A stretch of 35,356 nucleotides of DNA. Origin: Calothrix rhizosoleniae SC01 (GTDB lineage Bacteria; Cyanobacteriota; Cyanobacteriia; Cyanobacteriales; Nostocaceae). Position numbers and translations under genes: made by a program. How positions within the stretch are numbered: position 1 is the stretch's first letter; each line of letters opens with the position of its first letter. The notes under the pieces were generated by a model, which saw nothing but the letters and a program-made list of their open reading frames with translations, was not told the DNA's origin and made no database searches. The stretch covers positions 1-35,356 of the forward strand of contig NZ_FYBH01000031.1 of assembly GCF_900185595.1 (NCBI RefSeq), given 5' to 3'. Positions 1 through 35,356 of this stretch are shown here, in pieces.

Positions 1-46
1 ATTGCATATTATTTAATCCACGTTCCTAAAGTGTAAAGGGCTACTT

Positions 47-1825
47 TTAAGTCCTCCCAACGGCACAGACAACACGAAAACCGCAATCGTCGCTGATGCC
101 GCCGCGCCCCGCCCCATCATGGTTATAGGCGCGGAACGCAGAGTGGCAGTAGATAGGATTGTCGACCCAGGAACCGCCCCGCTGCACAGCATTACCAGTT
201 TTTTGAGCCAGATTATCATCTTTATCATCAAACCAAGCACTGCCATCTGTGGGCGCACCTTTATAACTACTATGCCAATCATCAAGACACCATTCCCAAA
301 CGTTCCCGTGCATATCAGATAGCCCAAAAGCGTTAACGACCTTAAAGCTGCCTACAGGGGTTGTTTCTCTACAGTATTCTCCTTCTTCACCATTGCCGTA
401 AGTTGACCTAGCGTTATAGTTTGCCAATTCAGATGTAATTGTGTTGCCAAAATGAAATGGTGTGGTGGTTCCGGCTCGACAGGCATATTCCCATTCTGCT
501 TCGCTAGGGAGGCGATAAGTTCTGTTGGTATATTTAGAGAGGCGATCGCAAAACTCAACTGCATCATACCAGGAAACCCTCTCTACAGGACGGTTATCAC
601 CTTTAAAATAAGAGGGATCTGGATCTAAGTCGCGGTTAACCTGGAGATGCACCATCCTCGCCAGTGTTCGCCATTGTGCTTGGGTTATGGGATATTTGCC
701 CATAAAGAAGGATGGAACTATTACTTGATGTTGGGGGCGTTCCCAGTCTATGCTACCTTCTTCCGTTGTGGGAGCGCCCATTGTAAAAGTACCGCGTGGA
801 ATCTGTACCATATCTAGGGAGATTCCATTTTCCAAGTGTTGCCTAAAATACTTATTCTGCCTCTGGGTTGGATGAGAATAAAGTATCCATTCTCCTTTGT
901 AGTCTTGCTTAATGGTGACTAGTGTGAATTCAAATGAATTAGTTGTGAATTCATTTGAATTAGTGGGTGATACTTCGTCCCAGATTTTCTTTAACCCACA
1001 TCCTTTTGGTGATTCTGCCCATTCAAGCAAAGCGATCGCTCTTTGTGTTTGTGACTTATCTGAACCTGGCATTAAGTTCCCAGGGACATTGAGTTTAAAG
1101 AGCAACTGATCGAACTCAGCTTGGATAATTCTCTCTAAGATATCCAGTAACTCATTTTTATTCATTGGTGAAAGCAAATCTAATGGTTCAGCAGATGTTG
1201 AAGAACTGTCTTTGGAGATATTGGGTGGATTTTTGGATTTCTCCTCTAATACATACTTCCATGCAGTATTGATTTTTAGGACAGGGGTAAGATGTTCTGG
1301 AATACCTTCAGATTGAATTGCATTGCAACCAAACTTATAAGCATCTTCAAAAGACCTTCCACCACCCAAAGCATCATAAAAGCCAATAGAAAATTTGATC
1401 GCGGCTTTATCTCCAATAGCTTTGTTCATGCCAATCACATAGCCAACGTGCTGAACAATAGCTTGAGCTTGGACTTCCGAATAACAGGCATTAAGTACAA
1501 CACACTCAATTTGACCAGCAAATAACTGGAACAGACTCGCCAAAGCCTCTGTACTGACTAGTTGAGCTTTGCCTTGTTGGTCTTCAAATACTAATCCATC
1601 TGACCCAGTACCATGACCACAAAAATGAAGGATTTTAATATTATTATTATCTAACAAAGCTCGACGCAAGTCATCAGTTTGCACTGCTCCTTTCTTTTCT
1701 AGTTGGAACTGGTCACGATGCACAGAACGTCGTAAGCCTTCATCAATTTCACGGGCTTCTACATCCAAGCGTAGTTTGGCTTGGTCTACAGGACTGGCTG
1801 CAAGCAGCAGAATCGTTTTGCTCAT
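47..1825 (-). CDS. CHAT protease / death-like adaptor / FGE-fold protein, probable DGR target
   Basis: 592 aa in three parts. Residues 1-190 are a CHAT (caspase-like) peptidase: catalytic His in HFCGHG (about residues 67-72) and Cys in LNACYS (Cys114). Residues 221-287 form a small helical segment (from MNKNELLDIL to GLKKIWDEV) resembling the effector-associated, death-like adaptor domains of bacterial conflict proteins. Residues 333-592 are a formylglycine-generating-enzyme/sulfatase-modifying (C-type-lectin-like) fold starting LDMVQIPRGTFTMG and ending GFRVVCAVGRT. Catalytic FGEs need two Cys near the C-terminus; here only the YC of NPIYCHSAFRA remains, so a binding role is more likely than catalysis. 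The C-terminal ~35 codons look like a DGR variable region (separate entry). The inferred role is a receptor whose ligand-binding end diversifies and which releases a CHAT protease through adaptor contacts. No signal peptide is seen, so it should be cytoplasmic. The domain calls are firm; the immune-like role is inference. Confidence 0.88.
   Translation of the reverse strand: MSKTILLLAASPVDQAKLRLDVEAREIDEGLRRSVHRDQFQLEKKGAVQTDDLRRALLDNNNIKILHFCGHGTGSDGLVFEDQQGKAQLVSTEALASLFQLFAGQIECVVLNACYSEVQAQAIVQHVGYVIGMNKAIGDKAAIKFSIGFYDALGGGRSFEDAYKFGCNAIQSEGIPEHLTPVLKINTAWKYVLEEKSKNPPNISKDSSSTSAEPLDLLSPMNKNELLDILERIIQAEFDQLLFKLNVPGNLMPGSDKSQTQRAIALLEWAESPKGCGLKKIWDEVSPTNSNEFTTNSFEFTLVTIKQDYKGEWILYSHPTQRQNKYFRQHLENGISLDMVQIPRGTFTMGAPTTEEGSIDWERPQHQVIVPSFFMGKYPITQAQWRTLARMVHLQVNRDLDPDPSYFKGDNRPVERVSWYDAVEFCDRLSKYTNRTYRLPSEAEWEYACRAGTTTPFHFGNTITSELANYNARSTYGNGEEGEYCRETTPVGSFKVVNAFGLSDMHGNVWEWCLDDWHSSYKGAPTDGSAWFDDKDDNLAQKTGNAVQRGGSWVDNPIYCHSAFRAYNHDGAGRGGISDDCGFRVVCAVGRT
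80..178 (-). other. Probable DGR variable region (VR)
   Basis: This is the 3' end of the CHAT/FGE gene, from the RGGSW motif to GFRVV. From the codon after W (164-166) back to the Cys codon at 83-85, 28 codons are about 62% GC, well above the AT-leaning rest of the gene, and none ends in A. Most end in C or T (GTC, GAC, ATC, TAC, CAC, TTC, GCC, TAT, AAC, CAT, GAT, AGC). In DGR targets this pattern arises when AAC/AAT-rich template codons are randomised at adenines. The frame GGSW-x-x-NP-x-x-C-x-SA-x-R ... GFRVV matches the usual layout of cyanobacterial FGE-fold DGR targets, where the variable residues are Asn in the template. No second copy (template) was found in the window. Confidence 0.72.
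926..961. repeat. Inverted repeat in the linker of the CHAT/FGE gene
   Basis: GAATTCAAATGAATT (926-940) and GAATTCATTTGAATT (947-961) are near-perfect reverse complements, separated by 6 bp. They encode the low-complexity linker NSNEFTTNSFEF between the adaptor segment and the FGE-fold domain. They could form a hairpin or be a small in-frame duplication. No function is claimed. Confidence 0.6.
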
Positions 1826-1944
1826 ACTTCTGATCTAAAGTTGAGTGTTAAATCCAATCTAGATTGAGAACTGGAGTTTTCCTGGTAGGGAACATCAGTA
1901 AGATTATTCAATATTCCCAGATATTATGTTTGCCGTGCCCTTTC

Positions 1945-2130
1945 ATATCATGTCCGGTTAAATACTTATCATTAGGACTGTAAGAGGACAGAGGGCAGGG
2001 GGCAGGGGGCAGGGGGCAGGGAGCAAGGGGCAGGGTGCAGGGAGCAGGGGGCAGGGAGCAGGGGGAGAAAGAGTTTGGGCTCTTTTTGCATGGATGGCTA
2101 TATCATAAGTAATCAGGCGGACATGATATC
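1945..2130. mobile_element. MITE-like element, family 1, copy 1
   Basis: The left end (1945-1972, beginning ATATCATGTCCGG and ending ACTTATCAT) and the right end (about 2101-2129; reverse complement begins ATATCATGTCCGCC and ends ACTTATGAT) form imperfect terminal inverted repeats of about 28 bp. The interior holds ten GCAGGGG-type heptamers. A second, degenerate copy lies at 25028-25146 in the same orientation and shares ACTTATCATTAGG and AATCAGGC-GGCATGATATC-like stretches. No transposase is encoded. The target duplication is not clear. Confidence 0.7.
1995..2064. repeat. Heptanucleotide short tandem repeat (GCAGGGG)x10
   Basis: Ten consecutive heptamers of the form GCAGGG(G/A/T), with one GCAAGGG. 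They lie inside the family-1 MITE-like element. Such short tandemly repeated repetitive sequences are typical of filamentous cyanobacterial genomes and vary in copy number. Confidence 0.92.
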
Positions 2131-2423
2131 ACCCATGGAACTATGGGTTTCAAGATAAGCGTGGTTTAACACAGTTTTAGTTTGAGTTAAATGTACGTTC
2201 CACTGGCAGATTAATTAGTCTAAAACGTCAGTAACCAAAACATTATAAATAAAATGAGGCTATTTTATTGGGGAATAAGTGCAAGGAAATTAGGATTTTA
2301 GGTTTAAAATCCTGGTATCTGTTATTTTTTCTGGTAAAAAGAATAGATACAAAGAGCCTGGAACCACTCCCGACTCCCGACTCCCTAACCCACCAAAAGA
2401 CTTTTACAGCAAGCCCTAATGTA
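2131..2423. other. Intergenic stretch with a short tandem repeat
   Basis: Together with 1826-1944 and the family-1 element, this makes a ~600-bp gene-free region between two minus-strand genes. The only structure seen is three ACTCCCG/T heptamers at 2366-2386. No convincing small gene was seen. Confidence 0.6.
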
Positions 2424-3350
2424 TTACAGAGGTGAATGGCTAATGGACAACACCCAATCTTTAACTATTGGGTTCACCTGCTCGGGAACTTCATCATGGG
2501 GACAATGACCTGCTGTTAAGAAATGCTCTGTCAACTCGGGATAATATTGTCGAAATTTTTGGGAACGCTCCCTCGTATTCATCCAAGGGTCTGCTTCTCC
2601 CCACAATATTAATAAGGGACAAATTAGTTGTTTGAGTAATGCATCATTTTTTTCTCCTTGAGGTGTGCTGAACACTGAGCAAAAAACATCAAATGCACCT
2701 TTATCCTGAGATGGACGGCGAATATCTGCTACTAGTTGGTCAGTAATTGCACTATGGTCAGCATAAACCTTTTTCAGGGTATTGCGAATTACCCAAGGCT
2801 GACGGATATATTGAAATAGAAGAAATTGAGATAATTTTTGTCGGAAAGTCCAACGCAGAAAGTTGCCAAATAGATTTGTTGCTGGTTTTGATTTTTTGGT
2901 AGACTCTGTATCTGAAGCCAATTGGTTATCACTAAAAGGGCCAGCACTGTTGAATAATACTAAACCAGCAGCCACATCAGGACATTGAGCCGCAACACAC
3001 AAACAAGCGTAGCCACCCAAGGAATTACCAGCTAATACTGTTTTTTTACCGATGACCTCTGCAATAAAGTCATTCAGTTGATCGCGCCACAAATTACCAC
3101 TGTATTCTAATTTTGGTTTTGCCGATCGCCCAAATCCTAACAAGTCGATCGCCCACACTTCAAATTCGTTACACAATCCGCTAATATTCTTACGCCAGTG
3201 GTCTGTAGATGCACCAAATCCGTGCACTAATAATAAAGGTGGACGTTGGGGTTGAGATTCTCCAGCCTTTACATAGTAGATGTTGTGACCCTGCCATTGC
3301 CAGTATTCACCAACCATAGAATCTGTCGCAGAGATTGTTTGAGCTGACAT
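2424..3350 (-). CDS. Alpha/beta-fold hydrolase (pheophytinase-like group)
   Basis: 308 aa from the Met at 3348-3350. The frame stays open upstream to 3473, but the upstream part is rich in hydrophobic and unmatched residues and the family normally begins near MSAQ..YWQW. The oxyanion region is HGFGASTDHW (about 43-52). The nucleophile is Ser110 in AGNSLGGY, the acid is probably Asp254 in WGEADPW, and the base is His282 in AGHCPHDEVPE. The segment VHGFGAS-DHWRKN...AIDLLGFGRSAKP resembles the plastid pheophytin pheophorbide hydrolase group and its many cyanobacterial relatives. Esterase activity on a pigment or lipid ester is therefore plausible, but the substrate is not fixed by the sequence. 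It is likely monocistronic, and its 5' side faces the plus-strand L,D-transpeptidase gene. Confidence 0.85.
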   Translation of the reverse strand: MSAQTISATDSMVGEYWQWQGHNIYYVKAGESQPQRPPLLLVHGFGASTDHWRKNISGLCNEFEVWAIDLLGFGRSAKPKLEYSGNLWRDQLNDFIAEVIGKKTVLAGNSLGGYACLCVAAQCPDVAAGLVLFNSAGPFSDNQLASDTESTKKSKPATNLFGNFLRWTFRQKLSQFLLFQYIRQPWVIRNTLKKVYADHSAITDQLVADIRRPSQDKGAFDVFCSVFSTPQGEKNDALLKQLICPLLILWGEADPWMNTRERSQKFRQYYPELTEHFLTAGHCPHDEVPEQVNPIVKDWVLSISHSPL

Positions 3351-3637
3351 ATACGAAGAAATATTAACTATTTTTAATAATTGTAACGGAAAATTTTCCT
3401 TTCTGGTATGCTCACTGGACTTTAGTCTAGTTAGGAGTGCAAAACTCAAAAGGACAATTTCCAATCTGTCCATCTATTTGTTTAGAAATACGCCCATTGA
3501 TTGCGATAAAGTCTGTGACAATTTATATACTCGTATATTTAAAAACTAGAAATACGTAAACAAGATTTTTGAGTTGGAGTCTTATTTAGACAAAGCAGAA
3601 TACTGCTAACACACTTTAGTATTAATAAGTACTTATC

Positions 3638-4273
3638 ATGACACAAACATATATATCAAAAGTTATCGTTGACTTATGGAAACAGGAAGTTACTCTTGAA
3701 TGGATGGGGGCAAATGCCGCAGTACAACCCAAAGGTCCTTTCCATTGCAGTCCTGGGGAAGGAGTCACCGGAATGGATTGTGATGATATTCCAACTAGTA
3801 AAAGAGGTGGCACTAATTGCACCCCTAAAGGCGAATTTTTAGTTAATTACCACGAACGTCGTTTCAGCCAATTTCCTCAAGCCGAATGGGTGACACGTTT
3901 TCAAGACGATGCGCGCGGAATTGCCCTTCATTACTATCCCACTGTTCCCGAATATCCTGATTCTAATGGATGCGTGCGTATTACCAGCCAAGAAATTGCC
4001 AAATTAATTCACGATAATACAGAAGCAGGAAAATCAACTGTCTGGGTGCGTGAAGAATTACGACCGAAATTTGGTATTGTCTTAAGACGCGGATCGACCG
4101 GAAAAGATGTCAGAAAAATTCAGCGTCGGCTACTTGAAAAAGGATATAGAGTTAGCGTTGACGGTGATTTTGGTCCTCAAACCGAAGCAACTCTCAAACA
4201 ATTTCAAAGAGATAATAGACTTGTATCTGATGGAATATTTGGCAGTCAAACCTATCTAGCGTTGTTTGCGTAG
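3638..4273 (+). CDS. L,D-transpeptidase with C-terminal peptidoglycan-binding domain
   Basis: 211 aa. Residues 1-145 are a YkuD-type L,D-transpeptidase domain with the catalytic motif SNGCVRI (about residues 108-114, nucleophile Cys) and an upstream His in IALHYYP. Residues 148-210 are a PG_binding_1 domain (LRRGSTGKDVRKIQRRL ... DGDFGPQTEATLKQFQ ... DGIFGSQTYLAL). Such enzymes make 3-3 cross-links or attach proteins to peptidoglycan. No signal peptide is visible at the N-terminus (MTQTYISKVIVDLWKQEV), as in several cyanobacterial homologues, so its route to the periplasm is unclear. A 12-bp perfect palindrome ATAAGTACTTAT (3625-3636) sits directly before the ATG where a ribosome-binding site would be. 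It may be an operator, and no Shine-Dalgarno sequence is evident. Confidence 0.88.
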   Translation: MTQTYISKVIVDLWKQEVTLEWMGANAAVQPKGPFHCSPGEGVTGMDCDDIPTSKRGGTNCTPKGEFLVNYHERRFSQFPQAEWVTRFQDDARGIALHYYPTVPEYPDSNGCVRITSQEIAKLIHDNTEAGKSTVWVREELRPKFGIVLRRGSTGKDVRKIQRRLLEKGYRVSVDGDFGPQTEATLKQFQRDNRLVSDGIFGSQTYLALFA

Positions 4274-4478
4274 TGGATTTCTGGCTAGTTTTTAAATAGT
4301 TGGCTTTGCTGTAGATTCGCCCAATGCTAGGGAAGCTGGCATTGAGAGCATCCCAATTCAAATAATGTTTGCGACACATACATTTTTCGTAGGGAACATC
4401 CACAATCTTTTGGTATATAAAATTATCTTACTGGTGCCGTGCCCTACCCATCTGTCCCATTCTTTTTTCAAAATGGTA

Positions 4479-5954
4479 TTACCTCTGTTTCGTTAGTTCG
4501 AGTGCAGCATTATAAATTTTCTCATTTGCTTTTACGGACTTGAAAAAATCTACAATTGGGCGAGGATAATCTACACCCAGCCTGACTCCAAAATGCTTCT
4601 GTTCTTGGGCAGATAATTTCCCTGGTTCGTGTATCATATTTCCTTCTATTGAAGTCAGTTCTGTCAGCCAATGTCTGATATATTCTCCCTTGGGGTCGTA
4701 ATCTCTGGACTGTTTGGGAATATTGAAATAGCGGAAACCACGGGCATCATTACCTACACCAGCAGTATAATTCCAATTACCCCAATTGCTGCAAACATCA
4801 TAGTCAATCAACAAAGACTCAAACCACTCAGCTCCCATCTGCCAATTAATCCCTAAATTTTTGGTCAGAAAACTGGCTACATTTTGTCTTCCTCGGTTGG
4901 ACATAAAGCCGGTTGCTGCTAATTCCCGCATATTGGCATCAACAAGAGGGAATCCAGTCAAACCTTCTTGCCATAATTTAAATCTTTCCCAATCTTCCTT
5001 CCAAGTAAGTTTGATTCCCTGTAAACCAGATTGGCGAAATATATGATTTCCATGTTTGACACAGATGAAACGAAAAAAGTCTCGCCACAGTAACTCAAAT
5101 ACTAGCCAATAGGTAGAATCATTTTTGACTCGCTGGGCTTCATATTCCTTGACTTGTTCGTAGATGAAACGGGGGGAGAGACAACCCAAGGCTAACCAAG
5201 GAGAAAATTTAGAAGAGTAATCTGCTCCCAGCATTCCATTACGGGTTTGTTTATAATCTTTGAGACAATTTTGTGACCAAATATAGTTATTTAATCTTGC
5301 TAATCCTGCTGTTTCTCCACCTTTGAACGACAAAACAGCCCGTTGGTCAAACTTAGGTGCTGCAAGTCCTAAGTCAGGTAACTGAGGTAATTCTCCCACA
5401 TCTATATCTGGTAATTTGCAGAGCTTGTTAGGTGTTGGGAAACAAGGAGGGATTGAGGATTTCTTTTCAACGGATTTGCGAAAGTTTGTAAACAGTTCTG
5501 GGATTGCTTCAATGCCAAAAGGTAAATTATCTGGATGATAGAGAGTTGTTCCCCAAAAGCGATTGACTGGGACATTAATTTGAGATAAAGCTATTTGCAG
5601 AGTTGATTCTACAGCTAACTCTTCAGAGGTGACTTCAGCGTGAAAGTAGACAGCAGAAACCTCTAGTTCTCTTGCTAGAGATGGGATAATTTTTTCCGGA
5701 AAACCCCGACGCACTACCAAATTACTGCCTAGCCCGAAGAGAGAATTACGTAAGTCAGTAACACTTTCGAGTAAAAATTGAGCCCGAAAAGCACCAGTTT
5801 TGGGGAATCCAAAAGAAGTTGTAGCAAATTGTCGTTCATCAAAGCAGTAAACTGGGATAACTTGAGCCTTTTGTTTGCAAGCCCGATACATTGGCTCATG
5901 ATCATACAAACGCAAGTCATGGCGATACCAGATTAAAATTCTTTTTTCATTCAT
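4479..5954 (-). CDS. cry: DASH-type cryptochrome (photolyase family)
   Basis: 491 aa, matching the usual ~490 aa of CRY-DASH proteins. Residues 1-170 are the N-terminal Rossmann photolyase domain (ILIWYRHDLRLYDHEPMYRA). The C-terminal FAD-binding domain has GMLGADYSSKFSPWLALGCLSPR, LLWRDFFRF, GFPLVDANMREL, TGFMSNRGRQNVASFL and WGNWNYTAGVGNDARGFRYFN. The run LGINWQMGAEWFESLLIDYDVCSNWGNW is characteristic of DASH members. They bind FAD and usually a folate antenna, and repair cyclobutane dimers mainly in single-stranded or looped DNA; some also signal blue light. No clear Shine-Dalgarno sequence precedes the ATG. It stands alone, convergent with the L,D-transpeptidase gene. Confidence 0.93.
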   Translation of the reverse strand: MNEKRILIWYRHDLRLYDHEPMYRACKQKAQVIPVYCFDERQFATTSFGFPKTGAFRAQFLLESVTDLRNSLFGLGSNLVVRRGFPEKIIPSLARELEVSAVYFHAEVTSEELAVESTLQIALSQINVPVNRFWGTTLYHPDNLPFGIEAIPELFTNFRKSVEKKSSIPPCFPTPNKLCKLPDIDVGELPQLPDLGLAAPKFDQRAVLSFKGGETAGLARLNNYIWSQNCLKDYKQTRNGMLGADYSSKFSPWLALGCLSPRFIYEQVKEYEAQRVKNDSTYWLVFELLWRDFFRFICVKHGNHIFRQSGLQGIKLTWKEDWERFKLWQEGLTGFPLVDANMRELAATGFMSNRGRQNVASFLTKNLGINWQMGAEWFESLLIDYDVCSNWGNWNYTAGVGNDARGFRYFNIPKQSRDYDPKGEYIRHWLTELTSIEGNMIHEPGKLSAQEQKHFGVRLGVDYPRPIVDFFKSVKANEKIYNAALELTKQR

Positions 5955-6000
5955 CGAGGAGTAATTAAGCTAATGCCCATTAAAAATGAACATTAGCAAG

Positions 6001-6021
6001 TCAAAAGTCAAAAGTCAAAAG
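6001..6021. repeat. Heptamer repeat (TCAAAAG)x3
   Basis: Three perfect TCAAAAG units in the spacer upstream of the cryptochrome gene. The rest of 5955-6182 shows only a CTCCCCTGCTCCCCTGC run near 6143-6165. Confidence 0.9.
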
Positions 6022-6182
6022 TGAGCCAGGGTTGTAGGGGGTTTGCCATCACACAAGACCAGCTTTGGCCAGTTTCATAGTGTTTAGGGAACACCAAAAA
6101 ATAAATTACCCAATTTCTGGACTTGAACTACTTACTTCACTCCCTCTGCTCCCCTGCTCCCCTGCATTTCAAAGGGAGTATG

Positions 6183-6791
6183 TCAAAGCCCTTGTAAAGC
6201 CATCCCTACTTGTACCGCCGGACGCTGTTCCATAGTTTCTATCCAGCGTTTAACATGGGGGTGGTCATCCAAAGCTAATCCCGAATACTGGGAAGCTGCT
6301 ACCCAAGGGAATGTAGCAATATCAGCAATGGAATAGTCCCCAGCAATATAATCTTGCTCTTTTAACTGTCCTTCTAAAACCCCAAACAGCCTTAGTACTT
6401 CCTTTTCGTAGCGATTGATAGCATAGGGGATTTTTTCCGGTGCTGACCTTTTAAAGTGACCTAATTGACCGAACATTGGGCCGACACTTGCCATTTGGAA
6501 CATTAACCACTCAATGAACCGAAAGCGATCGCTTATATTATCCGGCAACAATTTACTTGTCTTTTCTGCTAAGTAGATCAACATTGCTCCCGACTCAAAC
6601 ACAGTGATTCCCGCTTCTTGGTCAATCATCGCCGGGATTTTACTATTGGGATTGATGGCGATATATTCAGGGGTAAATTGCTCTCCCTTGGTGATATCAA
6701 TTTTGTGCAAAGTGTAAGGAAGTCCCACTTCCTCCAGCATAATGACTGGTTTGCGTCCGTTGGGAGTGGTAAAGGTGTAAAGGTCAATCAT
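6183..6791 (-). CDS. YfcG-like glutathione S-transferase (disulfide-bond oxidoreductase)
   Basis: 202 aa. The N-terminal thioredoxin-like domain starts MIDLYTFTTPNGRKPVIMLEE, with the TPNG active-site segment of the YfcG/YghU (nu-class) enzymes. The cis-Pro loop NPNSKIPAMID and the glutathione-binding FESGAMLIYLAEKT follow. The helical C-terminal domain has GPMFGQLGHF, IPYAINRYEKEV and the folding motif YSIADIATFPW. YfcG-type enzymes have little transferase activity and act as glutathione-dependent disulfide reductases. A ribosome-binding site (TTTGAGGAAAAACC, coding strand) precedes the ATG. A miniature transposon begins 24 bp upstream of the start codon and must lie in the promoter or 5' UTR. 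Confidence 0.92.
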   Translation of the reverse strand: MIDLYTFTTPNGRKPVIMLEEVGLPYTLHKIDITKGEQFTPEYIAINPNSKIPAMIDQEAGITVFESGAMLIYLAEKTSKLLPDNISDRFRFIEWLMFQMASVGPMFGQLGHFKRSAPEKIPYAINRYEKEVLRLFGVLEGQLKEQDYIAGDYSIADIATFPWVAASQYSGLALDDHPHVKRWIETMEQRPAVQVGMALQGL

Positions 6792-6815
6792 GGTTTTTCC
6801 TCAAAGGGTAGTATA

Positions 6816-6928
6816 AGTAGGTCGGCGTAAAAAATTATCGTTTGGATAAGGCAAGGAGCAGGGAGAACAAGGATTTTAGGCTTATTTACTTTTCTTCACA
6901 TAGTTTGGTTTTATTGTGCCGACTTACT
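6816..6928. mobile_element. MITE family 2, copy A (upstream of the glutathione transferase)
   Basis: 113 bp flanked by TA on both sides (6814-6815 and 6929-6930). The ends are AGTAGGTCGGC and, in reverse complement, AGTAAGTCGGC (one mismatch in 11 bp). Apart from heptamer copy number it is almost identical (about three substitutions) to the reverse complement of 31789-31915. The interior holds two GCAGGGA-type heptamers. It encodes nothing. TA target duplication is typical of IS630/Tc1-mariner-mobilised elements. Confidence 0.9.
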
Positions 6929-6992
6929 TAATTTTCGATTAAACTGGCGTACCTTGCTACTTGCTTTTATCCACTTAGAATCCCCTCGCCTT

Positions 6993-7083
6993 CAGGCAGT
7001 CCCGATGAAAAATAATTTGCACCGCCAATTACCTAAGTAGAATCTTCTTTTCCCCCTGCCCCCTGCCCCCTACCCCTTGCCCT
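6993..7083. repeat. Dispersed repeat family 3, copy 1, with adjoining heptamers
   Basis: 6993-7046 (reverse complement contains TTCTACTTAGGTAATTGG and TTTTCATCGGGACTGCCT) recurs at 30333-30383 and, more divergent, at 10510-10557. It is followed by CCCCCTG-type heptamers to about 7083. The whole interval 6929-7111 has no gene. Confidence 0.75.
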
Positions 7084-7111
7084 TCTGCTTAGAAGTCAGG
7101 GGATTAGTTAA

Positions 7112-7984
7112 TCACTCAGCTACATTGCGACTACCAAAGTCTCTAATGCGTGTAGCAATGAAGTCTAGGTCTTCCTCAAGAGCAAAGTGACCAGTATCAA
7201 GGATGTGAAATTCGATGTTGTTCAGATCCTGCTTGTATGGGTGTGCTCCTTCTTCAGGAAATATATAATCACCTTTACCCCACACCACAAGGGTTGGTGG
7301 TTGATACTTGCGGAAATATTCTTGCCACTGGGGATATAAAGGAGGGTTTGTACTGTAGCTATAAAATAGTTCTAGTTGAATCTCTTGATTGCCGGGACGG
7401 TCAAGTAAATATTGGTCGTGGAACCAGTTATCTGGGGCAATTGTTTCCACATTGCGGACACCATTAGTATACTGCCATTTTGTGGCTGCCAGGGTTAAGA
7501 AGTTATCCGCCAGGACTTTGGCATTCTCTGGTGTTTTGTCTTGCCAATATGCTTTTAGGGGATTCCAGAACTCCCGCAGACCTTCTTCATAGGCGTTACC
7601 ATTTTGTACAATTAGCCCCAATACCCCATCGGGATATTTACTTGCCAAACGATAACCAATTGGTGCGCCATAGTCCATTAAATAAAGGAAATATTTCTGC
7701 AAGTCTAGCTTGTGAACAAACTTCTCAATCACCTCCGCCAACTTGTCAAAGCTATACTCAAATTCATCTATATGAGGCATAGAACTGGCACCAAAACCAG
7801 GGTAATCTGGTGCAACCAGGTGAAATTCATTTGCCAGTACTGGAATTAGATTACGGAACATATGAGAGGAAGTAGGAAAACCATGTAGTAGTAAGATTGT
7901 GGGGTTGTTCTTGTCTCCTGCTTCCCGGTAGAAAATCTCCAGACCATCAATTTCGATTGTTTTATGCAGTACTGTATTAGTCAT
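7112..7984 (-). CDS. Alpha/beta hydrolase with Asp nucleophile (epoxide hydrolase / dehalogenase type)
   Basis: 290 aa. The oxyanion motif is [13 protein letters not shown] (about 32-44). The nucleophile position is Asp104 in [10 protein letters not shown], where esterases would have Ser. The acid is probably the Asp of WGKGDYIFP and the base is the His of [10 protein letters not shown]. An Asp nucleophile is the mark of epoxide hydrolases and haloalkane dehalogenases, which form an alkyl-enzyme ester. The true substrate is unknown. It is the last gene of a minus-strand unit after the TetR regulator, the SDR and the PNPOx-like protein (41 bp after the latter). It has a good ribosome-binding site (AAGGAGAT) 9-10 bp before the ATG. 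The context suggests detoxification of, or response to, a reactive small molecule. Confidence 0.88.
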
Positions 7985-8025
7985 GACTATTAATCTCCTT
8001 AGTGTTTAACTTCTAATTGGGATAG

Positions 8026-8628
8026 TTACTGAGAAAGTTCAGCCAGTTTGCTTTCTAATTCCTGAATACGAGTAGTCAAGGGAGAGATCATTTCAGCTAC
8101 TTCTGCTTCGCTATAGCGAATGGGGATATGTTGAGGACAATTCCAATCAAATGCTTCTACCTGAATCAGAATTACTCGTTCGGGTTCCGCAGTATAATTA
8201 ACATCAGCTAGTTGCTTGATTAATTCTGGGTTATCATCTACAACTTGAGCCCGACCCCAAATTTTCAATCGTCGTCGGTGACGATAGTCCATTAGGAAGA
8301 GAAAAACCCGGTCATTTTCCGACAAGTTACCAACACTCAAGTATTGTAAGTTGCCTTTAAAGTCCACAAATCCCAGTGTTTTCTCGTCTAAAACTTGCAA
8401 AAAACCCTTTGCTCCTCCACGGAACTGCACATATGGCCAACCATTACTACTTACTGTTCCCATGTAGAAACTATCCCGTGCAGCAATGAAATCAGTTTCT
8501 TTTGCTGTCAAGATGTCTTCAGATACTCCCCGCTTGAGAAAATTTTCGTAAATTGAACGGGAACCGTAGCGACGTTGGATTTCTTTCACTCCCGGTGTAA
8601 AAGCAATGTTGGTAAATTGTCTAGCCAT
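8026..8628 (-). CDS. Pyridoxamine 5'-phosphate oxidase-like flavoprotein
   Basis: 200 aa. It starts MARQFTNIAFTPGVKEIQRRYGSR, and its split-barrel core includes FIAARDSFYMGTVSSNGWPYVQFRGG and TLGFVDFKGNLQYLSVGNL, followed by RVFLFLMDYRHRRRLKIWGRAQV. These are the FMN-binding strands of the PNPOx-like fold. The C-terminus (about 178-200, ISPLTTRIQELESKLAELSQ) looks like a short coiled coil. The group is more likely a flavin- or F420-type reductase than a vitamin B6 enzyme. A strong Shine-Dalgarno sequence (GAGGAG) precedes the ATG. It lies between the SDR and the hydrolase in the TetR-linked unit. Confidence 0.87.
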   Translation of the reverse strand: MARQFTNIAFTPGVKEIQRRYGSRSIYENFLKRGVSEDILTAKETDFIAARDSFYMGTVSSNGWPYVQFRGGAKGFLQVLDEKTLGFVDFKGNLQYLSVGNLSENDRVFLFLMDYRHRRRLKIWGRAQVVDDNPELIKQLADVNYTAEPERVILIQVEAFDWNCPQHIPIRYSEAEVAEMISPLTTRIQELESKLAELSQ

Positions 8629-8734
8629 AGTTGTCTCCTCAATTTCTCAAACTCGACATTTTTGGATTTTAGATTTTGAGTCGCAATCATGAAGTAGGGA
8701 AAATTGATTAATCACGAAGTAATATTAGTTACAT

Positions 8735-9511
8735 TCAAGCTGCTTGACGACCAGCAGTTACCCCACCATCAACAGGAAGAACTGCCCCTGTAATCCAACT
8801 AGCGCGATCGCTTGCCAAATAAATAATCGCTTCCACCACATCTGTAGGCTGTCCATTGCGTCCCAAGGGATGAAAACTGTTAAAGCTTGGTAGCACTTGT
8901 TGTACCTCTTCAGGGGACATAAAGGTGCCATATACAGGGGTTTCCACCACTGCGGGAGCCACAGTATTAACACGGATATCATGGGTAGCAAATTCAATTG
9001 CCAAGTTGCGAGTTAAGGCGTGAACCCCTGCTTTTGCTGCGGAATAGGCGCTGGATGGTGTGGCTCCAATTGCTTGATTTGCCCACATGGAACCAACATT
9101 AACTATTGCACCTTTACCCCGTTTCACCATCTCTGCGATCGCTATCTGGGATGAGAAAAAAGTACCTTTGAGAATAATATTGATGTAGCGGTCAAAATCA
9201 GACTCTGTATGCTCTAAAAAGGGAGTCGGTTTAAAAATCCCGGCATTGTTGATTAAAATATCTACACCACCAAACCTTTCCACAGCAGTCTTTACTAGTC
9301 TTTGGGCTGTTTCCACTTCACCAATATCACCCCTCGAAATTGCTATCCTTTCACCAGATGGATCAAGTTCTTGTGCAGTCTCTGACAAAACCTGCTGACG
9401 ACGACCATTAATAACTACTTTCGCACCTTCCCCTAAGAAACGTCGTGCAACTTCCTTACCAATACCTGTTCCGCCACCAGTCACTAAAACTACTTGATTG
9501 TGAAATTCCAT
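8735..9511 (-). CDS. Short-chain dehydrogenase/reductase
   Basis: 258 aa, classical SDR length. The cofactor motif is TGGGTGIG (11-18), followed by NNAG (88-91). The catalytic residues are Ser141 in NVGSMW and Tyr156/Lys160 in YSAAK, and the C-terminus is WITGAVLPVDGG. The NGRR segment after beta-2 favours NADPH. The substrate is not deducible. A strong ribosome-binding site (AAGGAGAG) precedes the ATG. Its promoter region contains the same palindrome core as the tetR promoter, so the TetR protein probably controls it directly. Confidence 0.93.
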   Translation of the reverse strand: MEFHNQVVLVTGGGTGIGKEVARRFLGEGAKVVINGRRQQVLSETAQELDPSGERIAISRGDIGEVETAQRLVKTAVERFGGVDILINNAGIFKPTPFLEHTESDFDRYINIILKGTFFSSQIAIAEMVKRGKGAIVNVGSMWANQAIGATPSSAYSAAKAGVHALTRNLAIEFATHDIRVNTVAPAVVETPVYGTFMSPEEVQQVLPSFNSFHPLGRNGQPTDVVEAIIYLASDRASWITGAVLPVDGGVTAGRQAA

Positions 9512-9525
9512 GATTATCTCTCCTT

Positions 9526-9558
9526 GATTATCTACTAGTAGGTAGTTGAATATGTAAA
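9526..9558 (-). promoter_or_regulatory. Probable SDR promoter with internal TetR operator
   Basis: On the minus strand, TTTACA (9553-9558) and TAGATA (9529-9534) are 18 bp apart and make a plausible -35/-10 pair. The spacer and -10 region contain CTACCTACTAGTAGATAA, which shares the core CTACCTACTAGTAG with the tetR promoter. This places the operator between RNA polymerase contacts. Inferred from sequence only. Confidence 0.65.
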
Positions 9559-9562
9559 AAAA

Positions 9563-10141
9563 TTATCCTTTGACAACTTGTATCAATTGCTCAACCATCT
9601 CCCGGAACTGAGCCACACCCCCATCTGCTCTGGTAATTAGCATTCCTCCCTCTAACATAGAGAAAATCAGCATCGCCATTGATTCTAGACTTCCAGGAAA
9701 TTGAAATTCCCCAGTTTCTCTTCCTTGTTGTAGTAGTTGGGCTAATCGAGTGTGGTTGTCTCGGTAAAACTGAACTACTTGGGAACTTAGAGGAGAATTT
9801 AAAGTTTTCAGTTCCGCTCCCAGCATTCCACACAGACAGGCTTGATCCTGCTGTCCACTGTTCATGGTAGCTTCAAACAGCCCACAGTAGCGACGCAGTT
9901 TCATTTCTGGGGATTCAGGAGATTCCAGAATCACATCAAATAACCTCAAGAAGTAGGGACTGTATCGCTCTAGCAGGGCTGCTACCAAATCATCCTTTGT
10001 GGGGAAATGGTAGTGGATGCTGGCTTTACGAATACCTACAGCATTGCTGATATCAGCATAGCTCATGGCATTTAGTCCTACTTTCTGAATCAGTTGTTGA
10101 GCTGTGTCTAGGATTTGAGTTCGAGTATCGTTTGTTGTCAT
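9563..10141 (-). CDS. TetR/AcrR-family transcriptional repressor
   Basis: 192 aa. The N-terminal HTH is typical (TRTQILDTAQQLIQKVGLNAMSYADISNAVGIRKASIHYHFPTKDDLVAALL, residues about 6-55, given here as a family match). The C-terminal ligand domain is of the AcrR kind, with Cys residues in QDQACLCGMLG. It is first in a minus-strand unit with the SDR 51 bp downstream, followed by the PNPOx-like and hydrolase genes. The ATG directly abuts a 32-bp palindrome with no ribosome-binding site, so translation is probably from a leaderless mRNA. Autorepression is likely. A Cys-based or small electrophile ligand is possible but not shown. Confidence 0.93.
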   Translation of the reverse strand: MTTNDTRTQILDTAQQLIQKVGLNAMSYADISNAVGIRKASIHYHFPTKDDLVAALLERYSPYFLRLFDVILESPESPEMKLRRYCGLFEATMNSGQQDQACLCGMLGAELKTLNSPLSSQVVQFYRDNHTRLAQLLQQGRETGEFQFPGSLESMAMLIFSMLEGGMLITRADGGVAQFREMVEQLIQVVKG

Positions 10142-10176
10142 ACAATTAATCTACTAGTAGGTAGATTAATTGTCAA
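10142..10176 (-). promoter_or_regulatory. tetR promoter-operator (leaderless)
   Basis: 10142-10173 is a palindrome with 13-bp perfect arms, ACAATTAATCTAC and GTAGATTAATTGT, around TAGTAG. On the minus strand a consensus -35 TTGACA (10171-10176) and a -10-like TAGATT (10148-10153) are exactly 17 bp apart and sit in the palindrome. Only 6 bp separate the -10 from the ATG, so transcription should begin at or next to the start codon. Repressor binding would cover the whole promoter. Confidence 0.8.
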
Positions 10177-10242
10177 GGGGGTTGAGAAAAAAAATTATTT
10201 TAGTTCCACAAGCTTTCTAGTCGTCTCCCAGGAGAGGCTACG

Positions 10243-10435
10243 GTGTACACAGAAGTCTTCAAATCCCACCTGTAAGCGGCTTTTGAACTCAGACGAAAAT
10301 CGCTCAAAGCCTGTCATTGCGAGCGAAGTGAAGCAATCCCAGCACCTTGCGATTGCTTCGTCGTTCCTCCTCGCAATGACGATTTAACGAGGTTTTAACC
10401 CCCGAAACCTATGCGGAGCCCACTTGTGTGTACAC
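10243..10435. mobile_element. Putative MITE with GTGTACACA ends
   Basis: The ends GTGTACACAGAAGT (10243-10256) and, reverse-complemented, GTGTACACACAAGT (10422-10435) match in 13 of 14 positions. CCCAGGAGAG occurs just outside each end in direct orientation (10228-10237 and 10441-10450). A further palindromic repeat (10313-10380) is nested inside. No coding capacity. Confidence 0.6.
10313..10380. repeat. GTCATTGCGAG palindromic repeat
   Basis: GTCATTGCGAGCGAAGTGAA at the left pairs with TCCTCCTCGCAATGAC at the right, and AAGCAATC pairs with GATTGCTT inside, giving an imperfect hairpin of about 68 bp. Its GC content is above the surroundings. Repeats with this sequence are widespread in bacteria. 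Confidence 0.8.
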
Positions 10436-10509
10436 GTGAGCCCAGGAGAGGAGAGGAAAGATTCTTCTCCCTAGCAATAAAGTTGTTGAACAACAAGCAG
10501 GGGGAAAGA

Positions 10510-10557
10510 AGATTATACCTAGATAATTGGTGGTGTAAATTATTTTTCCGACCGCCT
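10510..10557. repeat. Dispersed repeat family 3, copy 2 (divergent)
   Basis: GATTATACCTAGATAATTGG and the following GTGGTGTAAATTATTTTTCC correspond to the copies at 6993-7046 and 30333-30383. As in those copies, a GCAGGGGGAAA heptamer-like run (10497-10505) lies next to it. Confidence 0.6.
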
Positions 10558-11576
10558 TTACAGATGTTGTATGACTTGCCGTGAAAAGTCAGCTTCTAAT
10601 ATCTTTACAACTAGTAAACAGTAAAAATACAAGTATATAAAATTACTATGCAGTTAAAAACAACACACAAAGTTCACAAATAACAAATAATAGCAATGAC
10701 TTAAGTTACAAATAGATATATAAACAAAAGTTGCACAAGTAAATATACTTAAAGTGTAAAATTTAAAGTATTTTTTGCTTGCTATATAATATTTTCAGCT
10801 TATTATCTTCATCAAAAATTTATACATCTAAATGGATAAGTAAGTGTATGATTCTTGTGATTGATTAAGTCAAAAATATATCAGGGTTGTATCAAGACTT
10901 CGTGTGGTACAAGTATTTACAATTTGAGTTGAACTATGAGTCATCTACCTTTCGAAATGAGCCAAAAACTATTTTCCCCTGATGTCGATTGTTGTTGTCG
11001 AAAAATAATTTAATGACAGGAGATAGAACTTTTCATATTTATGAGTTACATATCTCAAGTTGTTTTTCGACAATATACTAGACAAAGGAGTTATTAAAGC
11101 TTTTGATATCTAGCAATAAATATTTTGAATCTTTTGCTTAATTTCGCTCCTAGTAGTGATAACTGAACCAGTTGAGTAAAAACTGAATGAAAATTTAAGC
11201 AAATACTCAATCATAAATTTACCCAATCACTTTAAATTTCAGAATCGAGCTGATTAACTGGATTATAGGTGTGAGATTTACATTTTTTGTAAGTCTGTTT
11301 GGTGTAGATACAATTGAGAATACTGTCAACAGAATGGGCAAGTTTTGCTAATATGCGCAAAATTATGCCTATGAAAGGATAAATCAGTGAGTATAGCCAT
11401 TGAAAATCTGTTTTTCTATTGTGCAAAAGTATCTAAATTATTTAGCAAAACCATAAGTGGAATCAAATTCTTGCAGATATGGCAAATATGTAACTTGTTT
11501 AGAAGCTGTTGATTAGTAGCCTTAGCTTGTCTTGATCTCTATATAGATTAAATATATAGAGAGAGATTTGTGTTGG
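10558..11576. other. AT-rich gene-free region upstream of the exopolysaccharide locus
   Basis: About 1 kb without a supportable gene on either strand. It is strongly AT-rich, with stops throughout. It separates the TetR unit from the exopolysaccharide genes and is the natural place for the locus promoter or a long leader. I could not identify a specific promoter or riboswitch. Confidence 0.5.
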
Positions 11577-11708
11577 ATGACAGATAACGGTATGGAGCAG
11601 TTAGTAAAACTTTTAACAGAAGTAAAGAGGTTATGGGAACCCTATGTTATCGGGAATATAATATTTTTCGGTCTTTTCTTCAAAGCATCGCTAAAAAAGC
11701 ATTTATAA
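11577..11708 (+). CDS. Possible small membrane protein, 43 aa
   Basis: Reads MTDNGMEQLVKLLTEVKRLW, then a hydrophobic stretch (YVIGNIIFFGLFF) and a basic tail KASLKKHL before TAA. The pattern (short amphipathic helix, one membrane segment, positive end) is gene-like, and it lies 52 bp before the phosphoglycosyltransferase gene on the same strand. GAGAGA and GG occur upstream of the ATG, but the ribosome-binding site is weak. I recognise no family. It could be a chance open frame. Confidence 0.35.
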   Translation: MTDNGMEQLVKLLTEVKRLWEPYVIGNIIFFGLFFKASLKKHL

Positions 11709-11760
11709 TTTCTGATCAACATCTCCATAATATTAATTATATCGAGAGATAAAGCGAATA

Positions 11761-13188
11761 ATGTCTTATATAACTATACCGAGTGCAACATTTAAGCCAG
11801 ATATTAGAACCCCAGGAAAAACTATCATACAGAAGGGATTTCCTATCAGGCTATTGCGGATCATGACACTGATTTTACTAGATGGTATAGCTATAAATCT
11901 GGCGTGGAATTTAGCACTAATGTATGGAAATAGCTCATATTTTAATTGGGCAGATAATATTGCTCTGCAATTACTGATTGTTATAGTTAGTATTAGTATC
12001 CATGCAATCAATAAATTATATATGCCTGGGAAGAAACGCCGTAATTATATAGCTGTGATTCAGGCTATATCTTTATCTGAACTTTTTTTATTGCTAGTTA
12101 TTTTCCTAGGCAATTCAGATACAAACTTATCTCGTTTAACTTTTATTTTATCTTGGCTTTTTTCAATTATTTTTATATGTAGCACTCGTTTAATTTTTGA
12201 TATAGCTACTAACTTACTTCGTAGGAAAAAAATGCTCCTGCATTCTGCTTTCCTCATTGCTGAACCAGAAGAGAAAGACAAATATATTCGCATTATAGAG
12301 CAAGATAATTGTTACACAGTTGAGGGAATATCTGAGCCTAACTGTTTAGACTTTAATAACCGAGAAGCAACTTTAGATTATCTTCGGAAACAAGGAATAG
12401 AAGAAGTTTTTATTTCTTGGAATTCCATTAAAAATCGTCTATATATTTGCTGGAGTTTCCATACATCTGGTATTATTTTACGAATTTTACCAAATCAAAT
12501 TGAAAGTTATCATCCAAAATCAAAAATTGGTATGATAGGCGAATTTCCTTGTATGACAATTCCAGGACAAATAATTGCAGGGATTGATTTTTGGGTAAAA
12601 AGATATTTTGATCTAGTTTGCTCGATGATACTCTTAATTTTACTTTCTCCTCTTTATTTGGGAATTGCTATACTCATTAAATTAGATTCTCCTGGGGCTG
12701 TTTTTTTTAAGCAGAAACGAGTCGGTTTACATGGTAAGGAATTTTCAATTTGGAAATTTCGGACAATGATTACCAATGCAGAAAAGCTACAAGCAAGTTT
12801 AGAAGCACAAAATCAAATTAAGGATGGTATTCTGTTTAAAATTAAAGATGACCCTCGGATCACACGAATAGGTAAATTCTTACGTTGTTATAGTTTAGAT
12901 GAATTACCTCAAATTTTTAATATATTACTTGGACAAATGAGTTTAGTTGGTCCTCGTCCTCTTCCTTTAAGAGATGTAAAAAAATTCAAAACTAAACATT
13001 TTATTCGTCAAGAAGTACTACCTGGAATTACTGGACTATGGCAAGTTTCCGGTCGTTCTAATATCGATAGTTTTGAAGATGGGGTTGAATTAGATATTTC
13101 GTACATTGAGAATTGGTCATTTTGGTTGGACTTAAAAATTTTGCTATCAACAATTAAGGTGGTTTTACTCAAAAAAGGTGCTTATTAA
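11761..13188 (+). CDS. Exopolysaccharide polyprenyl glycosylphosphotransferase (initiating enzyme)
   Basis: 475 aa. N-terminal hydrophobic segments (about residues 28-150) are followed by a soluble middle part. Residues 278-475 are the bacterial sugar-transferase (WbaP/WcaJ-type) domain: KRYFDLVCS with a membrane hairpin, FKQKRVGLHGKEFSIWKFRTM, DDPRITRIGKFLR, SLDELPQIFNIL, MSLVGPRP and LPGITGLWQVSGR. It transfers a sugar-1-phosphate from a UDP-sugar to undecaprenyl phosphate at the inner membrane, starting the repeat unit. It is the first clear gene of the exopolysaccharide locus. The sugar (glucose or galactose) cannot be read from the sequence. Confidence 0.94.
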   Translation: MSYITIPSATFKPDIRTPGKTIIQKGFPIRLLRIMTLILLDGIAINLAWNLALMYGNSSYFNWADNIALQLLIVIVSISIHAINKLYMPGKKRRNYIAVIQAISLSELFLLLVIFLGNSDTNLSRLTFILSWLFSIIFICSTRLIFDIATNLLRRKKMLLHSAFLIAEPEEKDKYIRIIEQDNCYTVEGISEPNCLDFNNREATLDYLRKQGIEEVFISWNSIKNRLYICWSFHTSGIILRILPNQIESYHPKSKIGMIGEFPCMTIPGQIIAGIDFWVKRYFDLVCSMILLILLSPLYLGIAILIKLDSPGAVFFKQKRVGLHGKEFSIWKFRTMITNAEKLQASLEAQNQIKDGILFKIKDDPRITRIGKFLRCYSLDELPQIFNILLGQMSLVGPRPLPLRDVKKFKTKHFIRQEVLPGITGLWQVSGRSNIDSFEDGVELDISYIENWSFWLDLKILLSTIKVVLLKKGAY

Positions 13189-13352
13189 TAAAAGACAGTT
13201 TTTACTCAATATGAGCTTTTGTTAGTAACAATAAATCCGACTTTTCATTACACCAGCATATAGTTATTAATTAATTAGATAAAAATAATATGTAGAATGG
13301 CATAATTGGCAAAGAGAGACAAAATAATGAGCTAATCACATTTGGGAATTTT

Positions 13353-15563
13353 ATGCACAACATCGAAACACAAGGTCATTTAGAAGAAGAATTTGATATC
13401 CAACAATATTGGCTTGTTTTAAAGCGTCGTTGGTTGATTGCAGCAGCAGTTTTTTGTACTTCAGTGGGATTATCTGGCTTTTTTGTATTAAGACAAAAAC
13501 CTCAATATGAAGCTAGTGGAATGCTACTTTTCAAATCAGATCGAATTTCATCTCTGACAAAAGCAGGAGGTAAAGTTGGCGATTTAGAATCGATAAAACG
13601 TGAAGGTAATCCTCTGGAAACCCAAGCTGTAATTGTTAATTCTCAGCCAATTTTACAAGAAGTTGTGAATACACTAGGCTTGAAAGATGACAAGGGTAAA
13701 ACTCTTGACATTGAATCCCTAAAAGTTAAAGTAGAACCAGTTATAGGAACAGACGTATTAAAAGTTGCTTACACTTCAGACAATCCGGAAATAGCAGCAG
13801 CAGTAGTTAATCAATTGATGAAAGCTTATATTGATAATAATATTGCTTCTAATCGTACTCAAGTTATTGCTGCGGGTGAATTTATCAAAAGAAGAATACC
13901 ATTTGCCAAGAGAGAACTAAATTCAGCTACTGAAGCATTACGACTGTTTAGACTTCGACATAACACTGTTAATTTAACTGAAGAATCTAGGGCTGCACTT
14001 AATAATATTAGTAAATTAAATGAACAAATCGACCAGGCTAAAACTGGGCTATCAGATATTAAAGCTCAAGAAACGGAAATGAAGAGCCAATTAAATTTGG
14101 CAGATAAACAAGCTTTAGAAATCACGTCTCTAAATCAAATACCTGGTGTACAACAAGTATTAAACGAGCAGCAAAAAGTACAAGCTAAAATAGCTACTCT
14201 CACGGGTAAATATACAGATAGCCATCCAATTATAAATGATTTGAAAAAACAAGAATTAGCTTTAGCTACTTTATTAAATAAACGAATAGAAGGAGCTTTA
14301 GGAAGTAATAGACAATATATTTCTCCCAAGAATTTGCAAATGGGGAAAATTAAAGAGGAAATAGTAGGAAGATATATTCAATTATCAACTCAAAGCCAAG
14401 GCTTAGAGAAGAAACTACAAACCTTATTTAATCTCCGAGAAAATTATCAGAAAAAGCTAAGTATTCTCCCCAATTTGGAAAAATCTCAAGGTAATTTAGA
14501 ACGTAGGTTGTCTATTGCTAAAACCGACTACGAAAATCTTGTAACTAGATTACAAGAAATAGAAGTAGCAGAAAAGCAAACTATTGGGAATGCGAGGATA
14601 GTGGAGCCAGCACTAATTCCCAAAAAGACCATAATATCCAAAATGACATTATTATTATTAGGGGGTGGTGTATTTGTTGGGTCATTATTGGGTGTATCCG
14701 CAGCATTTTTTGTTGATTTAGTTGATAGAACCTTAAAAACAACTAAGGAGATAGAGAAGTTTTTTGGCTACACCATGTTAGGGTTTATCCCTAAATTTGA
14801 AACTAGTAGGGTATCTCCTTCCTTAAAGATGATGGCTGAGAACGTATCTCATCGTGTAATTGCAGCATCTTCTCCTCGCACAGCAATTCACGAAGCACAT
14901 CAAATGCTGCAAGCGAATCTTAAATTTATTAGTCATAAAAAAGTTCGCACAATTGTGATTACAAGTTCTGTTCCTGGGGAAGGAAAGTCAGAGATAGCTG
15001 CTAACTTAGCCACAGTCATAGCCCAAACAGGACAAAGAGTATTGCTGATTGACGCAGATATGCGCCGACCATCACAGCATCATCTCTGGGGTCAGACAAA
15101 CTCATCGGGTTTAAGCAATATCATTGTTGGTCAAGATGATTTTTCACTAGCAGTAAACAAAATTACCAACTATTTATCTGTTCTTACTGCTGGAATTCAA
15201 CCTCCTAATCCCCTTGCTTTAATAGATTCTGATGGGATGGCATCTTTAATTAAAAACTTGTCCACAGAATTTGATTATATTTTATTTGATACTCCTCCTT
15301 TAACAGGAATTGCTGATGCAGCAGTGCTGGGCAAAATGGTAGATGGATTGTTGTTAGTAGCAAGACCAAAAGTTGTAGACTCAGCTAGTGCTGAATCTGC
15401 AAAGTCACTGTTAGCACGTTCTGAGGCTAATATCTTAGGAATTGTAGCCAATGCCGTTAATGTGAAGCAAGAGTCAAATAACTACTTTCATTATGCTGAT
15501 CCTAGAGGGAATCAAAGTGTGAATGAAGTAGTGGTTGGAGGTAAACAGTGGATAAGCAAATAA
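13353..15563 (+). CDS. Wzz/Wzc-type polysaccharide co-polymerase with BY-kinase domain
   Basis: 736 aa. An N-terminal Wzz domain has a first membrane segment (about 28-48), then a long periplasmic coiled-coil part (about 160-415) and a second membrane segment (about 430-455). The C-terminal bacterial tyrosine kinase domain has Walker A SSVPGEGKS (about 536-546), Walker A' LLIDADMRRP (about 565) and Walker B ILFDTPP (about 643). It controls chain length and export of Wzy-polymerised polysaccharide by cycling phosphorylation. The C-terminal tail has only a couple of Tyr (NYFHYADPRG), fewer than the Tyr cluster of enterobacterial Wzc. It follows the phosphoglycosyltransferase on the same strand with a 164-bp gap. 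No Wza-type outer-membrane exporter is in the locus. Confidence 0.94.
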   Translation: MHNIETQGHLEEEFDIQQYWLVLKRRWLIAAAVFCTSVGLSGFFVLRQKPQYEASGMLLFKSDRISSLTKAGGKVGDLESIKREGNPLETQAVIVNSQPILQEVVNTLGLKDDKGKTLDIESLKVKVEPVIGTDVLKVAYTSDNPEIAAAVVNQLMKAYIDNNIASNRTQVIAAGEFIKRRIPFAKRELNSATEALRLFRLRHNTVNLTEESRAALNNISKLNEQIDQAKTGLSDIKAQETEMKSQLNLADKQALEITSLNQIPGVQQVLNEQQKVQAKIATLTGKYTDSHPIINDLKKQELALATLLNKRIEGALGSNRQYISPKNLQMGKIKEEIVGRYIQLSTQSQGLEKKLQTLFNLRENYQKKLSILPNLEKSQGNLERRLSIAKTDYENLVTRLQEIEVAEKQTIGNARIVEPALIPKKTIISKMTLLLLGGGVFVGSLLGVSAAFFVDLVDRTLKTTKEIEKFFGYTMLGFIPKFETSRVSPSLKMMAENVSHRVIAASSPRTAIHEAHQMLQANLKFISHKKVRTIVITSSVPGEGKSEIAANLATVIAQTGQRVLLIDADMRRPSQHHLWGQTNSSGLSNIIVGQDDFSLAVNKITNYLSVLTAGIQPPNPLALIDSDGMASLIKNLSTEFDYILFDTPPLTGIADAAVLGKMVDGLLLVARPKVVDSASAESAKSLLARSEANILGIVANAVNVKQESNNYFHYADPRGNQSVNEVVVGGKQWISK

Positions 15564-15618
15564 TATTGAGTAATATGCAATTTATAAGCATGAATTCAAT
15601 ATCAATCAGAGGTGAATC

Positions 15619-16182
15619 ATGGGTGTAGAAATAATTTTTTCAGGTAACCCATACCAAAATAAAACTAATGTTCATTTTAGGCTATGGGAAATATTAAAAG
15701 AAGATTGGATAGCACATGGTTGTGACTGGACAAAACCCGGATTTCGTGCTGTAGCTGTTCATCGATTTGGAGTTTGGAGGAAAACAATTAAATCTAAACT
15801 TTTGCAAATTCCTTTTAATATTATCTATGGAATTTTATACCGTAAAATACGTAATTCCTATGGAATTGAGCTATTTTACACTACAAATCTTGGTCGTCGC
15901 GTAGTAATTCAACATCAAGGAGGAATAGTTATCCATGCTCAAGCTTCTATTGGTGACGATTCTAGGATTCGACAAGGTGTAACTTTAGGAATGCGCTATC
16001 CAGAAGAACCTATGGATGCACCAAAATTAGGGAGAAATGTAGATGTTGGCTCTGGAGCAGCAATATTGGGTAATGTCATCATTGGAGATAATGCCAGAAT
16101 TGGAGCCAATGCTGTAGTTTTACAAGATGTTCCATCAGGAGCAACTGCTGTCGGTGTACCTGCAAAAATCATCTCACATTAG
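15619..16182 (+). CDS. Serine acetyltransferase-like left-handed beta-helix acetyltransferase
   Basis: 187 aa. An N-terminal helical part (RLWEILKEDWIAHGCDWTKPGFRAV) resembles CysE-type enzymes. Hexapeptide repeats follow from about residue 90: GRRVVIQHQGGIVIHAQASIGDDSRIRQGVTLG ... NVIIGDNARIGANAVVLQDVPSGATAVGVPAKII (quoted in short parts from one repeat array). The catalytic His is likely in IQHQGG or IVIHAQ. In a polysaccharide locus such enzymes usually O-acetylate a sugar rather than make O-acetylserine. It has a good ribosome-binding site (GAGGTG). Confidence 0.85.
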   Translation: MGVEIIFSGNPYQNKTNVHFRLWEILKEDWIAHGCDWTKPGFRAVAVHRFGVWRKTIKSKLLQIPFNIIYGILYRKIRNSYGIELFYTTNLGRRVVIQHQGGIVIHAQASIGDDSRIRQGVTLGMRYPEEPMDAPKLGRNVDVGSGAAILGNVIIGDNARIGANAVVLQDVPSGATAVGVPAKIISH

Positions 16183-16220
16183 GCATCAAAAATTCTGAAA
16201 ATTATCAAGGTGTTAATCAA

Positions 16221-17441
16221 ATGCCAATTAGTCAATCAATTATTTTTGTAACTGGTGTTATCTTGTCATTTCTTTCTCTATTTTTATTTATTATTTGCAC
16301 ATTTTTTTTAATTGAATGTGTTGCTGCTCTTTTACCAATAAATAATCAAATTAATTATTTCCAAAATAATAGAAGTTGGCAGAATATTAAGGTAACAATA
16401 TTAGTTCCAGCCCATAATGAAGAATTAATTATCCCTCGCACAATGGATGGATTAATACCTGTTTTAAAGCCACAAGATAGTTTAATAGTTATTGCTGATA
16501 ACTGTAATGATGCTACGGCTGAAATAGCTCGCAGTAAAGGTGCTACAGTTATTGAGCGACATAACCTAGAACTTCGAGGTAAAGGATATGCCTTAGATTA
16601 TGGCTTAAGACATATTCAACAAAATCCTCCTGATGTAGTGATAATTATCGATGCTGACTGCACAGTCCATACAAAAACAATTGAAATATTGAGTGAACGT
16701 GCCATTAAAAGAGGAAAACCTATTCAAGGAACTTATTTGATGACAGCGCCAAAAAACTCTCAATCATCAAAAGATTTGATTGCTCAATTATCCAACATTG
16801 TCACCAATTTAGTGCGTCCCCGTGGATTAAGCAACTTAGGACAGTCTTGCTCTTTGAATGGTACAGGTATGGCTTTCCCTTGGTCTGTAATTAATCAGGT
16901 CAATCTTGCTACCGACCATCTGGTTGAAGATTTAAAATTAGGTTTAGACTTGAGTATTGCTGGATATAGACCTGAATTTTGTCAAGAGGCACAAGTAACT
17001 GCATATTTACCACAGCAATTACAAGCAAGTAAAAGTCAAAAAACTCGCTGGGAACACGGTCATTTACAAATGATGGGGACTTATGTTCCAATTTTACTCA
17101 AACAGGCTATCTATCAAAAAAGGCTTGACCTATTTATCAGTACCCTTGATTTGTGCATTCCCCCTCTATCTTTGCTAGTTATCGTTTGGTTAGCAATAAT
17201 GGTAATTTCTGTGTTGTTTGCTTATGTGGGTATGTCATGGATACCCGCTCTGATATCAGCGCTGGCTGGATTTTGTTTTTTAACTGCAATTATGACAGCT
17301 TGGGCTGGATTTGCAGCTAACAAATTACCTTTAAGTCAACTGTTAATTCTTCCTTTTTATGTGATGGGAAAAATTCCTGTCTACCTGAAATTTTTAATCA
17401 AACCCCAACAGGTTTGGGTTCGTACCGAAAGAGATTTATGA
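16221..17441 (+). CDS. Family 2 glycosyltransferase, membrane-bound processive type
   Basis: 406 aa. It has an N-terminal membrane segment (about 8-38). The GT2 core has VTILVPAHNEE (58-68), Asp in VIADNCND, DAD in IIIDADC (144-146), the acceptor-site ED in LVEDLKLG (about 235) and the QxxRW-type motif QKTRW (about 273-277). Two or more C-terminal membrane segments follow (about 300-390). The QxxRW signature is shared with cellulose- and hyaluronan-synthase-like enzymes, but in a Wzy locus it may add single sugars. AAGGTG precedes the ATG. The stop overlaps the next start (ATGA at 17438-17441), implying translational coupling. Confidence 0.92.
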   Translation: MPISQSIIFVTGVILSFLSLFLFIICTFFLIECVAALLPINNQINYFQNNRSWQNIKVTILVPAHNEELIIPRTMDGLIPVLKPQDSLIVIADNCNDATAEIARSKGATVIERHNLELRGKGYALDYGLRHIQQNPPDVVIIIDADCTVHTKTIEILSERAIKRGKPIQGTYLMTAPKNSQSSKDLIAQLSNIVTNLVRPRGLSNLGQSCSLNGTGMAFPWSVINQVNLATDHLVEDLKLGLDLSIAGYRPEFCQEAQVTAYLPQQLQASKSQKTRWEHGHLQMMGTYVPILLKQAIYQKRLDLFISTLDLCIPPLSLLVIVWLAIMVISVLFAYVGMSWIPALISALAGFCFLTAIMTAWAGFAANKLPLSQLLILPFYVMGKIPVYLKFLIKPQQVWVRTERDL

Positions 17442-18679
17442 AAGAGAAACTTTTACTCGTTAACCCCGTAATACTGAGAGAAATGAACGGTCAATTTGGT
17501 CTTGATGATCAAACTTGCCAAGATTTTATGCGCTGGACAGAACATTTTGATCGAGTTGTTTTTGCTTGCATTACATTACCAGAACATATCCTAGATAAAA
17601 GTGATGCATCAGTTTCCGGAACAAATTGGCAACCCATCGCCGATTTGCCTTGCGCCGATAAAATCGAAGTGGTAAAACTACCTTGGGCTTACAGGTTGCA
17701 AAACTTTATGCAAACATATGCAGCAACAAGAAAATTATTAAAAGAAAAAATAGAAGAATGTGAATATCTTTGTTTTCACATGTGGGGATTTATTGGAGGT
17801 TGGGGAGCAGTTGCTTGTTTAGAAGCTATTAAACAAGGAAGATCCTATGCTGTTTGGACAGATACAGTAGAATATGAAGTTACGCGTAGAATACTATCCA
17901 GTTTACCTTGGAAACGTCGCATTAAAGAATTTTTGACCTTGCCTTTAATCAAGCCATATCATCAATATTTAATTTCCAAAAGTGAATTAGGGCTTTTTCA
18001 AGGTCAAGACTGTTATTTAGAATTTTCACCATTCAACAAACGCCCCCATTGTGTGTACAGCATTCACACACAAAAGTCAGATCAAATTGATATTGCTAGC
18101 CTGAAGTTGAAAATTGATTCATTACTATCTGGAACTACTTTGCGGATTTGTTATGCAGGGCGTGCTGCTCAAATGAAAGGTCCATTTGATTGGTTACGTA
18201 CCTTACATTATATTCACACGCTAGGTGTCAAATTCCAAGCTACTTGGATGGGTCAAGGTCAACTTATCCCAGAGATGAAATCATTAATTGAAAATTTAGG
18301 TATTTCCGATTATGTAAATTTAGTTGGCTTTGTAAGTAATCATCAGAAATTATTACAAATAGTGAGAGAAAGTCACATTTTTCTTTTTTGCCATAAAACC
18401 CCAGAATCTCCCAGATGTTTAGTAGAGTCATTAGTTTCTGGTTGTCCTATTGTTGGTTATGAAAGTCCTTATCCTGTAGATCTTGTATCTAAAAATGGAG
18501 GTGGTGTATTTGCACCAATGGATAATTGGCAAAAACTAGCTGAAAAATTAATTGAACTTAATTCAGACCGTAAACTTCTGAGTGAATTAACTAGCTCCGC
18601 AGCATTATCTGGTCAATATTTTGATGAAAAAACAGTTTTTCAAAGGCGTAGTAAGTTAATTAAAGAATATATCAAATAA
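17438..18679 (+). CDS. Glycosyltransferase family 4-like
   Basis: 413 aa from the ATG at 17438, chosen because it overlaps the previous stop by 4 bp. An in-frame ATG at 17414 would extend further into that gene. The GT-B C-terminal half is clear: TLRICYAGRAAQMKGPFDWL, then ATWMGQGQLIPEMKSLIENLG, VNLVGFVSNHQKLL and the donor-site region FCHKTPESPRCLVESLVSGCPIVGYE, with two Glu near the nucleotide-sugar site. The N-terminal half is divergent. It is a retaining transferase adding one sugar to the lipid-linked repeat unit in the cytoplasm. A 457-bp non-coding interval with a MITE follows. Confidence 0.88.
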   Translation: MKEKLLLVNPVILREMNGQFGLDDQTCQDFMRWTEHFDRVVFACITLPEHILDKSDASVSGTNWQPIADLPCADKIEVVKLPWAYRLQNFMQTYAATRKLLKEKIEECEYLCFHMWGFIGGWGAVACLEAIKQGRSYAVWTDTVEYEVTRRILSSLPWKRRIKEFLTLPLIKPYHQYLISKSELGLFQGQDCYLEFSPFNKRPHCVYSIHTQKSDQIDIASLKLKIDSLLSGTTLRICYAGRAAQMKGPFDWLRTLHYIHTLGVKFQATWMGQGQLIPEMKSLIENLGISDYVNLVGFVSNHQKLLQIVRESHIFLFCHKTPESPRCLVESLVSGCPIVGYESPYPVDLVSKNGGGVFAPMDNWQKLAEKLIELNSDRKLLSELTSSAALSGQYFDEKTVFQRRSKLIKEYIK

Positions 18680-18793
18680 ATTTTGATGTAAAAAAGCCAA
18701 CTTACTTGCCTAAATAAATTTATTGTAAACAATTAATGTTGTTAATTGAAAATGAGGTAAATGGTTATATGAATCATAGTTAATATAAACCAA

Positions 18794-18900
18794 ATATAGG
18801 AGCCTGGCTCAAATTTTGAAAGCATATTGAGACTCAAAAAACTATTTTTCAATGGTTATACGCCAAAATATTTTCAATAATCAAACATGACTCCTATATA
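18794..18900. mobile_element. MITE sharing ends with the IS630-family element
   Basis: The ends are ATATAGGAGCCTGG at the left and, in reverse complement, TATATAGGAGTCATG at the right. The right end continues TTTGATTATTGAAAA. This matches the ends of the IS630-family element at about 32.5-33.6 kb (TATATAGGAATCATATTTG, then ATTTCTGAAAA). It is about 107 bp with no coding capacity. The rest of 18680-19136 is AT-rich with no gene. Confidence 0.72.
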
Positions 18901-19136
18901 CCTAGTATTAATCAATATGTATGTAGCCCCAAATTATTTTAAAGAAAGGGGCTAGGAAATATTGTTAAATTAATGTGAATTCTCAATCTTTACTCCCAAC
19001 TGATTATAATTATGATAAAACTAAGAGCTACATGCTAAAAGCAAAAAATGCCATGAATTAAGCACTGTTATTTAATATCCATTATGGTAATAATTCGCTG
19101 CAACTAAATTTATAAAAAAATATAGGATATAAAATT

Positions 19137-20381
19137 GTGAAATACTTGATCAGACTTAGCGAATATACTTTTATTATTTTAGGATTAATCTTTTTTTCAG
19201 GGGCTTTTGGTGCTAATTCCCTAGGTCTTGTCATCCCGAAATCATTGATTACATTAATCAGATTTTTTTTATTGGGAGTTTCAACAGTTTTAGTTTGTAT
19301 CTATTGGCAAAATGCAATAAAAATAATTAGACAAAATATATCAATATTTTTATTGACAATCATTGCTTTTTTCTCTTTTATTTGGTCAGCTTTTCCAGAT
19401 TATACTTTATCTAATATTAGAGATATTTGGATGATGACCAGTTTTGCATTATATTTTGCTATTAGATTTACCTTGAAAGAGCAAATGAAATTAATTGCAT
19501 ATACTTTATTAATAGGAGGTGCCTTAAGTATAATTTGTGCAATTGGATTACCTCAAGTTGGTAGACACTTAACAGAACATGCGGGAGCTTGGAAGGGAAT
19601 ATATGGTCATAAAAATTCCCTTGGCAGTTTTATGCTTTTAGGAGTTTTAACCTTTTTTTATCTACCGATAAATTATCTAAAAATATGGAAATATTTAGCT
19701 TCTGGATTTTTGTTTTTTTTGATAATACTGTCCACATCCAGAACCGCATTAGTATTATTCAGTTTAATTTTAGTAATCATGTTTATCTATCAGAAGTTTC
19801 GATGGAGAGGTAAGATTAGTGTAATTTTTTTTGATTTAGGAATTTTACTTTTAGGCTGTTTATCCCTAGGAACTTTTAGTTATTGGACAGAAATTTTAAC
19901 TGGTTTAGGTAGAGACCCAACCTTGACAGGAAGGATACATATTTGGAGTGTAATGATAAATAGATTAATGGAAAATCCATGGCTGGGTTTTGGACGTGGA
20001 GCATTTTTTGCACCTGATAGTCCATATGCAGTTGAAATTGGACAAGTAATGGGTACTGGCTGGCATCCACCTCATGGTCATAATGGTTTTCTCGATTTAG
20101 CAATTGATTTTGGTTTAATTGGTTTATCACTTTTCCTAATTACCTATTTCAGAACTTTTGCAAAAATTGTCAAACGAGCTTACGCAACCAGAAAACCGGA
20201 AGAAATTTGGCTATTAGCTTTTATGTTTTTTTTGAGTATGAATAATATTACAGAAAGTTTTTTACTGTATCAAGCTAATCTGTATTGGGTTTTATTTTTA
20301 ACAATAGCTTTCACTGTTAATCAAATAATACTCAGTAAGGACATACCAAAGCAGATACAGATATCAAACCCAATATTATGA
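19137..20381 (+). CDS. O-antigen ligase/polymerase family protein (Wzy)
   Basis: 414 aa starting at GTG, with AGGA about 11 bp upstream. About ten or more hydrophobic segments are spread over the whole length. The conserved Wzy/WaaL region is recognisable: GHKNSLGSFMLLG, then STSRTALVLF, TGRIHIWSVMINRL, PWLGFGRGAFF and HGHNGFLDLAIDFGLIGL. It polymerises undecaprenyl-linked repeat units on the periplasmic face. Its place between glycosyltransferases and the Wzx gene supports Wzy rather than ligase. Confidence 0.9.
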   Translation: MKYLIRLSEYTFIILGLIFFSGAFGANSLGLVIPKSLITLIRFFLLGVSTVLVCIYWQNAIKIIRQNISIFLLTIIAFFSFIWSAFPDYTLSNIRDIWMMTSFALYFAIRFTLKEQMKLIAYTLLIGGALSIICAIGLPQVGRHLTEHAGAWKGIYGHKNSLGSFMLLGVLTFFYLPINYLKIWKYLASGFLFFLIILSTSRTALVLFSLILVIMFIYQKFRWRGKISVIFFDLGILLLGCLSLGTFSYWTEILTGLGRDPTLTGRIHIWSVMINRLMENPWLGFGRGAFFAPDSPYAVEIGQVMGTGWHPPHGHNGFLDLAIDFGLIGLSLFLITYFRTFAKIVKRAYATRKPEEIWLLAFMFFLSMNNITESFLLYQANLYWVLFLTIAFTVNQIILSKDIPKQIQISNPIL

Positions 20382-20462
20382 ATCAGGTAAATATCAACCA
20401 TAAATCATATTTGCAAAAATATGTATTTTACTTCTAATTCAAAATCGTGAAATAATTATTCT

Positions 20463-20478
20463 AGGAGGTATTATATTG
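20463..20478 (+). promoter_or_regulatory. Strong Shine-Dalgarno site with TTG start
   Basis: AGGAGGT at 20463-20469 lies 6 bp before a TTG codon at 20476-20478. It decides the start of the following glycosyltransferase, since no in-frame ATG lies nearby. Confidence 0.8.
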
Positions 20479-21480
20479 CATTCTATTGGCATTGTTGTAA
20501 TTGGTAGAAATGAAGGCGATCGCCTGAAAAAATGTCTGCTATCTGTAATCGCACCAGGAAACACCGTTGTTTATGTTGATTCTGGCTCTACAGATGATAG
20601 TGTGAAATTGGCTCATTCCCTAGGTGTGGCTGTTGTTGAATTGGATCTATCTATCCCCTTTACTGCTGCTCGTGGGAGAAATGCAGGGTTAGAATACTTG
20701 TTACACCATAGACCTGATATTGAGTTCGTCCAGTTTGTGGATGGAGATTGTCTGATTGTAGAGGGATGGTTTGAAAGTGCAGTCAATGAACTAATTAACC
20801 AACCTCAAGTTGTGGTAGTATGCGGTCGGCGTAGAGAAGAATTTCCCCGTTACTCCATATATAACCGACTCTGTGATGTTGAATGGAATACTCCAATTGG
20901 CGAGGCTGACTATTGTGGTGGGGACTCGATGATGAGGATGGATGCATTAAAACAGGTGGGAGGATTTAATTCCAAGTTGATTGCAGGAGAAGAGCCAGAA
21001 CTATGTATACGTTTGCGTCGGCATGGTGGTAAAATTTTCCGTATTAATGCTGAAATGACACGGCACGATGCTCGTATTACCCATTTCAGTCAATGGTGGA
21101 AGCGAACGCTCCGCAGTGGTTATGCTTATGCAGAGGGTGTCTGGTTGCATGGTCGTAGCCCGGAGCTACATTGGGTGAGGGAAAGTCTTCGCATCTGGGT
21201 TTGGGGCTTGATTTTGCCTTTATTGACCATGATTACTTTATTGCCAACTAAAGGATTAAGTTTGCTATTACTGGTAGCAGCTTATAGTTATTTATTTTAC
21301 CGAGTATATCGTATGACCCTTGTTAAAGGTTGCGATCGCCAAACCGCTATGTTTTATGCTCTATTTTGCATCATCGATAAATACCCGATGGTACAAGGAC
21401 AAATTAAATTTCATCTTTTACGATTATTGAAACGCCAAAGCACAATTGTGGAATATAAAGGTGTGTTTTCTGGCAGTTAA
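20476..21480 (+). CDS. Family 2 glycosyltransferase
   Basis: 334 aa starting at TTG behind a near-consensus ribosome-binding site. The GT-A fold has IGIVVIGRNEGDRLKKCL, DSGSTDDS and the metal site FVDGDC, then GGDSMMRMDAL and GEEPELCIRLRRHG, typical of GT2 enzymes. A C-terminal hydrophobic segment (about 245-275) probably anchors it to the membrane. It adds one sugar to the exopolysaccharide repeat unit. It contains a HIP1 site at 20516 and another in the 3' part. Confidence 0.93.
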   Translation: MHSIGIVVIGRNEGDRLKKCLLSVIAPGNTVVYVDSGSTDDSVKLAHSLGVAVVELDLSIPFTAARGRNAGLEYLLHHRPDIEFVQFVDGDCLIVEGWFESAVNELINQPQVVVVCGRRREEFPRYSIYNRLCDVEWNTPIGEADYCGGDSMMRMDALKQVGGFNSKLIAGEEPELCIRLRRHGGKIFRINAEMTRHDARITHFSQWWKRTLRSGYAYAEGVWLHGRSPELHWVRESLRIWVWGLILPLLTMITLLPTKGLSLLLLVAAYSYLFYRVYRMTLVKGCDRQTAMFYALFCIIDKYPMVQGQIKFHLLRLLKRQSTIVEYKGVFSGS

Positions 21481-21534
21481 TCAGAGTATTTATTGGCGAT
21501 TATCAACTAAATTATTTCATGAGGAAAATTAGCT

Positions 21535-22587
21535 ATGGGAACTAAACTTAAATCAGCAGTAATAGGTACAGGAGCAATTTCTAAAGAACATCTCACTTTT
21601 TTGTCAAAATCAGAACAAGCCAATTTAGTTAGTGTTTGCGACCTTTCCAGGGCATCTGCCAAGTATGCAGCCCAGCGATTTGGTGCTACCTCGATTTATA
21701 CTGATTATCGATCTATGTTGGTTGATGTCAAGCCTGATATAGTCCACATTCTCACCCCTCCTCATACCCACAAACAGATTACCAAAGATTGTTTAGCAGC
21801 AGGGGTAAATGTATTTTGTGAAAAGCCAATCGCACCAACCTATGATGAGTTTCAAGAACTTTGGCATTTAGCCAAGTCAAATAGGTGCTGGTTAGTTGAA
21901 AATCAAAACTACTGCTTTAATGAAAAAATCCTAGCTATTAGTAACTTAGTGGAAACAGGTATGCTGGGTGAAATTCAGGAAGTTGAAGTGAGAATTGCCC
22001 TACCCGTGCGGGATGGAGGAGTTTTTGCTGATGAAAATTTGCCCCACCCCATTCATCAACTTCCCGCCGGTGTAGTTCATGACTTTATCACCCACTTATG
22101 TTCCTTAGTGGTACGTTTTATACCTGACTTTGAGCGAGTCAGTGCTGCTTGGAGTAATCATGGTGGTGGAGAACTATTCAAGTATGATGATTTAGATGCG
22201 ATCGCGATTGGAAATTCCGCCCATGCTCGAATTCGCTTTAGCAGTCACACCTCACCCCAGACATTTAGCGTCATAGTCCGGGGGTCAGAAGGTTATGCCG
22301 AAACAGATTTATTCCAGCCATACTTGCGGTGTGTGATTCCCCGAGCCGGGAAAGTACTATCCCCAATTATCAATCATTTTATGAATGGATGGGACTTGAT
22401 TGGGTCAACATTTACCAATTTCCGCAACAAGATTATGCAAAAAACCCCCTATGAAGGATTACATCGACTTTTAGATATAACTTATGAAGCATTAATTGAA
22501 GGGAAAAACCCACCCATTAGTTTTGAAGATATGGAACGTACTAATCGGTTGGTGAATGAATTACTGCTGGAAACAGGAAGATTTTAG
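21535..22587 (+). CDS. Gfo/Idh/MocA-family NAD(P)-dependent sugar oxidoreductase
   Basis: 350 aa. The N-terminal Rossmann fold is KSAVIGTGAISKEHL, followed by VSVCDLS and the family's EKP motif in NVFCEKPIAPT (about 98-108). The C-terminal alpha/beta domain begins near residue 130. Members oxidise or reduce sugars or nucleotide sugars. Here it likely helps make an unusual sugar for the polysaccharide. A good ribosome-binding site (GAGGA) precedes the ATG. The 43-bp gap to the next gene and the same strand indicate an operon. Confidence 0.9.
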   Translation: MGTKLKSAVIGTGAISKEHLTFLSKSEQANLVSVCDLSRASAKYAAQRFGATSIYTDYRSMLVDVKPDIVHILTPPHTHKQITKDCLAAGVNVFCEKPIAPTYDEFQELWHLAKSNRCWLVENQNYCFNEKILAISNLVETGMLGEIQEVEVRIALPVRDGGVFADENLPHPIHQLPAGVVHDFITHLCSLVVRFIPDFERVSAAWSNHGGGELFKYDDLDAIAIGNSAHARIRFSSHTSPQTFSVIVRGSEGYAETDLFQPYLRCVIPRAGKVLSPIINHFMNGWDLIGSTFTNFRNKIMQKTPYEGLHRLLDITYEALIEGKNPPISFEDMERTNRLVNELLLETGRF

Positions 22588-22630
22588 ATTTTGGCAATTA
22601 AAAATTACTATTCCATGAGGTGATGATTAA

Positions 22631-23707
22631 ATGAAATTCCTAATTACAGGTGCTTCAGGTTTTGTGGGACAATATGTAGTTGTCCAAGCGCTGCGAAAAG
22701 GACACCAAGTCCGTGCCGTAGTCCGTCCATCTAGCGATTTGAACCAACTACCTTGGTCTAATCACCCAGCAGTAGAGCTAGTGCGGATCGATTTGCGCCG
22801 TAAAGCTGGTATTGCTGATGCTCTCCAAGGTGTCGATGCAGTTATTCATCTAGCTGCTGCCAAAGATGGGGACTTTTACACTCGATTTGCAGGCACAGTA
22901 ATTACTACAGAGAACGTACTGGAGGCGATGGTCGAGGCAAATGTCATGCGTTTAGTGAATATTAGTACATTCTGCGTCTACGACTATCTGCGTATTCCCT
23001 CCCGAACAACACTGAAAGAAGATTCTGCCATCGAATGTGACCCCTTAGAGCGAGACGAGTATACCCAAACCAAATTAATCCAAGAAGAACTGATCCACGA
23101 ATTTCAACAAAATCACCAGAATTCACAAGTCACCACTATTCGTCCTGGACTGATATACGGAAAAGACAATATTTGGAGTACCTTACTCGGAGGTCAATTA
23201 ACAGACAATCTCTGGTTGCGAATTGGCGGTTATGCAACTATGCCCTTGACATACATAGAGAATTGTGCAGATGCTATTGTGTGTGCTGGAGAACGCCCCC
23301 AAGCGATCGGTCAAATTATCAATATCGTCGATGACAACCTGCCCACTCAAAGGACATATGTCAAGAAATTAAAGCAATGTAGACTGCCCATACCCAAGAC
23401 AATTCCCATTAATTACACATTAATGCGTAGTATTGCTTGGATATTTTGGAAATACAACAAAATTGTCCTGCAAGGGCAAGCACGATTGCCTGGTATATTT
23501 AATCCAGTCATACTTGATGCTAGGTTCAAACATTTCCGCTTCAGTAACAAGCTTGCCAAACAAATATTGAATTGGCAACCTGAATATTCCTTGGATGCAG
23601 CACTTACTCGCATTAGCAGTAACGACAACTTATTGCAAGTATCTTCCCCATCACTTGCAGATACAAAGGAAATCACAGAGGAGAACTTATGCGGATTGGC
23701 TACTTAA
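22631..23707 (+). CDS. NAD-dependent epimerase/dehydratase (extended SDR)
   Basis: 358 aa. The cofactor motif is TGASGFVG (7-14), then VIHLAA, and NISTFCVYDY supplies Ser/Thr. The Tyr and Lys of YTQTKLIQEE form the YxxxK active site (about 138-142). The sequence TTIRPGLIYGKDN follows. It presumably converts a nucleotide sugar or, with the preceding oxidoreductase, a sugar intermediate. Ribosome-binding site GAGGTGAT. Its 3' end overlaps the next gene's start by 19 bp (23689-23707), suggesting translational coupling. Confidence 0.9.
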   Translation: MKFLITGASGFVGQYVVVQALRKGHQVRAVVRPSSDLNQLPWSNHPAVELVRIDLRRKAGIADALQGVDAVIHLAAAKDGDFYTRFAGTVITTENVLEAMVEANVMRLVNISTFCVYDYLRIPSRTTLKEDSAIECDPLERDEYTQTKLIQEELIHEFQQNHQNSQVTTIRPGLIYGKDNIWSTLLGGQLTDNLWLRIGGYATMPLTYIENCADAIVCAGERPQAIGQIINIVDDNLPTQRTYVKKLKQCRLPIPKTIPINYTLMRSIAWIFWKYNKIVLQGQARLPGIFNPVILDARFKHFRFSNKLAKQILNWQPEYSLDAALTRISSNDNLLQVSSPSLADTKEITEENLCGLAT

Positions 23708-25014
23708 CCGGTGAATATCCCAGGGTGACAGATACCTTTATCCAAAGGGAAGTAATGACCATGCGAGAAATGGGTGCAGATGTCCACACATTCTCCATTC
23801 GTCGCACTGGGGACAAACACATGGTAGGAGAAGAACAGAAGCGAGAACGCGATCGCACTTTCTATATTCTTCCTACCAATCCGATCCATTTACTACTGAC
23901 CCATTTGAGGTTACTAGTAACTTCACCTCGAAAGTACCTGAAAGCAATCAAGCTCGCTTGGTCTACTAGTCAACCAGGATTCAAGGGTGGACTATATCAA
24001 CTATTTTACTTTTTGGAAGCTGGTATCCTGGCTCAACAAATCAAAGCCAGAAAAATCACCCACCTCCATAATCACATTGCTGAAGCTAGCGGGACTGTCG
24101 CCATGCTAGCTGGGACAATGGGAGGGTTTACATACAGTTTCACATTACACGGACCATACATTTTTTTTAAGCCATATCAGTGGCGACTGGATGAAAAAAT
24201 CAAACGAGCATTATTTGTATCCTGCATCAGTCATTTTGCCCGTAGCCAGGGTATGATATTTGCGACTCCGGAAAAATGGCAGCGTATGCATATTGTTCAT
24301 TGTGGTATTGACCCAACTTTATTTAAACCATTTACTCACAAAGGACAAGGAAAACGTTTGCTATTCGTAGGTAGACTAGCTGCTGCGAAAGGATTGCCTG
24401 TACTACTAGAAAGTTTGGTCACATTACAAAAAAAATACCCAGATATTTTACTCACAGTTATTGGTGATGGAGCAGAACGCACACAACTACAGAAACAGAC
24501 CATCCAGTTAGGCTTGAGTCGAAATGTGAATTATGTAGGCTCTAAATCCCAAACAGAGGTCAGAGAATATCTCCAAGAAACAGACATTTTTGTCATGTCG
24601 AGCTTTGCTGAAGGAGTACCCGTAGTATTAATGGAGGCAATGGCAACTGGGATTCCTGTAGTTGCAACCCAAATTGCTGGCATTAGCGAACTGGTGGAAC
24701 ATGAAGTCAACGGCTATCTCCTGCCACCGGGAGACTCCACCTCCTTAACTCACAGCATCGAGATACTACTAAATAATCCTGAAACTAGGGTATCATTTGG
24801 GACTAAAGCTCGCCAAAAAGTCAAAAGAGACTTTAATATCCGCTATGAAGTTTCCTGGTTATATCAGTTAATGAATAGTGCTTTACAAGGTCGTATGGAA
24901 CCCATCCGTCCAGATTCTCCATCAGAGCAACTTGTTCTCAATTCCAACCTTGTGCCATTACGTAAGACAAACAAATCAAATGATACAAATAAAGCAACAA
25001 TATCTCAAAGGTAA
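23689..25014 (+). CDS. Glycosyltransferase family 4 (WcaL-like)
   Basis: 441 aa. It begins MRIGYLTGEYPRVTDTFIQRE, as colanic-acid-type GT4 enzymes do. HLHNHIAEASGT and YSFTLHGPYIFF follow in the N-domain. The C-domain has LLFVGRLAAAKGLPVLLES, VIGDGAERTQL and the E-x7-E donor site SFAEGVPVVLMEAMATGIPVV (two Glu 8 apart). It has a strong ribosome-binding site (AGAGGAG) inside the epimerase gene. The Ser/Asn/Thr-rich C-terminus after residue 405 is probably disordered. Confidence 0.92.
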   Translation: MRIGYLTGEYPRVTDTFIQREVMTMREMGADVHTFSIRRTGDKHMVGEEQKRERDRTFYILPTNPIHLLLTHLRLLVTSPRKYLKAIKLAWSTSQPGFKGGLYQLFYFLEAGILAQQIKARKITHLHNHIAEASGTVAMLAGTMGGFTYSFTLHGPYIFFKPYQWRLDEKIKRALFVSCISHFARSQGMIFATPEKWQRMHIVHCGIDPTLFKPFTHKGQGKRLLFVGRLAAAKGLPVLLESLVTLQKKYPDILLTVIGDGAERTQLQKQTIQLGLSRNVNYVGSKSQTEVREYLQETDIFVMSSFAEGVPVVLMEAMATGIPVVATQIAGISELVEHEVNGYLLPPGDSTSLTHSIEILLNNPETRVSFGTKARQKVKRDFNIRYEVSWLYQLMNSALQGRMEPIRPDSPSEQLVLNSNLVPLRKTNKSNDTNKATISQR

Positions 25015-25027
25015 ATTCAGGGTTTTA

Positions 25028-25146
25028 GTTGTTTAAAAACTTATCATTAGGGCTGCAAGGAAGCAGGGAGCAGGGAGCGAGGGAAGAAAGAGTTTTGGTG
25101 ATTTTTACATAGAAATATCACAAATAATCAGGCAGGCATGATATCA
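25028..25146. mobile_element. MITE-like element, family 1, copy 2 (degenerate)
   Basis: It shares ACTTATCATTAGG-like sequence, GCAGGGA heptamers (two to three), AAGAAAGAGTTT and the right end ATAATCAGGCAGGCATGATATC with 1945-2130. The left terminal repeat has decayed. It splits the exopolysaccharide locus between a glycosyltransferase and the flippase gene. Confidence 0.65.
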
Positions 25147-25287
25147 ATTCAGTTTTTGATTCAGGGTGCAAAATTCGCAAAATTTATCCAAAATATAGCA
25201 CTACGCAATTAGGGCGCGGACATTATTGAAGGCTGAAATTTATGAGCAGTAAACTTATTACTTGCGTGTAGCGCGATAAAATCATTT

Positions 25288-26634
25288 ATGAGAACTGTAA
25301 AACAACTGGCTGTCCGTGGTGCCATCTGGACTATTATTGGTTTCGGAGGTACCTATCTACTGAGATTTGGTAATAATTTAATTCTCACTCGTCTATTACA
25401 ACCAGAGTTTTTTGGTTTAATGGCTTTTGTCAATACGCTGCGTATGGGTCTAGAACTATTCTCAGATATTGGTATTGGTCAAAATATTATTAATAGTAAA
25501 CGAGGAGATGAACAAAGCTTTTTAAATACAGCATGGACTTTACAGATAATTCGCGGTTTTATTATTTGGTTTATTTGTCTGCTGATTAGTTTTCCCCTTG
25601 CATATTTTTATAATGACCAACGCTTACAGTGGCTAATTCCAATTGTAGTTATAAATTCAATCCTCTCAGGATTTCTTTCTACTAGTATACATACACTCCA
25701 AAGACGCATGGAGTTAGGTAAGCTTTCTTTATATGAAGTAATTTTACAATTTGCTTATTTTTCTACACTAATTTTTCTAGTTTGGCTATACCCCAGTATC
25801 TGGACTTTAGCTATAGGGACTTTAATTCCGAGTGTATATAAATTGATTAGTAGCTATTGGTTAATCCCGAATTATTCTAATTGGTTTAAATGGGATAAAG
25901 ATGCTGTTAAAGAAATCCTTGCTTTTGGTAAATGGATGTTTCTAGCATCAGGATTCATGTTTGCAGCCGAACAAGCCGATTATATGATTTTAGGTAAGCT
26001 GCTATCTTTCAAAATGTTGGGGGTGTATATTATTGCTTATACCCTGGCAAGTATACCGCGAGAAATCATGAAAGTTCTGAGTAATAAAGTCATATTTCCA
26101 GCGATTGCCAAACAATCTGATTTACCAAGACATATATTACGAGAAAAAATTCTCCCTCAGCGACGAATATTATTACTTGGGTTTGCAATTTTATTAGCAG
26201 TCCTAGTTAATACTGGGGATTTAGCTGTATCTATCCTCTATGACAAAAGATATAGTGATGCTGGTTGGATGATGCCCATTTTATGCTGTGGAATGTGGTT
26301 TTCCCTACTTTTTTATACTATCAGCCCTGCCTTACTCGCACTGGGGAAACCTCTATATTCAGCTCAAAGTAATTTTGCTCGGTTCGCCATTATTGTCATA
26401 GCTGTACCTCTTTTGTATCAAAAGTTTGGTGTCGTAGGTGCGGTAATAGCGATCGCATTCAGTGATTTACCATTATACCTAACAAATCTTTATGGTCTTT
26501 GGAGGGAAAAACTCTTTTGTTTGACACAAGATATGAAAGCGACTTTCTTTTTTGTAACAGTAGTTATTTCATTTTTAATCATTCGCAATAATTTAGGATT
26601 CGGATTCTCAATCCAGCAATTATTGATGAATTAA
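25288..26634 (+). CDS. Oligosaccharide flippase (Wzx, MOP superfamily)
   Basis: 448 aa with about 12 predicted membrane segments. The start MRTVKQLAVRGAIWTIIGFGG and LRFGNNLILTRLLQPEFFGLMAFV is characteristic of the polysaccharide-transporter (RfbX/Wzx, WzxC-like) family. It flips the lipid-linked repeat unit across the inner membrane. There is no evident ribosome-binding site before the ATG, and a 273-bp gap with a MITE remnant precedes it, so it may have its own promoter. Confidence 0.92.
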   Translation: MRTVKQLAVRGAIWTIIGFGGTYLLRFGNNLILTRLLQPEFFGLMAFVNTLRMGLELFSDIGIGQNIINSKRGDEQSFLNTAWTLQIIRGFIIWFICLLISFPLAYFYNDQRLQWLIPIVVINSILSGFLSTSIHTLQRRMELGKLSLYEVILQFAYFSTLIFLVWLYPSIWTLAIGTLIPSVYKLISSYWLIPNYSNWFKWDKDAVKEILAFGKWMFLASGFMFAAEQADYMILGKLLSFKMLGVYIIAYTLASIPREIMKVLSNKVIFPAIAKQSDLPRHILREKILPQRRILLLGFAILLAVLVNTGDLAVSILYDKRYSDAGWMMPILCCGMWFSLLFYTISPALLALGKPLYSAQSNFARFAIIVIAVPLLYQKFGVVGAVIAIAFSDLPLYLTNLYGLWREKLFCLTQDMKATFFFVTVVISFLIIRNNLGFGFSIQQLLMN

Positions 26635-26692
26635 AAATATGCACGAGAGCATCTTACCTTATAGAACCAAGAAAATATCAGGGGAGAAATTT

Positions 26693-27475
26693 ATGCCCTA
26701 TTTAAATAGAGTCAATATCTGCAATATCCAAGTTGATAAATACTCATTTGATCAGGTTATAGACTTAATAATAGATCATGCAGTTGCCAAAAATGATCCT
26801 AAATATGTTGTGACACCCAATGCGCAGCATATTGTGACATTACAGCGTGATACTCGTTTTCGTGAAATATATCGTCGAGCTTTTCTAGCAGTACCGGATG
26901 GTGTTCCTCTTTTATGGGCGGCAAAATTGTTTCAGACCCCCTTATCTGGCAGAGTTAATGGAACTGATTTATTCGAGCAATTATGTAAAATCAGTGCAGA
27001 AAAAGGGCTGAAAGTTTTTATGTTAGGTGGTCGTCCTAGAGCTGCTGATAAAGCCTTACAGGTATTACAAAGAAGACATCCTAACCTCAAGATTGTTGGT
27101 ACTTATTGTCCACCTTATGGGTTTGAGTCAGACTCTACGGAATTACAACAAATTAACTCTGCGATTGTTGCAGCAGCACCCGACATTCTCTTTGTTGGCT
27201 TAGGTGCTCCCAAGCAAGAGTATTGGATATCTGAGAATTACCTCAAACTTGGGGTTCCCATATCCATTGGTATAGGGGTTAGCTTTGAATTAGTTGCTGG
27301 GATGGTGGAAAGAGCACCAAAATTCATGCAACAAACAGGACTAGAATGGCTTTTTCGCTTGTTTGCAGAACCTCGTCGTTTATGGAAGCGCTATTTATTG
27401 GGCAATGCCATTTTTATTCTGCTAGTGTTGAAGCAAAAATTAAATGGATTCAGCTCTTTTGGTAAAACAAGTTAA
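26693..27475 (+). CDS. WecG/TagA/CpsF-family glycosyltransferase
   Basis: 260 aa from the ATG at 26693. An in-frame ATG at 26639 exists, but the internal start has a near-ideal GGGGAG 6 bp upstream and begins just before the conserved domain. Family motifs: VTPNAQHIVTLQRD, VPDGVPLLWAAKL, RVNGTDLFEQL, VFMLGGRP, and FVGLGAPKQEYWI. GT26 enzymes add N-acetylmannosaminuronate or a similar sugar to the lipid-linked intermediate. It is the last glycosyltransferase of the locus. Confidence 0.93.
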   Translation: MPYLNRVNICNIQVDKYSFDQVIDLIIDHAVAKNDPKYVVTPNAQHIVTLQRDTRFREIYRRAFLAVPDGVPLLWAAKLFQTPLSGRVNGTDLFEQLCKISAEKGLKVFMLGGRPRAADKALQVLQRRHPNLKIVGTYCPPYGFESDSTELQQINSAIVAAAPDILFVGLGAPKQEYWISENYLKLGVPISIGIGVSFELVAGMVERAPKFMQQTGLEWLFRLFAEPRRLWKRYLLGNAIFILLVLKQKLNGFSSFGKTS

Positions 27476-27482
27476 TTTATCA

Positions 27483-28607
27483 ATGATTCCAGAAATTATT
27501 ACTATTCCCTTACGTCACATGGCTTCAGGTGATTGCCTTTCCCTGCAAGTTTATAAATTTCGAGGTTCGCAACCTGGTAAAAAGGTTTATATTCAATCAA
27601 ATCTACATGGTGCGGAAATTGCAGGAAATACCGTTATTCATCACCTAATAAAATTTTTACAGAACAGCAAAGATACAGATTTAGTCGGAGAAATCTGGCT
27701 AGTTCCAGTTTGTAATCCCATAGGTACTAATGAACGTTCCCATCACTTTGCTTCTGGAAGATATTGTACCTATGAAGGCAAAGACTGGAACCGCATTTTT
27801 TGGGATTATGAGAAGGAAACAAATGATTTATCAAGGTTTGTGCAATCTCAACTCCAGTTCCCAGTAGAGGTGATTAGAAAAAATTATCTCCGTAAAATAA
27901 AAGAGAAATTTACTGCTGCTAATCAAGTTACACAAAGTAGCGGCATCCCATATACAAAGAAGTTTCGTTATCAATTACAATCTTTGAGCATTGATGCTGA
28001 TTATTTAATCGATTTGCATAGTTCCAGCAATCAAGGCTTAACCTATCTGTACTATTTCCGCGATCGCCAAGATAGTGCAAAATATTTCCAACTGGATTTT
28101 GGCATTTTACTGAATAAATACGATGGTGATGCATTTGACGAGGCATTTATCAAACCTTGGTTAGCCTTGGAATCAGCTTTGCAAGGTTTAGGTAGAAATA
28201 TTCAGTTTGATGTGGAAGCATGGACATTGGAATTGGGAACAGGAATGCAGATTAATCCAAAATCTGTTGCTATGGGTGTGTGGGGTATAAAAAATTATTT
28301 GGTGCACAAGGGAGTATTACAAACACCGATAGATTCTCCAGGTAATAGTAACTCTCATGCCATGAGTTTAAAATCTAGAACTACTGACACTAGATATTAT
28401 GCTCCCAGGGGTGGAATGATTCAATTACAGGTAGAGCTGAGTCGGGAAGTTAAAACAGGAGATACTCTTTATCAAATTATCAGTTTTAATAAAGAGGGAA
28501 AATTACCAACAGTGATCAATATTGTTGCCCAACAGGATGGGTTAGTATATGATGTCGCCACAAATCAAGTTGTGAATGAAGGTGAGTATGTTTTAGCAAC
28601 TATTTAG
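27483..28607 (+). CDS. Succinylglutamate desuccinylase/aspartoacylase-type metallo-deacylase (M14 clan)
   Basis: 374 aa from the ATG at 27483. An in-frame ATG at 27444 would overlap the preceding gene, and neither has a clear ribosome-binding site. The zinc motif is NLHGAEIAGN (His and Glu), with the second His in DLHSSS. The catalytic Glu is probably in WTLELGTG. The C-terminal beta domain is RGGMIQLQVELSREVKTGDT. Such enzymes hydrolyse N-acyl amino acids or similar amides. Placed directly behind the exopolysaccharide genes, it may act on an acyl group of the polymer or a precursor, but this is only inferred from position. It could equally be unrelated. Confidence 0.85.
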   Translation: MIPEIITIPLRHMASGDCLSLQVYKFRGSQPGKKVYIQSNLHGAEIAGNTVIHHLIKFLQNSKDTDLVGEIWLVPVCNPIGTNERSHHFASGRYCTYEGKDWNRIFWDYEKETNDLSRFVQSQLQFPVEVIRKNYLRKIKEKFTAANQVTQSSGIPYTKKFRYQLQSLSIDADYLIDLHSSSNQGLTYLYYFRDRQDSAKYFQLDFGILLNKYDGDAFDEAFIKPWLALESALQGLGRNIQFDVEAWTLELGTGMQINPKSVAMGVWGIKNYLVHKGVLQTPIDSPGNSNSHAMSLKSRTTDTRYYAPRGGMIQLQVELSREVKTGDTLYQIISFNKEGKLPTVINIVAQQDGLVYDVATNQVVNEGEYVLATI

Positions 28608-28673
28608 TCTTCCTGTTGGGTAATTGGGATTTTTACAGCCTAGGTAGCAGTGATATTGGTGATATTCTGTTCT

Positions 28674-28720
28674 TATAATGTTTTAATAAGCAACTTTGCT
28701 TATAGCAGGAGAAGATAATT
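28674..28720 (+). promoter_or_regulatory. Promoter -10 and 5' UTR palindrome before the Psb35-like gene
   Basis: TATAAT at 28674-28679 is a perfect -10 hexamer, without a good -35. Next is ATAAGCAA-CT-TTGCTTAT (28686-28703), an 8-bp perfect inverted repeat with a 2-bp centre, then AGGAGA at 28707-28712 before the ATG at 28721. The palindrome lies where it could be an operator or an mRNA hairpin. Confidence 0.55.
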
Positions 28721-28918
28721 ATGAGTGTAGTTATGGAAACAGGAGTAGCAGCAGCAGGTTCTCATTTTCCTTTAGCTTTTACATTGGTATACGTAGTTGG
28801 TTTTATTGCTGCCGTTACCATCGGCTCAATTGCTTGGTATAACTCCAAGCGTCCTCCTGGTTGGGAAAATAAAAGTCGTCCCGACTTTGTTCCTCCTCTT
28901 GATGAAAAAGATAATTAA
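28721..28918 (+). CDS. Psb35-like small photosystem II-associated membrane protein
   Basis: 65 aa. A single membrane segment (about 17-42, LAFTLVYVVGFIAAVTIGSIAW) is followed by the conserved-looking tail YNSKRPPGWENKSRPDFVPP. I recognise this as resembling cyanobacterial Psb35 (Ssl2148-type), described as associated with photosystem II assembly modules containing CP47. The match is from memory of family features, not a search. A good ribosome-binding site (AGGAGA) precedes the ATG. It stands alone between the M14-type gene and an acyl-CoA dehydrogenase-like gene. Confidence 0.65.
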   Translation: MSVVMETGVAAAGSHFPLAFTLVYVVGFIAAVTIGSIAWYNSKRPPGWENKSRPDFVPPLDEKDN

Positions 28919-29218
28919 TAATGAGCTGTGAGTAATTGAGAGTTAGCCGTCAAATTCCTTTGGTGGGGCTAGGGAATAGGGATTCGGGAGTCAGGAGTCG
29001 GGAATGGGGAACTCTTAACAGTTTCACTGTCCTATAACTTGTAAAAACACTCCCCTTGACTGAAAAGTCAGGATTAATGATGGCAGCAACTTGTCACCAG
29101 ATATGTAACCCTGCTAACCTAAATATTAATTCACTTTTTGTTGCAACATTGGAACCTCCCAATACCCTAGGTTTATGTATGGTTTGGGGGGATTATTTAT
29201 CTGAATTGAGATGGCAAA
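28919..29218. other. Intergenic stretch
   Basis: Contains degenerate GGGAGTC-type heptamers near 28985-29005 (GGGAGTCAGGAGTCGGGA). A 60-codon open frame at 29056-29238 was judged non-coding. No other structure seen. Confidence 0.5.
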
Positions 29219-30310
29219 GTGTTTTCCCAGAAAGATGACTCTATTTTAGAAAAAACAAAATCATACTTATTGCAGCAAGTTGCAGTTTCCGCTAATCAAA
29301 TAGATAGCAGCTCAGAACAGCTATTTGCTGCATTGCAAGGTTTGGGAGATTTAGGTTTGCTTGGTTTGCGTTTGCCCCAATTTTGGGGAGGAAAAGAATT
29401 TCAGCAGCAAACCTTTAATGATTTTCTAGAACTCCTAGCCAGATACTCTGGCGCTTTAGCTTTCTTGCAAATTCAACATCAAAGTGCAGTGGGGATGATA
29501 GTTGCTAGCAGTAATTCCCATCTCCAGCAAAAATATTTACCCCATGTACAACATGGTAAATGTTTACTGGGTGTGGGTTTTTCTCAGTTACGCAGAACTG
29601 GGAAACCAACTATCACAGCCTTACCTGTAATAGGAGGATATGAATTAGATGGGGTTGTACTTTGGGTAACGGGATATGGTATGTTTTCCGAGTTTATCGT
29701 TGCTGCTACCCTCTCAGATGGTTCTGCTGTATTTGGGATTGTTCCTTTTCAAGAAAGCCATGCATTATCAACAGGGGCAAAAATTACCTTTTCTGTCCCT
29801 GCACAGCTAGCAGCTATGACATCAACTAATACAGTTAGTGCTACTTTCTCTCACTATTTTTTACCTGAAGAGCAAGTAGTTTTCATTAAACCTGCTGGTT
29901 GGATTCATGAAAATGACAAAAAGAATGTTCTGCGTGCCAGTTTTTTAGCTACAGGATGTGCAATGGCAGGTTTAGATGTGATTGAGGCAACATCACGGCA
30001 AAAATCTGTGCCATTTATTGTTGATGCTTTGAATGCTCTACAACAAGAACTGCATCAATGTCGCACCGCAATTCGAGAAGCACAACAAGATCCAGCCGGG
30101 GAATTGTCTGAAAAATTACATCTCAGGAGTTGGGCGATTGAATTAGCAAATCGCATTGCCCATGCAGCAGTTACCGTTTCTGGTGGTGCGGCTAACTATA
30201 GCCATCATCATGCCCAGCGTATTTACAGAGAGGCATTAGTATTTACTGTGACTGGGCAAACTACTGCGGTGATGGCAGCGACTTTGGAACAGTTGGTAAG
30301 AAGGGGGTGA
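29219..30310 (+). CDS. Acyl-CoA dehydrogenase-family protein
   Basis: 363 aa, starting at GTG because no in-frame ATG is available after the upstream stop at 29207-29209. The N-terminal helical domain has FAALQGLGDLGLLGLRLPQFWGG. The middle has LQKYLPHVQHGKCLLGVGFSQLRR and a beta domain. The C-terminal helical domain includes AGLDVIEATSRQ and AAVTVSGGAANYSHHHAQRIYREAL. The layout is that of acyl-CoA dehydrogenases, with the R-IYRE segment near the usual catalytic end, but the classical IYEGT motif is not seen. It may be a DszC/monooxygenase-like flavoprotein. Substrate unknown. The ribosome-binding site is weak. Confidence 0.78.
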   Translation: MFSQKDDSILEKTKSYLLQQVAVSANQIDSSSEQLFAALQGLGDLGLLGLRLPQFWGGKEFQQQTFNDFLELLARYSGALAFLQIQHQSAVGMIVASSNSHLQQKYLPHVQHGKCLLGVGFSQLRRTGKPTITALPVIGGYELDGVVLWVTGYGMFSEFIVAATLSDGSAVFGIVPFQESHALSTGAKITFSVPAQLAAMTSTNTVSATFSHYFLPEEQVVFIKPAGWIHENDKKNVLRASFLATGCAMAGLDVIEATSRQKSVPFIVDALNALQQELHQCRTAIREAQQDPAGELSEKLHLRSWAIELANRIAHAAVTVSGGAANYSHHHAQRIYREALVFTVTGQTTAVMAATLEQLVRRG

Positions 30311-30332
30311 ACAGAAGAAGCAGGGAGCAGGA

Positions 30333-30383
30333 AAAATTCTACTTAGGTAATTGATGGTGAAAATTTTTTCATCGGGACTGCCT
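30333..30383. repeat. Dispersed repeat family 3, copy 3
   Basis: ATTCTACTTAGGTAATTG and TTTTTCATCGGGACTGCCT match the reverse complement of 6993-7046. A GCAGGGAGCAGG heptamer pair (30320-30331) adjoins it. Confidence 0.75.
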
Positions 30384-30527
30384 CTTTGTGGCAAAACTCT
30401 AGTACTCTGACAAGGGAACTATGGCTGGTTAATTAATGAGAAGAAAAAGTTATTTTCTCCCCACACCTCCTACACTTCCCACACTCCCCCCTCTCCTCCT
30501 AACCAGCAAAGTTGGTGTGGTGGAATA

Positions 30528-31278
30528 CTAGTTTGAGCCACCTACTGTCACCACAACTATTTTGTCTGGGTAAATTAAATCCTTCGCAACCTGATTGACT
30601 TGCTCCCAAGTTACAGCTTGAATCTGATCAGGTGTTTGATGAAGAATTTCAGGTGGATGTCCAGATACTTGGTTGTTGAGAATAATGCTGGCTAAAACGT
30701 CAGGATCTTTCAAAGCAAGTTTATATGAACTGACTAAATTTTGTTTAGCAATTTCAACTTCCGCCTTGGTGACACCTTGCTCTCGTAAATTATTGAGCAC
30801 CTCCAGAGTACTACTAATAGCTTTGTTGGCATTTTTCGGCATTGTCTGCATTTTCATCACCAACAGTGTGGTATTCAACATCCCTGGGACTGGTTGCTTG
30901 TTTCGTCCGTTGAGTCGGTTGCAAAAAGCCCACCGTGCGATTGTTGGGATTCAGATATTTCTTCGCCACCCTTTGCACATCAGCCGCGCTGACTTTGTCA
31001 ATAGCTGCTAACAAACGGCTTGTATGACGATAGTTTCCCGCCGTTATTTGATTGTAACCCAGTAGAGTCGCTTGATTGGTAATATCTCGGTATTGTAGGA
31101 TATAGTCACCTTTTATTTGCCTCTTGGCGGCGCTAACTTGTTCCTCTGTCACCCCTTGAGTTTGTAAATATGCGATCGCTAACTGAAGAACTCGCTCAAT
31201 TCTTTCCAGCTTCCCATCTGAATTGGTTGTTACCCAGAGGATGTATGGTCCTCCATCGCTCGATAATGAATTGATTCG
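30528..31278 (-). pseudogene. Fused remnants of M16-family zinc peptidase genes
   Basis: Two frames read as M16 C-terminal ends. The first (31278 down to 30814) includes GGPYILWVTTNSDGKLERI, VTEEQVSAAKRQIKGDY and VQRVAKKYLNPNNRTVGFL, then leaves the family. The second (30881 down to 30528) includes ISSTLEVLNNLREQGVTKAE, IAKQNLVSSYKLALKDPDV and VNQVAKDLIYPDKIVVVTVG. Both lack the catalytic HxxEH half. Upstream the first frame meets a TAG at 31279-31281. The simplest reading is deletion that joined the C-terminal parts of two tandem M16 genes (such pairs are common), plus loss of everything upstream. Non-functional. Confidence 0.75.
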
Positions 31279-31291
31279 CTAACCTTCGATA

Positions 31292-32290
31292 CTAGACTAA
31301 AATAGTTGTCATTATTAAAGTTAGCTTAATAAAAAATTTATGATTTTTGCTTGCCAGATGACAAGCATTCAACCAACCATTTTTTTCATTTTCGCTTAAG
31401 CTATTGTGACTAACTAAGTATTCAGCACATTCAGATAATGAGTAGAAGATACAAGCTTTATGGAAGTCTCGGACTGTTCTTACATATTCAGTGATTGAAA
31501 TAACATTAAGATCAAGACTATTAGCAAGTTCAGTAACTTGTTTTCCAATGCTAGGATTTAGTATCCTATCTCTCTGCACATCAAGGATATTATTAGTAAT
31601 TGTAGAATATTCTTTCAGGTAAAATGTTTTTTCAATGTGTAGTTGTTCCCAGTCAGGCTCTAAAATCACTAAACGTCCACCTGGTTTAACAACTCTTTGC
31701 ATTTCTGCTAAAACTTTAATTGGATTTGCTATATGCTGAATTGACCGGATACAACGAGCAGCAGAAAAACAATTATCACTAAACGGTAAGTAAGTCGGCA
31801 CAATAAAACCAAACTATGTGAAGAATAGTAAATAAGCCTAAAACCCTTGTTCCCCCTGCTCCCTGCTCCCTGCCCCCTGCCTTATCCAAACGATAATTTT
31901 TTACGCCAACCTACTTAATTTCCGTCCATCAGCATAAATGAAACGGACATTTTTTATATTACTGTTTACAGTACGAGCTTCTGTAAGCATTCTCTCAGAA
32001 TTATCTATTCCATAAACAAAGCCATAAGGAGAAACTTTCTCTGCTATTTTTACTATGTCAAATCCTCTTCCACAACCGATATCAATTAGAGTATCCCCTG
32101 AATGAAGATTTAAACTTTTTACAGAGCAATCCATGTAATACTTTGTGAACGGATCTATTGATAGTGAATCCAAATAATCAATTAAATATTTTTGATTTTG
32201 GCTTGAGACATTATCAACCTTGTTAAAATCCGATAATATGTTGTTACTCAAATACTTATTATTTCCTTTGTAAGAATCTTTATCTGCCAT
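31292..32290 (-). pseudogene. SAM-dependent methyltransferase split by a miniature transposon
   Basis: The N-terminal part starts at the ATG 32288-32290 (weak AAGG upstream). It has the SAM-binding motif I LIDIGCGRGFD (about 68-78), GIDNSERML and FIYADGRKL, ending at residue 125. There the frame enters a 127-bp element and stops. The C-terminal part resumes in the same frame with PFSDNCFSAARCIRSIQH and KPGGRLVILEPDW and runs to the stop at 31292-31294. Removing the element plus one TA (129 bp) restores a 289-aa class I methyltransferase without any other change. The substrate is unknown. The frame is also open upstream to 32494, but that part is probably non-coding sequence running up to the IS end. 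Confidence 0.9.
31789..31915. mobile_element. MITE family 2, copy B (inside the methyltransferase gene)
   Basis: 127 bp with ends AGTAAGTCGGC and AGTAGGTTGGC (reverse complement), flanked by TA duplications at 31787-31788 and 31916-31917. It is in opposite orientation to copy A at 6816-6928. It holds four GCAGGG(G/A) heptamers where copy A has two, which accounts exactly for the 14-bp length difference. Outside the heptamers only about three substitutions separate the copies. Confidence 0.93.
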
Positions 32291-32571
32291 GATAGAAACC
32301 TTAAAACGTAAGAAGGTTATAACTATCTGGAGAAAAGAGATAATATAAAATCTGCTCAGATTAAGTGAGTGTGAGCAATAAACACGCAGAAAAGTACGAT
32401 AAGGACTATAGTAATTAACTCGTTTGGGGATCAGACCTCTTAAATCCTTGCAGCTTGGTTTCAATTTTCTGTACCAAATATATACTACTTTCATTTATAT
32501 AGGAATCATATTTGATTTCTGAAAAAAGCTACGAGATAATACGGATAAATACATCTGTCTAACAGCGAACA

Positions 32572-33629
32572 ATGATAAGTCAGGATCTACAAGCGGCGAT
32601 CACAGAACTACAAGAATTTATAGATCATCGCCCAGATGCCCGTGAGGTGAGGAAAGCTTTGGCAGTGAAACTGGTTTATCAAGGGTACAAGTATGAGGAA
32701 ATTCAAACGATTTTAGATGTGTCCCTTGGTTCGATAACAAGCTGGAAGCAGTCCTACAAAGAATATGGAATTTCAGGATTGCGATTAAATCATAAAGGAA
32801 GAAAAGGTTACTTGAGGGATGAACAACGAGAAGAAGTATTAAGTTGGTTGCAAACGAAAGATACCTGGGAGCTTGGGGAACTGGAATACAAATTGGCATT
32901 TGAATATGAGGTAATCTACGAATCGAAACGAAGCTATTACGATTTATTTGACGCGGCGGGAATTAGTTGGAAGAAAACTACATCTTTGAATCCAAAGGCT
33001 GACCCTGAAGCTGTTGCTGCAAAAAAAAACAGATTGAAACATTGTTGGCAAGCAACCGAGAAGAAATCGAAGCAGGAAGGCTTAGAGTATTACTAATAGA
33101 TGAGTGTCATGTGCTATGGGGGGACTTAACTGGTTATGTTTGGGGAAAAACTGACCAAGAAATAGCAGTTGAAGTCGTTAACGAACGAGATAAACAGACA
33201 TACTACGGGGCGGTTGATTATCTCACTGGCAAGTTACTTCTTAAAGCTTACAAAGCTGGTAATTCAGACTATACAATTGATTATTTACGTTATTTATTAG
33301 ACCAGTCTCCCAAGCAACGATTACTGATTTTTTGGGATGGTGCTTCTTACCATCGTTCACATCTGGTTCAAAACTTTTTAGGCGAAATTAATCATGGTTT
33401 ATCTCAAGAGCAATGGAAAATTCACTGTGTCCGCTTTGCTCCTAATTGCCCATCACAAAATCCGATCGAAGATATTTGGTTACAAGCAAAAACCTGGGTT
33501 AGACGTTTTTGCGCTTTAATTCCAACATTCTCTCATTTAAAGTGGATGTTTGAGTGGTTTATCCGAAACACTAACTTTGATTTTGTATCTCTCCAGATGT
33601 ACGGTGTTTTTTCTGAAATCAAATACTAG
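32572..33629 (+). CDS. IS630-family transposase, needs a -1 frameshift
   Basis: Two overlapping frames. The first (32572-33096, 174 codons) holds an HTH region (LVYQGYKYEEIQTILDVSLG, SITSWKQSYKEYGISGL). The second carries the DDE catalytic core: first Asp in LLIDECHVLWGD, second Asp in IFWDGASYHRS and Glu in NPIEDIW, ending at 33629. A shift of -1 at the nine-A run 33021-33029 joins them as ...DPEAVAAKKKQIETLLASN..., in good family agreement. This is either programmed slippage or a mutation. The fused protein would be about 351 aa, normal for the family. Confidence 0.92.
33021..33029 (+). other. Slippery A9 frameshift site in the transposase
   Basis: Nine A followed by C. The upstream frame reads GCA AAA AAA AAC and the downstream frame AAA AAA AAA CAG, so a one-base backward slip joins the halves. 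A-runs of this kind cause both ribosomal and transcriptional slippage. Confidence 0.8.
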
Positions 33630-33685
33630 TCCTATATAAAGAAATAAATACATTAGAACAGAGTATTCTAATTCATAGAGGAGAA

Positions 33686-34345
33686 ATGATGGGAGTTCAA
33701 AAAATTATTCCCAAAATGTCTGCCCAGGCTCTATTAGAGATTATCGTAGAATCAGAACCAGAAGATGTTTGGTTTTTTGGAACACATTTTAATATGAATT
33801 TATCATACAGCCAGGAATTGTTTATTCAATTATTACAAAAACAATCTAGATTATTTTTTTTGATTACAAATCCTTTTGATAAAACTTCTATTGACTTTCA
33901 AGCTAAAGGCTTTGGGATTAAGAATAAAAACCTTTATAAAAATTGTCGTGATGGTATTTTTAATTTTCTCCAACTAATGAAACAGTGGCAAGAGATAAAT
34001 GATACTAATAAAAACTCTGAATATCACACTAAAATTATAGTAAAAATTTCCAGTAATTTACCTCGTACGAGAGCCTATATTGTTGACATTAAGAATCCAA
34101 ATGCTACTAGTGATATTATTCCTTACATGAATAATATCACAGCACGCGAATCTCCTATTTTTGCTTCTAATAATTCTCTGGAAAGCCTTTCTTTATTGCA
34201 GTTCAAAGGTATTGAAGAGGAATGGAGAAAGGATCAAACTAGGTATCTTCAGGATTACATTAAAGAATCTAATGGATTCAAAGAGATTCTTCACGAGTCA
34301 GCATATAACGATTTTTTAGATAAATATCCTAAACCAAATATATAG
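33686..34345 (+). CDS. Uncharacterised protein, PLD/DUF5919-like pattern
   Basis: 219 aa; no confident family. GAGGAG precedes two adjacent ATG codons. The pattern VWFFGTHFNMNLSYSQELFIQLLQKQSRLFFLITNPFD (a hydrophobic strand, polar loop, helix, then strand ending N/D-P) and, later, RAYIVDIKNPNATSDIIPYM and QFKGIEEEW resemble DUF5919-like and phospholipase-D-like proteins, which act or bind at phosphodiesters. No HKD motif is visible, so catalysis is unproven. It lies just right of the IS630 element, which separates it from the broken methyltransferase. Confidence 0.6.
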   Translation: MMGVQKIIPKMSAQALLEIIVESEPEDVWFFGTHFNMNLSYSQELFIQLLQKQSRLFFLITNPFDKTSIDFQAKGFGIKNKNLYKNCRDGIFNFLQLMKQWQEINDTNKNSEYHTKIIVKISSNLPRTRAYIVDIKNPNATSDIIPYMNNITARESPIFASNNSLESLSLLQFKGIEEEWRKDQTRYLQDYIKESNGFKEILHESAYNDFLDKYPKPNI

Positions 34346-34671
34346 CTACATAAATCTTAACATATTTGTCAATGTTCAATCATTGAATATCTCAAATATT
34401 TATGTATATAGCAATTTAAAAATCATCTTAAAGTTGTTTAATCACAGCATTTCTAATTATTTTTATCTGATTCATTGATGGTTCAGTGAATCACAATTTA
34501 TACAATGCTTACAACTAATAAATAAGAGGTACATTGAATTAATAATAGTTTACTAAGAATAAATGAAAATAGAAAATATATTAGCCGGAGTTTATAATTT
34601 GAGCAGTTGTGTTTCTGAATATGAGGCACGAAACTAATCACAGTTGTAGTTAGACAAGGAGCATCTAAATA
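34346..34671. other. AT-rich intergenic stretch
   Basis: 326 bp between the PLD-like gene and the small membrane protein. No gene, RNA or repeat could be supported. Confidence 0.5.
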
Positions 34672-34863
34672 ATGCAAATCCATAATTTTGATACGCAAGT
34701 ATTTATAGAAAATCAGATCATTGAAATCCCCACAGTTAATCAAGGAACTAATTCTCAAGTGTCACATATCATTACGCCATATGACTATCTAAATTTAGTG
34801 CCAGCCATTATTGTGGCTTTAACGCCATTACTATTAGCTTTAATCAAATCACGGAAAGAGTAA
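34672..34863 (+). CDS. Small single-pass membrane protein, 63 aa
   Basis: The polar N-terminus MQIHNFDTQVFIENQIIEIP is followed by one hydrophobic helix (about 40-58, LNLVPAIIVALTPLLLALI) and a basic end KSRKE. AAGGAG (34656-34661) about 10 bp upstream supports translation. No family recognised. The tail arrangement resembles that of the 43-aa open frame at 11577-11708, but without sequence similarity. Confidence 0.55.
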   Translation: MQIHNFDTQVFIENQIIEIPTVNQGTNSQVSHIITPYDYLNLVPAIIVALTPLLLALIKSRKE

Positions 34864-35356
34864 AAAGGATATTTTTATTCTTATTATCTTAAAAACAGAG
34901 CTATTATAGGGGTCAATCAGTGATAGTTGTAACTATCCCACCACAATAGAATTAATTCTTTACCTGTTTTGCCAAATGACTTTTAGTTTTTAGAATTGTC
35001 CCATAGCAGTTTTCCACGAATGTGGTTTTTATTACGGTGTTGGGAGTGTACGATTTTTTATTTTTAAGACAAGATGATATTGTCTACTAAATCACTATAA
35101 GCAAAGTATCGCAAACATAACTAAATACTATATTGCGTTATTTTTATTGCAGATAAGACAACGTTTTAGGAGTCGTTTAAAATCAACTTGATAAAGTGTG
35201 TTACCAAACTATAGGCAATTCAGGAGATTTCAAGGGTTTAATTGCTACATTTCTTATCGTGGTTTACTGCGCGGTTACTACTCAAACTCCGAAAACTTGA
35301 GGTGTGATATGGGGAGGATAGCAATACTGAATTATTGTTAGTGCTTTGCTACTAAG
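34864..35356. other. Gene-free right end
   Basis: 493 bp with stops in all frames. The only structure noted is GATAGTT-GT-AACTATC (34922-34937), a 7-bp inverted repeat. No transposase remnant was recognised. Confidence 0.5.

Follow-up and report, generated by a model that had tools for sequence, protein, structure and literature searches.

A gene for a predicted methyltransferase of Calothrix rhizosoleniae SC01 is divided into two parts by a short repeat, which raises the question of what separated them and whether a mobile element is responsible. The window considered here is the entire stretch of DNA analysed, 35,356 nucleotides of contig NZ_FYBH01000031.1; the coordinates of its features are compiled in Table 1. 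Including both TA copies the repeat measures 131 bp, and without them 127 bp, in agreement with the first-pass annotation, which had described a 127-bp element with a TA duplication. The net insert amounts to 129 bp, or 43 codons, and keeps the reading frame. We consider it very probable that the gene was split by insertion of a non-autonomous IS630-type MITE which was moved in trans during a recent burst, leaving a pseudogene.

Table 1. Positions of the interrupted gene, the inserted MITE and related features in the window
Feature	Position	Strand	Remarks
MITE with both TA target-duplication copies	31787..31917	+	One of 46 byte-identical genome copies
TA copies flanking the MITE	31787-31788 and 31916-31917		127-bp element between them
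Left terminal inverted repeat	31787..31807	+	16/21 positions equal to right repeat, TA included
Right terminal inverted repeat	31897..31917	-	16/21 positions equal to left repeat
G-rich heptad array in the MITE	31844..31877	-	Fits the G3+N1-7 G-quadruplex pattern
Methyltransferase gene, 5' part (SAM-binding half)	31918..32290	-	Codons 1-124 and first base of codon 125
Methyltransferase gene, 3' part	31292..31786	-	164 codons and stop
Copy A, same MITE family	6814..6930	-	117 bp; orientation opposite to the 31787-31917 copy
Neighbouring IS630-family element, two ORFs	32494..33640	+	Own 34-bp terminal repeats

Both parts of the gene match the same Pfam profiles, with positions 2–66 and 66–123 of Methyltransf_31, 1–54 and 54–95 of Methyltransf_11, and 35–111 and 110–163 of Ubie located in the 5' and the 3' part, respectively. 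Judged by the continuity of these profiles across both halves, the interrupted gene is a class I SAM methyltransferase. Matches to NCBIfam models (ArsM-like, UbiE-like, and others) all fell below the cut-off, so that a substrate is not assignable. The probable start of this minus-strand gene is the ATG at 32290; a further in-frame ATG is present upstream, at 32494. The TA target lies in codon 125, preceded by 124 codons and one base, and it is here that the Pfam profiles meet, as expected from the proposal that the gene was split at this codon, immediately after its SAM-binding half. Removal of 129 bp indeed restores the predicted 289-aa protein (124 + 1 + 164). The interrupted gene, despite the insert length being a multiple of three, encounters its first stop at codon 130, and the 129-aa product ends inside the MITE; the early stop that had been annotated is thus real. 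Elsewhere in the window (30528–30881), a 117-aa frame which matches only the end of the M16 peptidase inactive domain is perhaps a decayed gene.

Searches for a close orthologue of the methyltransferase gave none in the own genome and 58 relatives (best same-genus match, 46% over 50 aa), none in genome_contigs (three loci only, 38–51%), none in 387 other genomes of the order (13 matches at E ≤ 1e-8, 26–37% identical), and none among 24 plasmid records, all of which were below 60%. When window positions 30300–35300 were searched at the DNA level in six relatives, the matches were to the MITE, to the IS beside it and to small repeats, and none among the matches listed covered the methyltransferase gene outside the MITE. 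Since no close orthologue was found, the gene looks accessory. No orthologue carrying an empty site emerged from these searches either, and the evidence at the methyltransferase gene itself therefore consists of protein continuity together with the empty sites of two sister copies.

We also looked for homologues that carry the MITE sequence as ordinary coding sequence, and the proposed insertion withstood this comparison. At 22 loci examined, 24 ORFs matched the N-terminal half, seven of which also matched the C-terminal half (E 0.01); the other 17, including all three genome_contigs relatives, had no C-half match at this threshold. The closest N-half relative, from a Bacteroidales MAG (51% identity over part of the sequence), likewise had no C-half match at E 0.01. 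Nine further loci, out of the 13 matches in genomes of the order, brought the number of homologues matching both halves to 16. These are distant (about 25–47% identity) and not orthologues; 14 of them have between zero and three extra residues at the junction, and one (L208) has eight. The remaining one, a 334-aa methyltransferase (L095) of genome G043, shows 39 extra residues near the MITE junction; the element search of 59 genomes gave no match to the MITE in G043.

With a length of 127 bp and all six reading frames closed, the MITE is short and has no coding capacity. The plus-strand frames reach a first stop at codon 1, 2 or 6, those of the minus strand at codon 1, 2 or 5. Its predicted G-quadruplex pattern lies on the minus strand, which is the coding strand of the interrupted methyltransferase gene. 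RNA hairpin scores of the two strands correspond to z values of -2.5 and -2.3, as the terminal repeats would give. G-rich heptad arrays of the MITE-core type also occur free-standing, outside MITEs, at positions 1979–2076 and 7049–7083 of the window. Copy A lies upstream of a GST-like gene (6183–6791, minus strand), its end being 22 bp from the start codon, and could influence the expression of that gene.

The assembly contains at least 89 distinct copies of the MITE with both ends, representing 18 sequence types. This number was obtained by reading 88 stretches and is a lower bound, more diverged copies not having been sought, and overlapping contig ends could carry one copy twice. Byte-identical to the MITE of the window are 46 copies; further identical groups comprise 21, four and four copies. 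In a first search, at least 40 of 456 loose candidates had already been scored as copies, each of them 100% identical over its 131 bases. At up to two mismatches, 94 left and 94 right ends were detected in the genome, as compared to no match for the reversed control pattern of either end; 84 left and right ends pair up, 72 of the pairs at exactly 131 bp. Given the empty controls and the number of copies, the MITE is not a chance pattern. Some family members are shorter or longer by multiples of seven (117, 124 and 138 bp versus 131 bp), and the number of heptads is invariant among the 46 identical copies. Because even the repeat core does not vary, the 46-copy type looks recent. This supports the recent insertion claimed in the first-pass annotation, for which the best evidence is the 46 identical copies rather than copy A, whose near-identity had been cited there along with the intact reading frame; copy A is 117 bp long, with two heptads fewer and a few substitutions. 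From the identity of the copies, the MITE may well be mobile at present.

Of the 59 genomes searched, the own genome included, 37 matched the MITE somewhere, in many cases with one end or the heptads alone. The best full-length match in two same-genus genomes was 91% identical, among 14 candidates scored in each, and the 46-copy type looks specific to this lineage. In the flanks of 88 copies some positions are poorer in G than the background, and no strong signal of a preferred target beyond TA was seen. An exact search of viral_contigs with one left-end pattern, addressing carriage by phages, gave no match. One copy (L056, G000:C207:14546-14957) has in turn been interrupted by a second short element, which is flanked by an apparent 8-bp direct repeat, AGTAAATA; the nested insertion forms a 412-bp composite.

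Empty sites were found for another gene of strain SC01. A DUF3352 gene (G000:C182, 6481–7340) carries two copies of the MITE, which belong to different subgroups, and its three pieces match the profile at positions 2–65, 85–276 and 295–536. In contig C299 of the same-genus genome G002, the corresponding DNA (80–85% identical) is continuous at both sites. Adjacent alignment pieces share exactly two bases, and G002 has one TA at each site where strain SC01 has TA-element-TA, as expected for a TA target which is duplicated on insertion and which flanks the MITE of the window at both ends.

To what extent other genes are affected was estimated from the 80 copies flanked by 450 bp or more of sequence on each side. 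Of these, 33 (18 of the identical type) lie within a frame that spans 150 codons or more and is open on both sides, not all such open frames being genes. Random TA sites in the flanks of the copies fell within such frames in 2261 of 3229 cases; open frames are thus struck by the MITE less than by chance, but still often. Such a deficit is what one would expect if broken genes were selected against or if the MITE preferred intergenic DNA. Pfam profiles were compared piecewise for 14 other genes among the 33 candidates, namely ten of the 17 other genes struck by the identical type and four struck by other types, as well as for the second site of the DUF3352 gene. In seven of the 14, one family occurs on both sides of the MITE (Condensation, DUF3352, EAL, ACR_tran, FecCD, Na_H_Exchanger, and TPS). 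Another gene (L007) has isoamylase-type domains, with different families on either side; five (L137, L143, L024, L016, and L170) have a Pfam family on one side only, and L139 has none on either side.

The split could be false if a short-read assembler had joined the flanks of different copies of the identical 131-bp repeat. The draft consists of 472 contigs and breaks at repeats, and some copies are located at contig ends (C153:1-131, C188:13-143), as such an artefact would have it. However, the two flanks of the MITE encode successive halves of a single methyltransferase in one frame, and the profile matches of one half adjoin those of the other. Even in an assembly that breaks at repeats, this speaks against a misjoin. 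Seven other struck genes also continue across the MITE, and genome G002 has two such sites empty within one continuous gene. A misassembly at this locus is hence extremely improbable.

We regard it as very unlikely, too, that the MITE is domesticated cargo which acts as a regulated or phase-variable switch, the gene being turned on again by a change in the number of heptads or by precise excision rather than being dead. The net length that is a multiple of three, the variation of some family copies by sevens (117, 124 and 138 bp, compared to 131 bp) and the predicted G-quadruplex motif would fit such a role. Nevertheless, the heptad number is constant in the 46 identical copies, and the copies of the family are spread over many unrelated genes. 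Moreover, the first stop lies at most six codons from the entry end in every frame, and since the stops precede the heptads, a change of heptad number cannot reopen the frame.

The preferred reading, a MITE insertion that inactivated the gene, calls for a transposase acting on the ends of the MITE. These ends match those of an IS630-family element (L100:2501-3676) on plasmid pUHCC0315a of Dolichospermum sp. UHCC 0315A, with 87.5% identity over 48 bp on the left and 84% over 25 bp on the right, and have the sequence TAAGTARGTCGGC in common with it. The plasmid element is 1176 bp in length, and its annotation includes HTH and IS630 transposase frames, whereas the MITE is non-coding and has the heptad core in their place. 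Left ends with 85–94% identity to the initial 48 bp of the MITE are also present in genomes G007 and G024, shortly before a frame starting with MGARLRVFLT, and in contig C165 of G007 the frames following the left end match the transposase of the plasmid element. By the similarity of its ends, the MITE is a putative non-autonomous derivative of an IS630 (Tc1/mariner-like) element.

A transposase of this type was sought in the own genome of strain SC01. The DNA pattern that matched in G007 and G024 was not found there, nor did a query with the N-terminal part, a search run without a positive control, reveal one; with the DDE part, the best own match was 28% identical, compared to 76–84% in G007, G024 and G049. 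The assembly has 12 matches to the IS630 profile, none of which is bounded by MITE-type ends in the flanks examined. Besides the MITE of the window, these flanks contain a single end-like site, an isolated left end that has one mismatch and is located some 1.3 kb away from a transposase fragment in L216. An autonomous partner in the same genome, which is usual but not essential for a MITE, was thus not detected in this draft assembly, which can miss one. The adjoining IS630-family element was ruled out as the driver, its terminal repeats being different. The transposase of this neighbouring element (window 32572–33629) is divided between two frames close to nine consecutive A (33021–33029), which suggests a frameshift mutation or programmed slippage. 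As no matching transposase was found, the driver of the MITE has been lost, is unassembled, or acted from outside.

The following sequence of events would account for the locus. A transposase recognizing ends of about 20 bp presumably moved the non-autonomous MITE in trans, and the MITE would have entered a TA in codon 125 of the methyltransferase gene, with duplication of this TA. Owing to the stops in all six frames of the MITE, the gene would yield no more than a 129-aa fragment without the remainder of the methyltransferase domain. It would be a pseudogene formed by insertion, and the function of the enzyme would probably be lost. The event would belong to a very recent burst from which the 46 identical copies arose. 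A more far-reaching version appears less likely than not: the MITE would have reached dozens of identical copies and split many genes in a genome without a transposase for it, the enzyme having acted from outside, from a transient plasmid or an element since lost, and each copy would also have seeded a G-quadruplex heptad array.

MITEs within broken genes have been described for other Nostocales. A report on Anabaena sp. 90 lists 147 complete or partial MITEs, 15 of them within disrupted ORFs, and its authors state that no IS with matching ends is present in that genome and call the MITEs type II (PMC3542288). Inactivation of the microcystin cluster by MITEs in Anabaena strains is cited in a review (PMC10969869). 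The likeness of the Anabaena sp. 90 elements to the present one is a matter of description only, both being Nostocales MITEs in broken ORFs; in strain SC01, the copies form byte-identical groups, and the 33 open frames are candidates for disruption. Likewise, Nezha is cited as a cyanobacterial MITE with 'novel active' in the title of its description (Zhou et al. 2008, as cited in PMC3733652, PMC10969869, and PMC3049150), and its mobilization by ISNpu3-like elements has been proposed, as cited in PMC3049150; it is likened to the present MITE by description, not by sequence. As MITE-broken genes of Nostocales are already in print, the event at the methyltransferase gene is of a known kind, and the burst stands out as unusually recent, widespread, and without a visible driver.

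G-rich heptamer repeats able to form G-quadruplexes were reported to be abundant in Nostoc, with GGGGA(C/T)T units that according to this report are generally not found associated with mobile elements (Rehm et al. 2015, PMC4692102). The heptad of the MITE, in contrast, is a different unit, and it lies inside the element and is copied along with it. With identical copies, same-genus empty sites, a gene struck twice and many split genes, strain SC01 offers a natural snapshot of a bacterial MITE burst. Such data allow MITE-driven gene loss in cyanobacteria to be measured, and raise the question of how a MITE spreads with its transposase out of sight. The heptad core, finally, could provide G-rich heptamer repeats with a concrete means of spreading in Nostocales.
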